Of a stretch of DNA of 64,000 bases, positions 1 through 64,000 are shown in pieces. Every line of letters starts with the position of its first letter. Positions within the stretch are counted from its first letter, which is position 1. The notes beneath the pieces were generated by a model. The model saw only the letters and a program-made list of their open reading frames with translations, did not search any database and had not been told where the DNA came from. Both the position numbers and the translations under genes were made by a program. The stretch is from Achromobacter sp. Root83 (lineage in GTDB: Bacteria > Pseudomonadota > Gammaproteobacteria > Burkholderiales > Burkholderiaceae_B), in NCBI RefSeq assembly GCF_001428845.1, contig NZ_LMIU01000012.1:376857-440856 (forward strand), given 5' to 3'.

Positions 1-253
1 GGAACCCGACCACGGCCACCCATTCGATGGGTGCGCCGCGTTGGATCGCTCGTCCAATGGCGTCATAGCGCCGATGACCGTCCACCACCTCGACGCCGGA
101 GCCGTCCGGCAGGGCGACGACTTCGAGCGCGGGGAAAGTGCCGCCATCCAGGATGTAGGCGGCCAGGGCTTCGATACCGGCGTCATATTCTTCATCGAGG
201 TCGCGAAGGTCGAAACCCTCTTTCACGGGGATATCGGAATAGCGAACTTTCAT
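1..253 (-). CDS. ParB-like nuclease-domain phage protein, C-terminus beyond window
   Basis: Reading the minus strand from ATG 253 gives 84 residues that run off the left window edge. The fold signature of the ParB N-terminal domain is visible: a leading 'VRYSDIPV' strand, then 'VVDGHRRYDAI' (compare the ParB G-x-H-R-R box). Proteins of this kind are common in prophages near terminase genes, where their role is unclear; DNA binding is family knowledge, not shown here. The frame is open upstream of ATG 253 to a stop at 317-319, and a more natural start (ATG 318-320, 'MTQPP') lies in another frame, joined through a run of seven C on this strand (305-311). One fewer C would give a continuous protein of 22 more residues. 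So this is either a start at 253 or a frameshifted gene. Confidence 0.6.
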   Translation of the reverse strand, partial: MKVRYSDIPVKEGFDLRDLDEEYDAGIEALAAYILDGGTFPALEVVALPDGSGVEVVDGHRRYDAIGRAIQRGAPIEWVAVVGF

Positions 254-367
254 TGCGCCGGCGCGTTTGATCGTGCCGTCCTTGATCGTCGACTTGAACG
301 ATGCGGGGGGGCTGAGTCATGTTGGTTCCAAGAAGTAGATTCGCTGTACGATCCCTTCCGTCAAAAC

Positions 368-832
368 GTGGAGGAATCATGGGGAATCACTCCTTGGGCT
401 ACAGCCGTGCAAGCGATCACGTCGATTTTGGCTGTAGTGATTGCCATCGGTCTTCCGGTGATCTCAAAGCTCCGAGATGACGGGCAGAAGAGGAAGGACC
501 GCGCTGCGCTCTTGCTAGTGGCAAAAAACTTGGCTCTACACGCCGAGAGGGCGATGACATCGTCAACTGATAAACTGGGTACTGCGAATTCAATACCTAC
601 GTACAGATTGCGAGATGTTCGCGATAGCTTTCATGTACTTCTTGCGAAGGACTTGCCCGAAGAGGCAATACCTCCCATTCTCGAAATTCTGTGTGAAGTG
701 GCTTATCAGGTTGCTGCCATTCGCCTATACAAAGTTGGAGGAAACAGAACGACGGACTTGACGGAGAAGGCCCGGATACGGCTCGGAAAGGTGACGGCGC
801 AAGTAGCCGTGTTGAATCAGATTTCGAGCTGA
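368..832 (+). CDS. Small membrane protein of unknown function (pair member 1)
   Basis: I do not recognise this protein. From GTG 368 it has about 154 residues: a short N-terminal stretch, one hydrophobic segment at about residues 12-29 ('TSILAVVIAIGLPV'), and a soluble C-terminal domain predicted to be helical, with no signal-peptide cleavage site. The open frame continues upstream to 41, but that part is antisense to the ParB-like gene and has no protein character, so the start was placed at GTG 368; no convincing Shine-Dalgarno decides it. The base composition is clearly more AT-rich than the chromosome to the right. The next gene starts 8 bases downstream and is also a membrane protein, so the two probably form one cargo unit. 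Confidence 0.5.
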   Translation: MEESWGITPWATAVQAITSILAVVIAIGLPVISKLRDDGQKRKDRAALLLVAKNLALHAERAMTSSTDKLGTANSIPTYRLRDVRDSFHVLLAKDLPEEAIPPILEILCEVAYQVAAIRLYKVGGNRTTDLTEKARIRLGKVTAQVAVLNQISS

Positions 833-840
833 TATTCTGC

Positions 841-1542
841 ATGGCTGACACTGCGGGGAGGTTCGGATACTATGCGCGGCAGAACCTTTTGGGGACGCGT
901 TTGAAGAACTTCAAGTGGTATGAGTGGGCAGTGCTTGCCGCGCTGACAGCGATGCTTTTTGGCGGTGCCGCACTTTCTCCATGGGGGAAGGCACTTCTCA
1001 AATTTGAGGCTGCTCCGGCTTGGATTCAGGCTGTTTTTTCAGTAGTGGCAATCTTGGCCGGTGCGGGCTTTGTTCTGTGGCAGCACCACCTGCAAATGAG
1101 GCGGGATGCTCAGATTCGAATCGAGAATCGTGTTGAAGCATTCGAGCCGTTATGCGGTCTTATTGGTCAAGCGCTTTGGCAGATGAGTCACATACAGGAC
1201 GCAGTTGATGGCCGGATTCCTGTAGAGGAAGTCCTGGAAACTGACGTCATCATTGATGATGTTTCATCGCTTCTGGAGGCAATGGATCGCGTAAATGTTC
1301 ACGAGCTTCCTACTGCGTACCTTTGCGCATATTTCATAGATGTACGCCGTGTACTCCGACGTATGGAGATCCAACTTCGCCGCGCTGCTGCTGACTGGCG
1401 TGTCGACTCCATAGATCCTCGCTGGAAACTCCAACTTCATGCGGCACAGGAGGCAAAGCGTCAGGTTAGCAACACGCTGCATATCTTCCACAACGCAATG
1501 ACTTCTATTAGCCGGGGCGAAAGACCGGAATTGCCCATTTGA
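841..1542 (+). CDS. Two-pass membrane protein of unknown function (pair member 2)
   Basis: This is a 233-residue protein that I do not recognise. It has two hydrophobic segments, at about residues 29-47 ('AVLAALTAMLFGGAAL') and 60-80 ('WIQAVFSVVAILAGAGFVLW'), followed by a basic stop-transfer sequence and a soluble helical domain of about 150 residues. The layout (membrane hairpin plus cytoplasmic domain) resembles many defence or exclusion-type membrane effectors, but no catalytic motif is visible, so function is not assigned. It follows the other small membrane gene by 8 bases and shares its AT-richer composition, which points to joint transfer. Downstream is a gap before the minus-strand small genes. 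Confidence 0.6.
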   Translation: MADTAGRFGYYARQNLLGTRLKNFKWYEWAVLAALTAMLFGGAALSPWGKALLKFEAAPAWIQAVFSVVAILAGAGFVLWQHHLQMRRDAQIRIENRVEAFEPLCGLIGQALWQMSHIQDAVDGRIPVEEVLETDVIIDDVSSLLEAMDRVNVHELPTAYLCAYFIDVRRVLRRMEIQLRRAAADWRVDSIDPRWKLQLHAAQEAKRQVSNTLHIFHNAMTSISRGERPELPI

Positions 1543-1561
1543 GATGGGAAGCTTCCAGGGC

Positions 1562-1792
1562 CTATCGTCCCGGCTCAACCGCGCCAGATGTGGCGGATGG
1601 CCTGCGGTGATATGCCGCAGCACTCACCCGGCTATTTCGCTGATAGGCGCCTCTTAGCGCCCTTGATGAACGCCCGCTCTTCGATTCGGAAGGCCTCTTG
1701 CTTTGGGTCAATTCAGCACAAGTGACGGTGGGCAACGGGACCGGCGGCTTCCGGTCTGCGCTATCCTTTAGCATAAATTCGATGCCGTTCAT
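1562..1792 (-). CDS. Doubtful small protein at the end of a chain of overlapping genes
   Basis: The ATG at 1790-1792 overlaps the stop of the preceding 77-residue membrane gene in an ATGA junction, so translational coupling is possible. The product would have 76 residues, 'MNGIEFMLKDSADRK...', rich in Arg, Ser and Pro. In another frame on the same strand a more protein-like stretch ('KQEAFRIEERAFIKGAKR') ends at a stop in the same interval, which suggests a frameshift or that only part of this is real. No function can be proposed. Confidence 0.25.
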   Translation of the reverse strand: MNGIEFMLKDSADRKPPVPLPTVTCAELTQSKRPSESKSGRSSRALRGAYQRNSRVSAAAYHRRPSATSGAVEPGR

Positions 1793-2022
1793 GCGACGAG
1801 CAGCAGCAGCCACCCGAGGACCTGCGGGCCGAAGAGAAAGAATGCCGCCAGCGCCAGGCTGGCGGGCCAGGCCCACAGGGGGAGATCCGCGTCCTTGTTC
1901 CAATTGCCTTTGCCGGCGTGGTCGCGGGGCGCGATCAGATTGCCCAGCTTGCGGGCGGCCTGCCTGATCGTGATGGGATTACGGTGGCGCACCGGGGGCG
2001 CGCTTGCGCTGATGGTGTTCAT
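1789..2022 (-). CDS. Small protein with C-terminal membrane anchor
   Basis: The 77-residue product starts at ATG 2022 ('MNTISASAPP'). The N-terminal 50 residues are basic and hydrophilic; the last 25 form a single hydrophobic helix ('WPASLALAAFFLFG'...'GWLLLLVA'). The start overlaps the stop of the 42-residue gene upstream (ATGA), and its own stop overlaps another ATG, so three tiny genes are coupled. An open frame extends further upstream but overlaps the 42-residue gene fully, so the ATG at the overlap is preferred. Tail-anchored small proteins like this occur in phage and plasmid regions; no family is recognised. Confidence 0.45.
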   Translation of the reverse strand: MNTISASAPPVRHRNPITIRQAARKLGNLIAPRDHAGKGNWNKDADLPLWAWPASLALAAFFLFGPQVLGWLLLLVA

Positions 2023-2147
2023 GTCGGGTTCCAGGGATCGGCCGCGACGTAGCGGCGGTTGAAGTGTTCGCAGATGGGAACCAGCGCCACCGCCGCGAGG
2101 GCGAGCAGGGCCAGCCCCCACCAGATGGCGGGGATAGTTGAGGGCAT
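2019..2147 (-). CDS. 42-residue membrane peptide
   Basis: A short gene read from ATG 2147 to TGA 2019: 'MPSTIPAIWWGLALLALAAV' followed by a hydrophilic tail 'CEHFNRRYVAADPWNPT'. It has one hydrophobic helix at about residues 7-26 with the N-terminus short. The stop overlaps the start of the next gene by the ATGA arrangement, which supports that both are translated. It begins just downstream of the large hairpin at 2175-2267. Function unknown; similar one-helix peptides are common in phage genomes. Confidence 0.4.
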   Translation of the reverse strand: MPSTIPAIWWGLALLALAAVALVPICEHFNRRYVAADPWNPT

Positions 2148-2174
2148 GGGATCTGCGCAGACTTGCGCGTTGGT

Positions 2175-2267
2175 TGGCTTCGGAAAGCGGGCCGGTAGCC
2201 CGGTGAATTCCTGAAAGTCACTTTCAGCGCCGGTGACGTTGCGGCGCCGGCCCGCTCTCCGAAGCCA
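2175..2267 (-). repeat. Large nested hairpin: 21-bp inverted repeat around a second palindrome
   Basis: Arms at 2175-2195 and 2247-2267 are inverted copies of 21 bases with one difference, which in a minus-strand RNA would be a G-U pair. Inside the loop, 2211-2227 is itself a palindrome (8-bp arms, one-base centre). The element separates the stop of the 59-residue gene (2297) from the start of the 42-residue gene (2147). There is no T-run on either side, so it is not a simple terminator. It could be a replication or packaging signal of single-stranded-DNA phage type, an RNA switch, or a recombination site. Confidence 0.7.
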
Positions 2268-2296
2268 CCCCGACGAGCGGGCTAGGCGGATGCTGT

Positions 2297-2476
2297 TTAC
2301 TGGACGAGCATGCCCTGGAACTTACCCAGGCCGGCGGTCAGCTTCTTCTTGCCGACCAGGTGTTCGACGCTGAAGCCGCGGCCATGCGGCTTGACGGCGG
2401 TTACCACTGCTTCGATGGGCGGCTTGCGCTTGGGGCCTTTCAGTTTGTACGTGTTGCCGACGGTAATTTCGGACAT
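2297..2476 (-). CDS. Small basic protein, 59 residues
   Basis: Read from ATG 2476 with a good ribosome-binding site (AGAGGA seven bases upstream). The product begins 'MSEITVGNTYKLKGPKRK' and ends 'GLGKFQGMLVQ'. It is strongly basic, without hydrophobic segments, and its alternation of short strands and glycines is compatible with a small beta-barrel (SH3 or OB-like) nucleic-acid-binding protein; that is inference from composition only. It sits in a hairpin-rich stretch and is transcribed toward the tiny membrane genes. Confidence 0.5.
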   Translation of the reverse strand: MSEITVGNTYKLKGPKRKPPIEAVVTAVKPHGRGFSVEHLVGKKKLTAGLGKFQGMLVQ

Positions 2477-3109
2477 GGATTCCTCTGGAGTGATCGGCGC
2501 CGACCGGGCGCCATGGATTGAAAAGCTGGCTGTGCCTTACCAGTGATTCGCCTTGGCGATCACGTGCAGGACGTTGAACAGGGCCGCGCCGATTTGGCGC
2601 AGCGAGCGTGAGCATTGCGAACATGGGGAAGTCCTTGAGACAGACAGAGGGAGGGGAAAGCTGATCAGGGAGGCGCGCCCCTTCGCCAGGGCGCGCCAGT
2701 CACACAAGTTGAACCCAGGCACGGCAGAATGCCGGTGGAGATACGCCGGCTTGAACAGCCGAGCGGAGCCGGAAAATTGGTCCGGCGTAGATGCTGCCCA
2801 AAACGGCGCATGCGTCGCATGAGCTACAGCGGCACCCCGAAGAGGTTGTTGCCGATCATAAAGAAGCGCCGGCCCGCAGAGGGATGAGTCCGCACATGAG
2901 GTCTGCCGGCGGTCGGTGAGTTGTCGCAGGGCGGACGTCTATTCGCTATCTGCACATCCGTTGTGCTTCAAGCCGTCTTCGATTGGTCAAATTGGAGGAT
3001 CAACGATGGGCTTCGGTCCACGGATTTGCAATTGCGAGGTGCCGCCGGCGCCACGAGTACGAACGAGGCCCCTACAGGGCTCAGATTGAGCATTGCCGCT
3101 CGCCCCGAG
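2477..3109. other. 633-base stretch without a firm gene; hairpin-rich
   Basis: No gene can be supported. Perfect short inverted repeats are seen at 2496-2501/2507-2512, 2586-2590/2596-2600, 2672-2680/2689-2697 (nine pairs) and 2768-2773/2781-2786. On the minus strand an AAGGA ribosome-binding site precedes an ATG at 2624, but the frame that follows looks non-protein-like, while another frame holds a plausible end ('RSLRQIGAALFNVLHVIAK') stopping at 2537, as if a short gene were frameshifted. A minus-strand open stretch ending at 2822 ('FFMIGNNLFGVPL') may be the end of a lost gene. Confidence 0.4.
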
Positions 3110-3676
3110 TCAGCCGAACGGCTTTTCCAACCAATTCTTGAGATCCTCCAGGCCTTGCGAAAAGAATGAGTTCATCTCGTTCACTGGATCATTGATGAGT
3201 TTCCTCATGTCACCACCGATTTGTAGGAAGTCCAATACGTCATCCCGTACCTTAGGAACGAACGCATTTTCACCACCCAGTGGTTTTCCATGGAAAACTT
3301 CTCCAAGGTCCACATGGGCGGCCGCCAGATTTCCTGTCAGTAGAATCAGGGGCAACATGGCAATCCCGAGCGCTATGTCGCTGACCTTCTGCGCATCGCC
3401 TATCCAATTGGGCACCGCTACTTTGTCGCACTCTCCTTCATGAGTCTGGGCATTTATTATGCCGAGGCCCTTCGATTCTTTGATTTTGTCAAGAAGTTTG
3501 ATCAGGTTGATCGTGGCGATGCCGCCCTGTATGGAGTACTGAGCAGGGTCTCGGCCGGCGGCGAGTTCGTCAGCGATTATCTTCTCGGTGGCTTCAATCC
3601 TGGGATTAAAGAACTCTTCGACCTTTTCCCGAATTTTCTGACCATAGCTCGCACACTGAGCGTTGGTGATTGTCAT
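3110..3676 (-). CDS. Unknown protein, paralogue A of a tandem pair
   Basis: 188 residues, not recognised. It aligns along its length with the next gene upstream (3689-4270). Shared landmarks in order: a Cys near residue 8 ('AQC'), 'GGIATIN' at about residue 51, a second Cys followed by 'VPNW' at about 83-90, a hydrophobic segment at about 101-120 ('LGIAMLPLILLTG'), 'VDLGEVFHGK', 'GGENAFVPKVRDD' and 'IGGDMRKLINDPVNE' near residue 155. There is no signal peptide. The gene lies 12 bases after the stop of its paralogue and is the last of three co-oriented genes; the composition is AT-richer than the chromosome. Two conserved cysteines and a central hydrophobic helix suggest a small membrane-interacting or secreted protein, but this is inference. 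Confidence 0.7.
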   Translation of the reverse strand: MTITNAQCASYGQKIREKVEEFFNPRIEATEKIIADELAAGRDPAQYSIQGGIATINLIKLLDKIKESKGLGIINAQTHEGECDKVAVPNWIGDAQKVSDIALGIAMLPLILLTGNLAAAHVDLGEVFHGKPLGGENAFVPKVRDDVLDFLQIGGDMRKLINDPVNEMNSFFSQGLEDLKNWLEKPFG

Positions 3677-3688
3677 TTCACTTCCTCC

Positions 3689-4270
3689 TTACCACTTGGG
3701 CCAATTGATCTTCGGTAGCTGTGGCAACGCCTTCTTCATCGCCTCAACTGCGTCGTTCACGGTGTTGCGTACCTCATTCACAGGGTCCCGAAGCACCTTG
3801 GCAACGTCACCTCCGATGCCCAACGCATTGAACGCCTCCTCCCGGGCTTTCGGGATCAATGCATCATCGCCACCAAACGTCCGTCCTTTATAGACCTGAC
3901 CCAAGTCAATCTTGGCTGCGGCGTAACTTTTGGTAAGAGCGACATACGGAAGCAGCGCGACCGTCATCGCGAAGTCAGTAGTTTTCTGAACGTCCGAAAG
4001 CCAGTCAGGTACCGCGTTGGCGTCACACTGAGCTGCCTTGGCCTCCGCGTCGCTGTACGCCAGTTGTTTCGCGTCGATCGTGTCCTGCAACAAGCGCTCA
4101 TAGTTGATGGTGGCGATCCCATCTGCAAGCTCTATTTTCGACGGGTCCTTACCTTCGTCGTTCGCTTTCTGAATCAGTTCTCTGGTTTCATTGATCTGGT
4201 GGTCGTAGAAACGATCCGCTTGTTCGCGGATTGCATTTCCCCAGTCCTCACATTGCGCTTTGTAAGTCAT
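3689..4270 (-). CDS. Unknown protein, paralogue B of a tandem pair
   Basis: 193 residues, not recognised, a clear paralogue of the gene at 3110-3676 (identity estimated by eye at about 40%). Conserved landmarks: 'AQC' at residues 5-7, 'DGIATIN' at about 51, 'QCDANAVPDW' at about 82-91, a hydrophobic stretch at about 100-118 ('MTVALLPYVALT'), 'IDLGQVYKG', 'GGDDALIPKAREE' and 'IGGDVAKVLRDPVNE'. The C-terminus is longer and proline/tryptophan-rich ('LPQLPKINWPKW'). An AGAGGA ribosome-binding site lies just upstream of the ATG. It starts 9 bases after the stop of the repeat-protein gene, so all three genes are probably one transcript. A duplication with divergence suggests the two products work together or recognise different partners. 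Confidence 0.7.
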   Translation of the reverse strand: MTYKAQCEDWGNAIREQADRFYDHQINETRELIQKANDEGKDPSKIELADGIATINYERLLQDTIDAKQLAYSDAEAKAAQCDANAVPDWLSDVQKTTDFAMTVALLPYVALTKSYAAAKIDLGQVYKGRTFGGDDALIPKAREEAFNALGIGGDVAKVLRDPVNEVRNTVNDAVEAMKKALPQLPKINWPKW

Positions 4271-4279
4271 ATCGTCCTC

Positions 4280-4582
4280 TTAGAACTTAATCCCAAGTCG
4301 CTCAAACGCCTTGACGATGTCATTGTTTGGCCCCGCCCCTTTTGTGATGTCGTTCCACGCCGTCTGGAGAGCCTTCCTGATGTCGTTGTTCTCGCCCGGC
4401 CCGTTCGCAATGTCGTTCCAGGCGGTTCGGAGGGCCTTGACGATCTCCCCATTTGGTCCGAAGGGCTCTTTGGAATTGAGTTCTTTGATTAATTGATCCA
4501 GGGCGATGAGAACGAGTGCTGACACCGGATCCACTTCGGTGCAAACGCCTGAATTGCAAATAACGCCTACCGTGTCAGTCAT
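4280..4582 (-). CDS. Small protein with three tandem 21-residue repeats
   Basis: 100 residues, not recognised. The first 40 residues include two cysteines ('ICNSGVC') and a hydrophobic helix ('VSALVLIALDQLI'). The rest is made of three repeats of about 21 residues with the pattern G-P-N-N/E-D/E-I-V/R-K-A-L/F...W-N-D-I, visible also as a 63-base period in the DNA (about 4283-4460). The repeat core G-x-N/D-D-I-x-K resembles 'GGDVAKVL' and 'GGDMRKLI' in the two downstream paralogues, so all three products may share a motif. The ATG has a strong purine-rich site upstream (AGAGGGGG). First gene of the three-gene operon. Confidence 0.7.
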   Translation of the reverse strand: MTDTVGVICNSGVCTEVDPVSALVLIALDQLIKELNSKEPFGPNGEIVKALRTAWNDIANGPGENNDIRKALQTAWNDITKGAGPNNDIVKAFERLGIKF

Positions 4583-4938
4583 GAGAGCCCCCTCTGTTTA
4601 TTCTCAGGTTGTTACTGCCCCGTCCAATCTAGATGTGGCAGTATCGCGATTCGCCACCGAGGATTTTCGCCTCGTAGGGAAAGGCTACCAATAAGTTACT
4701 CGCGGAATTGGGCGCTTCCATATACCCAATTCGGCGGATGCCAATTTGCAGGTGTTCTGGTCGCGCGGCGGCCACAAGGTACTTTTGAGTGGAATCTATT
4801 CGCGATGACTGGTCGAGACCCGAGGGAGGCTTAGTATTTTTTCCGCACTAATTGAGCGGGTCACGCGAGAACGATTTGCTTCGGTAAGCGCCGCACGCGA
4901 CGCTGGCCGAAACCCGCTTTTCAGCGGAATCGGATTTC
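4583..4938. other. Non-coding stretch between the unknown operon and phage remnants
   Basis: No gene is supported here. It must contain the promoter of the leftward three-gene operon; a weak candidate is TTGGAC (4622-4627, minus) with GAGAAT (4600-4605) 16 bases away. A perfect 8-bp inverted repeat separated by 12 bases lies at 4705-4712 / 4725-4732 (GAATTGGG / CCCAATTC) and could be an operator. The rest is featureless. Confidence 0.35.
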
Positions 4939-5130
4939 ATGCGAGGGTTATCGTCGCCACCCTGGCGGGCGTTGACCGAGGCATCCGCCCGTCACGTTCT
5001 GTTGTGCCTTGCCAATTATGCGGGGCCAAAGGGTGAGGGGGCATTCCCCTCTGTGGCTACTTTGGCGGAAGACACCGGGCTGTCCACTCGCACGGTGCAG
5101 AACAAGCTGCGTGAGTTGGAAGTCCGCCGC
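4939..5130 (+). pseudogene. 5' fragment of a phage helix-turn-helix replication protein
   Basis: About 64 residues from ATG 4939 have the layout of phage replication-initiation HTH proteins: 'ARHVLLCLANYAG' (helix), 'AFPSVATLAEDTGLSTRTV' (helix-turn-helix), 'QNKLRELE'. Such proteins are usually 200-300 residues and act as origin-binding or O-like proteins. Here the similarity stops near 5130 and the frame runs on into non-protein-like sequence that is out of frame with a lysis-type gene. The simplest reading is a deletion that fused the start of a replication gene to the late lysis region of a prophage. Confidence 0.55.
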
Positions 5131-5180
5131 GACCCGAAGGGCCTGCAAAGAGCTTCTGGCAAGGGGAGCGGGGCGGGGGC

Positions 5181-5516
5181 ATGGTGCGGGGTGTTCGGAC
5201 CCATGAGGGGACACGCGACCAGGCCGCGTTGGTCTATCAGGCGCACGGGGTGGCCGCAAATGATGGCGCAATCTGGAACGCCATCGAACAGGACGGCCTG
5301 CTGGCCGCAGCGCTCACGCGGCTACTGCTCTGGTCAGATCCCCGACCGTTGCCCGCTGTTGGCGACGAAGAGGCCGCGTTGGCGCTCTACCTGCGTACGT
5401 GGCGACCCGGCGCATATGCCCGCGGCACCGCCAACGAGCGTGCGCAGCTTCGTGCCAAATGGTCCGCTAACTACGCCGCCGCAATGGGGGAGGTCGACCA
5501 TGTTGGCGCTGTTTGA
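5181..5516 (+). pseudogene. 3' part of a phage lysis-region protein
   Basis: In this frame, from about 5212, the product reads as real protein: 'GVAANDGAIWNAIEQDG', 'LPAVGDEEAALALYLRTWRP', 'GAYARGTANERAQLRAKW'. The W-R-P-G-A-Y...R-A-x-L-x-x-K-W ending is one I associate with small proteins coded just ahead of holin or spanin genes in Burkholderiales prophages, but I cannot name the enzyme. Its N-terminus is missing, replaced by the HTH fragment. It overlaps the start of the following membrane gene by 17 bases, as late lysis genes often do. Judged a fragment, not an active gene. Confidence 0.4.
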
Positions 5517-5700
5517 GCGATTCAAGGGATATCTGGTGGCCGTTGGTGCTGCTCTGGCGGTGGCACTCGGGGCCTATCTGCGGGGGCGCAGCGCAGGCAA
5601 AGGGGGCGGAGCGTAAGCGGCGCGCAGTAGAGGTAAATGAACAGGCCGTCGAGGCCCACAAGGAGGCGCGTGATGTGCAGTTGGAAACGGCCCGTATGTC
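5500..5700 (+). pseudogene. Spanin-like (Rz-type) gene with a frameshift and lost 3' end
   Basis: From ATG 5500, preceded by a GGGGGAGG site, the protein has a membrane anchor ('GYLVAVGAALAVALGAYL') followed by a charged region. The first frame stops at 5616, but the charged coiled-coil part continues in the next frame ('AKGAERKRRAVEVNEQAVEA', 'HKEARDVQLETARM'), so a one-base shift near 5590 broke the gene. An N-terminal anchor plus periplasmic coiled coil, next to a lysis gene, is the plan of an inner-membrane spanin. The similarity ends near 5700, where autotransporter sequence begins. Confidence 0.5.
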
Positions 5701-6159
5701 TCGAGTGCCAGGGCTTATGTCGGTGCATTGGACGGCTCGGGGGAGGTGAGCGTCCGTGGAGCTGACTCACATTGGAACGTAGCCTCGACCATCCTGGTTG
5801 GCATGCCCGCGAACGGCAAGTTGACAATCTCTGAAGGAGGCAAGGTATCCGCGCAATCCCTCAGTCTGGCTACGACTTCTTCCTCGTCCGGCAAACTGAT
5901 CATTGGCAGCGAAAGCGGTTCTCCTTTGGTGGCGCCAGGCACAGTCGAAACCTCTCGCGTTGTCTTTGGTCCCGGCGACGGTCAGATCCTGCTTAACCAC
6001 TCCTCGTTGAATTACGTGTTTGATGCTGCGATCAACAATGGTGCCAACAACGACGTGGGTTCCAACACGGGCTTAGTGGGGAGCGGTCGAATCGAAGCGT
6101 CGGCCGGCCGCAGTATTCTCAATGCTGATCACCGCGACTTCACGGGTGTTCTGCAAGTC
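5701..6159 (+). pseudogene. Fragment of an autotransporter passenger domain
   Basis: The frame starting at 5701 encodes about 153 residues with the beta-helix repeat style of classical autotransporters: 'GSGEVSVRGADSHW', 'STILVGMPANGKLTISEGG', 'SGKLIIGSESGSP', 'DFTGVLQV'. These match the passenger-associated repeat pattern (G-x-V-x-V-x-G-x-x-S-x-W ... V-G-x-x-G-x-G-x-L-x-I). No signal peptide and no beta-barrel are present, so it cannot work by itself. The left end abuts the broken spanin gene and the right end is lost shortly before the SRAP gene. It is a scar of recombination that brought a chromosomal adhesin piece into or beside the prophage. Confidence 0.65.
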
Positions 6160-6238
6160 GGAGGGGCAGGGAGGGTACGGCTCCGGCCCCTTCACAGTGC
6201 CTCAGCCTTCGCACTTCTTAGAGCAGCGTCACTCCGGA

Positions 6239-6913
6239 TCAGCCCGCTGGTGTGGCGACGAGCTTTCCGGCGGGGAAGGGCATTAATAAGTCCTGGCTCT
6301 GCTCGGCCCTCGCCGTCAGCCAGTCGCCGTAGGCACCCTCCGGCAGGATCACGATCATGCGCTTTTCCTTGCCTGCCTGGTGGTAGTCGCGGAAGAGGGG
6401 ATCGGCGTCCGCGTTGATTGTCAGCATCGTGTAGCTGTCCTGCCACTGGCCGGCCGCATCCAGGTAGCGGTCCCAAACGATGCCTAGCGGCGCGTCGTCG
6501 ACTCTAGTGAAGCGCGTGGCAATCGAGTTCGTGCTGGTGCTCTCGTATACGGGGCGCCAGTCGGGCTCGAAGATTGCATCAGCGGGAATGATGCAGTGCT
6601 GCGCACGGCGCCAGGCGTTGCGGAAGGTGAAGGCGTGGGCGACACGGTCGTCGCGGGCGTTGAAGGTGGATAGCTTTGCGTCTTTCTCCAATCCGTTGGG
6701 CCCAGTCGATGCGGATATCAGACCCCAGCGGCCGACCGTCGCCTCACGACCCGGCACAGCCTCGTCGCCGGCGTCGTACTCCGGCGGCCTGCGCACAAAG
6801 ATCCCCTGATACTGCGGCCACATGTTGTACTTGCCGGCGGGCGGCTTCTCGCGGACGCCGAATTTCTTCAGCAGTAGTTCGGCGTCTTTCAGGGTCTGAT
6901 AGTGGCTGCACAT
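6239..6913 (-). CDS. SRAP-family peptidase (abasic-site DNA-protein crosslinker)
   Basis: 224 residues starting MCSHY, so that Cys2 becomes N-terminal after removal of Met; in the SRAP family (YedK/HMCES) this Cys forms a thiazolidine crosslink with abasic sites in single-stranded DNA. Other family landmarks are 'LSTFNARDD' (the N-A-R motif), 'HCIIPADAIFEP' and a C-terminal 'MLTINADADPLFRDYH' that supplies the conserved His. The usual start is MCGRY, so S3-H4 is a variant seen in mobile-element copies. It stands alone, on the minus strand, between the autotransporter scar and the toxin-antitoxin group. Phage and plasmid copies are thought to protect replication forks or counter host defence. 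Confidence 0.88.
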   Translation of the reverse strand: MCSHYQTLKDAELLLKKFGVREKPPAGKYNMWPQYQGIFVRRPPEYDAGDEAVPGREATVGRWGLISASTGPNGLEKDAKLSTFNARDDRVAHAFTFRNAWRRAQHCIIPADAIFEPDWRPVYESTSTNSIATRFTRVDDAPLGIVWDRYLDAAGQWQDSYTMLTINADADPLFRDYHQAGKEKRMIVILPEGAYGDWLTARAEQSQDLLMPFPAGKLVATPAG

Positions 6914-6966
6914 AGAACCTTCATGGAGGATCTAGGTATAGGAGCCGCCATTCGCCCGCAGCGGGG

Positions 6967-7440
6967 TTACTGGCTCAACGGCTGCATATGCGGAAAGACC
7001 GGGTTCCCTTGCCCCACTTTTAGCGCCGCGCCTTTAACTTCGCCGTTCTCCGTGATAATTTTGCTGCGAATCATGGTGGGCTGCTGGACGACCAAAGGGG
7101 TAAGAAAAAACTGGGTTCGGAACCCGACCATCTTCTCCTCAAAGCCTTCAAGGTCCACCTGCGAGGCTGCTAATTTCTGTTGCTGCAGCACCTCTTGCGG
7201 GAAATCCATGGCGAGCAGTTGATCCCCCGCATCCGTCGTCAGTTCGAAACGTAGAGAGCGAAGTTGTTCCTCGAAAGGAGTGCCAATCTCCACTGATATT
7301 GCGAACTTCGGCAGCGTGAGCGGGAAAGACTGCGCCAGCAATGTTCCATTGAAGATGCCTATCAGAGAAGTTTGGCCTGTCAGTTCCAGCCGAACATCCT
7401 CGCAATAGACGACCGTTAACTTGCGGGTGGTGTCACGCAT
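6967..7440 (-). CDS. DUF6941-like protein, third gene of a toxin-antitoxin operon
   Basis: 157 residues. The N-terminal part ('VVYCEDVRLELTGQTSLIGI', then 'FNGTL') looks like the small family I know as DUF6941, of unknown function and predicted beta-sandwich character; the match is from memory. The last third is more variable. The ATG lies inside the end of the upstream antitoxin gene (8-base overlap), so the three genes toxin, antitoxin and this one are translationally coupled. A dedicated third component suggests a chaperone or modulator as in tripartite toxin-antitoxin-chaperone modules, but there is no sequence proof for this. Confidence 0.6.
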   Translation of the reverse strand: MRDTTRKLTVVYCEDVRLELTGQTSLIGIFNGTLLAQSFPLTLPKFAISVEIGTPFEEQLRSLRFELTTDAGDQLLAMDFPQEVLQQQKLAASQVDLEGFEEKMVGFRTQFFLTPLVVQQPTMIRSKIITENGEVKGAALKVGQGNPVFPHMQPLSQ

Positions 7441-7861
7441 GTTGTGCAGTTTCCAGCGTAGTTTCTAATGCCGCAGCGACCGCGGCCGTGGACAAGTTCA
7501 ACGCCTTGGCCAGCTTTTGGAGGGTGGTGAAGGTGGGATTGTCCTTACCCGCTTCCAGCCGCGCTATTTGAGGCTGCTTTATACCCATTGCGTCCGCAAG
7601 CTTTCGTTGTGACATTCCGGCCCTCAAGCGAAGCACTGCAAGAGTAGGAGTCTCCGCGTGTTCCGGATAGAGCAGATCGGCAATCGACCGGGTAGCTTCC
7701 GCCACTGCGGCCTCGCCAGCCGTGGCCTCCAGTGGGCCAAATACGTCGTCTAAGGAAAACTCAGTTTGCGCGACGGGCGGCGCCACATCGAGCGCAGGCA
7801 CTTCGATGAGCTGGTGACCCACGCATATCCACTGCTTTTCCAGCGAGAGGATGGTCTGCAC
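7433..7861 (-). CDS. HTH (Xre/HigA-type) antitoxin
   Basis: About 142 residues from GTG 7861. The C-terminal half is a classical Xre helix-turn-helix: 'LRLRAGMSQRKLADAMGIKQ' followed by 'PQIARLEAGKDNPTFTTLQK'. The N-terminal half (about 75 residues) is an acidic region likely to bind the toxin. The frame stays open upstream, but the toxin gene ends at 7863, and the GTG directly at that stop is the coupled start. HigA-type antitoxins repress their own operon through the HTH. Gene order here is toxin first, then antitoxin, the order typical of the higBA family. Confidence 0.75.
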   Translation of the reverse strand: MQTILSLEKQWICVGHQLIEVPALDVAPPVAQTEFSLDDVFGPLEATAGEAAVAEATRSIADLLYPEHAETPTLAVLRLRAGMSQRKLADAMGIKQPQIARLEAGKDNPTFTTLQKLAKALNLSTAAVAAALETTLETAQHA

Positions 7862-7862
7862 A

Positions 7863-8300
7863 TCAGGGTGTGGAGCCGCGAACCCCGTCGTAGGCGCGCA
7901 GCATACGAACGGCAGTAGGACTCTTGAGATCATCATAGTCGAACTCAGATTTATCGTTGAGTTGCTTGTACACAACGGCCAGGACGTGTGCTTGGTCGTA
8001 ATGGGCGTCGTGCATGCAGTAAAAAATGCGGAAACACTTGCCGTTCCGCTCGAGGTCCAGATCTTTCAGTCTCCAAAGACCGTGGCCCTTCGCTTGGGCT
8101 TTTCGCCATTTGAGTACGTTGAACTTGTCTTGCGCGTTCCGAAACTCACCATAGCCGTCTTCCCAAATTTTCTCGAACTTGGCTGGGTCTGCTTCCAATT
8201 GGCGGAGCATCTGGCCAAGCTGAAGCATCTCCACTGAATGGGCGAAGCTGAGGAGCTGGATGTCCTCAAGCGCGTCCCGGTGGAAGATGAATTTCCCCAT
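7863..8300 (-). CDS. RelE/HigB-like toxin
   Basis: 145 residues read from ATG 8300. The C-terminal part 'GLWRLKDLDLERNGKCFRIF' then 'AHVLAVVYKQLNDK' follows the pattern of RelE/HigB-superfamily ribosome-dependent RNases: a strand with an Arg, a strand ending in Ile-Phe-Tyr, and a strand before a Lys-rich loop. The N-terminal 40 residues are helical. It overlaps the downstream HTH antitoxin, which supports the assignment. A TATAAT hexamer (8301-8306, minus) touches the ATG, so either transcription starts inside the gene and a later Met is used (for example Met24), or this hexamer is not the promoter. Confidence 0.65.
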   Translation of the reverse strand: MGKFIFHRDALEDIQLLSFAHSVEMLQLGQMLRQLEADPAKFEKIWEDGYGEFRNAQDKFNVLKWRKAQAKGHGLWRLKDLDLERNGKCFRIFYCMHDAHYDQAHVLAVVYKQLNDKSEFDYDDLKSPTAVRMLRAYDGVRGSTP

Positions 8301-8475
8301 ATTATATAGTAAAAGTTATCAAAATGGGCAAGCAAGAATTGGACGCCTTCATGGGCTAAGCAATGATACCCCATTTGTTACAAGGGCGGACTGAAGGGTA
8401 CGCTGATGGGACAGCACCCTACCGAATGCTGACCAAAAAGCTGACCACTCTACCCAAAACAGCCCAAAACAGCCC
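8301..8475. other. Junction between accessory DNA and ssrA
   Basis: No gene is seen. The toxin operon promoter should lie at the left end. At 8453-8480 there is a short direct repeat of about ten bases (CCCAAAACAG). Because ssrA points its 3' end at this stretch, the integration site of the accessory element is expected close to 8537; its partner copy would be beyond the left edge of the window. Confidence 0.4.
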
Positions 8476-8510
8476 AAAAAAAAAGGCCAACTTTTAGGAT
8501 TGGCCTTTTC
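8476..8510 (-). terminator. Rho-independent terminator of ssrA
   Basis: On the minus strand an AAAAGGCCAA / TTGGCC stem is followed directly by a run of nine T. It lies 27 bases beyond the CCA end of the tmRNA. Confidence 0.85.
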
Positions 8511-8536
8511 TAAGTGCTTGATAACACTAGGGTATT

Positions 8537-8926
8537 TGGTGGAGCCGGGGGGAATTGAACCCCCGTCCGCAAGCCCTCTGCAATCAGTTCTACATGCGTA
8601 GTCGATTTATTTAGTTTTAACTTTGGACTTAGCCAACCGACAGGCCGGACCAAAGCGATTCACGTAATTTAAATCTGAGCCGTGTGACCCCAGCGCAGAC
8701 CGATTCCTTGTGAATGTCGCTGCTGCGGTTCGAGGGTTACCCCCCTAGGAAGTTGCCTTCCTCCGCCTGACCCAAGGACAGATCAGTGCAGCGGCTCACC
8801 GCTTAAGCGGCGAGAGCGAAACGCTCGTCGTTGGCGTTTGTAGTGTTTCCAGTGGTTTAACGAGCGAACTGGTGCTCGGCATGCCCTGAGTTGTTTCGCG
8901 ACCCACGTCGAATCCGGATCGGCCCC
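8537..8926 (-). ncRNA. ssrA: Transfer-messenger RNA
   Basis: 390 bases, 5' end GGGGCCGATCC at 8926 and 3' end GGCTCCACCA at 8537, which pair into the alanine-tRNA-like acceptor; the T-arm GGTTCAATTCCCC precedes the 3' end. The RNA rescues stalled ribosomes and adds a degradation tag. A one-piece gene is seen, with the tag frame at 8803-8835. The 3' end is a preferred target of phage and island integrases, and foreign DNA indeed lies directly to the left. A TACAAT -10 box (8937-8942, minus) ends ten bases upstream of the mature 5' end. Confidence 0.95.
8803..8835 (-). other. tmRNA tag-peptide frame (ANDERFALAA)
   Basis: The codons GCC AAC GAC GAG CGT TTC GCT CTC GCC GCT TAA encode ANDERFALAA. 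The ending A-L-A-A is the signal for ClpXP; this tag is the one I associate with Bordetella and close relatives. Confidence 0.93.
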
Positions 8927-9016
8927 AAGAAAGTCTATTGTACTGTTAATCGCAACAGCCTGCTCTGTTGCCCGCGCCAGTCCGTTGGGGCGTGGCGCAG
9001 GGGACACAAGTGCCGG

Positions 9017-10201
9017 TCAGGCCGCCCCGGCGCATGCGGGCTTGGCTTGCCGGCCCGGGCGCGAGGCCGCCATCAGCAACAGGGCCAGGCCCACCGAAAT
9101 GGCCACGATGACCGCCGCGGCCGCCCCGAGGGAGGTCAGGCCGTAGTTGTCGATCACATGTCCGCCCACCACGGCGCCCAGGCCGATGCCGATGTTGGCA
9201 CCGGAAATGTTCAGGGACGCCGCGAACGCGGGCGCTTCCGGGGCGGACTTCATCAGGCGCACATGGCACACGATGAACAGCGCGGCCTGCGCGATGCCCC
9301 ATATCCCCAGCGCGACGGCGAGCAACCCATGCGACTGCATGACGGGCGCGACGAACGCCAGTCCCGCGGCCATCAGCGACGAGAACAGGGCGGTGGCCCC
9401 CAACGGACTGCGGTCCACCATGCGGCCGCCCAGTGTGTTGCCGGCCAGCCCGACGGCGCCGAAGGCCATCATCGTCCAGCCGACGGTCTCGCCGTTGAAG
9501 CCGGCCAGGCGCTCCAGCATGTCCGCCAGGTAGGTGTAGGCGGTGAACATGCCGGTGAACACCAGCAGCGACAGCAGCACGTGCCCGATCACGATCGGGT
9601 TGCGCAGGATGCGCAGTTGCGTGACGAGCCGGACGCTGTTGGCCCGGATACGGGTGCTGGGGAAGGTGAAGAGCAGCAGCAAGGCCTTGGCGAACGCCAC
9701 CACCGACAGGACCCAGAAGGCCGCGCGCCAGCCGAATGCGTCCGAAATCAGTACACCGATGGGAATCCCGAACACCGTGGCGGCCACGATGCCGAAGGCC
9801 ACCATCGAGATGGCGCGGCCGGCGCGCGCCGGGCCGACCAGCTCCACGGCGGTGGCGCTGGCCAGCGACCAGAACACCGGCAGGGCCAGCGCAGGCACGA
9901 AGCGGGCAACCGCCATGATCCAGATGTTGGGCGCAACGGCCGCCAGGGCATTGGAAAGCCCAAACAGCACCAGCACGCCGATGAACAGGCGCTTGCGCTC
10001 GATGTTTGCCATCAGGGCGGTCAGGAGCGGACCGGTCGCGGCGACGGTGAAGGCAAACAGGGTCACCAGCAGACCCGCCTGGGATACGGTGACGTTCAGG
10101 TCGCGGGCCAGGCCTGGAAGCAGGCCCACGATCAGGAACTCGGTGGTCAGGATGGTGAAGCCGGCGGCGGATAGAAGCAGAATAGGCAAAAGCATAGGCA
10201 T
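9017..10201 (-). CDS. MFS transporter, DHA1 (AraJ/NepI-like) type
   Basis: About 394 residues with twelve hydrophobic segments. It starts at ATG 10201, preceded by AGAGGA; a longer open frame upstream to 10411 is Pro/Arg-rich and not protein-like. The N-terminus 'ILTTEFLIVGLLPGLARDL' is typical of AraJ/NepI-type proton-driven drug or sugar exporters, and the loop 2-3 region 'LLTALMANIERKRLFIG' is the degenerate A-like motif of that branch. The substrate cannot be read from sequence. It stands alone between ssrA and gph. Confidence 0.85.
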   Translation of the reverse strand: MPMLLPILLLSAAGFTILTTEFLIVGLLPGLARDLNVTVSQAGLLVTLFAFTVAATGPLLTALMANIERKRLFIGVLVLFGLSNALAAVAPNIWIMAVARFVPALALPVFWSLASATAVELVGPARAGRAISMVAFGIVAATVFGIPIGVLISDAFGWRAAFWVLSVVAFAKALLLLFTFPSTRIRANSVRLVTQLRILRNPIVIGHVLLSLLVFTGMFTAYTYLADMLERLAGFNGETVGWTMMAFGAVGLAGNTLGGRMVDRSPLGATALFSSLMAAGLAFVAPVMQSHGLLAVALGIWGIAQAALFIVCHVRLMKSAPEAPAFAASLNISGANIGIGLGAVVGGHVIDNYGLTSLGAAAAVIVAISVGLALLLMAASRPGRQAKPACAGAA

Positions 10202-10546
10202 TCCTCTGGCGCGATGCCGAAAGGCAGCACGCGGGCAGGGCGGTGTGGGGCGCAGTAAAAAGGTCGGGTGTGCGCGGCGGCAAGGGCGCGGGCACGGTGC
10301 GAGAGGGCGGAAGGCCGTCAGCGCGGAGCTCTGGTGCGGCGGATATGGCGGAAGCGGCAACGCCGGCGTCAGCCGGAAAGGCAATCGGGGAACACCCCGA
10401 GCGCCAGGCATGCTTCACACTTTAAGGGACTTGGACTTCAGGATAAAGCGTCCAGATCCGGAAAGATTGTTCGGTCAGCTTCACTAATGGACGCGAACGA
10501 TCGTAAAGAGCGTCTCGGGCCGCCAGGCGGCGGCCCGTCCCGTGTG
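10202..10546. other. 345-base intergenic stretch between gph and the MFS gene
   Basis: No gene is supported. At 10516-10524 / 10529-10537 there is a perfect nine-bp hairpin with a four-base loop just beyond the gph stop; no T-run follows at once, so it is a weak terminator candidate for gph. Near 10420-10440 lies a direct GGACTTGGACTT repeat that might be part of a regulator site for the MFS gene; this is speculative. Confidence 0.35.
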
Positions 10547-11221
10547 TTAGCGCAGGTCGCTGGGCAGCAGCGGGTGGATGGCGGACCAGAGATCCGCGGG
10601 CGTATCGGCGCAGGATTCCGCTTCCCAGGCGATGATATTGTCTTCTTCGCCCACGTAACCATAGGCCGCCGCGACGGCGGGCATGCCCGCCGCGTGCGCG
10701 GCCTGGATGTCGCGCAGGTCATCCCCGACATACACGCAGCGGTCCGTCGCGAACCCGGCTTCGCGCGCGGCGTGCTGCAGCGGCAAGGGATGGGGCTTGG
10801 CATGGGCCGTCGTGTCGCCGCACACGAGCACGGCGCTGTCGCGCGTCAGGTCCAGGAACTCGACGATGGGCAGGGTCAGGTAGGTGACCTTATTGGTGAC
10901 GATACCCCACGACAGCCCGCGCTTGCGGATATCGGCCAGCAGGTCTTCGATGCCGGGAAACAGCTTGCTGTGGACCGTGGAACTGGCCGCGTAGTCTTCC
11001 AGGAACTGCAGGCGGGTCGGTTCGTAGTCCGGATCGCCAGGCTTGAGGTCGAGCGCCACGCGCAACAGACCCCGGGCGCCCTGCGACGCGACGGGGCGTA
11101 GCGCCTCGTACGGCAGCGGGTCCAGGCCCCGGCGGGTGCGCTGGCGGTTGGCCGCCGCGGCCAGATCGGGGGCGGTATCGGCCAATGTGCCGTCGAAATC
11201 GAACAGGATCAGGGCGCTCAT
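10547..11221 (-). CDS. gph: Phosphoglycolate phosphatase (HAD family)
   Basis: 224 residues. HAD motif I '[15 protein letters not shown]' at the N-terminus (nucleophile Asp9, acid/base Asp11), motif II Thr in 'GIVTNK', motif III Lys in 'HAKPHP', and motif IV '[12 protein letters not shown]' are all present. The helical cap between residues 17 and 85 is of the PGP type. The enzyme removes phosphate from 2-phosphoglycolate, formed in DNA repair and oxygenation reactions. It overlaps the end of ubiG by four bases, so the two genes are coupled, as in other Burkholderiales. Substrate assignment inside the HAD family rests on this context. Confidence 0.85.
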
Positions 11222-11946
11222 TTGCGGGTAGCCATAAGGTAGTTGACCGAGGTGTCGGACGATAGCGTGTAGATCTGGGTAATCGGGTTGTACTCCATGC
11301 CCCGCATGCTCACCGGCTCCAGGGCTGCGCCGCGGGCCGCCGCGGACAGTTCGCTGGGCTTGATGAACTGGTCGTAGGTGTGGGTGCCTCGCGGCAGCAG
11401 CCGCAGCACGTACTCGGCGCCGACGATCGCGAACAGAAAGGATTTGGCGTTACGGTTCAGCGTGGAAAAGAACACCCAGCCGCCCGGTTTCGCCAGGGTG
11501 GCGCATGCGCGCACGATGGAGGCGGGGTCCGGTACGTGCTCCAGCATTTCCATGCAGGTCACCACGTCGTACTGACCGGGCTGTTCGGCCGCCAATTCCT
11601 CGACGGGCACCTTGCGGTATTCGACTTTCACGCCCGATTCCAGGCCGTGCAGGCGTGCAATCTTCAGGGATTTTTCAGCCAGATCGATGCCGGTCACCTC
11701 GGCGCCGCCGCGGGCCATCGCTTCGGACAGGATGCCGCCGCCGCAGCCCACATCCAGCACCTTCTTTCCGCCAAGGCTGCCCGCGCATTCCTGGATCCAT
11801 TCCAGCCGAAGCGGGTTGATGGCGTGCAGCGGCTTGAACTCGCTTTCAGGGTCCCACCACCGGCTGGCCAGGGCGCTGAACTTGTCGAGTTCGGCCTGGT
11901 CGGCGTTGACGGATGCTTGCGCGGTGTCGTGAGTTGGCGTGGTCAT
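11218..11946 (-). CDS. ubiG: Ubiquinone biosynthesis O-methyltransferase
   Basis: 242 residues. SAM-binding motif '[19 protein letters not shown]' (about residues 64-82), '[12 protein letters not shown]', '[14 protein letters not shown]' and the UbiG-typical '[20 protein letters not shown]'. It carries out both O-methylation steps of ubiquinone synthesis using S-adenosylmethionine. The N-terminal '[20 protein letters not shown]' is a UbiG hallmark. First gene of the ubiG-gph pair transcribed leftwards, downstream of the ompA terminator. Confidence 0.95.
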
Positions 11947-12043
11947 GGGCGGTCCAGCGAAAGGCGGCTCTATATATAGAGGGGGTCCAGCGCGCTAGGC
12001 GAGGAAGGGGCCGGCGATGCACCGGATGGGTGCATCGCACGCG

Positions 12044-12071
12044 AAAAAAAGGGCCTCGCTATGCGAGGCCC
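12044..12071 (-). terminator. Terminator of the OmpA-family gene
   Basis: A perfect nine-bp stem (12051-12059 / 12063-12071) with a three-base loop is followed on the minus strand by seven T (12044-12050). A second perfect eight-bp hairpin lies just beyond, at 12016-12036. Confidence 0.9.
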
Positions 12072-12093
12072 CTTATTGTAGCTAGTCCGGCAA

Positions 12094-12675
12094 TTACTTG
12101 CGGCTACCCACGATTTCGATCTCAACGCGACGGTTCTGGGCACGGCCCTCTTTCGTCTTGTTGGAAGCGATCGGCTGCAGCTCGCCCTTGCCTTCCGTAT
12201 AGATACGGTTGGGATCGATGCCCAGGCTAACCAAGTAGGCCTTGACCGAAGCGGCGCGGCGCTCGGACAGCTTCTGGTTGTAGGCTTCGGTACCGATCGA
12301 GTCGGTGTGGCCAACAGCGATGATGGTTTCCAGCTCGATACCGCGAGCTTGCTGGGCAACTTGGTCCAGCAACTGACGGCCTTCGGGCTTCAGAACCGAC
12401 TTGTCGAAGTCGAAGAACGTGTCAGCATTGAACACGACCTTTGCCGCCATCGGGGCCGGCTTCGCCTTCTGTTGTGCAACCGGAACACCGTCGCAACCGG
12501 GGATGCCGGTAGCAGGGGTCCAGAAAGCATCGCGCCAGCACAGTTCGTTCGTGCCGTTTTTCCAAACGTCACCGAACGGGTTGCGCCAGTTGTCCACGGT
12601 TTGCGCGGAAGCTACACCAGAGGCCGTGACGGCGGCGAAGGCGAGCGCCAGAGCGAATTTGGAGGGTTTGTTCAT
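12094..12675 (-). CDS. ompA: OmpA-family outer-membrane protein
   Basis: 193 residues: signal peptide 'MNKPSKFALALAFAAVTASG' ending AQA/Q near residue 25, a short variable region with two cysteines ('NELCWRD', 'GIPGCDG'), and a C-terminal OmpA domain from about residue 78 ('KVVFNADTFFDFDKSVLKPE', 'AVGHTDSIGTEAYNQKLSER', 'NRRVEIEI'). The OmpA domain binds peptidoglycan. There is no eight-stranded barrel as in E. coli OmpA, so it is the short, periplasm-anchored type known in Bordetella and relatives. Strongly expressed by its own promoter and terminator. Confidence 0.9.
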   Translation of the reverse strand: MNKPSKFALALAFAAVTASGVASAQTVDNWRNPFGDVWKNGTNELCWRDAFWTPATGIPGCDGVPVAQQKAKPAPMAAKVVFNADTFFDFDKSVLKPEGRQLLDQVAQQARGIELETIIAVGHTDSIGTEAYNQKLSERRAASVKAYLVSLGIDPNRIYTEGKGELQPIASNKTKEGRAQNRRVEIEIVGSRK

Positions 12676-12750
12676 GTTTCTCCTCGTTGAGCTTGAAGCT
12701 GGATAAGTGACTCGCAGCGAACCCCCGCCGCATATCAGGAAAACGGGGCC

Positions 12751-12778
12751 AGTATAGCAACGCCAAGAGCTGGTTCAA
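12751..12778 (-). promoter_or_regulatory. Putative ompA promoter
   Basis: TTGAAC (12773-12778) and TATACT (12751-12756), both read on the minus strand, are 16 bases apart and about 75 bases upstream of the ATG. Confidence 0.6.
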
Positions 12779-13030
12779 AGGAATAGCTACTGGGTTTCCT
12801 GCGTGCTGGAAACAATCTTAAGGCATTTGGGGGCCTTTGGCTTCCCTGGACAGGCGCATTAATGCTGGATATGACGTTTTCGGCGCTCCATCGGTTTTCC
12901 CTGTTGGTTTTTGACAACAGGCCCACGGGGCGCGGGCCCGCGCGGCGGGGGGCGTCTCCCGCTTGCCCGGTCCGGGACGCCGCTCGCGCCTCTTCCCGCC
13001 GCCCGCCAGACCTCACTCCCAATCGAATGA

Positions 13031-13036
13031 TAGAAT
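13031..13036 (+). promoter_or_regulatory. Putative gyrA -10 box
   Basis: TAGAAT lies 52 bases upstream of the gyrA start; the -35 region is weak (AGACCT, 17 bases upstream). Confidence 0.4.
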
Positions 13037-13088
13037 TTCCTGTTTACCCGGCCCGGGTTCCTCCTTACACGATTCTGTCGTTATATAT

Positions 13089-15749
13089 ATGGATTCCTTT
13101 GCCAAGGAGACGCTTCCGGTATCGCTGGAAGAAGAGATGCGCCGCAGTTACCTCGATTACGCAATGAGCGTGATCGTTGGGCGGGCGCTACCGGATGTGC
13201 GGGACGGGCTCAAGCCTGTCCACCGGCGCGTGCTCTACGCGATGCACGAACTGAACAACGACTGGAACCGTGCGTACAAGAAGTCCGCGCGTATCGTCGG
13301 GGACGTCATCGGTAAGTACCACCCCCACGGCGACCAGTCCGTTTATGACACCATCGTCCGCATGGCGCAGGATTTCTCCATGCGCTACATGCTGGTCGAC
13401 GGCCAGGGCAACTTCGGCTCGATCGACGGCGACAACGCCGCGGCGATGCGCTACACCGAAATCCGCCTGGCCAAGATCGCCCATGAACTCCTGGCCGACA
13501 TCGACCAGGAGACGGTGGACTTCGGCCCCAACTACGACGGCAGCGAACAAGAACCGTTGCTGTTGCCGTCGCGCCTGCCCAACCTGCTGGTCAACGGCAG
13601 CTCGGGCATCGCCGTGGGCATGGCCACCAACATTCCGCCGCACAACCTCCAGGAAGTGGTCGACGGCTGCCTGTACTGCCTGCGCAATCCGGCCTGCACG
13701 GTCGATGAGCTGATCGAGCTCATCCCGGCGCCCGATTTCCCCACCGGCGGCATCATTTACGGCATGTCCGGCGTGCGCGAAGGCTATCGCACGGGCCGCG
13801 GCCGCGTCATCATGCGCGCCAAGACCCATTTCGAGGACATGGAGAAGGGCAATCGCCAGGCGATCGTGATCGACGCGATTCCCTACCAGGTCAACAAGAA
13901 GACGCTGCAGGAACGCATTGCCGAACTGGTCAACGACAAGAAGATCGAAGGCATCTCCGATATCCGGGACGAGTCCGACAAGGACGGCATGCGCCTGGTC
14001 ATCGAGCTCAAGCGCGGCGAGGTCCCAGAGGTTGTCCTGAACAATCTCTACAAGAATACGCAGCTTCAGGACACCTTCGGGATGAACCTGGTGGCGCTGG
14101 TCGACGGCCAGCCTCGCCTGCTCAACCTGAAGCAGATGATCGACTACTTCCTGCAGCATCGCCGGGAAGTGGTCACGCGCCGCACGGTATTCCAATTGCG
14201 CAAGGCCCGCGAGCGCGGCCACGTGCTGGAAGGCCTGGCGGTGGCGCTGGCCAACATCGATGATTTCATCGCGATCATCAAGGCGGCGCCGACGCCGCCG
14301 GTGGCCCGCCAGGAATTGATGGCGAAGTCGTGGGATTCTTCGCTGGTGCGCGAAATGCTCTCGCGCGCCGATGGCGACACGCCGGGCGGCCGCACGGCCT
14401 TCCGTCCCGACGACCTGGGCATCGAGTTCGGCCTCCAGGGCGACGGCATGTACCGCCTGAGCGACACGCAGGCCCAGGAAATCCTGAACATGCGCCTGCA
14501 ACGCCTGACCGGGCTGGAGCAGGACAAGATCGTCGGCGAATACAAGGACATCATGTCCACCATCGCCGACCTGCTCGATATCCTGGCCCGCCCCGAGCGC
14601 ATCACGTCCATCATCAGCGAAGAGCTGCAAGCCATCAAGGCCGAATTCTCGACCAGCGCGAAGGACTCGCGCCGTTCGGAAATCGAGATGAACGCGACGG
14701 AGCTCGACACCGAAGACCTGATCACGCCCACCGACATGGTCGTGACCCTGTCGCACGGCGGCTACATCAAGAGCCAGCCCCTGTCCGAGTACCGTTCGCA
14801 AAAGCGCGGCGGACGCGGCAAGCAAGCCACGGCCATGAAGGAAAACGACTGGATTGACCAGTTGTTCATCGCCAATACGCACGACTTCCTGCTGTGCTTC
14901 TCGAACCGCGGCCGCGTGTACTGGCTGAAGGTCTGGGAGGTGCCGCAAGGCACGCGCAATTCCCGTGGCAAGCCGATCGTGAACATGTTCCCGCTGGCTG
15001 ACGGCGAGAAGATCACGGTGGTGCTGCCGGTCAAGGAATTCAGCGAAGATCACTACGTCTTCATGGCGACGTCGCGCGGCACGGTCAAGAAGACCCCGCT
15101 GTCCGATTTCTCCAACCCGCGCAAGGCCGGCATCATCGCCGTCGACCTTGACGACGGCGACTACCTGATCGGCGCCGACCTGACCGACGGCAAGCACGAC
15201 GTCATGCTGTTCTCCGACGCAGGCAAGGCCGTGCGCTTCGACGAGAACGACGTGCGTCCGATGGGCCGCAATGCCCGCGGCGTGCGCGGCATGATGCTCG
15301 AAGAGACGCAGACCGTCATTGCGCTGCTCGTGGCCGGCGACGAAACGCAGACCGTGCTGACCGCCACCGAAAACGGCTTCGGCAAGCGTACTCCGATCGC
15401 CGAGTACACCCGCCATGGCCGCGGAACCAAGGGCATGATCGCCATCCAGACCACCTCGCGCAACGGCAAGGTGGTGGGCGCGGTGCTGGTCATGCCTTCG
15501 GACGAGATCATGCTGATCACCACTGGCGGCGTCCTTGTGCGCACCCGTGTCGCGGAAATCCGCGAGATGGGCCGCGCTACCCAGGGCGTCACGCTCATCA
15601 ACGTCGACGACGGCAGCACGCTGTCGGGCGTGCGCCGCGTCGTGGAAAGCGATGCGGACGATGACGGCGAACTGGACGAAGACGGCCAGGAAGCCAATGG
15701 CGACGACAGCAACGACGCAGCGGATTCGACGGAACCTACGGAGCAATAA
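13089..15749 (+). CDS. gyrA: DNA gyrase subunit A
   Basis: 886 residues from ATG 13089 ('[20 protein letters not shown]'); an upstream in-frame extension is not conserved in character. The N-terminal breakage-reunion domain carries the active-site Tyr122 ('AAAMRYTE'), and the quinolone region reads [10 protein letters not shown], so the position of E. coli Ser83 is Gln83 while Asp87 is kept. The GyrA box 'QKRGGRGK' near residue 570 starts the DNA-wrapping C-terminal domain, and the end is a long acidic tail. With GyrB it introduces negative supercoils. The stop overlaps the ATG of serC by one base, so translation of serC is coupled. No Shine-Dalgarno is evident before the start. Confidence 0.97.
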
Positions 15750-16879
15750 TGGCCCGCCCCTGGAACTTCTCGGCAGGCCCCTCGGCCTTGCCCGAGGTGG
15801 TGCTGCAGCAAGCCGCTGCGGAAATGCTGGACTGGCACGGCAGCGGCATGTCCGTGATGGAAATGAGCCATCGCGGCAAGCACTTCGTGCAGATCTGCGA
15901 TGAAGCCGAATCCGACCTGCGCGAACTGCTGGGCTTGCCGGCGGACTACGCCGTCATGTTCATGCAGGGCGGAGGTTCCGGGGAAAACGCCATCGTCCCC
16001 ATGAATCTCATGGGACGCCGCGGCACGCCGGCCGCCGATTTCGTCGTGACGGGCCACTGGTCCAAGCGTTCGTACAAGGAAGCCGGCCGCTACGGCAGCA
16101 CCCATCTGGCCGCCAGCAGCGAACAATCCGCCCAGCTGGATGGACGCGAGCAGGGTCCGTTGACCTGGGTGCCGCCTGTCGATACCTGGCAGGTGCGCAA
16201 GGAATCGGCCTACCTGCATCTTTGCAGCAATGAAACCATCGGCGGCGTCGAGTTCCTCGACTGGCCGGATACCGCCGCGCTGGGCGCGCCCGATGTGCCG
16301 CTGGTCGTCGACGCGTCCTCGCATTTCCTGTCGCGTCCGATGGACGTCGCGCGTTGCGGCATGATGTACGCCGGCGCGCAGAAGAACGCCGGCCCGGCGG
16401 GCGTGACCATGGTCATTGCGCGCCGCGACCTGATCGGCCACGCCTTGCCGATCTGCCCGTCCGCGTTCGACTACGCCAATGTGGCCGCCGAGCACTCGCG
16501 CTACAACACGCCGCCCACCTTCGCGATCTACGTCGCGGGCCTCGTGTTCAAGTGGGTCAAGGCCAACGGCGGCGTCGCGGGCATGGAAGCCGCCAACAAG
16601 GCCAAGGCCGATCTGCTGTACGGCTACCTGGACAGCAGCGGTTTCTATCGGAACCCCATACACGCACCGGTGCGTTCGCGCATGAACGTGCCTTTCGTGC
16701 TGCGCGACGAGTCGCTCAACGACGCCTTCCTGCAAGGCGCGGACGCCGCCGGCCTGACGCAACTGAAGGGCCACAAGAGCGTGGGCGGCATGCGCGCCTC
16801 CATCTACAACGCCGTGCCCCTTGCCGGGGTGTCGGCGCTGGTCGAGTACCTGAAGGAATTCGAGCGCCGTCATGGATGA
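15749..16879 (+). CDS. serC: Phosphoserine aminotransferase
   Basis: 376 residues. The N-terminal '[20 protein letters not shown]' and '[10 protein letters not shown]' are SerC signatures, and the PLP-binding lysine lies in '[13 protein letters not shown]' (about Lys212). It converts 3-phosphohydroxypyruvate to phosphoserine and also serves vitamin B6 synthesis. It begins on the last base of gyrA and overlaps pheA by eight bases, in the common proteobacterial order serC-pheA-hisC-tyrA-aroA. Confidence 0.96.
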
Positions 16880-17957
16880 AGACCTGCAGCGCAAGCTGCT
16901 CCCCTTGCGTCAACGCATCGACGCCTTGGACGCCCAGATCCTGGATCTGTTGTCGCAACGCGCCCGGGCGGCGCTGGAAGTGGGCGAGGTCAAGCACGCC
17001 GCCCACGCCGATGGCCCGGTGCTGCGCCCCGAACGCGAAGCCGAAGTGATCCGCCGCCTGCAGCAGCTCAATCCGGGACCGTTCCCGAATGCGGGCGTGG
17101 CGTCGGTCTGGACCGAAATCATCTCGGCCTGCCGCGGCCTGGAGCGCGGCATGACGGTCGCGTTCCTGGGGCCGCAGGGTTCGTTCTCGGAACAGGCCGC
17201 GCTGGAGCATTTCGGCCATGCGGTGCAGAAGTTGCCCTGTGCGTCGTTCGATGAGGTCTTCCGCGCGGTCGAGGCCGGCCAAGCCGATGTGGGAATGGTG
17301 CCCGTGGAAAACTCCACCGAAGGCGCCGTGAACCGCAGCCTGGACCTGCTGCTCAATACCCCGCTGAAGATCCTGGGCGAGCGTTCGCTCGTCATCCGCC
17401 ATTGCCTGATGTCGCAGTCGGGCAGCATGGACGGCATCAAGACCATCTCCGCGCATCCCCAGGCGCTGGCGCAGTGCCAGGGCTGGCTGACGCGCAACCA
17501 TCCCGATGTGGAACGCGTTGCCGCGTCCAGCAACTCGGAAGCGGCGCGCGCCGCCGCGGGCGACCCCAGCATCGCGGCGATCGCCGGCGACGTGGCGGCG
17601 CCCGCCTGGAATCTGCAGATCGTCGCCGCCGGCATTCAGGACGATCCGCACAACCGAACCCGTTTTCTGGCCATCGGCGGCATCGAGCCGCTGGTCAGCG
17701 GCAAGGACAAGACCAGCCTGATCCTGGCCGTGCCGAACCGCGCGGGCGCCGTGTATGAAATGCTGGCGCCGCTTGCCGCCAACGGCGTGTCCATGACGCG
17801 CTTCGAATCGCGGCCCGCGCGCACCGGCCAGTGGGAATACTATTTCTATGTCGATGTCCTGGGTCACCGCAACGATCCGAACGTCGAGCGTGCCCTGGCC
17901 GCCTTGCAGGCGCAGGTTGCCTATCTGAAAGTGCTGGGTTCATACCCGGCGCAGTGA
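16872..17957 (+). CDS. pheA: Chorismate mutase / prephenate dehydratase (P-protein)
   Basis: 361 residues in three parts: an AroQ-type chorismate mutase (about 1-85, '[20 protein letters not shown]'), a prephenate dehydratase domain (about 96-275, with '[16 protein letters not shown]' and the T-R-F motif in '[10 protein letters not shown]'), and a C-terminal ACT regulatory domain containing '[10 protein letters not shown]', the ESRP motif that binds phenylalanine. It makes phenylpyruvate from chorismate and is probably feedback-inhibited by phenylalanine. The start overlaps the end of serC. Confidence 0.96.
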
Positions 17958-17968
17958 CACTCCCTACC

Positions 17969-19090
17969 ATGACAACCGCACCCAAGCCCCTCGTTGCTCC
18001 CGCGCATGTCAGCGCCATTGCCCCCTATCAGGCGGGCAAGCCGATCGAAGAACTGGCCCGCGAGTTCGGGCTGGACCCGGCCACCATCGTCAAGCTGGCC
18101 TCCAATGAAAACCCGCTGGGCATGCCCAAGTCGGCGCGCGAGGCCATGCTGGCCGCCGCCGAGTCGCTGGCGCGTTATCCCGATCCCAACGGCTTTGACC
18201 TGAAAGCGGCGCTGGCCGAACGCTACGGCGTGCCGATGAACTGGATCACGCTCGGCAACGGCTCCAACGACATTCTGGAAATCGCCGCGCTGGCGCTGCT
18301 GGAACCGGGCTCGTCGGCCGTGTATGCGCAGCATTCGTTCGCGGTGTATCGCCTGGCCACCCAGGCGCGCGGCGCGCGCCACATCGTGGTGCCGGCGCAG
18401 GACTACGGCCATGACCTGGATGCGATGTTCGACGCGATCGCCGACGACACGCGCCTGCTTTTCATCGCCAATCCGAACAACCCCACGGGCACCTTCGTTC
18501 CGGGGGACAAGATCGCCGATTTCCTCGAACGCGTGCACGCCGCCCACGGCGACCGCGTCACAGTGGTGCTGGACGAGGCCTACAACGAGTATCTAGACCC
18601 CGAATTCCGCTTCGATAGCACCGCGCTCGCGCGCCGCTACCCGAACCTGATCGTTTCGCGCACGTTCTCCAAGGCCTATGGCCTGGCCGGCCTGCGCGTC
18701 GGCTTCTCGGTCGCGCAGCCGGCCCTGACCGATCTGCTGAACCGCGTGCGCCAGCCGTTCAACGTCAACACGCTGGCCCAGGCCGCCGCGATCGCAGCGC
18801 TGGGCGATGCCGCCTACCTGGAAGAAGCCTACGCCTCCAACAAGGCCGGCAAGGCGCAGCTTTGCGCGGCGTTCGACAGCCTGAAGCTCCGCTACGTGCC
18901 CAGCTACGGCAATTTCGTGCTGGTTCATGTGGGCGATGCGCCGCGCATCAACCTGGCGCTGCTCAAGCGCGGCGTCATCGTGCGCCCGGTGGCCGGCGAC
19001 GGCCTGCCCGAGTGGCTGCGCGTTTCCATCGGGCTGCCGCAAGAAAACGCCCGATTCATCGACGCACTGACCGCCATCCTGTCCGAATGA
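17969..19090 (+). CDS. hisC: Histidinol-phosphate / aromatic aminotransferase
   Basis: 373 residues from ATG 17969, 11 bases after pheA. Class I/II aminotransferase with 'LASNENPLGMPKSAREAM', 'FIANPNNPTGTF' (substrate site) and PLP lysine in 'SRTFSKAYGLAGLRVG' (about Lys234). HisC-type enzymes act on histidinol phosphate, but in this position between pheA and tyrA they commonly also transaminate phenylpyruvate and hydroxyphenylpyruvate, which fits the operon. A second hisC may exist in the his operon elsewhere. Confidence 0.9.
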   Translation: MTTAPKPLVAPAHVSAIAPYQAGKPIEELAREFGLDPATIVKLASNENPLGMPKSAREAMLAAAESLARYPDPNGFDLKAALAERYGVPMNWITLGNGSNDILEIAALALLEPGSSAVYAQHSFAVYRLATQARGARHIVVPAQDYGHDLDAMFDAIADDTRLLFIANPNNPTGTFVPGDKIADFLERVHAAHGDRVTVVLDEAYNEYLDPEFRFDSTALARRYPNLIVSRTFSKAYGLAGLRVGFSVAQPALTDLLNRVRQPFNVNTLAQAAAIAALGDAAYLEEAYASNKAGKAQLCAAFDSLKLRYVPSYGNFVLVHVGDAPRINLALLKRGVIVRPVAGDGLPEWLRVSIGLPQENARFIDALTAILSE

Positions 19091-19989
19091 ACGACGCGTT
19101 ACCTTCTTCCGATCAGGGGGCCGCGGGCCCCCTGATTCCTGTACTGGCGGTTGTCGGTGTCGGCCTGATCGGCGGATCGTTCGCCGCGGCCTTGCGCCAG
19201 GCCGGCCAAGTGGGCCGGGTGCTCGGGGTAGGGCGCAACGCGCAGTCGCTGGCGCGCGCCGTTGAGTTGGGCTTGATCGACGAGGCGGTTGCGGCCGAAG
19301 ACGCCGCGGCCAGGGCCGATCTGGTCCTGCTGGCCACGCCGGTCGGCGGTCTGAAAGACGTGCTGTCGCTCATGCTGCCGCGACTGGCCGAAGGCACGGT
19401 GCTGACCGATGCGGGCAGCACCAAGGCCGAAGTGGTCGAGGCCGCGCGCGCCGCGCTGGGGGATCGCATCGGGCAGTTCGTGCCCGGGCATCCCATCGCG
19501 GGCGCCGAGCGTACGGGGCCGGAGGCCGCCGACGCGGGGCTCTACCGCAAGCGCGCGGTCATCCTGACGCCCCTACCGGAAAACAGCGCGGGGTCCCTGG
19601 ACCTGGTTCGCCGCGCCTGGCAGGCCTGCGGCGCGGACGTGTTCGACATGGACGCCGATGCGCACGACCGCGTGCTGGCGTCGGTAAGCCATCTGCCGCA
19701 CCTGCTGTCGGCGGTCTACATGGAACAGGTGGCCACGGCCGCCGACGCCCATACCCGCCTGGACCTCGCGGGCAGCGGCTTTCGCGACTTCACCCGTATC
19801 GCCGCCGGTTCGCCGGAGATGTGGCGCGACATCTTTCTGTCCAACCGCGACGCGATGCTGGCCGAACTGGCCGGCGTGCGAGGCGTGCTGGATCGTGCCG
19901 AACGCGCCATCGCCGATGGCGACGGCGAGGCTTTGCTGACGCTGCTGGATACGGCGGCCCGCGCGCGCCGCAACTGGCGCAAGGAGTAG
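19087..19989 (+). CDS. tyrA: Prephenate dehydrogenase
   Basis: 300 residues; ATG overlaps the hisC stop (ATGA). The NAD(P)-binding motif '[17 protein letters not shown]' is near residue 22, and the conserved catalytic stretch '[17 protein letters not shown]' is present, with the His in 'FVPGHPIAG'. The C-terminal dimerisation domain ends '[15 protein letters not shown]'. It oxidises prephenate (or arogenate) toward tyrosine. No ACT domain or chorismate mutase domain is fused. It lies four bases ahead of aroA. Confidence 0.93.
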
Positions 19990-19994
19990 CTGAC

Positions 19995-21317
19995 ATGGGC
20001 GCTTCGCCTTATCTCGATCTGCCGCGCGTGCGGCACGCGCGGGGCGTGATGGCCCTGCCGGGTTCCAAGAGCATTTCCAATCGCGTGCTGCTGCTGTCGG
20101 CGATCGCCGGGGGCAGCACGGACATCACCGGCCTGCTGGATTCCGACGATACGCGCGTCATGCTGGGCGCCTTGCGCCAGCTCGGCGTGCAGGTGTCCGA
20201 ACTGGATGCGGGCCGCGTCACCGTGCAGGGCGTGCGCCGCTTCCCCGTGGAAAGCGCCGATCTGTTCATGGGCAATGCCGGCACCGCGATCCGCCCGCTG
20301 ACCGCCGCATTGGCCCTGATGGGCGGCGACTACCGCCTGTCCGGCGTGCCACGCATGCACGAACGCCCCATCGGCGATCTGGTCGACGCCCTGAATGCGC
20401 TGGGCGCGCGCATCGACTACCTGGGCCAGCCCGGCTATCCGCCGCTGCATATCGGCCGCGGCGAGATCGCCGACGACGCCGTGACCCGCGTGCAGGGCTC
20501 GGTGTCCAGCCAGTTCCTGACCGCCTTGCTGCTGGCGGCGCCGCTGCAGGCGGGCCGCAGCGGCAAGCCCGTCGCGATCGAGGTGGTCGGCGAGCTCATT
20601 TCCAAACCCTACATCGAGATCACGCTGAACCTGATGGCGCGCTTTGGCGTGCAGGTGCACCGCGACGGCTGGAGCCGTTTCGTGATCGGCGCCGGAGCCG
20701 CCTATCGCAGCCCGGGCCAGATCGCTGTGGAAGGGGACGCATCGACGGCCTCGTATTTCCTGGCGCTGGGCGCGATCGGCGGGGGGCCCTTGCGGGTGAC
20801 CGGCGTGGGCGCGGACAGCATTCAGGGGGATGTCGCGTTTGCCGGCACGCTGGCGGACATGGGCGCCCAGGTGACTTACGGACCCGGCTGGATCGAGGTG
20901 TCCGGCGTCAAGGTGGCCGAGGGCGGCCGCCTGAAGGCCTTCGACACGGATTTCAACCTGATTCCCGACGCCGCCATGACGGCCGCCGCGCTGGCGCTCT
21001 ATGCGGATGGCCCCTGCCGGTTGCGTAATATCGGCAGCTGGCGCGTGAAGGAAACCGACCGCATCCACGCCATGCAGACCGAGCTCGAAAAGCTGGGGGC
21101 GCAGGTGGAATCGGGGCCGGATTGGTTGCGCGTGACGCCGCCCGCCGCGGACGCCTGGCGCGATGCGCACATCGGCACCTGGGACGACCACCGGATGGCC
21201 ATGTGCTTTTCGCTGGCGGCTTTCGGGCCGGCGGCGGTTCGTATTCTTGATCCCGGTTGCGTCAGCAAGACGTTCCCGGGTTACTTTGATGTCTACGCGG
21301 GCCTGGTTCAGGCCTAG
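19995..21317 (+). CDS. aroA: EPSP synthase (3-phosphoshikimate 1-carboxyvinyltransferase)
   Basis: 440 residues from ATG 19995. Landmarks: '[20 protein letters not shown]' (phosphoshikimate-binding), '[16 protein letters not shown]' at about residue 92 (PEP-binding, Gly96 region), '[18 protein letters not shown]', and '[18 protein letters not shown]' near the C-terminus. It joins PEP to shikimate-3-phosphate in the chorismate pathway, the target of glyphosate; the NAGTA-x-R loop is of the sensitive class. Follows tyrA closely. Confidence 0.97.
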
Positions 21318-21330
21318 CGCTAAATTGTCC

Positions 21331-22017
21331 ATGACTTTGACGGCTTCGACTCATTCCTCCCTGGCTCCGGTCATCACGATCGACGGCCCCACCGCGTCCG
21401 GCAAGGGCACCGTGGCCCATCGCGTCGCCAAAGCGCTGGGCTGGGCGGTCCTCGACAGCGGCGCGCTGTATCGTCTGACCGCCTTGGCCGCGATCAACCG
21501 CGGCGTGGCGGCCGAAGACGAGGCCCGCGTGGCCGGCGTGGCCGAAACGCTGGATGTGCGTTTCGAGGGCCCGCATGTCTATCTGGACGGCGCCGATGTC
21601 GGCCACGAGATCCGCCGTGAAGAAGTGGGTAATTTCGCGTCCCGGGTAGCCGCTTTCCCAGGCGTGCGCCAGGCGCTGCTCGAGCGCCAGCGCGCTTTCC
21701 GGCTGCCGCCGGGGCTGGTTGCGGACGGGCGCGACATGGGTACCGTAGTGTTCCCCGATGCTTCCCTGAAGGTGTTCCTGGTCGCCGACGTCGTCGCCCG
21801 GGCGGAGAGGCGGCGTAAGCAGTTGATCGAAAAGGGAATTTCTGCTAATCTTGATGACCTTCTACGGGATATGCGCGAGCGAGACGCCCGCGATACTGGT
21901 CGCGCTACTGCGCCCCTGGCTCCCGCAGCAGATGCACACGTGCTGGATTCGTCTGATTTGACGATTGCAGAAACGGTGCAGGCAATATTGGATTTCTGGC
22001 AGAAGGCGCAGGCATAG
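21331..22017 (+). CDS. cmk: Cytidylate kinase
   Basis: 228 residues from ATG 21331. P-loop '[20 protein letters not shown]' at residues 15-34, CMP-binding '[14 protein letters not shown]' and '[20 protein letters not shown]'. Converts CMP/dCMP to the diphosphates. The pairing with rpsA downstream is conserved in proteobacteria. Start chosen because the frame upstream lies inside aroA. Confidence 0.95.
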
Positions 22018-22231
22018 GTGTAGTAGAACCGGGCGACCAAGCCGGGCCAGAATCCAACGAAGCCCCGCTTCAACACTGATTTTTTGATTAGGCCCTGTTC
22101 TAGCCAGGCGACACCCCCACGGGCCACCCCGCAAGGGCAAACCGGCAGACAGGTATTTTGACTCCACTGTGGCGGGCAATCCGCTGCGGTGTGTTCTTAA
22201 CGGCCATTTTGGCCTAATGGATTTCAACCCC
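22018..22231. other. Leader region of rpsA
   Basis: 214 bases without a gene. It holds a GGCCATTTTGGCC hairpin (22201-22213) close to the rpsA start and a TTGACT hexamer at 22158-22163 that may be a -35 box. In related bacteria S1 represses its own synthesis through the leader; that is family knowledge. Confidence 0.4.
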
Positions 22232-23950
22232 ATGTCTTCCGTTCCCACTACCGCCACCGCCACCGGCGGCGAAAGTTTCGCCGACCTTTTCGCACAAAGC
22301 CTCAAGAGCCAGGACATGAAGTCCGGCGAGGTCATCAGTGCCGAAGTCGTGCGCATCGACCATAATTTCGTCGTCGTCAATGCCGGCCTGAAGTCCGAAG
22401 CGCTGATCCCCCTGGAAGAGTTCCTGAATGACCAGGGCGAGCTCGAAGTGCAACCCGGCGATTTCGTCTCGGTGGCCATCGATTCCCTGGAAAACGGCTA
22501 CGGCGACACCATCCTGTCGCGTGACCGCGCCAAGCGCCTGTCGGCCTGGCTGCAGCTGGAAAAGGCCCTGGAAAACGGCGAACTGGTTACCGGCACCATC
22601 ACCGGCAAGGTGAAGGGCGGCCTGACCGTCATGACCAACGGCATCCGCGCGTTCCTGCCGGGTTCGCTGGTGGACCTGCGTCCGGTCAAGGACACCACCC
22701 CGTACGAAGGCAAGACCCTCGAATTCAAGGTCATCAAGCTCGACCGCAAGCGCAACAACGTTGTGCTGTCGCGTCGCCAGGTGCTGGAAGCCAGCATGGG
22801 CGAAGAGCGTCAAAAGCTCCTCGAAACCCTGCACGAAGGTGCCGTGGTCAAGGGCGTGGTCAAGAACATCACCGATTACGGCGCGTTCGTTGACCTGGGC
22901 GGTATCGACGGCCTGCTGCACATCACCGACATGGCCTGGCGCCGTGTGCGTCACCCCTCCGAAGTCCTGCAAGTGGGTCAGGAAGTCGAAGCCAAGGTCC
23001 TCAAGTTCGACCAGGAAAAGAGCCGCGTCTCGCTGGGCGTCAAGCAACTGGGCGAAGATCCGTGGGTGGGCCTGGCTCGCCGCTACCCGCAAGGCACCCG
23101 CCTGTTCGGCAAGGTCACGAACCTGACCGACTACGGCGCGTTCGTTGAAGTCGAAGCGGGCATCGAAGGCCTGGTTCACGTGTCCGAAATGGACTGGACG
23201 AACAAGAACGTCGACCCGCGCAAGGTTGTTACCCTGGGCGAAGAAGTCGAAGTCATGGTCCTGGAAATCGACGAAGACCGTCGTCGTATCTCGCTGGGCA
23301 TGAAGCAGTGCCGTCAGAATCCGTGGGAAGAGTTCGCCACGAACTTCAAGCGCGGCGACAAGGTCCGCGGCGCCATCAAGTCGATCACCGACTTCGGCGT
23401 GTTCGTCGGCCTGCCCGGCGGCATCGATGGCCTGGTTCACCTGTCCGACCTGTCGTGGACGGAAACCGGCGAAGAAGCCGTGCGCAACTTCAAGAAGGGC
23501 GACGAGATCGAAGCCGTGGTTCTGGGCATCGATACCGACAAGGAACGCATCTCGCTGGGCATCAAGCAGCTTGAAGGCGACCCCTTCAACAACTTCGTTG
23601 CCACCTTCGACAAGGGCGCCGTTGTTCCGGGCACCATCAAGTCGGTTGAAGCCAAGGGCGCCGTCGTCACGCTGTCCGTGGACGTTGAAGGCTACCTGCG
23701 CGCTTCCGAGATCTCCTCGGGCCGCGTTGAAGATGCCACCACCGTTCTGAACGCTGGCGAGAACATCGAAGCCATGATCGTCAACATCGACCGCAAGACG
23801 CGTTCGATCCAACTGTCGATCAAGGCCCGCGACAACGCCGAAACCGCCGACACGATCCAGCGCATGTCCGACGCCAGCGCTTCGTCCGGCACCACCAACC
23901 TCGGCGCGCTGCTGAAGGCCAAGCTGGACCAACAGCGCAACGACGGTTAA
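22232..23950 (+). CDS. rpsA: 30S ribosomal protein S1
   Basis: 572 residues from ATG 22232 ('[20 protein letters not shown]'); another ATG lies 15 bases upstream, and the shorter start matches betaproteobacterial S1. Six S1 RNA-binding domains are visible, the repeats each carrying 'DYGAFV' or 'DFGVFV' and 'GL(V/L)H(V/I)(S/T)' motifs; the third to sixth are most alike. S1 binds mRNA leaders and is required for initiation on most messages. It is followed three bases later by ihfB. Confidence 0.97.
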
Positions 23951-23953
23951 TTC

Positions 23954-24313
23954 GTGACCAAGTCGGAGCTGATCGCCGCCTTGGCGGCCCGCTATCCTCA
24001 GCTGGCCGCCCGCGACACCGATTACGCCGTCAAGACTGTTCTGGATGCGATGACCCAGGCCCTGGCCTCGGGTCAGCGCATCGAGATCCGCGGTTTTGGC
24101 AGCTTCTCGTTGTCGCAGCGGTCTCCCCGTGTCGGGCGCAACCCGAAATCCGGCGAACAAGTGCTGGTGCCTGGCAAACAGGTGCCGCATTTCAAGGCGG
24201 GCAAGGAATTGCGCGAACGGGTGGACCTGGTCGGCGGCAATGACGAGGACGCTCAATCCTCTGGATCGAGCGAGTCGATTCCGTCCATGGCAGGTTTGCA
24301 CGCCATGCATTGA
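23954..24313 (+). CDS. ihfB: Integration host factor beta subunit
   Basis: 119 residues starting from GTG 23954 ('[20 protein letters not shown]'). The HU/IHF signature '[20 protein letters not shown]' contains the DNA-intercalating loop. A C-terminal extension of about 20 residues rich in Ser, Glu and Asp follows the usual end. IHF bends DNA by about 160 degrees and acts in recombination, replication and transcription. Coupled to rpsA and followed by a strong terminator. Confidence 0.94.
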
Positions 24314-24360
24314 CGCGTCGGCCAAGCGAAGGCTGCCTTCAGGCAGATCGGACCGCGGAC

Positions 24361-24394
24361 AAAGCCCCTTGAGAAATCAAGGGGCTTTGTTTTT
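24361..24394 (+). terminator. Terminator after ihfB
   Basis: A perfect 12-bp stem (24361-24372 / 24377-24388) closed by a GAAA tetraloop is followed by GTTTTT; a second short ACCCC/GGGGT hairpin with eight T follows at 24395-24412. Confidence 0.92.
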
Positions 24395-24471
24395 ACCCCC
24401 GGGGTTTTTTTTCGCTGGCGCGAGAGAGGTCGCTTACAATTGATGGTCTTGAATTATCTGGAGCATGCGCC

Positions 24472-24786
24472 ATGCGCTATCTAGTCTGGGCCCTGCGATT
24501 GCTCGTGTTTGTTGCCGTATTGATGTTCGCCTTGAAGAACACCGATCCGGTTGCCGTGAAGTTCTATGCCGATTACGTCGTTCAGGACGTTCCGCTGATC
24601 GTCGTCATGCTGGTCGTGTTCGTGCTGGGCGCCCTGTTTGGCCTGCTGCTCACCGTACCCGCCGCCGTGCGCCGCCGCCGTGAAGCCATCCGCCTGCGCC
24701 GAGAGCTGGATCGTATCCAGGCCGCCGCCAGCGGCACCACGCCCGTCGTGCCGCCAGAGGCCGTTGCGCCGATGTCGCCGCTGTGA
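24472..24786 (+). CDS. lapA: LapA family inner-membrane protein
   Basis: 104 residues with two membrane helices (about 5-22, 'WALRLLVFVAVLMFALKNTD', and 40-62, 'LIVVMLVVFVLGALFGLLLT') followed by a short basic coiled segment. LapA works with LapB in control of lipopolysaccharide synthesis by regulating LpxC turnover. Order lapA-lapB, then heptose genes, fits this role. The C-terminal tail is rich in Pro and Ala and is not conserved. Confidence 0.88.
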   Translation: MRYLVWALRLLVFVAVLMFALKNTDPVAVKFYADYVVQDVPLIVVMLVVFVLGALFGLLLTVPAAVRRRREAIRLRRELDRIQAAASGTTPVVPPEAVAPMSPL

Positions 24787-24846
24787 CGGCATCGGTCGTG
24801 CCGCACGTCCCCCTTTTTGCACCGAATTACCGCATGAGCCCGAATA

Positions 24847-26061
24847 GTGGATTTTGAACCTTGGTGGTTGATTTTCGTGCCGGTGCTGTTCGCGCTGGGC
24901 TGGCTGGCCGCGCGCTTCGACATCAGGCAAATGCTGCGCGAAACCCGCAGCCTGCCGGACTCCTATTTCCGCGGGTTGAACTTCCTGCTCAACGAAGAGC
25001 CGGATCGCGCCATCGACGCCTTTGTCGAAGTCGCCAAACTGGACCCTGAAACCACCGAGCTGCACTTTGCGCTGGGCAGCCTGTTCCGCCGCCGTGGCGA
25101 GATGGAGCGCGCCATCCGCGTGCACCAGAGCCTGCTGAACCGCTCCGACCTGCCGGTCGCCGAGCGCGAGCACGCGCAGCATGAACTGGCGCAGGACTTC
25201 CTGAAGGCGGGCATGCTCGACCGTGCCGAAAGCGGCTTCGAACAGCTCAAGGACACGCGCTATGCCCTGCCCGCGCTGCGCTCCCTGATCCGTATCTTTG
25301 AATCCGAACATGACTGGCCGCGCGCCATCGAGGCCGTGAAGACGCTGCAGGGCCTGGTCGACGAACCCGTTCCGCAGATCGTGCACTACTACTGCGAGCA
25401 GGCGCAGACCGCCCTGACGGCCAAGCCCGCCGACATCGAGGCCGCGCACAAGGCGCTGGACGCCGCCGATCACGCCCTGGCCACCACGGACGCGGCGTCG
25501 AGCAAGGGCGCGATGGTGCGCACCGCCATGCTGCGCGCGCGCCTGGCCCTGATCGAACAGGACCCGAAGCGCGAAAGGCTGTACCTGGAATCGGTCATGA
25601 CCGATGCGCCCGAGTATGCCGGGCTGGTGGCCGAACAACTGCTGGCCAACTATCGCGGCGCCAATCAGGCGCAGGCGGGGCTCGAGTTCCTGCAGAAGCA
25701 GTATGCCCGCCATGCCTCGTTGGATCTGTTCAATGTGGTGTTCAGGGAACTCAGGGTGCAGCAGGGCGCGGCGCCCGCCTGGGCCTTTGCCCGCGGCGCG
25801 TTGCGCAGCCATCCTTCGCTGCTCGGCCTGGACCGGCTGCTGGAGGCCGAACTGGCCAACGGCGAGGGCGACGCCGACCATGGTCCGGTGCCCGGCGCCG
25901 ATCTGACCTTGCTGCGCAGCCTGATCCACAAGCACACGCAACGGCTCGATCGCTACGCATGCCGCAGTTGCGGTTTTCAAGCGCGTCGCTTTTACTGGCA
26001 GTGTCCCGGCTGCAACGCCTGGGAGACCTATGCGCCGCGCCGTCTGGAAGAACTTGAATGA
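24847..26061 (+). CDS. lapB: LapB, TPR protein controlling LPS assembly
   Basis: 404 residues from GTG 24847. An N-terminal anchor ('WWLIFVPVLFALGWLAARFD') leads into tetratricopeptide repeats (for example 'HFALGSLFRRRGEMERAIRV') and ends with a rubredoxin-like zinc module, 'YACRSCGFQ' and 'WQCPGCNAWE' at about residues 371-393. LapB (YciM) guides FtsH to degrade LpxC and coordinates LPS transport. The stop overlaps the ATG of hldA by four bases, so the four genes lapA to hldD form an LPS-core unit. Confidence 0.94.
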   Translation: MDFEPWWLIFVPVLFALGWLAARFDIRQMLRETRSLPDSYFRGLNFLLNEEPDRAIDAFVEVAKLDPETTELHFALGSLFRRRGEMERAIRVHQSLLNRSDLPVAEREHAQHELAQDFLKAGMLDRAESGFEQLKDTRYALPALRSLIRIFESEHDWPRAIEAVKTLQGLVDEPVPQIVHYYCEQAQTALTAKPADIEAAHKALDAADHALATTDAASSKGAMVRTAMLRARLALIEQDPKRERLYLESVMTDAPEYAGLVAEQLLANYRGANQAQAGLEFLQKQYARHASLDLFNVVFRELRVQQGAAPAWAFARGALRSHPSLLGLDRLLEAELANGEGDADHGPVPGADLTLLRSLIHKHTQRLDRYACRSCGFQARRFYWQCPGCNAWETYAPRRLEELE

Positions 26062-26999
26062 ACTCTTTTCCCGCCGAAGCCATTTCGCGTAGCCGCGTTC
26101 TCGTGGTTGGCGATGTGATGCTGGACCGCTACTGGTTCGGCGAAGTTGAACGCATCTCGCCCGAAGCGCCGGTGCCGGTGGTGCGCGTCGCGCGCCGCGA
26201 GGACCGCCTGGGCGGCGCGGCCAACGTGGCACGCAACGTGGCTGCCCTGGGCGGCCACGTCACCCTGGTCGGCGTGCTGGGCGAGGACGAGGCCGGCGAC
26301 AGCGTCAGGCGCCTGGCCACCGAGGCCGGCATCCAGGCCGACCTGATCGCCGACACTTCCCTCCACACCACGCTGAAGATGCGCGTGCTGGGGCGTCAGC
26401 AGCAGTTGCTGCGCGTGGACTTCGAGCAGCATCCGGGCCAGGCCGCCCTGGACAGCGTGGACGCTGCGCTTGCCCGCCATCTGGCCAATCACGATATCGT
26501 GGTGCTGTCGGACTACGCGAAGGGCGTGCTCACGCGCGTGGAATCCCTGATCTTCCTGGCGCGCAATGCCGGCATCCCGGTGCTGGTGGACCCCAAGGGC
26601 GATGACTATTCCCGCTATCGCGGCGCGACGCTGGTCACGCCCAACCGCTCGGAAATGCAGCAGGCGGTGGGCCGCTGGAATTCCGAGGCCGAATTGACCG
26701 ACCGCGCGCAGCGTCTGCGCGCCGACCTGAACCTGGAGGCCTTGCTCGTGACGCGTTCCGAGCAGGGCATGACCTTATTTACCGACGCAGGACGCGACCA
26801 TACCGACGCGCAAGCGCACGAAGTGTTCGACGTGTCCGGCGCGGGCGATACCGTACTGGCGACCTTGGCCGTTTCGCGCGCCATCGACCTGCCCTGGGCC
26901 GAGGCAATGAGCTGGGCCAACAAGGCCGGCGGCATCGCCGTGGGCAAGCTGGGCACGTCCATCGTCACCGCCGCGGAGTTGGCAGGAGAACCCTCATGA
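26058..26999 (+). CDS. hldA: D-glycero-beta-D-manno-heptose-7-phosphate kinase
   Basis: 313 residues of the PfkB/ribokinase family; '[20 protein letters not shown]' (substrate site near residue 18) and '[16 protein letters not shown]' (C-terminal PfkB signature with the catalytic Asp) are present. It matches domain I of E. coli HldE; domain II (nucleotidyltransferase) is missing and must be coded elsewhere. Makes the ADP-heptose precursor of the LPS inner core. Overlaps both neighbours by ATGA. Confidence 0.93.
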
Positions 27000-27985
27000 T
27001 CGTCGTAACCGGAGCCGCGGGCTTCATTGGCAGCAACCTGGTGCGCGGACTCAACCGCCGTGGCATCGAAGACATCATCGCGGTCGATGACCTGACCGAG
27101 GGCGACAAGTTCGTCAATCTCGTCGACTGCAGGATCGCCGATTACATGGACAAGGACGACTTCCGCCGGCGCGTGGCCGACGGCAGCCTGCCCGAGATCC
27201 GCGCGGTCCTCCATCAAGGCGCCTGCTCGGACACGACCGAGCGCAACGGCCGCTACATGCTCGACAACAACTACCGCGTCACGCTGGAGCTGTTCGAGTT
27301 CTGCCAGGCGCGCCGCATCCCGTTCCTCTATGCTTCGTCCGCCGCGGTGTACGGCGGTTCTTCGGTCTACGTCGAGCACCCCGACAACGAAGGCCCGCTG
27401 AACGTCTACGGGTATTCCAAGCTGCTGTTCGACCAGGTGCTGCGCAAGCGCATGGACAGCCTGACGGCGCAGGTCGTGGGCCTGCGCTACTTCAACGTCT
27501 ATGGCCAGCACGAACAGCACAAGGGCCGCATGGCCTCGGTGGCGTTCCACAACATGAACCAGTTCCTGGAACACGGCCATGTGCGCCTGTTCGCGGGCTG
27601 GGACGGCTACGTGGACGGCGGCCAGAGCCGTGACTTCATTTCGGTCGAGGATGTGGTCGCGGTCAACCTGCACTTCCTGGACCACCCCGAGCAATCCGGC
27701 ATTTTCAACTGCGGCACCGGCCGGGCGCAGCCTTTCAATGACGTGGCCGCCGCGGTGGTGAACACCTTGCGCGCCGAACGCGGTGAAGCGGAACTGACGC
27801 TGGCCCAATTGGCGGAGCTGGATCTGATCCGCTACATCCCGTTTCCGGACGATCTCAAGGGACGCTACCAGAGCTATACGCAGGCTGACGTCACCCAATT
27901 GCGCGCGGCCGGGTTCACCGCGTCGATGCGCGACGTGCAGACCGGCGTGGCCGAGTACGTGCGCTATTGGCGCGCCCGCAGGTAG
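26996..27985 (+). CDS. hldD: ADP-L-glycero-D-manno-heptose 6-epimerase
   Basis: 329 residues. Short-chain epimerase with '[20 protein letters not shown]' at the N-terminus, the Y-x-x-x-K pair in '[12 protein letters not shown]' (Tyr near residue 138) and '[17 protein letters not shown]'. It converts ADP-D-glycero- to ADP-L-glycero-manno-heptose, the last step before transfer to lipid A-Kdo. Coupled to hldA by overlap and closed by a terminator. Confidence 0.95.
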
Positions 27986-28009
27986 CCGCGGCCCGGGCCG
28001 TCACCGTGA

Positions 28010-28038
28010 AAAGCCACCGCGAGCCGGTGGCTTTTTTT
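28010..28038 (+). terminator. Terminator after hldD
   Basis: Ten-bp stem (28010-28019 / 28025-28034) with a five-base loop and seven T. Confidence 0.9.
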
Positions 28039-28156
28039 CGCGCGCGTGTTTGCCGGGGTGGATGGTTTTGTTCACCGGGCCGGTGCATGCGCAAGCGCGC
28101 CACGATGATAGGGACGTGGCGCGACAACCGTTGCGCCGCCATCCTAGGAGAACCCC

Positions 28157-28684
28157 ATGAATCCGTTTTTCCAGTCCACCGTTGCCCGCGCATCGCCGCT
28201 TTCGCAATGGCGCAGGCCGCGCCGGGTCACGGCGTCCAACGGCCCCCGCGGCGGCCAGCGCGTCCTGCGGCAGGCGCTGAGCGTCTTGCTGCTTTCGGCT
28301 GGTCTTGGTGTCGCCGCGCCGCCGGCGCGGGCGGTGGATGTCAACCAGGCCAGCGCCACCCAGCTTGAAGGCATCCGGGGAATCGGACCGCGCACGGCCG
28401 AGATCATCGTGCGCGAACGCGAGCGCGGCGGCAACTTCGAATCCCTGGAAGACCTGAGCGAACGGGTGCGCGGCATCGGCCAGAAAAAAGCCCAGGCGCT
28501 GCAGGCGGCCGGCCTGACCATCGGGGGCAAACCCGGGGCCGGGGGCGAGCCGGCCAGCGCCGCGGCCGAGCCGGCCGGCACCTCGGCCAAGCCCGCCGGC
28601 ACCGGGGCCAAGCCCGCGCAGGCCAGGCCCGCGCCCGCCAAGCCCGGCGCGCCCATGGCGGCGCCGGCGCGCGGCAAGCCCTGA
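28157..28684 (+). CDS. ComEA-like helix-hairpin-helix DNA-binding protein
   Basis: 175 residues. After an unusually long N-terminal part, a hydrophobic signal ('ALSVLLLSAGLGVAAPPARA') ends near residue 60, so the protein is probably periplasmic. Two helix-hairpin-helix motifs follow: 'ATQLEGIRGIGPRTAEIIV' and 'LSERVRGIGQKKAQALQAAG'. The C-terminal 50 residues are Ala/Pro/Gly/Lys-rich and low-complexity. ComEA proteins bind incoming DNA during natural transformation; without the rest of the competence set in sight this is a family-level guess. A shorter start is possible. Confidence 0.75.
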   Translation: MNPFFQSTVARASPLSQWRRPRRVTASNGPRGGQRVLRQALSVLLLSAGLGVAAPPARAVDVNQASATQLEGIRGIGPRTAEIIVRERERGGNFESLEDLSERVRGIGQKKAQALQAAGLTIGGKPGAGGEPASAAAEPAGTSAKPAGTGAKPAQARPAPAKPGAPMAAPARGKP

Positions 28685-28765
28685 CCCCGGGGCGGGTTCG
28701 GGAACCCCTGGCGCGAGCGCGGCTTTTGGCCGCGCCCGCCGCCAGGCGGAGTTATGATCGTCGCC

Positions 28766-29674
28766 ATGACTACTACCTATCCCACTATCGAGCAAACCGT
28801 CGGCAACACGCCCCTCGTGCGCCTGCAGCGCATTCCCGGGGACGCGGGCGAGGCGCGTGGCAACGTCATCCTGGCCAAGCTGGAAGGTAACAATCCCGCG
28901 GGTTCCGTGAAGGACCGTCCGGCCCTGTCGATGATCAAGCACGCGGAAGAGCGCGGCGATATCAAACCGGGCGACACCCTCATCGAAGCCACCAGCGGCA
29001 ATACGGGCATTGCGCTGGCCATGGCGGCCGCGATGAAGGGCTATCGCATGATCCTGATCATGCCGGACAACCTTTCCGTGGAACGCCGTGCGGCGATGGC
29101 GGCCTACGGGGCCGAACTCATCCTGACGCCCGCTGACAAGGGCGGCATGGAGTACGCGCGCGATCTGGCCACCGAAATGCAGGCCGATGGCCGGGGGCTG
29201 GTGCTGGACCAGTTCGCCAACCCCGACAACCCGCGCGCGCACATCGAAACCACCGGCCCCGAACTCTGGAATCAGACCGACGGACGCATCACGCATTTCG
29301 TGAGCGCCATGGGCACCACCGGCACCATCATGGGCGTATCGGCCTACCTGAAGTCGCGCAATCCCGCGGTGCAGGTGGTGGGCGCCCAGCCGGCCGAAGG
29401 CTCGCAGATCCCGGGCATCCGCAAGTGGCCCGAGGCCTACATGCCCAAGATCTTCGACCGCAGCCGCGTGGATTCCTACGAATCCATCCAGCAATCCGAG
29501 GCCGAGGTCATGGCGCGGCGGCTTGCTGCCGAAGAGGGCATCTTTGGCGGTATCTCGTCGGCAGGCGCGCTGGTTGCCGCGCTGCGCGTGGCAGAGCGCG
29601 TGAACGACGCAACCATCGTGTTCATCGTGTGCGACCGCGGCGACCGCTACCTGTCCACGGGCGTCTTCAACTGA
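28766..29674 (+). CDS. cysM: O-acetylserine sulfhydrylase B (cysteine synthase)
   Basis: 302 residues from ATG 28766 ('MTTTYPTIEQTVGNTPLVRL'); an ATG four codons earlier is less typical. The PLP-lysine motif 'NPAGSVKDRPALSM' (about residue 47), 'EATSGNTGIALAMAAAMKGY' and 'HFVSAMGTTGTIMGV' are all seen. CysM makes cysteine from O-acetylserine with sulfide or thiosulfate. Its position apart from the sulfate genes further right is usual. Confidence 0.93.
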   Translation: MTTTYPTIEQTVGNTPLVRLQRIPGDAGEARGNVILAKLEGNNPAGSVKDRPALSMIKHAEERGDIKPGDTLIEATSGNTGIALAMAAAMKGYRMILIMPDNLSVERRAAMAAYGAELILTPADKGGMEYARDLATEMQADGRGLVLDQFANPDNPRAHIETTGPELWNQTDGRITHFVSAMGTTGTIMGVSAYLKSRNPAVQVVGAQPAEGSQIPGIRKWPEAYMPKIFDRSRVDSYESIQQSEAEVMARRLAAEEGIFGGISSAGALVAALRVAERVNDATIVFIVCDRGDRYLSTGVFN

Positions 29675-29750
29675 CACGCCCGGCGGCGGGCAGGCGGGTT
29701 TGCGCCATCCACCGCGGCCGGCAACCGCCTGGCGCGGCTGCCGAATGAAA

Positions 29751-29785
29751 AAGGCGCCCCGGCCTTGGCCGGGGCGCCTTTTTTT
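29751..29785. terminator. Bidirectional terminator between cysM and mltB
   Basis: A 14-bp perfect stem (29751-29764 / 29767-29780), with A-run before and seven T after, serves both converging genes. Confidence 0.93.
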
Positions 29786-29797
29786 GCGGGTTCCAGG

Positions 29798-30955
29798 TCA
29801 GCGCGCCACGCGGGCCTCGATCTCGGTGGCCAGGTCGGCCACGGAGGTCGCGTAGAAATAGCTGCGGTTGTACTTGGTCAGCGCAAAGAAGTTCGGCGTG
29901 CCGACGCGGTATTGCGCCGTGCCCCGGGCTTCTTCGACCAGGTCGACAACCCCCATGGGCTGGCTGCCCCAGCCCTCGCTGGAGGCGCCCGGTTGCAGCC
30001 GCGCGCCTGCCGCGGAAAGCGTGTTCCAGCTTTGCTTGGGCTCCAGGCCGCCGTCTACCAGCGCCGTCGGGTCCGCGGGCAATGCCACCGGCGCGAACAC
30101 GGGCAGGCCGCGCTGCCAGCCGTGTTGCGCCAGGAAGCTGCCGACGGACATGATGGCGTCCTGAGTATTGTTGGTCAGGTCGATATGGCCATTGGCGTCG
30201 CCGTCCACCGCGTAGTGCATGACGCTGGTGGGCATGAACTGCGGCATGCCGATGGCGCCCGCGTACGAACCGCGGGTTTCCAGTTCCAGCTTGTCCTTCA
30301 TGACCAGCGTCAGAAAGTCGGCGAGCTGGCCGCGGAACATGGTGGCGCGTTCGGGTTTGGCGGGATCGGGGTAATCGAAGGCCAGGGTGGCCAGCGCGTC
30401 CAGGACGCGGAAGTTGCCCATATTGCGGCCGTACAGCGTTTCGACGCCAATGATGGACGCGATGATGGGCGCCGGCACCCCGAAGCGCTGCGCGGCCTGA
30501 TTGAGCAGGTCGCGGTTCTCGTTGTAGAACTCGACGCCCCAGCCGATGCGCTTGGGTTCAACGAAGCGCGACCGGTAGGTGAGCCAACTGCGCCAGACCT
30601 TCTTGCCGGGCGGGGACGGCGCGATCAGGCGCGCCACCGTGGGGTTATAGCGCGAGCCTTCCAGCGCCGAGACCATGGGCGCCAGGGGCAGTTGGCGTTC
30701 GGCCGCCAGGCCTTCCACGAACGACTGGACCTCCGGGCGCAGGGCGCCGGAGGCCGTCAGAACGGCGGGTGCATCATCCGGGGTATCGGGCCCGAGTGTC
30801 GGCGTACTGGGTCCGATGCGGATGGGGGCGGCGCCTGTGGCCGGGGCCGTCTGGGCAGAAAGGGCGGTAGAGGGTGCGGTGGGGGCGGTGGTGGAGCACC
30901 CCGCCAGCAGGGCGGAAAGCGTTCCGAGTTGCAGTATTCGCCGACAGATGAACAT
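29798..30955 (-). CDS. mltB: Membrane-bound lytic murein transglycosylase B
   Basis: 385 residues from ATG 30955, chosen for the AAGGAAG site and because the lipoprotein signal 'LQLGTLSALLAGC' follows at once; the Cys of LAGC would be lipid-modified. The catalytic glutamate lies in 'ASIIGVETLYGRNMGNF', and 'SYAGAIGMPQFMPTSV' is the second MltB signature. The enzyme cleaves peptidoglycan glycan strands to 1,6-anhydro ends. A low-complexity Thr/Pro/Ala linker of about 50 residues joins anchor and domain. Divergent from the next gene with starts only 19 bases apart. Confidence 0.94.
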   Translation of the reverse strand: MFICRRILQLGTLSALLAGCSTTAPTAPSTALSAQTAPATGAAPIRIGPSTPTLGPDTPDDAPAVLTASGALRPEVQSFVEGLAAERQLPLAPMVSALEGSRYNPTVARLIAPSPPGKKVWRSWLTYRSRFVEPKRIGWGVEFYNENRDLLNQAAQRFGVPAPIIASIIGVETLYGRNMGNFRVLDALATLAFDYPDPAKPERATMFRGQLADFLTLVMKDKLELETRGSYAGAIGMPQFMPTSVMHYAVDGDANGHIDLTNNTQDAIMSVGSFLAQHGWQRGLPVFAPVALPADPTALVDGGLEPKQSWNTLSAAGARLQPGASSEGWGSQPMGVVDLVEEARGTAQYRVGTPNFFALTKYNRSYFYATSVADLATEIEARVAR

Positions 30956-30974
30956 AATCTTCCTTATGGAGACC

Positions 30975-31889
30975 ATGTATCTTACCCACCCGGCATGCCG
31001 CTTGCATGAAATGGGCAGTTGGCATCCCGAAAGCCCGCAGAGGCTGGACGCGATTTCAGACCAGTTGCTCGCAAGCGGGTTGATGCCCTACCTGGATGAC
31101 CGGCAGGCGCCTCAGGCGTCCCGGCAGGCGCTGTTGCGGGTACACACTGTCCAGTATCTGGACAGTTTGCGCGAACATACGCCAGACCAAGGGTATTACC
31201 CGATAGATCCCGACACGCTGATGAACCCGCATACCTATGAAGCGGCGCTTCACGCGGCGGGAGCGGGTGTGGCTGCCGTGGACGCCGTGATGGCCGGCGA
31301 GGCCCGCACGGCGTTCTGCGCGGTGCGTCCACCCGGACACCACGCTTGCCGGTCGCAGGCGATGGGCTTCTGCTTTTTCAACAATATCGCTGTTGCAGCG
31401 CGTCATGCGCTGGAAGCCCATGGCCTGACGCGGGTGGCGATCGTGGATTTCGACGTCCACCATGGCAACGGGACCGAAGACGTGTTCGCCGGCGATGACC
31501 GCGTGCTGATGTGCAGCTTTTTCCAGCATCCGTTCTTTCCCAATAGCGGCACCGACGCCCCGGCCGCAAACATGGTGAATGTGCCCGTGGCCGCCTATAC
31601 GGCGGGCGCCGTGGTCAAGACCATCGTCACCGATACCTGGCTGCCCAGGCTGGAGGCGCATCGCCCCGAACTGATTCTGGTGTCGGCCGGGTTCGACGCG
31701 CACCGCGAGGACGACATGGGCCAGATGGGCCTGGTGGAAGCCGACTACGCATGGATCACGGAGCAGCTAGTGGAGGTGGCCGAACGCCACTGTCAGGGAC
31801 GGATCGTCAGCACGCTCGAGGGCGGTTACAACTTGTCCGCTCTGGGCCGCAGCGTGGTTGCGCATATACGGGCGCTGGCGAAGCTGTAG
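30975..31889 (+). CDS. Histone-deacetylase-family (AcuC/APAH-like) hydrolase
   Basis: 304 residues from ATG 30975 (GGAG four bases upstream). HDAC-fold landmarks: '[20 protein letters not shown]' (the tandem His pair), '[18 protein letters not shown]' (zinc ligands Asp and His), '[11 protein letters not shown]' (third Asp) and '[12 protein letters not shown]' (Tyr). Bacterial members deacetylate acetyl-lysine, acetylated polyamines or small molecules; the substrate here is unknown. Downstream, etfB begins 70 bases after its stop, so they may be co-transcribed. Confidence 0.9.
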
Positions 31890-31959
31890 AATCAGGAAAA
31901 AATTGTGCAATGCGATCCCGGCGCATGCCGGGTCATTATTTCCATTTGGAGGCAGCGGG

Positions 31960-32709
31960 ATGAAGGTGTTGGTACCTGTCAAGCGCGTCGTTGATTACAA
32001 CGTCAAGGTGCGCGTCAAGTCGGATCAGACTGGTGTGGATATCGCCAATGTGAAGATGTCCATGAACCCCTTTGACGAAATCGCCGTCGAAGAAGCGACC
32101 CGCCTGAAGGAAAAGGGCACGGTCGCCGAAGTCGTGGCGGTTTCCTGCGGCGTTGCGCAATGCCAGGAGACGCTGCGCACCGCCATGGCCATTGGCGCCG
32201 ATCGCGGCGTGCTCGTCCAGACTGACGCCGAACTGCAGCCCCTGGCCGTGGCCAAGCTGCTGAAGGCCTTGGTCGACAAGGAGCAGCCGCAGCTCGTGAT
32301 CCTGGGCAAGCAAGCCATCGATGACGACGCCAACCAGACCGGCCAGATGCTGGCCGCGCTGCTGGACTGGCCGCAAGCCACGTTCGCCAGCAAGGTCGAG
32401 GTCGCCGACGGCAAGGTCACCGTGACGCGCGAAGTGGACGGCGGCCTGGAAACGCTGACGCTGAAGCTGCCTGCCATCGTGACCACCGACTTGCGCCTGA
32501 ACGAGCCGCGCTACGTCACGCTGCCGAACATCATGAAGGCCAAGAAGAAGCAGTTGGACACCGTCACGCCGCAAGACCTGGGCGTCGATCCCGCGCCGCG
32601 CCTGAAGACGCTGAAGGTCAGCGAGCCGCCCGCCCGCAAGGCCGGCATCAAGGTGGCCGATGTCGCGGCCCTGGTGGACAAACTCAAGAACGAAGCGAAG
32701 GTGGTCTGA
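31960..32709 (+). CDS. etfB: Electron transfer flavoprotein beta subunit
   Basis: 249 residues from ATG 31960 with TTGGAGG upstream. '[19 protein letters not shown]', the AMP-binding region '[20 protein letters not shown]' and the EtfB signature around '[20 protein letters not shown]' are present. With EtfA it passes electrons from acyl-CoA dehydrogenases (one lies at 39249-41075) to ETF-ubiquinone oxidoreductase. Two bases separate it from etfA. Confidence 0.96.
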
Positions 32710-32710
32710 C

Positions 32711-33640
32711 ATGACGACGCTGGTTATTGCCGAACACGATAACGCCCAGCTCAAGGGCGCAACCCTGAACGCCGTCGCCGCCGCCGCCAAGATCGGAGGC
32801 GATGTGCATGTGCTGGTTGCCGGCGCCAACGCGCGCGCCGTGGCCGATCAGGCCGCGCAGGCCGCTGGCGTGTCCAAGGTGCTGCTGGCCGACGCGCCGC
32901 AACTGGCTGACGGCCTGGCCGAGAACGTGGCGGCCCAGGTGCTGGCTGTGGCGTCGAGCTACAGCCACATCCTGTTCCCGGCCACCGCCTCGGGCAAGAA
33001 CGTGGCCCCGCGCGTCGCGGCCAAGCTCGACGTGGCCCAGATCTCCGACATCATCGGCGTGGAATCGGCCGATACCTTCCAGCGCCCGATCTACGCCGGC
33101 AACGCCATCGCCACCGTGCAATCGGCCGATGCCGTCAAGGTCATCACCGTTCGCACGACCGGCTTTGACGCCGTCGCGGCGCAAGGCGGTTCGGGTGCGG
33201 TGGAAGAGATCGCCGCTGTCGCCGATTCGGGCCTGTCCACGTTCGTGGGCCGCGAAGTCGCCAAGAGCGACCGTCCTGAGCTGGCGGGCGCGCGCGTAGT
33301 GGTATCGGGTGGCCGCGGTCTGGGCAGCGCCGAGAACTTCAAGATCCTGGATCCCCTGGCCGACAAGCTGGGCGCCGCCCTGGGCGCTTCGCGCGCCGCG
33401 GTCGATGCCGGCTACGCGCCGAACGATTGGCAGGTCGGCCAGACGGGCAAGATCGTCGCGCCGCAACTGTACGTGGCTGTGGGTATCTCGGGCGCCATCC
33501 AGCATCTGGCCGGCATGAAGGATTCCAAGGTCATCGTGGCCATCAACAAGGATGCCGAGGCTCCCATTTTCGGCGTGGCCGATTATGGGCTGGTCGGCGA
33601 TCTTTTCCAGGTCGTGCCGGAACTGACGAGCGCGCTGTAA
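32711..33640 (+). CDS. etfA: Electron transfer flavoprotein alpha subunit
   Basis: 309 residues. The C-terminal FAD domain carries '[20 protein letters not shown]', '[20 protein letters not shown]', '[19 protein letters not shown]' and '[20 protein letters not shown]', all EtfA signatures. It binds FAD and pairs with EtfB. A terminator follows (33660-33694). Confidence 0.96.
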
Positions 33641-33659
33641 ACCGCCTCTTCCCGCATCA

Positions 33660-33694
33660 AAAAACCGCAAGCCTCGTGCCTGCGGTTTTTTTTT
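33660..33694 (+). terminator. Terminator after etfA
   Basis: AACCGCA / TGCGGTT stem with an 11-base loop and nine or more T. Confidence 0.88.
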
Positions 33695-33788
33695 TCTGGA
33701 TTTTCCAAATGATTCTGATAATGTAATCGGCGCGCGGTTGGATCTACGGCGCATGTGCTTGACCTGTACAGAACGAAGGAGATTCGGG

Positions 33789-35480
33789 ATGGAATGGTTC
33801 TTTGACACACTACGAAAGTATCCAGAGCTGGCGATTTTTCTGACTTTGGGCCTGGGATACTGGATCGGCGCCAAAAAGATCTTTGGCTTCAATCTGGGGG
33901 CCGTGACCGGGACTTTGCTGGTGGGCGTGCTGGTCGGCCAGCTCGACATCACGATCGCCCCCATTCTCAAGCAGGTGTTCTTCCTGCTTTTTCTTTTTGG
34001 TCTTGGCTACGGCGTCGGGCCGCAATTCTTCCGCGGCATGAAAAGCGATGGCCTTCCCCAGGTCATTTTCGCGGTCATCATCTGCGTGATCTGCCTGCTG
34101 GTGACATGGGGCACCGCCGTCGCCTTTGGCTTTGACGCCGGCACCGGCGCCGGGCTGCTCTCGGGCGCGCAGACCATTTCGGCCGTGATGGGCGTGGCGA
34201 CCGACACGATCAACGGCCTGAACATCGATGCGGCGACCAAGAAGCAGTGGATCGACAGCATTCCGGTGGCCTACGCGGTCTGCTACATCTTCGGCACGGT
34301 GGGCAGCGCCTGGCTGCTGGCCTCGCTGGGGCCCAAGCTGATGCGCGTGGACATCGTGAAGGAATGCCAGGAATACGAGGCCAAGATGTCCGGCGGCGCG
34401 GATTCGATGGAACTGTCGGGCTACCGCAAGTTCACGGCGCGCGCGTACCGGCTGGACAATGCCGAGTACGTGGGCAAGACGGTGGCGGACCTGGAGGCAA
34501 AGTTTGTCGACGCCCGCGTCTTTGTCGAGCGCATCCGCCGCGGCGACCAGATCATCGATAGCGACTCCAGCACCGCGCTGCAGGCCGGCGACGTGCTGGG
34601 CGTGACGGGGCGCCATGATGCACTGGTCCTGCAGGCGGCGGGCATCATCGGCACCGAGGTCGAGGACCGGGACGTGATCAATCTGCCCGCCGAGATCATC
34701 GAGGTCGTCCTGACCAACAAGAACGTGGCCGGCAAGACGCTCAAGGAACTCGCCGAAAACGAGACCGTGCGGCAACTGGGCCGTGGCGTATTCCTGCGCA
34801 AGGTCGTACGGGGCGGTCACGAGATGCCGGTCAACTGGGGCCTGAAGCTGGACCGCGGCGATCGCCTTTTCATACTGGGCCCCAAGCGCGACGTCGAACG
34901 GGTGGTGGGCAAGCTGGGTTATGTGGACCGCGCCACCAATCAGACCGACATGGTGTTCGTGGGATTCGGCATCCTGATCGGCGGCCTGTTCGGCAGCCTG
35001 GTGATGACCGTGGGCGGCATACCCATCACGCTGTCGACGTCGGGCGGCGCCCTGATTTCCGGGCTGATCTTCGGCTACCTGCGATCCGTGCATCCGACCT
35101 TTGGCCGCGTGCCCGAACCGGTGCACTGGTTCCTGACCTCCGTCGGTCTTACCGCCTTCGTGGCGGTCGTGGGCATCGTGTCGGGTCCGGGCTTTGTTCA
35201 GGGCTTTCAGCAACTGGGCGCGAAGCTCTTCATCGCGGGCATCATCGCCACCAGCGTGCCGATGATACTGGGCGTGTTCATCGCGCGGTACGTCTTCAAA
35301 TTCCACCCCGCCATCGCCCTGGGCGTCTGCGCCGGCGCCCGGACCACCACCGCCGCCATCGGACAGATCACCGAGACGGCCAAAAGTCAGGTGCCGGCCC
35401 TGGGCTACACGGTGCCTTACGCCATCGGCAATACCCTGCTCATCATCTGGGGGATTGTCATCGTCATGCTCATGTCTTAG
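33789..35480 (+). CDS. aspT: AspT-type aspartate:alanine antiporter, copy 1
   Basis: 563 residues from ATG 33789, with GAAGGAG nine bases upstream. The plan is that of the AAEx (AspT/YbjL/YidE) family: five N-terminal helices, a cytoplasmic insert with two RCK/TrkA-C-like domains (about residues 200-375, 'FTARAYRLDNAEYVGKTVAD' and 'DRLFILGPKRDVERVVGKLG'), and five C-terminal helices starting 'TDMVFVGFGILIGGLFGSL'. The inverted halves share 'GLGYGVGPQFF' and 'GALISGLIFGYL'. AspT exchanges aspartate for alanine and thus builds a proton gradient when combined with the decarboxylase coded next. Two copies flank that enzyme. Confidence 0.9.
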   Translation: MEWFFDTLRKYPELAIFLTLGLGYWIGAKKIFGFNLGAVTGTLLVGVLVGQLDITIAPILKQVFFLLFLFGLGYGVGPQFFRGMKSDGLPQVIFAVIICVICLLVTWGTAVAFGFDAGTGAGLLSGAQTISAVMGVATDTINGLNIDAATKKQWIDSIPVAYAVCYIFGTVGSAWLLASLGPKLMRVDIVKECQEYEAKMSGGADSMELSGYRKFTARAYRLDNAEYVGKTVADLEAKFVDARVFVERIRRGDQIIDSDSSTALQAGDVLGVTGRHDALVLQAAGIIGTEVEDRDVINLPAEIIEVVLTNKNVAGKTLKELAENETVRQLGRGVFLRKVVRGGHEMPVNWGLKLDRGDRLFILGPKRDVERVVGKLGYVDRATNQTDMVFVGFGILIGGLFGSLVMTVGGIPITLSTSGGALISGLIFGYLRSVHPTFGRVPEPVHWFLTSVGLTAFVAVVGIVSGPGFVQGFQQLGAKLFIAGIIATSVPMILGVFIARYVFKFHPAIALGVCAGARTTTAAIGQITETAKSQVPALGYTVPYAIGNTLLIIWGIVIVMLMS

Positions 35481-35487
35481 CAGGATG

Positions 35488-35513
35488 GCCCGCAAGCCCT
35501 TGGGCTTGCGGGC
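35488..35513 (+). other. Perfect 12-bp hairpin between aspT and the decarboxylase gene
   Basis: Arms 35488-35499 and 35502-35513 are perfectly complementary with a two-base TT centre; no T-run follows. It could reduce read-through or protect the upstream mRNA end, setting the ratio of transporter to enzyme. Confidence 0.7.
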
Positions 35514-35589
35514 GCCACAGCAAGCGCGGCAAGCGAAACGGCGCCGCTCTCAAGGCGCCTGTCATAACGCATACCAGGAGTATTGAAAT

Positions 35590-37419
35590 ATGGCTTCCAC
35601 CACGCCTCTCACCGTCAGTCTGGCCTCGGCCTTGAAAACCACCCGGTCGCATCAGCGCGACCTGGAACAGCTATCGCCGTTCGAGCTGAAGGACTACCTG
35701 ATCACACTGGCCAAGGACAGTCAGCAGTCCGCCACGGCGACCATGCTGAACGCGGGCCGCGGCAATCCGAATTGGATCGCCACCGAGCCGCGGGACGCCT
35801 TCTTTCTGCTGGGCCGGTTTGCCATGAAAGAGGCGCGCCGCGTACGCGACGATGGCATTCTGGCCGGCATGCCGGCAAAGAAGGGATGCGCCGACCGCTT
35901 GCGCAAGTTTCTCTCGAAGAACAAGGGCGAAGACGGCTACGACTTCCTGGCCGGCGTGTTGGAGTACGGCGTGAAGGTCAAGGCCTTCGACCCCGACGAG
36001 TGGATCCACGAATTGACCGACAGCATCATCGGCGACCACTATCCCGTGCCGCCGCGCGCGCTGGTGCATACCGAACAGATCATCCATGACTACCTGGTCA
36101 AGGAAATGTGCGACGGCCGTCCGCCCAGGGGCAAGTTCGACCTGTTTCCGGTCGAGGGCGGCACGGCGGCCATGTGCTACATCTTCGACTCGCTGCTGCA
36201 GAACGGCCTGCTGAAGCAGGGCGACACCATCGCGCTGTTCCTGCCGACCTTCACGCCTTACATCGAGATCGCGCATCTGGAGCGCTTCCAGTTCAAGATT
36301 GTCGCGATCAATGCCAGCAGCATGCGCGCCGACGGTACGCACGATTGGCACTATCCGGCCTCCGAAATCGCCAAGCTCGAGAATCCGAAGATCAAGCTGG
36401 CGGTCACGGTGAACCCCAGCAACCCGCCGTCCGTGGCATTCAACCCCGTGGAGATGAAGCAGATCGTGCGCCTGATCCGCAAGAATCCGGATCTGGTGCT
36501 GGTGACGGACGACGTGTACGGCACCTTCGTGCCGAACTTCCGTTCGCTGATGGCCGAAGTGCCGAACAACACGATCTGCGTGTATTCGTTTTCGAAGAAT
36601 TTCGGCTGCACCGGCTGGCGCCTGGGCGTGATCGCGATTCACGAGAAAAACACGATGGACCGCCGCATCGCCGAGCTGCCCGCATCGTGGAAGAGTCGCC
36701 TGAACAAGCGCTATGGCGCCGTGACCATGGAGCCCGAAAAGCTCAAGTTCATCGACCGCATGGTCGCCGACAGCCGCAACGTGGCCTTGAATCATACGGC
36801 GGGCCTGTCGCTGCCGCAGCAGGTGCAGATGGGCTTCTTCGCGCTGTCCCATTTGCTGGACCTGAAGGACGCCTACAAGCATCTGACCATGGAGATCGTG
36901 CGAGGCCGTCGCGATGCACTCTGGCGCGGGCTGGGCATCCCGATGCCGCCGGAAGATCCGATGCGGGGCTGGTACTACGTGGAACTGGACTTCATGGTGT
37001 GGGCCAAGATCACGTATGGCGACGCCTTCTGCAAGTACATGACCGCCAATTATGAGCCGGTGGACTTCCTGTTCCGCCTGGCTGAAAAGTCGGGCGTGGT
37101 GTTGATGGATGGCGGCGGCTTCGGCGGTCCGCCGTGGTCTATCCGCATTTCGCTGGCCAATCTGGACGACGCCGACTATTCCAAGATCGGCAAGTACATG
37201 ATCGAATCGGCGACCGAGTACGTCGAGGCCTGGAAGGCCGGCGAACTGGTGCGGTCGGGCCCGACGGCCGGCAAGGGCCAGACGGTCAAGGCCGCCGGGG
37301 CCAAGCGTGCCGCCACCGGCAAGACCGCGGGCAAGACCGCCGCCAAGAAGGCCGTGAAGAAGGCCGTGAAGAAGGCGGACACGGCGGCCAAATCCGCCAA
37401 GAAAGCCGCGGCGAAATAG
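35590..37419 (+). CDS. asD: Bifunctional aspartate aminotransferase / aspartate 4-decarboxylase with lysine-rich tail
   Basis: 609 residues. The body (about 1-550) matches PLP fold-I aspartate beta-decarboxylases: 'MLNAGRGNPNWIATEPRDAF' near residue 52, 'LAVTVNPSNPPSVAF', 'LVLVTDDVYGTFVPNF' and the PLP lysine in 'CVYSFSKNFGCTGWRLGVIA'. It turns L-aspartate into L-alanine and CO2 and forms the enzyme half of the aspartate-alanine cycle, with AspT carriers on both sides. The last 53 residues (557-609) are an Ala/Lys-rich low-complexity tail ('TAAKKAVKKAVKKADTAAKS') like bacterial histone-H1 tails; the family normally ends near 530-550 residues. Confidence 0.92.
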   Translation: MASTTPLTVSLASALKTTRSHQRDLEQLSPFELKDYLITLAKDSQQSATATMLNAGRGNPNWIATEPRDAFFLLGRFAMKEARRVRDDGILAGMPAKKGCADRLRKFLSKNKGEDGYDFLAGVLEYGVKVKAFDPDEWIHELTDSIIGDHYPVPPRALVHTEQIIHDYLVKEMCDGRPPRGKFDLFPVEGGTAAMCYIFDSLLQNGLLKQGDTIALFLPTFTPYIEIAHLERFQFKIVAINASSMRADGTHDWHYPASEIAKLENPKIKLAVTVNPSNPPSVAFNPVEMKQIVRLIRKNPDLVLVTDDVYGTFVPNFRSLMAEVPNNTICVYSFSKNFGCTGWRLGVIAIHEKNTMDRRIAELPASWKSRLNKRYGAVTMEPEKLKFIDRMVADSRNVALNHTAGLSLPQQVQMGFFALSHLLDLKDAYKHLTMEIVRGRRDALWRGLGIPMPPEDPMRGWYYVELDFMVWAKITYGDAFCKYMTANYEPVDFLFRLAEKSGVVLMDGGGFGGPPWSIRISLANLDDADYSKIGKYMIESATEYVEAWKAGELVRSGPTAGKGQTVKAAGAKRAATGKTAGKTAAKKAVKKAVKKADTAAKSAKKAAAK

Positions 37420-37443
37420 GCAGCCACAGGGCGATATGACTTC

Positions 37444-39144
37444 ATGACATGCTCCGTCGGGTTTTTCAATAGCGTCCCCATCGCGGTTTTGTTCGTCACG
37501 GTGGGATTGGGATACCTGATAGGCAAGCTGAAGGTCGGGCCGATCCAGCTCGGCGGGGTGTGCGGAACGCTCATCGTCGCCCTGCTGATCGGCCAGACGG
37601 GCTGCCAGATGCAGGGCGACCTGAAAGAGGTCGCGTTTGCCCTGTTCATCTTCGCCATGGGTTATTCGGGCGGTCCGCAGTTCTTCGCCAACCTCAACCG
37701 GTCCAGCCTGCGCTATATGGTGCTGCCGATCATCGAGGCCGCGCTGGTGCTGGCTATCGTGCTGACGGCGGTGCCGCTGTTCGGCCTGGATGCCGGCACG
37801 GCCGCTGGCCTGGCCGCGGGCGCGGCGACGGAATCCGCCGTGGTGGGCACGGCGGCCGAGGCGCTCAAGCACCTGGGATTGCCGGAGGCCGAAGTGCAGC
37901 GCATGGAAGCCAACATCGCCACGGCCTACACGCTGACCTATCTGGTGGGACTGATCAGCATCGTGTTCTTCACCAGTCAGGTGGCCCCGGCGCTCTTGCG
38001 CATCAATCTGCGCGAGGCGTCCAGGGCGCTGGAGGAAAAGCTGGGCGTGCCTCCGGGCGAGGGCGGCGAGTCCAATCTTCCGTCTCTGCCCAGGCTGGTG
38101 GGCCGCGCCCACGTCGTCAAGGATGTAGACGGCAAGACCGTGGCGGAGGTCGAGGCGCTGCTGGGCGGCCGCACGGCGATCAGCCGCATCCTGCGCAACG
38201 GCGAGGCGGTCGACGCCGCGCCGGAAGGCAGGCTGGCGATCGGTGACGTGGTGGTGGTGCTGGGCCTGCGCCGCTTCGCGCTGCGCGCCGGCTCGGTGAT
38301 CGGCCCCGAGATCCAGTTGCCCGAGGCACATGCCGATGATCTCCAGCTCAGCGAGCGGGCCGTGGTGGTCAACAAAAAGGCAGTCAATGGGTACACGGTG
38401 GGCGAACTGGCCAAACGGCCCAATGCCCGCCGCGCCCGCGGCGTTTTTCTGCAGTCCATTGTCAGGTCCGGCCACGAGCTGCCGCTGACGCCCGCGACGG
38501 TGGTCCAGTACGGCGACCTGGTGACGCTGGTAGGCGCCGAACCGGAGCTGTCCGAGGCCGGAGCGGCGCTTGGCAGCGAATTGCGCCGCAGCGGCGTGAC
38601 CGACCTGGTGTTCCTGGCGTTTGGCATCCTGGCCGGCCTGATGATCGGCAGCCTGAGCGCAAGGTTGTGGGGCATCCCGGTCTCGCTGGGCAGCGGCGGC
38701 GGGGCGCTGGTGAGCGGTCTGGTCTGCGGCTGGATCAATGCCAAGCGGCCGGCGATCGGGCACATGCCCGGCCATGCGGTGCAATTGCTGAAGGACCTTG
38801 GGCTCGCGGTCTTCGTCGCCTGCGTGGGCCTGTCGGCGGGCCCCGACGCCATTTCCCTGATCCGCCAGCACGGCGCGGTGCTGCCCGTGATCGGGCTGCT
38901 GGTATCGCTGGGGCCAGCCTGCCTGTCGCTGTGGGTGGGGCACAAGCTGCTGAAGATCGAAGGCCCGCTGCTGGTGGGCGCCATCGCGGGCCAGCACGTC
39001 AGCACCCCCGCCATCAGCGCCATCCTGACGGCCAGCGGCAGTTCCGTGCCGCTGCTGGGATACACGGTGACCTATGCGATCGCCAATGTGCTGCTGCCGG
39101 TGCTCGGGCCGATCATCGTGTCCTTGGCGTACCATCTGAGCTAG
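37444..39144 (+). CDS. AspT-type aspartate:alanine antiporter, copy 2
   Basis: 566 residues, same family plan as copy 1: N-terminal helices with 'VGLGYLIGKLKVGPIQLGG' and 'FAMGYSGGPQFF', a cytoplasmic region with two TrkA-C-like parts (about 205-375), then helices from 'TDLVFLAFGILAGLMIGSL' to the C-terminus. The two copies are clearly diverged (estimated below half identical), so they may differ in substrate or direction. It starts 24 bases after the decarboxylase gene, in the same operon. ATG preceded by no strong ribosome-binding site; an ATG a few bases upstream would be in another frame. Confidence 0.85.
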   Translation: MTCSVGFFNSVPIAVLFVTVGLGYLIGKLKVGPIQLGGVCGTLIVALLIGQTGCQMQGDLKEVAFALFIFAMGYSGGPQFFANLNRSSLRYMVLPIIEAALVLAIVLTAVPLFGLDAGTAAGLAAGAATESAVVGTAAEALKHLGLPEAEVQRMEANIATAYTLTYLVGLISIVFFTSQVAPALLRINLREASRALEEKLGVPPGEGGESNLPSLPRLVGRAHVVKDVDGKTVAEVEALLGGRTAISRILRNGEAVDAAPEGRLAIGDVVVVLGLRRFALRAGSVIGPEIQLPEAHADDLQLSERAVVVNKKAVNGYTVGELAKRPNARRARGVFLQSIVRSGHELPLTPATVVQYGDLVTLVGAEPELSEAGAALGSELRRSGVTDLVFLAFGILAGLMIGSLSARLWGIPVSLGSGGGALVSGLVCGWINAKRPAIGHMPGHAVQLLKDLGLAVFVACVGLSAGPDAISLIRQHGAVLPVIGLLVSLGPACLSLWVGHKLLKIEGPLLVGAIAGQHVSTPAISAILTASGSSVPLLGYTVTYAIANVLLPVLGPIIVSLAYHLS

Positions 39145-39248
39145 CGCTCCGCCGGCGGCAAGCCGGACGGGGCCCCTCAAGCGTAGACAGAAAACGCATT
39201 GGACCGGGAACGCCACGCGCCCCGCCGTCCGCCGCACCCGGAGACACC

Positions 39249-41075
39249 ATGCCCTATGTAACCCCGTTGCAGGACTTCCGCTTCGCCCTGACCGAGCTCG
39301 CCGGACTGGACGACGTCCTGAAACTGCCCGGCTTCGAGGACGTGACGCCCGACCTGGTTGACGCGATCCTGCAGGAAAACGGCCGTTTCGTGGAGCAGGC
39401 CGTGGCGCCGCTGAATGTGCCCGGCGATACACACCCCCCTGTCTGGACCGATGGCCGTGTCGCCGCCACGCCGGGCTTCGCCCAGGGGTTCAAGGATTAC
39501 GCGGCGGGCGGCTGGCAGGGGCTGCAGCATCCTCAGGCCTGGGGCGGGCAGGGACTGCCCAAGCTGGTGGCCGCCGCGCCGGGCGAGAACATCCAGGCGG
39601 CCAGCCTGGCGTTCTCCTTGTGTCCCATGCTGACCGACGGCGTGATCGAGGCACTCCTTACGGTAGGCTCGGACGCGCAGCGCAAGCAGTATGTGCCGAA
39701 CCTGATTGGCGGCAAATGGACGGGCACCATGAACCTGACCGAGCCGCAGGCAGGTTCGGACCTGGCTCAGGTCGCCACGCGCGCAATCAGGCAGGACGAC
39801 GGCAGCTATCGGCTGCATGGTCAGAAAATATTCATCACCTACGGCGAGCATGACCTGGCGGAAAACATCATCCACCTGGTGCTGGCCCGCACGCCGGACG
39901 CACCGGCGGGCGTGAAGGGCATATCGCTATTCATCGTGCCCAAGTTCCTGCTCGAACCCGATGGCGGTTTGGGCAAGCGCAACGATGTCTGGTGCGCATC
40001 GCTCGAGCACAAACTGGGCATACACGGCAGCCCGACCGCGGAGCTGCTGTACGGGGCAGGCAAAGGCGAGGTGGGCGAGGGCGCCGTCGGCTATCTGGTG
40101 GGCGAGCTGAACCGCGGTCTGGAGTACATGTTCATCATGATGAACGCCGCCCGCTATTCGGTGGGGCAGCAGGGGATCGGAGTATCCGAACGGGCCTACC
40201 AGCACGCGCTGGCGTATGCGCGCGAACGGGTGCAGGGGCGGGCGGTGGAGGGATCGGCCGGGCCGGTCGCCATTGCGCGCCATCCCGACGTGCAGCGCAT
40301 GCTCATGACGATGAAGGCCTTGACCGAGGCCGCGCGCGCCGTGTCCTACGTGACGGCCGCCGCACATGACAAGGGCACCCACCACCCCGATCCGGAGCAG
40401 CGCGCGCGCAACCGCGCGTTCTATGAATACATGGTGCCCATCGTCAAGGGCTATTCCACGGAGTCGGCCGTGGAGGTCGCGTCCCTGGGCATCCAGGTGC
40501 ACGGCGGCATGGGCTACATCGAGGAAGCCGGGGCGGCACAGTTCTATCGGGATGCCCGCATCCTGCCCATCTACGAAGGCACCACGGCGATCCAGGCCAA
40601 TGACCTGGTCAGCCGCAAGACGCAGCGCGATGGCGGGGCTACCGCCTACGCCGCCATCGCGGCGATGCGCGAGACGCTGCGCGCGGTCGAGTCCGAGTCG
40701 TCGCGGGCGGCGGCGCCGGAACGCGACGCCCTGCGCCTGTTGCGCGACAACCTCGACGGCGCCATCCAGGCGTACGAGGCGGGCGTGGGCTTCATCCTGG
40801 AGCAGTCGGCCGCGAACATCCGGGCGGTCTACTCCAGCAGCGTGCCTTACCTGATGCTGGCCGGCGTGGTCCATGGCGGCTGGCAGATGGCGCGCGCCGT
40901 GCTGGTGTGCCGCCGCAAGCTGGCGGCGGGCGTCACCGATCCGTTCTATCGCGAGAAGGCCGCGACAGGGTTGTTCTATGCGGCGCATATCCTGCCGCGC
41001 GCATTGTCCTTGTCCGCCGCCGTGCGCGCGGGAGTCGTCGCGGAGGCCTGCGGGGCCGCTTCGAATATTGCATAA
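39249..41075 (+). CDS. Acyl-CoA dehydrogenase, long (DmdC-like) type
   Basis: 608 residues from ATG 39249 with GGAGACACC upstream. Acyl-CoA dehydrogenase signatures 'GTMNLTEPQAGSDLAQVATR', 'HKLGIHGSPTAELLYG', 'VHGGMGYIEEAGAAQFYRDA' and 'ILPIYEGTTAIQANDLVSRK'. A helical N-terminal extension and a C-terminal extra domain (about residues 465-608) mark the 600-residue class that includes 3-methylmercaptopropionyl-CoA dehydrogenases. FAD-linked; electrons would go to EtfAB. Exact substrate unknown. It stands alone downstream of the aspartate cassette. Confidence 0.88.
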   Translation: MPYVTPLQDFRFALTELAGLDDVLKLPGFEDVTPDLVDAILQENGRFVEQAVAPLNVPGDTHPPVWTDGRVAATPGFAQGFKDYAAGGWQGLQHPQAWGGQGLPKLVAAAPGENIQAASLAFSLCPMLTDGVIEALLTVGSDAQRKQYVPNLIGGKWTGTMNLTEPQAGSDLAQVATRAIRQDDGSYRLHGQKIFITYGEHDLAENIIHLVLARTPDAPAGVKGISLFIVPKFLLEPDGGLGKRNDVWCASLEHKLGIHGSPTAELLYGAGKGEVGEGAVGYLVGELNRGLEYMFIMMNAARYSVGQQGIGVSERAYQHALAYARERVQGRAVEGSAGPVAIARHPDVQRMLMTMKALTEAARAVSYVTAAAHDKGTHHPDPEQRARNRAFYEYMVPIVKGYSTESAVEVASLGIQVHGGMGYIEEAGAAQFYRDARILPIYEGTTAIQANDLVSRKTQRDGGATAYAAIAAMRETLRAVESESSRAAAPERDALRLLRDNLDGAIQAYEAGVGFILEQSAANIRAVYSSSVPYLMLAGVVHGGWQMARAVLVCRRKLAAGVTDPFYREKAATGLFYAAHILPRALSLSAAVRAGVVAEACGAASNIA

Positions 41076-41228
41076 GGTTATATGACTTGCGTATTTCCTC
41101 CGCTAAAGGTTTGATGGAAGAATCGTTTCATACGGGGTACGCTCCCCCAAGAAACGCTGCCCTGCGCTGCCCGCCCATGATGGTAGGGCAGTCAGCCCCC
41201 AACACCTGATCCGCACACAGGAGACACC

Positions 41229-41870
41229 ATGAGTCAACTACGCCTGGGCGATACCGCCCCTGATTTCGAACAGGAATCCTCGGCCGGCCCGATCCGCTTC
41301 CATGAGTATCTGGGCAATAGCTGGGGAGTGCTGTTCTCGCATCCGGCCGATTTCACGCCCGTCTGCACGACGGAACTGGGTTACACAGCCAAGCTGGCCG
41401 ACGATTTCGCCAAGCGCAACGTGAAGGTTCTGGCCCTGTCCGTGGATGGCGCCGATTCGCACACCAAGTGGATCGAGGACATCAACGACACGCAGTCGAC
41501 GAAGGTCAACTTCCCGATCCTGGCCGACAAGGACCGCAAGGTATCCGAGCTCTACGACATGATCCACCCCAACGCCAGCGCCACGGCGACCGTGCGTTCG
41601 GTGTTCATCATCGATCCGAACAAGAAGGTGCGCCTGACCATCACGTACCCGGCCAGCACCGGCCGCAACTTCAACGAAATCCTGCGCGTCATCGATTCCC
41701 TGCAATTGACCGACAGCCACAGCGTGGCCACGCCCGTCAACTGGGAAGACGGCGACGACGTGATCATTGTTCCGTCCCTGCAGGACGAAGCGGTGATCAA
41801 GGAGAAGTTCCCCAAGGGCTACAAGGCTGTGCGCCCGTACCTGCGCATTACGCCGCAGCCGAATAAGTAA
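41229..41870 (+). CDS. 1-Cys peroxiredoxin (Prx6 type)
   Basis: 213 residues. The peroxidatic cysteine is Cys46 in 'SHPADFTPVCTTELGYTAKL'; no resolving cysteine is visible in the C-terminal half, which carries the Prx6 extension ('PVNWEDGDDVIIVPSLQDEA'). It reduces hydrogen peroxide and alkyl peroxides, with reductant unknown. GGAGACACC precedes the start. Upstream (41158-41195) a CTGCCCT / AGGGCAG inverted repeat may be part of its control region. Confidence 0.93.
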   Translation: MSQLRLGDTAPDFEQESSAGPIRFHEYLGNSWGVLFSHPADFTPVCTTELGYTAKLADDFAKRNVKVLALSVDGADSHTKWIEDINDTQSTKVNFPILADKDRKVSELYDMIHPNASATATVRSVFIIDPNKKVRLTITYPASTGRNFNEILRVIDSLQLTDSHSVATPVNWEDGDDVIIVPSLQDEAVIKEKFPKGYKAVRPYLRITPQPNK

Positions 41871-41877
41871 ATTCAAA

Positions 41878-41898
41878 AATGAGGGGTCGCCCCTCATT
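41878..41898 (+). terminator. Hairpin after the peroxiredoxin gene
   Basis: A perfect nine-bp stem (41878-41886 / 41890-41898) with a three-base loop; the T-run is missing, and a second GC-rich hairpin (about 41927-41957) follows, so termination here may depend on Rho. Confidence 0.55.
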
Positions 41899-42082
41899 GC
41901 ACCGACGGCCTTCGGGCCCTTATCGCCGCCGCCTTTCCCATAGGGGAACGCGGCGGTTTTCCATTGTTGGGACGGCGATCCTATATGCCTGAGAGCGATG
42001 AGCAATCAAAAAATGATTCGTTCCGTTCAGAATGGCCTGCCCGCAAACTTGCTTCCACATTACCGAACACAGGGAGCAAGGG

Positions 42083-43111
42083 ATGTCTTTCAGGAAAGCC
42101 GGTTGGCTGGCCGCCTTGGCCGCAGTGACAGTTTCACTTGCCGCGATTTCGCCGGCGCAAGCCCAGCAGAAGCAAACGCTGCTGAACGTGTCCTACGATC
42201 CGACGCGCGAGCTGTACCGCGCCATCGATGACGCCTTCGTCAAGCAGTACAAGGAAAAGGCGAACGTCGACCTGACGATCCGCCAGTCGCACGGCGGCTC
42301 CGGGCGCCAGGCGCGTTCGGTCATCGACGGGCTGGAAGCCGATGTGGTGACCCTGGCGCTCGCCTACGACATCGACGCCATCGCCGACCGCGGCCTCTTG
42401 CCCGAAAACTGGCAGGCGCGCCTGCCGCAGAACAGCTCGCCCTACACGTCCACCATCGTGTTCCTGGTGCGCAAGGGCAACCCCAAGCAGATCAAGGACT
42501 GGGACGATCTTATCAAGGATGGCGTGCAGGTCATCACGCCGAATCCCAAGACCTCGGGCGGCGCCCGCTGGAACTACCTGGCCGCATGGGCCTATGCGCT
42601 GGAAAAGAACGGCGGCAGCGAAGACAAGGCGCGCGCCTTCGTCGGTGATCTGCTGAAGCATGTGCCGGTGCTGGATACCGGGGCGCGCGGATCCACCACG
42701 ACCTTCGTGGAGCGCGGCGTGGGCGACGTCCTGCTGGCCTGGGAAAACGAGGCCTTCCTGGCGCTCGAGGAGCTGGGCCCGGACAAGTTCGATATCGTGG
42801 TGCCGTCGCTGTCCATCCTGGCGGAACCGCCCGTGGCCATCGTCGACAAGATCGTGGACAAGAAGGGGACGCGCGACGCCGCGCAGGCCTACCTGGAATT
42901 CCTGTACACGCCTGCTGCGCAGGAAATCATCGCGAAGAACTACTACCGGCCCCTGGACAAGACGGTTGCCGCCAAGTACGAGGCCAAGTTCCCCAAGGTC
43001 AAGCTCGTCACCATCGACGACAAGATCTTCGGCGGCTGGCGCAAGGCGCAGAAGGACCACTTCAGCGACGGCGGCACCTTCGACCAGATCTACCTGCCGC
43101 AGAAGAAATAA
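42083..43111 (+). CDS. sbp: Periplasmic sulfate-binding protein
   Basis: 342 residues with signal peptide '[20 protein letters not shown]' cut after about residue 27. The mature part begins '[20 protein letters not shown]' and has '[20 protein letters not shown]', '[20 protein letters not shown]' and '[20 protein letters not shown]', the sulfate-binding protein signatures. It delivers sulfate or thiosulfate to the CysTWA transporter that follows. ATG 42083 has an AGGGAGCAAGGG site. First gene of the sulfate operon, which in relatives is controlled by CysB. Confidence 0.95.
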
Positions 43112-43135
43112 TCGGACAACGATCGGACGACGGCC

Positions 43136-44026
43136 ATGACTACCGCCTCGAACCCGACGGCAAACGGCGCGCAAGCGCCTTTCGCCGTTCGGCGCAATAG
43201 CCCGGGCGTGCTGCCCGGATTCGGCATTTCCATGGGCTACGCGGTGTTCTACCTCAGCGTGCTCGTGCTGATTCCCCTGGCTGCCTTGCCCATCAAGAGC
43301 GCGGGCCTGGGATGGCAGGGATTCTGGGACGCCGTGACGGCGCCGCGGGTGCTGGCGTCCTATCAACTGACGTTTGGCGCATCGTTCATCGCGGCGCTGG
43401 TGAACCTGGTGTTCGGCACTGTCGTCGCCTGGGTGCTGGTGCGATACCGCTTTCCCGGCAAGAAGATCCTGGACGCGCTGGTCGATCTGCCGTTCGCGCT
43501 TCCCACTGCGGTGGCCGGCATCGCGCTGACCGCCCTGTACTCACAGAAGGGCTGGCTGGGCGGGCCCTTGTCGGAATGGTTCGGATTGAAGGTCGCCTTC
43601 ACGCCGCTGGGCATCGTGATCGCGCTGATCTTCATCGGGGTGCCCTTCGTGGTGCGCACCGTGCAGCCGGTGCTTGAAGACGTGGAGCGCGAAATCGAGG
43701 AGGCCGCGGCCAGCCTCGGCGCGGACCGCTGGCAGACCATCCGCAGGGTGGTCCTGCCGACTATCCTGCCCGCCCTGATGACGGGCTTTGCGCTTGCGTT
43801 CGCCCGCGCGGTGGGCGAATACGGATCGGTGGTGTTCATCGCCGGGAACATGCCCATGGTGTCCGAGATCACGCCGCTCCTGATCATTTCCAAGCTGGAG
43901 CAGTTCGACTATGCCGGCGCGGCCGCCATCGCGACCGTGATGCTGGGCCTGTCGTTCGTGCTGCTGCTGATCATCAACCTGTTGCAGGGCTGGCAGGCGC
44001 GCCGCGGCCTGGGGAGGCTGTCATGA
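43136..44026 (+). CDS. cysT: Sulfate ABC transporter permease
   Basis: 296 residues with six membrane helices; '[20 protein letters not shown]' and the coupling loop '[20 protein letters not shown]' are typical of CysT (CysU). It forms the membrane channel with CysW. Its stop overlaps the cysW start. Confidence 0.94.
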
Positions 44027-44922
44027 GCGCATCGGACCGTCCCGCTCACCTGACCGAGCCGCGCTGGGTGCGCGGCGTGCTGCTGTTCGTGGCGTTGGCA
44101 TTCCTGACGCTCTTTCTGCTGGTGCCGCTGGCGGCGGTGTTCGCCGAGGCCTTCCGGAAGGGGTGGCAGCTATACCTGGACGCGATTGTCGAGCCCGACG
44201 CGCTGGCGGCCATCCGCCTGACGCTGCTGGTCGCGGCGATCGCCTTGCCGGTGAACCTGGTGTTCGGCGTCGCCGCCGCCTGGGCCATCACCAAGTTCCA
44301 GTTCCGCGGCAAGCAGTTCCTGATCACGCTGATCGACCTGCCTTTTTCGGTGTCGCCCGTCGTGGCCGGCCTGGTGTTCGTGCTGCTGTTCGGCACCCAA
44401 GGCTGGTTCGGCGGCTGGCTGCAAGCCCACGACATCAAGATTGTCTATGCCGTGCCGGGGATCATCCTGGCGACGCTGTTCGTCACTTTTCCCTTCGTGG
44501 CGCGCGAGCTCATTCCGCTGATGCAGGCGCAGGGCAGCGAGGAAGAGCAGGCCGCGCTGACCCTGGGCGCCAGCGGCTGGCAGATCTTCTGGCGGGTGAC
44601 CTTGCCCAACATCAAATGGGGCCTGCTGTATGGGGCCATCCTGTGCAATGCGCGGGCCATGGGCGAGTTCGGCGCGGTGTCGGTGGTGTCCGGACAGATC
44701 CGGGGTCTGACCAACACGATGACCCTGCATGTGGAGATTCTCTACAACGAATACCAATATTCCGCGGCGTTCGCCGTCGCCTCGCTGCTGGCCCTGCTGG
44801 CGCTGGTGACCCTGGTGGCGAAGAACGTGGTCGAGTGGCGCAATGCGCGCCTGATGCAGGACGCCGACCAGCCGGTCGAGTATCCCGGCCCTGCGGTGGC
44901 CATCAAGCCGGCAGTCGCCTGA
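44023..44922 (+). CDS. cysW: Sulfate ABC transporter permease
   Basis: 299 residues with six membrane helices and the coupling loop '[20 protein letters not shown]'. '[20 protein letters not shown]' is a CysW hallmark, and '[20 protein letters not shown]' ends the permease domain. Partner of CysT; ATG overlaps the cysT stop. Confidence 0.94.
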
Positions 44923-44944
44923 CGCGACCGGCAAGGAGACAGGC

Positions 44945-46005
<1,061 letters not shown>

Positions 46006-46009
<4 letters not shown>

Positions 46010-46749
46010 CGTCGGCCGATCTTTCCGTGGAACTCGACGCCGCCCTGGCGGAGCGCTGGCGCGAGCTGGCGGCGCGCCTGGCGGATATCCAGCGGCGCTA
46101 TCCGGACGCGGCGCTGGCGTCGTCGCTGGCGGCCGAGGACATGGTGCTGACGCACGCCATCTATGACGCGGACCTGGAACTCGAGGTGTTCACACTGGAT
46201 ACGGGCCGGCTGCATGCCGAGACGCTGGGCGTGCTGGACGCGGTGCGCGAACGCTATGGGCGCGAGGTCACGGTGTACCGGCCCGTTGCGGCCGCGGTGG
46301 ACCAGCATGTGGCCGCGCATGGCGCTTTCGCCTTTTACGAAAGCGTGGAACTGCGCAAAGCCTGTTGCCAGATCCGCAAGGTCGAGCCGCTCAGGCGCGC
46401 GCTGTCGGGCCGCGGCGCCTGGCTCACCGGACAGCGGCGCGCGCAGTCCACCACCCGGGGCGAATTGCCGCTGGAAGAAGACGACGGCACGTTCGGTCTC
46501 TACAAGTTCAACCCGCTGGCCGAGTGGAGCGAAGACGACGTCTGGTCGGTCATCCGCGCGCTGGGCATTCCGTACAACCCGCTGCATGACCAGGGCTACC
46601 CGTCGATCGGCTGCGAACCCTGTACGCGCGCGATCCGCCCGGGCGAAGACCTGAGGGCCGGGCGCTGGTGGTGGGAGTCGTCGGACTCCAAGGAATGCGG
46701 CCTGCATGCGGGCAACCGGGTCATCAGTACCGTGGCGCGCGGCGATTGA
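46006..46749 (+). CDS. cysH: Adenylylsulfate (APS) reductase
   Basis: 247 residues. PP-loop reductase fold with '[20 protein letters not shown]' and '[18 protein letters not shown]'. Two cysteine pairs are present ('[14 protein letters not shown]' and '[10 protein letters not shown]') together with the active-site Cys in 'SKECGLH'; the double pair binds a [4Fe-4S] cluster and marks the APS type, not the PAPS type. This agrees with the lack of an APS kinase domain in the genes that follow. It makes sulfite from APS. Sulfite reductase is not in this window. Overlaps cysA by four bases. Confidence 0.92.
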
Positions 46750-46789
46750 CGCCGGCCATGAATTCGAAATCTGTTTTAGGGGAATACCT

Positions 46790-47698
46790 ATGTCTGCTGT
46801 GATCCAACGCAGCCACCTGGATTGGCTGGAATCGGAAGCGATATTCATCCTGCGCGAAGTGGCCGCCGAAAGCGAAAAACCCGTGCTGCTGTTCTCGGGC
46901 GGCAAGGACTCCGTGGTGCTGCTGCGCCTGGCCGAGAAAGCCTTCCGGCCGGGCCGCTTTCCGTTCCCGTTGATGCACATCGACACCGGGCACAACTTCG
47001 ACGAAGTGATCGCCTTCCGCGACGCACGCGCGGCCGAGCTGGGCGAAACCCTGATCGTGCGCAGCGTCGAAGACTCGATCAGCCGCGGCAGCGTCGTCCT
47101 GCGGCGCGAGACCGATTCGCGCAATGCGGCGCAGGCCGTAACCCTGCTGGAGGCGATCGAGGAATTCGGCTTCGACGCCTGCATCGGCGGCGCCCGGCGC
47201 GACGAGGAAAAGGCGCGCGCCAAGGAACGCATCTTTTCGTTCCGCGACGAATTCGGCCAGTGGGACCCCAAGGCCCAGCGGCCCGAGTTGTGGAATCTGT
47301 TCAACACCCGCGTGCATCGCGGCGAGAACATGCGCGTGTTCCCGATCTCGAACTGGACCGAGCTGGATGTCTGGCAATACATCCAGCGCGAGCAGCTTGC
47401 GCTGCCGCCGATCTACTACACCCATGAGCGCGAGGTGGTGCGCCGCAAGGGCCTGCTGGTGCCGGTCACGCGGCTGACGCCGCCGCAGGAGGGCGAACAG
47501 GTCGAACGCCTGTCCGTGCGGTTCCGCACCGTGGGCGATATCTCCTGCACCTGCCCGGTGGCGTCAGATGCCGCCGACACCATGGCCATCATCGCCGAAA
47601 CCGCGGTGACCGACATCACCGAGCGCGGCGCCACGCGCATGGACGACCAGACTTCCGAGGCCTCGATGGAGCGCCGCAAGAAGGAAGGCTATTTCTGA
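46790..47698 (+). CDS. cysD: Sulfate adenylyltransferase subunit 2
   Basis: 302 residues from ATG 46790 (TAGGGG site). PP-loop 'LLFSGGKDSVVLLRLAEKAF' near residue 33, 'FPLMHIDTGHNFDEVIAFRD' and 'IGGARRDEEKARAKERIFSF'. The C-terminus 'MERRKKEGYF' is typical. With the GTPase CysN it forms ATP sulfurylase. Confidence 0.96.
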   Translation: MSAVIQRSHLDWLESEAIFILREVAAESEKPVLLFSGGKDSVVLLRLAEKAFRPGRFPFPLMHIDTGHNFDEVIAFRDARAAELGETLIVRSVEDSISRGSVVLRRETDSRNAAQAVTLLEAIEEFGFDACIGGARRDEEKARAKERIFSFRDEFGQWDPKAQRPELWNLFNTRVHRGENMRVFPISNWTELDVWQYIQREQLALPPIYYTHEREVVRRKGLLVPVTRLTPPQEGEQVERLSVRFRTVGDISCTCPVASDAADTMAIIAETAVTDITERGATRMDDQTSEASMERRKKEGYF

Positions 47699-47739
47699 AT
47701 GCACGATGCGCCGGCTCATGCCGGCGTCTGGGGACTCTT

Positions 47740-49038
47740 ATGAACGCACTGAACGATTCCTTTCTTACCGGCGCCGACACTGGCGTGCTGCGCCTGATCA
47801 CGGCGGGTTCCGTCGATGACGGCAAGTCCACCCTGATCGGTCGCCTGCTCTATGACAGCAAAGGCGTGTTCGCCGACCAGCTCGATGCGATTTCACGTGC
47901 CAAGCACAAGCGGGTCGCGGGCGACGGCATCGATTTTTCCTTGCTGACGGACGGGCTGGAAGCCGAGCGGGAGCAGGGCATCACCATTGACGTGGCCTAC
48001 CGCTATTTCTCTACGCCCGCGCGCAAGTTCATCATCGCCGACGCGCCCGGCCACGAGCAGTACACGCGCAACATGGTGACGGGCGCATCGACCGCCGATG
48101 TCGCCGTCATCCTGATCGACGCGACGCGCGCGGCCGACGGCAAGCTGCTGCCGCAGACCAAGCGGCACAGCACCATCGCGCGCCTGCTGGGCATACGCCA
48201 TATCGTGGTCGCCGTGAACAAGATGGATTTGGTGGACTGGGACCGTGCCGTGTTCGAGCGCATCCGCGATGCCTATGCGGATCTGGCGGCCAAGCTGGGC
48301 ATCGCGCATTTCGATGCGCTGCCGCTGTCGGCGCTCAACGGCGACAACGTCGTCTCGCTGTCGCCGCAGACGCCGTGGTACCAGGGGCCGCCCTTGCTGG
48401 CCCTGCTTGAATCGCTGGATCTGGCGGCAGACGGCCACGCCTTGCCATTGCGCTTTCCGGTGCAGTGGGTGGCGCGTCACGACGGTAATCGCAAAGAGGA
48501 TTTCCGGGGCTATGCGGGCCGCGTCGCCAGCGGCGTGCTGCGTCCCGGCGACGAGATCACGGTGCAGCCGTCCGGCGTGACGGCGGTGGTGCGCGAGTTG
48601 CGCGCCTTCGACCGCGCGCTGGATGAAGCCGTGGCCGGAGATTCGATCACGCTGGTGCTGGACCGCGATGTGGACGTGTCGCGCGGCGACGTGATCGTGC
48701 ACGCGTCCGCGCCCGCGCAAGTGTCGCGCGAGTTCGAAGCCGAACTGTGCTGGCTGGATTCGCAGGCCCTGAATCCGGCGCGCAAGTATCTGCTGAAGTC
48801 GGGCACGCGCTTGACGTCGGCCAAGATACGCGCGGTGCTGTCGCATCGCGACATCCACGAACTGCAGGAAGTGGAGAACACGGACGGCACCTTGCGCATG
48901 AACGATATCGGACGCGTGTCGTTCACCACGCGCGAGGCGCTGGCGGTCGACCGGTATGACGATGTGCCCGCGACGGGCGCCTTCATTCTGATCGACGAGG
49001 CCACGCACCAGACCGCGGCGGCGGGGATGCTGCGCTGA
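47740..49038 (+). CDS. cysN: Sulfate adenylyltransferase subunit 1 (GTPase)
   Basis: 432 residues. GTPase motifs 'TAGSVDDGKSTLIGRLLYDS' (G1), 'DAPGHEQYTRNMVTGAS' (G3) and 'VAVNKMDLVDWDRAVFERI' (G4), followed by two beta-barrel domains as in elongation factors. GTP hydrolysis drives APS formation by CysD. The fused CysC (APS kinase) domain of the long CysNC type is absent, matching the APS-type reductase upstream. Confidence 0.95.
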   Translation: MNALNDSFLTGADTGVLRLITAGSVDDGKSTLIGRLLYDSKGVFADQLDAISRAKHKRVAGDGIDFSLLTDGLEAEREQGITIDVAYRYFSTPARKFIIADAPGHEQYTRNMVTGASTADVAVILIDATRAADGKLLPQTKRHSTIARLLGIRHIVVAVNKMDLVDWDRAVFERIRDAYADLAAKLGIAHFDALPLSALNGDNVVSLSPQTPWYQGPPLLALLESLDLAADGHALPLRFPVQWVARHDGNRKEDFRGYAGRVASGVLRPGDEITVQPSGVTAVVRELRAFDRALDEAVAGDSITLVLDRDVDVSRGDVIVHASAPAQVSREFEAELCWLDSQALNPARKYLLKSGTRLTSAKIRAVLSHRDIHELQEVENTDGTLRMNDIGRVSFTTREALAVDRYDDVPATGAFILIDEATHQTAAAGMLR

Positions 49039-49214
49039 AGGAAAAAGAGGCTGGAAAACAACGGCGCCTGGCCCGGATTTTTGGTGTTGTATTTCTTCCA
49101 AAGCCAATGCTGGCAAGGGTTTCCGGGGCATATCGCCAGGTGAAAACGATTTGTTCCGCCCTTGTCTTCGTCTTGCGGTAAAGTTGGGTTGTCTTACGAA
49201 AAGTTGTTTGGTGC

Positions 49215-49243
49215 TTGTCAAAACCACTGTGTTTTTGTACAGT
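49215..49243 (+). promoter_or_regulatory. Putative promoter of the radical SAM gene, giving a leaderless message
   Basis: TTGTCA (49215-49220) and TACAGT (49238-49243) are 17 bases apart. The ATG lies eight bases after the -10 box, where transcription would start, and no ribosome-binding site is seen between. Confidence 0.6.
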
Positions 49244-49250
49244 AGTTTTC

Positions 49251-50633
49251 ATGGCACGCACCGATCATTCTTTTCCCGCCGGTTCTGGGTCCCCGGCTGC
49301 CGCCCCCGCCGCCTTGCGCGGTCGGGGTGCGGTTACTAATGTTCGGCATCGCTTTCAACGCGACGACCGCGTCCAGGTCGACGACGGCTGGTCCTCGTCT
49401 GGCTTGCCCGCTGATTTCGTGGATTCCGTCCCCGATAATTCCTCGGACTTCCCGCGGACTGACGCCACCGTCATCCCCATCCTGCCCGACACCCGGTGCG
49501 CGCCGCCCGCCCCCAAGACCACGGTCACGGCGGAAGAAGCGCGCAAGATGCTGTCGCGCAATGATTCCCCCGATATCCCCTTCGACGTGGCGGTCAATCC
49601 CTACCGCGGATGCGAGCACGGTTGCGTGTATTGCTACGCCCGGCCCACGCATTCCTATCTGGGCTACTCCCCAGGGCTCGACTTCGAGACCCGGTTGGTG
49701 GCCAAGGCCAACGCCGTCCAGGCCCTGCGCGCCGAACTCAGCCGGCCGGGCTACAAGCCGTCGCCCATCAATATCGGATCGGCCACGGACGCCTACCAGC
49801 CCATCGAGCGCGACTGGCGCCTCACGCGCGGCCTGCTCGAACTCATGCTGGAAACCCGGCATCCCGTCACCATCGTCACGAAGAACGCGCTGGTCGCCCG
49901 CGACCTGGACCTGCTGGCAGCCTTGGCCGAACAGAATCTGGTGGTGGTCTACATCAGCATCACGACGCTGGACGCCGGCATGGCGCGCACGCTCGAGCCC
50001 CGTGCCGCCGCGCCGTGGCGCCGCCTGGAGGCCGTGCGCAGCCTGACCGACGCCGGCGTGCCGGTGGGCGTGTTGGTGGCGCCCGTCATCCCCTTCATCA
50101 ACGACGAATCGATGGAACACATTCTCCAGGAGTCCAAGGCGGCGGGGGCGCATTACGCCAGCTATACCGTCCTGCGCCTGCCCTGGGAGGTCAAGACCCT
50201 GTTCGAGGACTGGCTTCACGCGCATTACCCCGACCGCGCCCAGCGCGTGCTGCATCGTATCGAAGACCTGCGCAACGGCCGCCGCAACGACCCGAATTTC
50301 GGCTCTCGCATGCGCGGCACCGGCATCTGGGCGGACCTGCTGCGCCAGCGATTCGCCGTGGCAACCCGCAAGCTGGGCCTCAACCGCCACCGGCTGGCGC
50401 TGGATTGCGACCGTTTCCAGCCCCCGTCGGGCCCGGGCGCCTCCTCGCCCCTGTTCGACGCCGGGGCCACCAGTTCCGGCCCGGCTTCTTCCGATTTCCT
50501 ATCCCCGGTTGGCGCGCAAGCGTCTTCAGGGGTCCCTTTTCCTGCTGGTTTGCCCGCGGTCAGCGGTGCATACGGGCGCGGCGCGCGGCAGCTTCGCGCC
50601 GTGGCCGCCGGCCAGTTGTCATTGTTCGATTGA
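49251..50633 (+). CDS. Radical SAM protein (PA0069 / spore-photoproduct-lyase-like family)
   Basis: 460 residues from ATG 49251; an in-frame TTG 36 bases upstream overlaps the promoter. The iron-sulfur motif C-x3-C-x2-C lies in 'NPYRGCEHGCVYCYARPTHS' at about residues 119-138, followed by 'NIGSATDAYQPIERDWRLTR'. The family (Rv2578c / PA0069) is related to spore photoproduct lyase but its reaction is not known to me. The N-terminal 60 residues and the C-terminal 80 are low-complexity. Stands alone with its own promoter. Confidence 0.88.
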   Translation: MARTDHSFPAGSGSPAAAPAALRGRGAVTNVRHRFQRDDRVQVDDGWSSSGLPADFVDSVPDNSSDFPRTDATVIPILPDTRCAPPAPKTTVTAEEARKMLSRNDSPDIPFDVAVNPYRGCEHGCVYCYARPTHSYLGYSPGLDFETRLVAKANAVQALRAELSRPGYKPSPINIGSATDAYQPIERDWRLTRGLLELMLETRHPVTIVTKNALVARDLDLLAALAEQNLVVVYISITTLDAGMARTLEPRAAAPWRRLEAVRSLTDAGVPVGVLVAPVIPFINDESMEHILQESKAAGAHYASYTVLRLPWEVKTLFEDWLHAHYPDRAQRVLHRIEDLRNGRRNDPNFGSRMRGTGIWADLLRQRFAVATRKLGLNRHRLALDCDRFQPPSGPGASSPLFDAGATSSGPASSDFLSPVGAQASSGVPFPAGLPAVSGAYGRGARQLRAVAAGQLSLFD

Positions 50634-50709
50634 CCGCAGGCTGCTGTCGCCTCGGGCGCATGCCATGGCGTTTCGCCACGGCGTTGGAACGTTTATCCAA
50701 GGAGTTCCC

Positions 50710-51162
50710 ATGAACACCGCTGATTTTTCCGTCTTGTCGGATGAGCTTGTCGTTTCGCTGAACCCGCTGCGCCGCGGCGCGCATCGCGTCCGCGCTTTTT
50801 GCGCCAGGCTGACAGGTGTGGCCATGCCCTGGAACGCATCCGCGGCAGGCATTCCTTCCCGGCAGCGCGTGCGTTCGGCCACCAAGCCTGCCCGTTGGCC
50901 GTTCCCGCCCGCTCCCGTCGAAGAAGACGCGCTGGTGGGCAATACCGTGGTCGCCCCGGCGGTTCCGCTGGCCTTGCCGGTTGCGGCGCCGGTCTCGCCC
51001 GCCGCGCCGGCCGTCCGTAACCACAGCCTGGGCGATGCCACCGTTGAACCGATATCGAATCAGGTCACGATGAAGATGATGGTGACGGACGTGTTGCTGG
51101 TGCTGGCGTGGGGCGCAATGATCCCCGGCCTGATGTGGCTGGGTGTCGCCGGCGGCTTCTAG
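50710..51162 (+). CDS. Small membrane protein of unknown function
   Basis: 150 residues from ATG 50710 with AAGGAG upstream. I do not recognise it. The N-terminal 100 residues are Ala/Pro/Arg-rich and poorly ordered; the last 35 form a hydrophobic helix ('VTDVLLVLAWGAMIPGLMWL'), so it is tail-anchored. Possibly an envelope or stress-related protein limited to the genus. Confidence 0.6.
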   Translation: MNTADFSVLSDELVVSLNPLRRGAHRVRAFCARLTGVAMPWNASAAGIPSRQRVRSATKPARWPFPPAPVEEDALVGNTVVAPAVPLALPVAAPVSPAAPAVRNHSLGDATVEPISNQVTMKMMVTDVLLVLAWGAMIPGLMWLGVAGGF

Positions 51163-51210
51163 GCGGTTGATGGCCAGGCGCGTACCGGCAACGCCCGGGG
51201 CCGAAAGCCG

Positions 51211-52083
51211 TCAGCTCGATCCCAACAGGATCACGCCGGCCAGAATGGCCAGGCAGCCGGCCAGCCTGCCGGGTCCCACCTTTTCACGCAGCAGGAACAT
51301 CCCCGCCAGGGTTCCCAGCATCATGGACATCTCGCGCGCAGGCGCGACCAGGCTGAGCGGAGCGCCATTGCGCAAGGCGTACAGCACCAGGATGTAACCC
51401 AGCGGCGACAAGAACCCCACCGCCAGCGCCAGGTGCCAGTGCCCGCGCATCGATTCCCAGGCCTGGGCGCGGCGGTGCAGCATGTGCGGGGTCATCATCG
51501 TGGTGCGCGTGACGCAGGTAAACCAGTCGAACAGCACCGGGCTGATCAGCAGCACCTTTACCCCGTAGGCGTCCACGACCGTATAGGCGGCGATGAACAG
51601 CCCGATCACCACGCCCCAGCGCACGCCCACCCAGGCCTGCGCATGCTTGAAGATGGCCAGCCGACCCTGCGTGGCGATCAGCAATACGCCTATCACCACG
51701 CACAGCATGCCGATAATGCCGGTGCCCGTGGCGGGTTCGCCCAGCAACAGGAATGCGCCCGTGGTGGACAGCAGGGGGCCGGTGCCGCGCGCAATGGGAT
51801 AGACGACGGACAGGTCGGCCACCTGATAACCGCGCTGCAGGCACAGGCTGTAGCCCAGATGCAACAGGCTGGACGTCAAAATTGCGCCGACCACCGGCCA
51901 GGTCCACGTCATGCCGTCGTGCATCAGCACCCAGATCACCCAGGGGGCGTAGAGCACCGAAGCGCACAGGCCATAGGCAAAGACGAATGGCGCGCCCACC
52001 ATGGCCGCCCGCTTGGCGAGCAGATTCCACGTTGCGTGGGCCATCGCCGCCAGGACGACCAATATCAGGGACGAGTACGACAT
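51211..52083 (-). CDS. EamA (DMT) family transporter
   Basis: 290 residues with ten hydrophobic helices in two EamA halves (about 1-135 and 150-290). 'AHATWNLLAKRAA' is typical of the N-terminal half, 'VYPIARGTGPLLSTTGAFLL' and 'ALRNGAPLSLVAPAREMSMM' end the two halves. Such carriers export amino acids or other metabolites; the substrate is unknown. It reads leftwards, away from rplS. Confidence 0.85.
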   Translation of the reverse strand: MSYSSLILVVLAAMAHATWNLLAKRAAMVGAPFVFAYGLCASVLYAPWVIWVLMHDGMTWTWPVVGAILTSSLLHLGYSLCLQRGYQVADLSVVYPIARGTGPLLSTTGAFLLLGEPATGTGIIGMLCVVIGVLLIATQGRLAIFKHAQAWVGVRWGVVIGLFIAAYTVVDAYGVKVLLISPVLFDWFTCVTRTTMMTPHMLHRRAQAWESMRGHWHLALAVGFLSPLGYILVLYALRNGAPLSLVAPAREMSMMLGTLAGMFLLREKVGPGRLAGCLAILAGVILLGSS

Positions 52084-52425
52084 GGTGGGAACAGCGTCAG
52101 ATGACGTGTTTGTGACAGGAAAGGCGAAGCGTACCGCAAAGCCTGCGGCGGGGGCCCATGTTACCGGAGCCTCGGCCCAATTTTTGGTGTAGAATCAGCG
52201 GTTTGCCAAATCTCATCCTCTGCTTGCGGCACGAGCATCGCATGAACGTCCGACGGACTAATTGCATGCACACGCGAATTGCTTGATGTGACCCAGCTTG
52301 ATTTGACCCAGCTTGATGTGACCCATCTTGATGGGACTCACCAGGATGTGGCCCATCGGGTCCGCGTGAAAACATCGAACGGCAAAAGTTTTAGTCCGCA
52401 AAGACATGATGATCTAGGAGTTCTA
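52084..52425 (+). promoter_or_regulatory. Control region and leader of rplS with 15-bp tandem repeats
   Basis: 342 bases between a divergent transporter and rplS. A -10-like TAGAAT lies at 52190-52195, with a weak -35; this would give a leader of about 225 bases. At 52282-52356 a 15-base unit (CTTGATGTGACCCAG type) is repeated five times with decay. From a TTG at 52279 the frame stays open into rplS and the repeats read as pentapeptides of L-D-V-T-Q type. An AGGAG site stands just before the true ATG 52426. Confidence 0.65.
52282..52356 (+). repeat. Five 15-bp tandem repeats
   Basis: Units start at 52282, 52297, 52312, 52327 and 52342. The first three differ by one or two bases, the last two are more diverged. 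All keep the frame of rplS. Confidence 0.85.
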
Positions 52426-52806
52426 ATGAACCTTATCGCTATCCTGGAACAGGAAGAAATTGCCCGTCTGACCGGCGGTCAAGCCAAGCCTGAATTTGCT
52501 CCTGGTGACACCGTCATCGTGAGCGTGAACGTCGTTGAAGGCACCCGCAAGCGCGTGCAGGCTTTCGAAGGCGTTGTCATCGCCAAGCGCAACCGCGGCC
52601 TGAACTCCGCGTTCACCGTGCGCAAGATTTCGTCGGGTGAAGCCGTGGAACGTACGTTCCAGCTGTACTCGCCGCAAATCGCCGGCATCGAAGTCAAGCG
52701 CCGCGGCGACGTGCGCCGCGCCAAGCTGTACTACCTGCGCTTCCGCTCGGGCAAGTCGGCGCGTATCAAGGAAAAGCTGGTCAGCAAGCAAGCCTCGGCG
52801 GCTTGA
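52426..52806 (+). CDS. rplS: 50S ribosomal protein L19
   Basis: 126 residues from ATG 52426 ('[18 protein letters not shown]'), the usual L19 start and length; the in-frame extension upstream is not part of known L19. Signatures '[20 protein letters not shown]', '[20 protein letters not shown]' and '[16 protein letters not shown]'. L19 sits at the subunit interface. It is normally last in rpsP-rimM-trmD-rplS, but none of those genes precede it here. Confidence 0.97.
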
Positions 52807-52887
52807 TCGCTTATCGGTACACGGCCCTGCCTGTGTCGGACGCTCACGCCAACCCGCGTTTCCGTCCGGTACAGGTTTCCGGGTTAA

Positions 52888-52913
52888 AAAGGCACCTGCA
52901 AGGGTGCCTTTTT
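52888..52913 (+). terminator. Terminator after rplS
   Basis: Nine-bp stem AAAGGCACC / GGTGCCTTT followed by T-run. Confidence 0.9.
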
Positions 52914-52929
52914 CTTTTCGAAAAGCCGC

Positions 52930-53661
52930 ATGTCTGATTCCTCGTCTTCCGCACGGCCCCGACGGCCGCTGGCGCGCCCGGGCTTTGATCCGGCGACGCA
53001 ACCCTGGGTGGTGGCCAACAAGTCCCTGCCGGCTGTGCCCTCCAGCCTGCTCACCCCGGATTCCCTGCGGGGCACGCTAAGCCAGCCGTCCACCTGGACG
53101 CTGGAACTTTCGCGCGACAACGACTTGCGCTATCCGGGACGCGAGGGTACGCCCGTGCCCGCCGCGGTGCTGATTCCGCTGGTGACGCGAGACGATGGCG
53201 TCCATATCATGCTGACCCAGCGCGCCGCGCATCTGCATGACCATGCGGGCCAGATCAGCTTTCCGGGCGGACGCATCGAGACGAGCGATTCCACCCCCGT
53301 CGCCGCGGCCTTGCGCGAGGCACAGGAAGAGACGGGTTTGCCGTCCAACCATGTGGAAGTGCTGGGCAGCATGCCGCCTTACCTGACCGCAACGGGGTTT
53401 TCGATCGTTCCCGTCGTGTCACTGGTGCGCCCGGGCTTTCAGTTGGCGCCCGATGCGTTCGAGGTGGCCGAGGTGTTCGAGGTGCCGCTGTCGTTCCTGA
53501 TGGACCCCGCCAATCATCGCCTGTATGAAGCCAGGCTGGACGATGGCCGGGTGCGCCAGTATTACGGCATGCCTTATGGCAAGCATTTCATCTGGGGCGC
53601 CACCGCCGGCATGCTGCGCAATCTCTATCATCTGCTGCGTCACGGTTTCGCCCCGCGCTGA
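52930..53661 (+). CDS. Nudix hydrolase, CoA pyrophosphatase type
   Basis: 243 residues. The Nudix box 'GGRIETSDSTPVAAALREAQ' then 'EETGL' and the CoA-type signature before it ('LTQRAAHLHDHAGQISFPG') point to the NudL/PCD1 branch that splits coenzyme A into phosphopantetheine and adenosine 3',5'-bisphosphate. The N-terminal 70 residues are an extra segment. Convergent with rsgA, separated by a shared terminator. Confidence 0.87.
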   Translation: MSDSSSSARPRRPLARPGFDPATQPWVVANKSLPAVPSSLLTPDSLRGTLSQPSTWTLELSRDNDLRYPGREGTPVPAAVLIPLVTRDDGVHIMLTQRAAHLHDHAGQISFPGGRIETSDSTPVAAALREAQEETGLPSNHVEVLGSMPPYLTATGFSIVPVVSLVRPGFQLAPDAFEVAEVFEVPLSFLMDPANHRLYEARLDDGRVRQYYGMPYGKHFIWGATAGMLRNLYHLLRHGFAPR

Positions 53662-53695
53662 TCAAGCCGATCGCTGGCGACGCGCACGCCTTGAA

Positions 53696-53724
53696 GGAAA
53701 ACGGCCCCGGTAGGGGCCGTTTCC
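53696..53724. terminator. Shared terminator of the Nudix gene and rsgA
   Basis: Perfect ten-bp stem (53699-53708 / 53713-53722) with a four-base loop between converging genes; only short T-runs, so efficiency is uncertain. Confidence 0.7.
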
Positions 53725-53742
53725 GTATGCGCTGGCGCAAGG

Positions 53743-54705
53743 TCAGTAGCGCTGCTGGCCCGCCAGGTTTTCTTCCAGGATGCGTTCGTACAGGGCATAC
53801 CGCGCCGGATCGATTCTGCCCGCCTGCAACGCGGCAACCACGCCGCATCCCGGCTCATGCCGGTGCGAGCAGTTGTAGAAGCGGCATTCTTCGATGGGCT
53901 GCGTGAATTCCGGAAAGCCGCGGATGATGTCTTCGCGGGTCAGGTGCTGCAGACCAAAGGCCTGGAACCCGGGCGAATCGATCAGATCGCCGCCCGGATC
54001 GGGCAGGTGATAGAGCCGCGTGCTGGTCGTGGTGTGCTTGCCCATGTCCAGCGCGGTCGAGTGTTCACGCGTGGCGGCGGCGGCGCCGGGCACCAGCACG
54101 TTGAGCAAGGTGGACTTGCCCATGCCGCTCTGGCCCAGCAACAGGCTGGTGCGTCCGGCCAGGCGCGGCGCCAGCAGGGTCTGGACTTTTTCGGGTTCCA
54201 GCGCGCTCAGTTCGATCACGTCCACGCCCAACGCGGCGATGGGTGCCAGGCGCGCGCGCGCGGCCGGCAGCTCATCCTCAAGGTCAGTCTTGTTCAGGAT
54301 GATCAGCGGCGAAATGCCCACGCTCCAGGCGCCCGCGAGCGCGCGGCCGGTCAGATCGTCCGAAAAGGTCGGCCGCACGGCGATCACGATCAGCAACTGG
54401 TCCACATTGGACGCAAACTGCTTGGAGCGCATTTCGTCGGAACGGAACAGGAGGTTGGTGCGCGGCAGGATGGCATCGATGGCGCCTTCGTCCTTGCCCT
54501 GGGGCGTGATCCGCACGCGGTCGCCCACGGCGGCGCCGGCCTTTTTGCCTCGGGGAAAGCACTTGCGCAATGCGCCGTCCGCAAGCTCCACGGTGTAGTG
54601 GCGCCCATGCGCGGCGATGATGCGGCCTTCCATGGGTTCGCGCCTGGGCAAGCCTTCGTAGGGGTCGGCGGGCGGTGAAGTCCGGGTAGTGCGCGGCGCG
54701 CTCAT
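53743..54705 (-). CDS. rsgA: Ribosome small-subunit-dependent GTPase A
   Basis: 320 residues from ATG 54705, which overlaps the upstream peptidase stop by ATGA; the frame is open further but lies inside that gene. A circularly permuted GTPase: 'ILNKTDLEDE' (G4) comes before 'LLGQSGMGKSTLLNVLVPG' (G1) and 'DSPGFQAFGL' (G3). An N-terminal OB domain and a C-terminal zinc knuckle ('ECRFYNCSHRHEPGCGV') complete the RsgA plan. It checks late 30S assembly. Confidence 0.95.
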   Translation of the reverse strand: MSAPRTTRTSPPADPYEGLPRREPMEGRIIAAHGRHYTVELADGALRKCFPRGKKAGAAVGDRVRITPQGKDEGAIDAILPRTNLLFRSDEMRSKQFASNVDQLLIVIAVRPTFSDDLTGRALAGAWSVGISPLIILNKTDLEDELPAARARLAPIAALGVDVIELSALEPEKVQTLLAPRLAGRTSLLLGQSGMGKSTLLNVLVPGAAAATREHSTALDMGKHTTTSTRLYHLPDPGGDLIDSPGFQAFGLQHLTREDIIRGFPEFTQPIEECRFYNCSHRHEPGCGVVAALQAGRIDPARYALYERILEENLAGQQRY

Positions 54706-55952
54706 GCGGCGGGCGCCATCAGGTGGCGGATGCGCACGGCGGCGGGGGGGTGGCTGTCGTAGAAGGCGGAATGCACAGGGTCTGGAGTTAGCGTTGCGGC
54801 GTTGTCGTCGTAGAGTTTGACCAGCGCGGATACCAGGCGCTCGGGCGAACTCTGCTCGGCCGCGTAACGGTCCGCTTCGAATTCGTCGCGGCGCGAGTAC
54901 CAACTGGCCAAGGGCGTGAACATGAAAGTGAATACGGGAATGACCAGGAAGAACAGCAGCAGGGCCATGGCGTCGTTGCGTCCGCCCAGTTGCGGCAGCA
55001 CGCCCAGGCCCACGTAGAACCACGGCTGCTGGGCCACCCATCCCAAGATGGCGAAGAATACCAGCGCCGCGCCAAAGCTGAAGACAATGCGCTTGATGAT
55101 GTGGCGCTTGGCGAAATGGCCCAGTTCATGCGCCAGCACCGCTTCGATCTCATCGGCGTTCAGGCGAGCCAGCAAGGTGTCGAAGAATACGATGCGGCGC
55201 GAACGGCCGAAGCCCGTGAAGTAGGCATTTCCATGGGCGGAGCGGCGCGATCCGTCCATCACGAACAAGCCGTTCAAGGCAAAGCCGCAGCGTTGCGCCA
55301 GGCGCTGGATGCGACCGGCCAGTTCGGGGTCGGACAGCGGCGTGAACTTGTTGAAGAGGGGGGCGATGAACATCGGGTAGATGACCAGCAGCGCCAGATT
55401 GAATGCCGTCCACAGCGCCCAGGCCCAGACCCACCAGTAGGCGCCCGCGCTGCCCATCAGCCAGAGCACCGCCGCGGCCAGGGGCAGGCCCAGCACCGCC
55501 GCGACCAGCAGGCCCTTTACGGCGTCGGCGACGAACAGTCCGGGCGTCATGCGGTTGAATCCGAAGCGCGCTTCCAGTTTGAACTGCCGCCACAGCGTGA
55601 AGGGCAGGCCCAGCAGGCCCAGCACCAGCGCCACCGCCACCAGCAACAGCATCTGGCGCAGGAAGTCGTTGCTGGTAAGCTGGCTTACCAGCAGGTCGAT
55701 GAATTGAAGTCCGCCCATCAGGGTCAGGCATACCAGCAGGATGGCGTCATAGGTGCGCTCGAGCATGCCCAGCTTGACCCGAGCCACCGTGTAGTCCGCC
55801 GCGCGCTGATGGCTGGCCAGGCCGATGCGATGGGAAAATTCCGACGGCACCTGGTCGCGATTGCGGGCGACATGGCGGATCTGGCGCGAGGCCAGCCACA
55901 TGCGCACGGCGATATCGGTCAGCAGAAAGGCAACGAACAGCAGTGTGAACAT
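54702..55952 (-). CDS. M48-family membrane metallopeptidase (Ste24-like)
   Basis: 416 residues with about seven membrane helices. The zinc motif H-E-x-x-H is in 'EIEAVLAHELGHFAKRHIIK' near residue 278, with a third ligand Glu in 'SRRDEFEADRYAAEQSS'. 'VMDGSRRSAHGNAYFTGFGR' is typical of the CAAX-protease/Ste24 group rather than of short HtpX. Probably degrades or clips membrane proteins; substrate unknown. Coupled to rsgA. Divergent from orn with 61 bases between starts. Confidence 0.9.
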   Translation of the reverse strand: MFTLLFVAFLLTDIAVRMWLASRQIRHVARNRDQVPSEFSHRIGLASHQRAADYTVARVKLGMLERTYDAILLVCLTLMGGLQFIDLLVSQLTSNDFLRQMLLLVAVALVLGLLGLPFTLWRQFKLEARFGFNRMTPGLFVADAVKGLLVAAVLGLPLAAAVLWLMGSAGAYWWVWAWALWTAFNLALLVIYPMFIAPLFNKFTPLSDPELAGRIQRLAQRCGFALNGLFVMDGSRRSAHGNAYFTGFGRSRRIVFFDTLLARLNADEIEAVLAHELGHFAKRHIIKRIVFSFGAALVFFAILGWVAQQPWFYVGLGVLPQLGGRNDAMALLLFFLVIPVFTFMFTPLASWYSRRDEFEADRYAAEQSSPERLVSALVKLYDDNAATLTPDPVHSAFYDSHPPAAVRIRHLMAPAA

Positions 55953-56013
55953 GGGCGATGCGGTTTGCTCAAGAAGGGATGTGCGAAAATCGCGTGTTTT
56001 ATAGGCAAATTAT

Positions 56014-56559
56014 ATGGCTGCGAACGAAAACCGCCTGATCTGGCTGGACATGGAAATGACCGGGCTGGACCCCGAGAAAGAACGCATCATCGAAGTCGCC
56101 GTCGTGGTGACCGAGCCTGATCTTACGGTCGTGGCCGAGGGGCCGGTCATTGTGGTGCACCAGTCCGACAGCCTGCTCGCCGCCATGGACAACTGGAACA
56201 AGTCCACCCACGGCAAGAGTGGCCTGATCGACAAGGTCAAGGCATCCACCGTGTCCGAGGCGCAGGCAGAGGATACGCTGTTGGCGTTCCTGGCGCAGCA
56301 TGTGCCTGCGGGGAAGTCGCCGATGTGCGGCAACACGATCAGCCAGGACCGCCGCTTCATGTTTGCTTACATGCCGCGCCTGGAGCAGTTCTTCCATTAC
56401 CGCAACCTGGACGTCAGCACGCTGAAGGAATTGGCGCGCCGCTGGGCGCCTGCCGTGTACAAGGGATTCGAGAAAAAGAGCCGCCACGAAGCGCTGGCCG
56501 ACATCTACGAGTCCATCGAAGAGCTCAAGTACTACCGCGAGCACTTCCTGAAGGTGTGA
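56014..56559 (+). CDS. orn: Oligoribonuclease
   Basis: 181 residues, full length. DEDDh exonuclease: '[20 protein letters not shown]' (Exo I, Asp and Glu), '[20 protein letters not shown]' (Exo II) and '[20 protein letters not shown]' (Exo III with His and Asp). It degrades two- to five-base RNAs, including pGpG from c-di-GMP turnover, and is essential in many bacteria. Confidence 0.97.
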
Positions 56560-56597
56560 CCTCTTCCGTCACCGATTGATCAGGTGCCTGTACGTCC

Positions 56598-57227
56598 ATG
56601 CAGTCTTATTCCGTTGCCGCCATCCGCCATGCCGAACGGCTCGCCCTGAAGGAGGGGCGGGCGCTGATGCCGCTGGCCGGCGCGGCGGCCGCCCGGTACG
56701 CCGCCGAGCGCATCCCGCCAGGCACGCGCGTGCTGGCGCTGGCTGGCCCGGGCAACAATGGCGGCGATGCCATGGAGGCAGCCGCCGGGCTGCATGCCCG
56801 GGGTTTTGAGACGTGCGTGTTGTTGCCGGCGGATCCCGCCAAGCTTCCCCCCGATGCCGCGCGCGCCCATGCGGGCTGGCTTGCCTCGGGCGGGATCGTC
56901 CGTGCGGCGCTGGCCGGGGACGAAGCGCCCGGCCTGGTCATCGACGGCCTGTTCGGCATAGGCTTGAACAGGCCGCTGGAACCCCATTGGCAGGCACTGG
57001 TCGATGCCGTGAACCGCTGGCGGGTGCCGGTGCTGGCGCTGGACGTGCCCAGCGGAATCGATGCCGATACCGGCGCCGCGCTGGGCAGGCCGGTCCGGGC
57101 CCGTTGGACACTTTCGTTCATTGCGCCCGCCAATGGCGTGGCGCTGCCAGGCCCCGGGCGCGATGCCGCGGGCGAACTGCACGTGGACACCTTGGGCGTG
57201 GCCATGCCCGGCAGCGCTGCGCTTTAG
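56598..57227 (+). CDS. nnrE: NAD(P)H-hydrate epimerase (YjeF N-terminal domain)
   Basis: 209 residues. '[20 protein letters not shown]' and '[20 protein letters not shown]' followed by '[18 protein letters not shown]' mark the YjeF_N fold. It interconverts R- and S-epimers of damaged, hydrated NAD(P)H. In many bacteria it is fused to the dehydratase NnrD; here the dehydratase domain is absent and must be separate. Converges with paaX. Confidence 0.87.
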
Positions 57228-57239
57228 TGTGAACGGATC

Positions 57240-58169
57240 CTAGCGCGGCCGCCCGCCGAAGCGCGATTCCACGTCCGCCGCCAACGGCGCGTAGCGCTCA
57301 TTGTCCTGGCCGGCCACGGCGTCCAGATGCGTTTCGGACGCATCGAAAATCTTCCAATAGATGCGCCCGCACAGTTCGCGCGCGGCGTGGCCGGGCCAGT
57401 CGCCGGGCAGCATGGGCCCGGGCAGTTGGGGGTCGTGCAGCACGATCCGGCGCCAGTTGTGCAGCAGCATGACCCGGGCCGTGAAAGCCTCTGCCGGGGC
57501 GGGTGCGTCTTCCAGCAGCTTTTCCAGCGGGCCGAAATTCCTGGAGAACTGCCGGTATTGTTCTGCCACGTCGTCCAGGTTCCAGCATTGCGAGGCGAGG
57601 CTGGCGATCGGCAGGCCGCCCGCGCCGGCCAGGTCGCGGGCCGACAGCACCAGCGCCCGGTCAGGAATGCCCAGCTTGTCCAGGATGTCGTGCGCGGCGC
57701 GCGCCTCGGTGTGCGGGTGCGCGAACAGGCCCGGCGCGATCATGCCAAACCCTTCCCACACCAGCTCGCGGCGCAGCTCGCCGCGTTCGGCCAGGCCGTT
57801 GCCGGTACGCGGCAGCGCCACCAGCGTCCATTCCCCGTTCCATTCCTTTGCCGCGCCTTCATAGATGCGCTGCGAGGCGTGGGAGGTATGGCGCGCGCCT
57901 TGCTCTGAAATCAGATACAGGCTGCGCCGGCCATGCCGTTCCGATTGCAGCCAGTTCTGCGCCACCAGGCGGAACACGCTGGTGCGCAGCAGGCGTTCAT
58001 TGATCCCCAGGGGGGCCAGCAACTCGATCAGGCTGCCTAGCCAGATAGCGCCGCCGTGCGGAGCCAGCGCATCGCCCAGCACGCTGACGCATAGCGATTT
58101 TGCTCGGGGCGGATCGCTTTTCAACAAGCGGGACAGAGAGCGGTCGAGGGGCGACTGAGGGTTTGCCAT
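57240..58169 (-). CDS. paaX: PaaX-family repressor of phenylacetate degradation
   Basis: 309 residues. N-terminal winged HTH ('LGINERLLRTSVFRLVAQNW'), central PaaX domain ('IAPGLFAHPHTEARA') and C-terminal domain ('MLLHNWRRIVLHDPQLPGPM'). PaaX represses the paa genes until phenylacetyl-CoA binds. It is divergent from paaA, sharing a 172-base control region with direct TGATACA repeats. Confidence 0.93.
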   Translation of the reverse strand: MANPQSPLDRSLSRLLKSDPPRAKSLCVSVLGDALAPHGGAIWLGSLIELLAPLGINERLLRTSVFRLVAQNWLQSERHGRRSLYLISEQGARHTSHASQRIYEGAAKEWNGEWTLVALPRTGNGLAERGELRRELVWEGFGMIAPGLFAHPHTEARAAHDILDKLGIPDRALVLSARDLAGAGGLPIASLASQCWNLDDVAEQYRQFSRNFGPLEKLLEDAPAPAEAFTARVMLLHNWRRIVLHDPQLPGPMLPGDWPGHAARELCGRIYWKIFDASETHLDAVAGQDNERYAPLAADVESRFGGRPR

Positions 58170-58208
58170 AAGGGGGCCGCAAGGGGGCCAGTATCGGGAT
58201 CCTCAACA

Positions 58209-58233
58209 TGATACATAAATCCAATGTGATACA
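58209..58233. promoter_or_regulatory. Candidate PaaX operator
   Basis: Two TGATACA copies (58209-58215 and 58227-58233), 18 bases apart start to start, lie just upstream of the paaA -35 box in the paaX-paaA divergent region, a fitting place for PaaX. Confidence 0.45.
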
Positions 58234-58242
58234 GATTTGAGT

Positions 58243-58271
58243 TTGACAATGATTTTTTTGTATTAAATAAT
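58243..58271 (+). promoter_or_regulatory. Putative paaA promoter
   Basis: TTGACA (58243-58248) and AATAAT (58266-58271) are 17 bases apart, giving a leader of about 65 bases before paaA. The region is AT-rich. Confidence 0.7.
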
Positions 58272-58341
58272 CCTCCTATGACATGACGGCACTGCGCAGC
58301 GTTTGCCTTGCGTTTTCGCAAACCGTCTCAAGGAGACAGAC

Positions 58342-59331
58342 ATGTACGCTCAACTCGTCGAAACCGGCGTCAAGCAGGTCAAGACCGCGGACCAGCTTGA
58401 GGGCCCGGAACAGACGTTCCAGCGACGCATCGACGATGGCGTCCGCATCGAGGCCAAGGACTGGATGCCGGAGGCTTACCGCAAGACGCTGGTGCGCCAG
58501 ATCTCGCAGCACGCGCACTCCGAAATCGTGGGCATGCTGCCAGAGGGCAACTGGATCACCCGCGCGCCGTCGCTCAAGCGCAAGGCCATCCTGCTGGCCA
58601 AGGTCCAGGACGAAGCGGGCCACGGGCTCTATCTGTACAGCGCCGCCGAAACGCTCGGCGTGTCGCGCGACGACCTGATCGACGACCTGCATGCCGGCCG
58701 CGCCAAGTACTCCAGCATCTTCAATTACCCCACGCTCAGTTGGGCCGACATCGGCATGATCGGCTGGCTGGTCGACGGATCCGCGATCATCAACCAGATC
58801 CCGCTGTGCCGCTGCTCCTATGGCCCCTATGCGCGGGCGATGGTCCGCGTCTGTAAGGAAGAATCCTTCCACCAGCGCCAGGGTTACGACCTGCTCATGC
58901 AGATGTGCCTGCACGGCACCGCTGAACAGAAGGCCATGGTGCAGGACTCGCTCAACCGGTGGTGGTGGCCGGCCCTGATGATGTTCGGCCCCTCGGACGC
59001 CGATTCCCCCAACAGCGCCCAGTCCATGGCCTGGAAGATCAAGCTCTTCTCCAACGACGAGCTGCGCCAGAAGATGGTGGACCAGACCGTGCCCCAGGCC
59101 GAATACCTGGGCCTGACCGTCCCGGATCCCGATTTGAGGTGGAACGCCGAGCGCGGCCATTACGACTTCGGCGAGATCGACTGGAGCGAGTTCTACGCGG
59201 TGCTCAAGGGCCATGGCCCTTGCAACCGGGAGCGCCTGGCCGCGCGCGTCAAGGCGCACGAAGACGGCGCCTGGGTCCGTGATGCGCTGGTCGCCTACGC
59301 CGACAAGCAGGCCGAACGCAAGGTGGCTTGA
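58342..59331 (+). CDS. paaA: 1,2-phenylacetyl-CoA epoxidase subunit A (catalytic)
   Basis: 329 residues from ATG 58342 with AAGGAG upstream. Ferritin-like di-iron protein; ligand motifs E-x-x-H are seen in '[20 protein letters not shown]' and '[20 protein letters not shown]'. With PaaC it epoxidises the ring of phenylacetyl-CoA using oxygen. First gene of the paa operon. Confidence 0.96.
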
Positions 59332-59531
59332 AGGGAAGGGTCCACCCCGAAGCGCTGCGCGCTTCCCCCTGGGCGGGCCCCCCTCAAGGGGCGCCGCAGC
59401 GGAGCCGGATCCGCGCGGCTGCGCTGGCCGCACCCGCGTTCGGGATGGACGATTTTTCAGGCACATCCTTTTTCTTTATTCATTGCAAACCGGGTAGCGC
59501 TGAGCGTGCCCGGCATTAGAGGAAATCCATC
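59332..59531 (+). repeat. Intergenic GC-rich repeat-like element between paaA and paaB
   Basis: In an otherwise tight operon these 200 bases hold a hyphenated GC-rich palindrome (about 59345-59440, arms like GCGGGCCCCCCTC / AAGGGGCGCCGC and GCGCGGCTGCGCTGGCCGC) of the style of dispersed intergenic repeats of Bordetella/Achromobacter (recalled, not searched). It is followed by an AT-rich stretch with no clear promoter. Confidence 0.5.
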
Positions 59532-59816
59532 ATGAGCAAAGACTGGCCTCTGTGGGAAGTATTCATCCGCAGCCAGCATGGCCTGGCGCACAAGCACGTT
59601 GGCAGCCTGCACGCGTCCGACGCCGAAATGGCGATCAATCACGCCCGCGACGTCTATACCCGCCGCAACGAGGGCCTGAGCATCTGGGTGGTGCGCGCGT
59701 CCGATATCTCGGCCAGCAGCCCGGGCGACAAGGATCCCCTGTTCGAACCCGCCAACAGCAAGGTTTACCGGCATCCGACGTTTTTCCCGATGCCCGAAGA
59801 AATCAAGCACATGTAA
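59532..59816 (+). CDS. paaB: 1,2-phenylacetyl-CoA epoxidase subunit B
   Basis: 94 residues, usual length. 'WPLWEVFIRSQHGLAHKHVG' then 'ARDVYTRRNEGLSIWVVRAS' are PaaB signatures. Small structural subunit joining PaaAC heterodimers. Confidence 0.95.
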   Translation: MSKDWPLWEVFIRSQHGLAHKHVGSLHASDAEMAINHARDVYTRRNEGLSIWVVRASDISASSPGDKDPLFEPANSKVYRHPTFFPMPEEIKHM

Positions 59817-59831
59817 GGCGCCGGGGGAGAC

Positions 59832-60596
59832 ATGGACAAGACATTCTTTGAGTACCTGCTGCGCCTGGGCGATTCGTCGCTCATCCTGTCGCAGCGGCTG
59901 GGCGCCTGGACCGGCCACGGACCCATCCTGGAAGAAGACCTGGCGCTGACCAATACCGCGCTGGACCTGCTGGGCCAGGCCCGCATGTGGCTGACCCTGG
60001 CCGGAGAGGTCGAGGGCGTCGGCCGCGACGAAGATGCGCTGGCCTATCTGCGCGACACGCACCAGTTCCACAACGTGCTGCTGGTGGAACGCGACAACGG
60101 CAACTACGCCGACACGATGGCGCGGCAATTTCTGTTCGACGTCTGGCACTACTTTCTGCTGCAGCGCCTGGAAAAGTCGTCGGACGAGCGCGTCGCCGCG
60201 ATCGCCGCGAAGGCGATCAAGGAAGTGACCTATCACGTGCGCCGTTCGTCGGACATGGTGGTTCGCCTGGGCGACGGCACCGCCGAAAGCCATGCCAAGA
60301 TGCAGGCCGCCATCGACGACGCCTGGCGCTTCACCGGCGAACTGTTCGCCGACGACGCCATCGATCTGGAACTGGCATCCCGCGGCATTGGCTGTGAACT
60401 GTCGGCGCTGCGGCAGCCCTGGCTGGCGCATGTGCGGGAAGTGCTGGAAGAGGCCACGCTGAACGTGCCCGACGAGGCCGCCGCGAACCACCTGGCGTAC
60501 CAGGGCGGCCGCCAGGGCAGGCACACCGAGGCGCTGGGCTACGTGCTGGCCGAAATGCAGCATCTGCCGCGCGCCTATCCGGGAGCGACATGGTGA
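59832..60596 (+). CDS. paaC: 1,2-phenylacetyl-CoA epoxidase subunit C
   Basis: 254 residues. Ferritin-like fold as PaaA but with degenerate iron ligands; 'LGDSSLILSQRLGAWTGHGP' and 'ALDLLGQARMWLTLAGEVEG' are PaaC signatures. Structural partner of PaaA. Overlaps paaD by seven bases. Confidence 0.95.
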   Translation: MDKTFFEYLLRLGDSSLILSQRLGAWTGHGPILEEDLALTNTALDLLGQARMWLTLAGEVEGVGRDEDALAYLRDTHQFHNVLLVERDNGNYADTMARQFLFDVWHYFLLQRLEKSSDERVAAIAAKAIKEVTYHVRRSSDMVVRLGDGTAESHAKMQAAIDDAWRFTGELFADDAIDLELASRGIGCELSALRQPWLAHVREVLEEATLNVPDEAAANHLAYQGGRQGRHTEALGYVLAEMQHLPRAYPGATW

Positions 60597-61099
60597 ACGC
60601 GCTGGCGCCCGTTTCCGACGACCAGGTCTACGCCTGGCTGCAAGAGGTTCCCGATCCGGAGATCCCCGTGCTGTCCGTGGTGGATCTGGGCGTGGTGCGG
60701 GATGTGTCGTGGGACGGCGACGCCTGCGTGGTTGTCATCACGCCTACCTATTCCGGCTGCCCGGCCATGCGCGAGATCACGCAGGACATCCGGCAGACGC
60801 TGGAGCGTCACGGCGTGGGCGAGGTCCGGGTCGAAACCCGGCTGGCCCCCGCCTGGACGACCGACTGGATGAGCGAGAAGGGGCGCGAGGCGCTCAGGGG
60901 CTACGGCATTGCCGCGCCCGCCGAACGCGCCATCGACATATCGGGCATCAGCCGCCGCGCGGCCGCCCCAGCCATCGCGTGCCCGCGCTGCGGCTCGCGC
61001 GACACGCGGCTGGTCAGCGGCTTCGGGTCCACGTCGTGCAAGGCCCTGTACCGCTGCGTGGCTTGCCGCGAACCCTTCGATTATTTCAAGACTCACTGA
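60590..61099 (+). CDS. paaD: PaaD, Fe-S assembly protein for the epoxidase
   Basis: 169 residues. An N-terminal MIP18/SufT-like domain ('EVPDPEIPVLSVVDLGVVRD', 'TPTYSGCPAMREITQDIRQT') and a C-terminal zinc ribbon ('CPRCGSRDTRLVSGFGSTSC', then 'YRCVACREPF'). Thought to help mature the PaaE cluster or the di-iron site. Starts inside the end of paaC. Confidence 0.93.
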   Translation: MVNALAPVSDDQVYAWLQEVPDPEIPVLSVVDLGVVRDVSWDGDACVVVITPTYSGCPAMREITQDIRQTLERHGVGEVRVETRLAPAWTTDWMSEKGREALRGYGIAAPAERAIDISGISRRAAAPAIACPRCGSRDTRLVSGFGSTSCKALYRCVACREPFDYFKTH

Positions 61100-61113
61100 G
61101 AGCGGGTGCCAAG

Positions 61114-62202
61114 ATGAGCCAGAACCAATTCCATTCCTTGAAGGTCGCCTCGGTGGCGCGCAATACGCGCGACGCGGTGGTCGTCACCTTCGACCTGCCC
61201 GATACGCTCGCGGACGCGTTTTCCTTTCTGCCCGGCCAGTACCTGACGCTGCGCACGCAGCTCAATGGCGAAGAGCTGCGCCGTTCGTATTCCATCTGTT
61301 CCGCCCCGCACGACAAGCTGCTGCGCGTGGCGATCAAGAAGGTGGACGAAGGGACATTCTCAAGCTGGGCCAACCACGAACTGCAGCCCGGCCAGACGCT
61401 GGAAGTGATGGCGCCTGCCGGCAATTTCACGGTCGATTTCGCGCCCGAGAACCAGCGCCACTATGTGGCGTTCGCCGTGGGCAGCGGCATCACCCCGGTG
61501 TTTTCGCTGGTCAAGACCGCGCTGTCGACCGAGCCGCGCAGCAAGTTCACGCTGTTCTTCGGCAACCGCGCGTCGTCCGCGGTGCTCTTTCGGGAAGAAA
61601 TCGAAGACCTGAAGAACCAGTACATGGACCGCTTTTCGCTGGTTTATGTCATGAGCCGCGAAACCCAGGACATCGAACTCTTCAACGGCCGCCTGGACGG
61701 CGACAAGGTCGACCAGCTCATGTCGGCCTGGATGAGCCCCGATGATATCGATTACGCTTTTGTCTGTGGCCCGCAGACCATGACGGAAAGCGTGGTCGAG
61801 CGGTTGCAGGCCCGCGGCATTCCGAAGTCGAACATCAAGTTCGAACTCTTCGGCGCGCCGAAGGGGCCGCGCGCGCTGCGCACCGGCCAGGACGCCCGCC
61901 AGGCGCCCGGCAAGGGCCAGTGCGAGGTCACCGTGGTGCAAGACGGGCACAGCCGCAAGTTCGTCATTGAAAAGAACAAAGACAGCGTGCTGGACTCGGC
62001 GCTGGCGCAGGGAATCGAACTGCCGTATTCGTGCAAGGGCGGGGTGTGTTCCACCTGCCGCTGCAAAGTGATCGAAGGTGAAGTGGACATGGACGCCAAC
62101 TTCGCCCTGGAAGACTACGAAGTGGCGCGCGGCTTCATCCTGAGCTGCCAGAGCTTTCCGGTCAGCGACCGCCTGGTCATCGACTTCGACCAGGAAACCT
62201 GA
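61114..62202 (+). CDS. paaE: 1,2-phenylacetyl-CoA epoxidase reductase subunit E
   Basis: 362 residues from ATG 61114. FNR-like FAD/NADPH reductase ('RRSYSICSAPHDKLLRVAIK', 'FAVGSGITPVFSLVKTAL') with a C-terminal plant-type [2Fe-2S] domain: 'LPYSCKGGVCSTCRCKVIEG' and a last Cys in 'ILSCQSFPVS'. Carries electrons from NADPH to PaaA. Confidence 0.96.
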   Translation: MSQNQFHSLKVASVARNTRDAVVVTFDLPDTLADAFSFLPGQYLTLRTQLNGEELRRSYSICSAPHDKLLRVAIKKVDEGTFSSWANHELQPGQTLEVMAPAGNFTVDFAPENQRHYVAFAVGSGITPVFSLVKTALSTEPRSKFTLFFGNRASSAVLFREEIEDLKNQYMDRFSLVYVMSRETQDIELFNGRLDGDKVDQLMSAWMSPDDIDYAFVCGPQTMTESVVERLQARGIPKSNIKFELFGAPKGPRALRTGQDARQAPGKGQCEVTVVQDGHSRKFVIEKNKDSVLDSALAQGIELPYSCKGGVCSTCRCKVIEGEVDMDANFALEDYEVARGFILSCQSFPVSDRLVIDFDQET

Positions 62203-62249
62203 CCCGGCGCGCGCCAGGCAGAAATTCATATCCATTTGGAGAGACAAGC

Positions 62250-63914
62250 GTGTCCCAGAAATTCTTTGATCGCCACCAGCCCCTGCTGGAACAATCCCTG
62301 GCCGCCGCCGCGCTGCGTGGCTACTGGAGCCCGTTCGCGGAGTCGCCCAGCCCGCGCAACTATGGCGAAACCGCCAACGACGACGGCCGCGCCGCCTTCG
62401 AAGCCTTGAAGGGCAAGCCCTTTCCGCTGAACCTGCACGATGCCGACGGCACGGTGGGCGGTGAAAAGTCGCCCTACGGTTTCGACCTGGGTATCACGTA
62501 TCCGCGCGTCCCCGCCGACAAGCTGATCGCCGCGTCCAAACGCGCGCTGGAAGACTGGCGCCGGGCCGGCCCGCAGGCTTGGGTGGGCGTTTCGCTGGAA
62601 ATCCTGGCGCGCCTGAACAAGCTCAGTTTCGACATCGCCTACGCCGTCCAGCACACGACGGGACAGGGCTTCATGATGGCCTTCCAGGCCGGCGGCCCGC
62701 ACGCCCAGGACCGCGGCTTTGAAGCCGTGACCTACGCCTGGCAGGAAATGTCGCGCGTGCCCGGCGTCGCCATCTGGGAAAAGCCGCAGGGCAAGAACGA
62801 TCCGATCCGCATGGAGAAGCAGTTCACCGTGGTGCCGCGAGGCGTGGCGCTGGTGATTGGCTGCTCGACGTTCCCCACCTGGAACGGCTATCCCGGGCTG
62901 TTCGCCAGCCTGGCGACCGGCAACACCGTGATCGTCAAGCCGCACCCCGGCGCCATCCTGCCGCTGGCGATCACCGTCAAGGTGGCGCGCGAAGTGCTGC
63001 AGGAAGCAGGGTTTGACCCCGATGTGGTGCAATTGGCCGCGCATGCCGCCGGCGACGACACCGCGCAGAAGCTGGCGCTTGATCCGGCCGTCAAGATCGT
63101 CGACTTCACGGGCAGCACCGCCAACGGCGACTGGCTCGAGAACAACGCCCGCCAGGCGCTGGTCTACACCGAGAAGGCCGGCGTGAACCAGGTGATCATC
63201 GATTCCACCGACGATCTGAAGGGCGTGACGCGCAACCTCGCGTTCTCGCTGGCCCTGTATTCGGGCCAGATGTGCACGGCGCCGCAGAACATCTACGTGC
63301 CGCGCGATGGCATCAATACGCCGGAAGGCCGCGTCAGTTTCGACGACGTCGCCGCCGCGCTGGGCGTGGCGCTGGAGAAAGTGGGCGCGGACGCCGCGCG
63401 CGCCGTCGAGCTGACCGGCGCGATCCAGAACGAGGGCATCGTCGAGCGCATCGAAAAGGCGCGGGCCCTGGGCCTGCCCGTGGTGGCTGACAGCAAGACG
63501 CTGGCCCATCCCCAGTTCGAGAACGCCTGCGTCCGCACGCCGTTACTGCTGCGCGCCGAAGCCGGCAACGCCGCTCTCGGCCAGGAATGGTTCGGCCCCA
63601 TCGCCTTCGTCGTGGCCACCGATTCCACCGCCCACAGCATCCAGCTTGCCCGCGACAGCGTCATCCAGCATGGCGCCCTGTCTTTGTCCGCCTATACGAC
63701 GGACGACCGGGTGGCCGAGCAGGTGCAGGATGCGGCGGAAGTGTCCGGTGTGTCGCTCTCGCTGAACCTGACCGGCGCGGTGTTCGTCAACCAGACCGCC
63801 GCCTTCAGCGATTTCCACGGCACCGGCGCCAACCCGGCGGCCAATGCGGCGCTGTCCGACGCGGCGTTCGTATCTAATCGCTTCCGCGTGGTGCAAACCC
63901 GCCGTCACGTCTGA
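62250..63914 (+). CDS. paaN: Phenylacetate degradation aldehyde-dehydrogenase-like protein PaaN
   Basis: 554 residues from GTG 62250 (TTGGAGAGA upstream). Aldehyde-dehydrogenase fold with 'GVALVIGCSTFPTWNGYPGL', 'IVDFTGSTANGDWLENNARQ' and catalytic Cys in 'LALYSGQMCTAPQNIYVP'. Length and sequence fit the PaaN type, which replaces PaaZ in many betaproteobacteria; no C-terminal MaoC hydratase domain is fused. It handles the ring-opened aldehyde of oxepin-CoA, by inference. Confidence 0.9.
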   Translation: MSQKFFDRHQPLLEQSLAAAALRGYWSPFAESPSPRNYGETANDDGRAAFEALKGKPFPLNLHDADGTVGGEKSPYGFDLGITYPRVPADKLIAASKRALEDWRRAGPQAWVGVSLEILARLNKLSFDIAYAVQHTTGQGFMMAFQAGGPHAQDRGFEAVTYAWQEMSRVPGVAIWEKPQGKNDPIRMEKQFTVVPRGVALVIGCSTFPTWNGYPGLFASLATGNTVIVKPHPGAILPLAITVKVAREVLQEAGFDPDVVQLAAHAAGDDTAQKLALDPAVKIVDFTGSTANGDWLENNARQALVYTEKAGVNQVIIDSTDDLKGVTRNLAFSLALYSGQMCTAPQNIYVPRDGINTPEGRVSFDDVAAALGVALEKVGADAARAVELTGAIQNEGIVERIEKARALGLPVVADSKTLAHPQFENACVRTPLLLRAEAGNAALGQEWFGPIAFVVATDSTAHSIQLARDSVIQHGALSLSAYTTDDRVAEQVQDAAEVSGVSLSLNLTGAVFVNQTAAFSDFHGTGANPAANAALSDAAFVSNRFRVVQTRRHV

Positions 63915-63930
63915 GCAGGGTCGATCGCAC

Positions 63931-64000
63931 ATGAGCTACCAGGATATTCAATTCGACCTGTCCGGCGGCATCGCCCGCCTGACGCTCAACCGCCCGGACA
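63931..64000 (+). CDS. paaG: Enoyl-CoA hydratase/isomerase (PaaG), N-terminus only
   Basis: 23 codons before the window ends: 'MSYQDIQFDLSGGIARLTLN' then 'RPD'. This is the crotonase-family N-terminus, and its place after paaN makes the ring-1,2-epoxyphenylacetyl-CoA isomerase PaaG the likely product. Confidence 0.8.
   Translation, partial: MSYQDIQFDLSGGIARLTLNRPD

What the first reader, a model, noticed from the sequence alone, without database searches (positions are those of the whole stretch)
3110..4582. Three-gene operon of unknown function: repeat protein plus two tandem paralogues
Three co-oriented genes with 9- and 12-base gaps encode a 100-residue repeat protein and two paralogous 188/193-residue proteins that match no family I know. 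The paralogues keep two cysteines, a central hydrophobic helix and the motifs GGxxAxxPKxR and IGGDxxKxxxDPVNE. The operon is AT-richer than the chromosome and lies as cargo in an accessory region between phage remnants. Paralogue pair plus small partner could be an effector/immunity, exclusion or toxin-like set.
Basis: partly seen in the sequence, partly recalled or inferred. Interest (0 to 1): 0.78.

Follow-up and report, generated by a model that had tools for sequence, protein, structure and literature searches.

The report
Undescribed three-gene mobile-element cassette
Three small neighbouring genes of unknown function, carried inside a prophage remnant, turn up as the same ordered trio in a few unrelated bacteria, often beside genes of mobile elements, and their distant relatives carry export signals, so they look like a travelling kit whose job has yet to be found.

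Summary
Genes A (100 aa repeat protein), B (193 aa) and C (188 aa) lie on the minus strand with 9- and 12-base gaps. They match no Pfam, PHROGs, NCBIfam, PADLOC or PDB sequence convincingly. They sit in a 12.1-kb element inserted at ssrA (31-bp perfect att repeat, integrase remnant, empty site in two same-genus genomes). Mobile-element genes lie close by at four of the five. A B/C tandem pair stands at 8 of 10, two of them virus contigs. Two new facts: (1) the family splits into a leader-bearing and a leaderless class on one 100/100 branch, and both keep a cysteine pair that could staple a helical hairpin; (2) A's repeat module also stands at or near the end of larger rhizobial proteins. Effector/immunity is not supported. 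The likeliest reading is a heteromeric, export-type cargo system, perhaps phage or element exclusion; a secreted antagonist is the main rival. Function is inferred only.

The parts
4280..4582 (-). gene A: 100-aa protein; N-terminal CxxxxC, hydrophobic helix, then about three ~21-residue GPxNND-turn + helix repeats
   Evidence: (low-confidence model)
3689..4270 (-). gene B: 193-aa paralogue 1; predicted long helical hairpin with C7 and C82, then FGGxxALIPK / LGIGGD / RDPVNE module and a short Pro-containing tail
3110..3676 (-). gene C: 188-aa paralogue 2; same motifs, strongly hydrophobic segment at 101-119
8535..8565 (.). attR: 31-bp perfect direct repeat at the 3' end of ssrA; the partner attL is 3.5 kb left of the window (G000:C12:373314-373344), beside an integrase remnant
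8537..8926 (-). ssrA (tmRNA), the integration target of the element
1..8534 (.). the part of the 12.1-kb ssrA-inserted element that lies in the window (replication-initiation-like fragment at 4939-5616, SRAP, DUF6941, HTH and the trio)

Best explanation
A, B and C are the three parts of one mobile cargo system that act together as a heteromeric assembly built for the outside of the cytoplasm. B and C each form a long helical hairpin closed at its base by a disulfide, followed by a hydrophobic helix and a GGxNA/IGGD module; A is a small repeat protein with a similar glycine-asparagine turn. Carried by prophages, islands and plasmids, the assembly most likely changes the host envelope so that competing phages or elements are kept out (lysogenic-conversion or exclusion type). 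SHOWN: the conserved trio, recurrent tandem pairing, mobile setting at several loci, signal-like leaders on distant relatives, invariant cysteine pair. INFERRED: disulfide, complex formation, site of action. GUESS: exclusion as the benefit, and how the leaderless forms leave the cytoplasm, if they do.
For: Same order A-B-C at 5 of 10 B/C loci read with context: window, L004, L005, L055 and L007; a six-frame profile search found A at these five and at none of the other five. B/C tandem pair at 8 of 10; the two singles are L008 and L003. In the tree B and C are separate groups in the leaderless class (C 96/82, B 95/72); L006C and L007C group together (100/100) apart from their B partners; the virus contigs give two groups, L017B+L018B (99/84) and L017C+L018C (100/99). 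13 of 33 A homologues, the window's own included, share their longest-contig length with a B/C hit or locus, a circumstantial lower bound. Leaderless: 22 of 22 (P0001-P0022) have exactly two Cys, spacing 75; leader-bearing: 59 of 59 rows examined have a Cys pair at spacing 55-110. In the model of B the helices 2-38 and 57-84 have block-mean pLDDT 88-98 over residues 11-80, and C7 and C82 fall at the open end by position (distance not measured). Mobile setting: ssrA att repeat with integrase/excisionase remnants and empty site; integrase 3.7 kb from the trio in L004, AlpA and a D5_N/Toprim primase in L005, transposase in L055; IMG/VR virus contigs; conjugative plasmid with an A+D pair.
Against: No phenotype is known. 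The window's proteins have no signal peptide and no room for one (stops 3-5 codons upstream), so an envelope role needs an unexplained export route. Neighbour defence genes (Eco57I methylase and IrrE in L004, YhcG in L020, TIR/SLATT in L012) occur at some loci only, two of which have no B/C. For the trio at L007 no mobile-element gene was identified. PADLOC gave only a chance-level hit. L012 pairs a leaderless A with a leader-bearing partner, so export state is not always matched. In L055 gene B is frameshifted. The profile link between A repeats and the B/C module is weak: hhalign E 0.0013, probability 19%, and E 0.017, 2.7% with the wider alignment.
Confidence: 0.35

Rival explanations
1. 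A secreted or lysis-released antagonist: B and C are two related components and A a third part of an assembly that inserts into membranes of competitor cells, like multi-component alpha-helical pore formers or bacteriocins.
For: Two paralogues with hydrophobic central stretches (C 2.04 over 19 residues, above the usual transmembrane cut-off of about 1.6, which I recall), hairpin architecture, leader-bearing relatives, virus-contig and plasmid carriage.
Against: No recurring immunity gene was noticed; A is the most conserved part and no swapped domain is seen; no similarity to a toxin family or solved toxin by sequence; fold matches are only generic long hairpins.
Confidence: 0.25
2. A cytoplasmic anti-phage system of the leaderless branch: the exported fold came to work in the cytoplasm, where the cysteine pair senses or responds to infection.
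For: Single-branch leaderless class (100/100); place in an element with AlpA and a D5_N/Toprim primase in L005, the element type in which anti-phage reservoirs between psu and int are reported (PMC9122126, passages read); Eco57I methylase and IrrE neighbours in L004.
Against: psu was not searched for in L005, and a 53-aa ORF that I took for an integrase fragment there has no Pfam match; no known effector domain; PADLOC only a chance-level hit.
Confidence: 0.15
3. A host-interaction or niche-adaptation factor of soil and root bacteria that merely travels on mobile DNA.
For: Of the leader-bearing relatives and A-module fusions that have a name, most are in Bradyrhizobium, Mesorhizobium, Sinorhizobium, Bosea or Microvirga.
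Against: Very sparse: B/C in 2 of 242 genomes of the Bradyrhizobium genus group, 1 of 268 family genomes; the leaderless trio also in an enterobacterium and a nitrifier.
Confidence: 0.15
4. An ordinary decaying prophage remnant without function.
For: The element is degraded: 177-aa integrase remnant, replication-protein fragment; B is frameshifted in L055.
Against: The trio is intact in the window, L004 and L005 and under strong purifying selection between them.
Confidence: 0.03

Closest known systems
Cargo cassettes of prophages and P4-like satellites (Rousset et al. 2022, PMC9122126; passages read)
   Same: Small multi-gene cassette in an integrated element, very patchy, unrelated hosts
   Different: No model of the trio in PADLOC; no anti-phage test exists; leader-bearing relatives; psu and int not shown at L005
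tRNA/tmRNA-integrated genomic islands (Islander, PMC4383910; search listing and start of abstract only)
   Same: Integrase beside an att repeat; the ssrA 3' end is kept whole at one end
   Different: Nothing unusual; this describes the carrier, not the trio
Multi-component alpha-helical pore-forming toxins (recalled, no call)
   Same: Paralogous helical components with a hydrophobic segment
   Different: Much smaller proteins, no sequence or convincing fold match, third part is a repeat protein
A-module proteins of rhizobia (L014, L015, L056-L059)
   Same: Same GPxNND repeat, at or near the C-terminus of long proteins, several with a visible N-terminal leader or membrane segment
   Different: Fused to unrelated long N-terminal parts; no B/C partner noticed in the stretches read

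Membership tests
ssrA-integrated mobile element (carrier) | direct repeat of the ssrA 3' end at the other boundary | tested here: met
   31-bp perfect repeat, window 8535-8565 and C12:373314-373344
ssrA-integrated mobile element (carrier) | integrase next to the att site | tested here: met
   177-aa integrase remnant ending 2 bases from attL, phrog_1 E 3.7e-22; excisionase-like gene near it. Shorter than a full integrase
ssrA-integrated mobile element (carrier) | empty site in relatives | tested here: met
   of 42 relatives, flank+att+ssrA uninterrupted in G015 (90%) and G003 (89%), partly in G007; in the other 39 the ssrA match starts at or near att, so they say nothing
effector/immunity (polymorphic toxin) pair | recognisable toxin or immunity domain | tested here: not met
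   no Pfam or NCBIfam family above cut-off for A, B, C
effector/immunity (polymorphic toxin) pair | variable effector tip with matched variable small partner | tested here: not met
   A is 75-92% identical in the 22 nearest homologues and more conserved than B and C between the same loci; B tails vary in length but are Pro- or Ala-rich, not swapped domains
known anti-phage defence system | match to a described defence protein | tested here: not met
   PADLOC-DB 2023: no hit for A or C, one chance-level hit (E 0.019) for B
known anti-phage defence system | reduces phage plating | not testable with these tools
   needs an experiment
superinfection-exclusion / lysogenic-conversion protein | encoded by prophages on the strand opposite to neighbouring phage genes | tested here: inconclusive
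   B/C pairs in two virus contigs lie on the strand opposite to the flanking large reading frames, one of them tail-lysozyme-like (L017, L018); n = 2
superinfection-exclusion / lysogenic-conversion protein | located in the envelope | tested here: inconclusive
   signal-like N-termini in relatives (hydropathy only); none in the window's proteins
multi-component alpha pore-forming toxin | same fold | tested here: inconclusive
multi-component alpha pore-forming toxin | pore formation | not testable with these tools
   needs an experiment

The most novel reading that the evidence does not exclude
A new kind of three-component system that exists in two states, an exported one with leaders and a leaderless one that arose once and spread as a fixed A-B-C trio on phage-like elements across beta-, alpha- and gammaproteobacteria. 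In the leaderless state the disulfide-type fold would be released by cell lysis or work inside the cell, in competition between mobile elements.
Probability: 0.15. Interest if true: 0.8.

Novelty: new variant of a known kind. Interest (0 to 1): 0.5.

Why it matters
It gives a defined protein family that none of the libraries searched describes, with a fixed trio, a distinct leaderless branch and a repeat module that recurs in larger proteins of rhizobia. If it excludes phages or kills competitors it would be a new system of inter-element conflict; either way the trio is small, intact and easy to test.

Tried and rejected
Rejected: toxin/immunity (no domain, no swapped tip). Random ORFs (conserved trio, purifying selection). 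My early impression that the 530-aa neighbour in L006 is MACPF-like: no support by Pfam, NCBIfam or PDB sequence search. My reading of a 53-aa ORF in L005 (8510-8671) as an integrase fragment: no Pfam match, so the claim was dropped; AlpA and the primase there stand. My impression that L021:18164-18946 is a paralogue of window 841-1542 or 41-832: no match to either. Common ancestry of A repeats and the B/C module: only weak; a lipoprotein-like Klebsiella ORF (L016) carries both kinds of motif.

Led nowhere: phage records (no match), E. coli genomes (no match), fold searches (only generic hairpins; no listed family is excluded by absence), promoter and terminator scan (1 promoter-like site against 1.0 expected, 1 terminator-like against 2.9). 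A's model (mean pLDDT 58.9) was too poor to search.

Limits: signal peptides were judged by hydropathy, not by a predictor; the two classes were set by list after looking (leader class lowest score 1.43, leaderless highest 1.29). Genome searches scored only part of the first-look candidates, so those counts are lower bounds. Rows P0115-P0121 (7) were left out of the tree and the Cys census as short or odd; P0020 and P0075 were left out of the tree as duplicates of L055C and L003. L055 B enters the tree in its frameshifted reading. The L055 A rows used wrong coordinates and are ignored; the right ones are 10143-10445 (-). The Cys census allowed spacing 55-110 for both classes; only the leaderless class turned out fixed at 75. 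G795 (L055) is unnamed; it was found in the genus group of B. archetypum.

Full report
What is there. On the minus strand of the window, three ATG-started genes follow one another with gaps of 9 and 12 bases: A (4582-4280, 100 aa), B (4270-3689, 193 aa) and C (3676-3110, 188 aa). Each has a purine-rich stretch just upstream. B and C are paralogues (39% identity, E 1.7e-42 in the own genome). None of the three reaches a Pfam or NCBIfam cut-off, and no PHROGs, PADLOC or PDB-sequence match is convincing (best E 0.009-0.07).

The carrier. The 3' end of ssrA (tmRNA 8537-8926) is repeated perfectly over 31 bp 3.5 kb left of the window, 2 bases from an integrase remnant and near an excisionase-like gene. 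The stretch from repeat to repeat is 12,108 bp, 57.7% GC, and also holds a fragment resembling a replication-initiation protein, an SRAP gene, DUF6941 and an HTH gene. Of 42 same-genus genomes, G015 and G003 have flank, att and ssrA uninterrupted and G007 partly; in the other 39 the ssrA match starts at or near att, which says nothing about them. G032 has a second flank-plus-att copy 3.6 kb from ssrA, as if another element had used the site; a flank piece 12 kb away in G007 is less clear. B/C was not found in the other 42 genomes of the genus, in 267 of 268 genomes of the family or in 397 of 398 sampled from the phylum, nor A in 397 of 398; the family and phylum searches scored only part of the candidates.

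Relatives. Searches of 5.8 billion proteins gave 23 homologues of B and 33 of A (each including the window's own) and 66 with a profile of distant B/C members, one of them already seen. Ten B/C loci could be read with their surroundings. A B/C pair without A stands at three: Pseudogulbenkiania L006 and the virus contigs L009/L017 and L018. Single genes stand at two: L008 and the Mesorhizobium plasmid L003. A six-frame search with the A profile confirmed A at those five and found none at the other five. At L012 (K. variicola plasmid) and L019 (virus contig, integrase in the same stretch) A is followed instead by D, a longer leader-bearing protein with cysteines, a GGENS motif and a CVPWC end.

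Mobile setting. Besides the window's ssrA element, L004 has a phage-type integrase 3.7 kb from A, L005 an AlpA regulator and a primase with D5_N and Toprim domains, L055 a transposase 1.5 kb from C. None was identified at L007.

Two states. N-terminal hydropathy splits the B/C family in two: members with a signal-like leader before the first core cysteine, and members whose first cysteine is residue 6-9. In the window, stop codons 3-5 codons upstream rule out a longer leader-bearing reading. In a 96-row tree the 28 leaderless rows are one side of a 100/100 branch. The tree is unrooted, so leader loss and leader gain are not told apart, and the branch is long (1.49). Inside the leaderless side B and C are separate groups (95/72 and 96/82); the nearest rows to window B are P0003 and P0002 and to window C is P0021. 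All 22 leaderless proteins have exactly two cysteines, 75 residues apart; 59 of 59 leader-bearing proteins examined have a pair at spacing 55-110.

The A module elsewhere. A's repeat also stands at or near the C-terminus of larger proteins in the Bradyrhizobium genus group (L056-L059), Microvirga (L014) and Sinorhizobium (L015), several with a visible leader or membrane segment, and sometimes followed by GGxNSVxNNPxQ repeats; 9 of 146 genomes of that genus group had an A-profile hit, two of them the trio genomes. A lipoprotein-like Klebsiella ORF (L016) matches both the A module (E 4e-3) and, weakly, the B/C module (E 1.8e-4). Profile comparison of A with B/C is suggestive only (E 0.0013, probability 19%; weaker).

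How it probably works. Fixed order, recurrent pairing and purifying selection (A: pN 0.11, pS 0.89 against Nitrosospira) argue for one multi-part machine. Leaders in relatives and the cysteine pair argue for a fold made for the oxidising side of the membrane. Carriage by an ssrA element, an AlpA/primase element, virus contigs and plasmids argues for a benefit to the carrier. P4-like satellites keep anti-phage reservoirs between psu and int (PMC9122126, passages read); I did not search for psu in L005. I therefore rank exclusion or conversion at the envelope first (0.35), an antagonist assembly second (0.25), and cytoplasmic defence and niche adaptation next (0.15 each). No result here shows function.

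Verdict. What makes it more than one more orphan operon is the leaderless branch and the recurring repeat module.

Noticed in passing
window 6239-8300 (-) and L017 4419-7874: A small ORF, an HTH gene, a DUF6941 gene and an SRAP gene lie together in the window; a virus contig with a B/C pair has a similar set (small ORF, HTH_3, DUF6941 just under its cut-off, SRAP). The two DUF6941 proteins match each other only weakly.
   Followed up: partly
G032 and G007 (same genus), ssrA locus: ssrA may be an integration hotspot of the genus: a second flank-plus-att copy lies 3.6 kb from ssrA in G032; a short flank piece 12 kb away in G007 is less clear.
   Followed up: no
L014 8060-10363, L058 7768-10083, L059 7611-9590: Long rhizobial proteins with Cys-rich repeats, the A module and GGxNSVxNNPxQ-like repeats; L058 and L059 have a visible leader and L059 a sub-threshold LprI match.
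   Followed up: partly
L006 8327-9919: 530-aa ORF with a signal-like start, ending 12 bp upstream of a B/C pair; no convincing family match.
   Followed up: partly
L012 10001-11104 and L019 4069-5356: A paired with a longer leader-bearing partner D (38% identical between the two), on a conjugative K. variicola plasmid and a virus contig.
   Followed up: partly
L013 10238-10926, L020 10238-10927, L056 8946-9635: A hydrophobic, membrane-type protein follows the A module on a Bradyrhizobium plasmid, a virus contig and a genome of the genus group.
   Followed up: no
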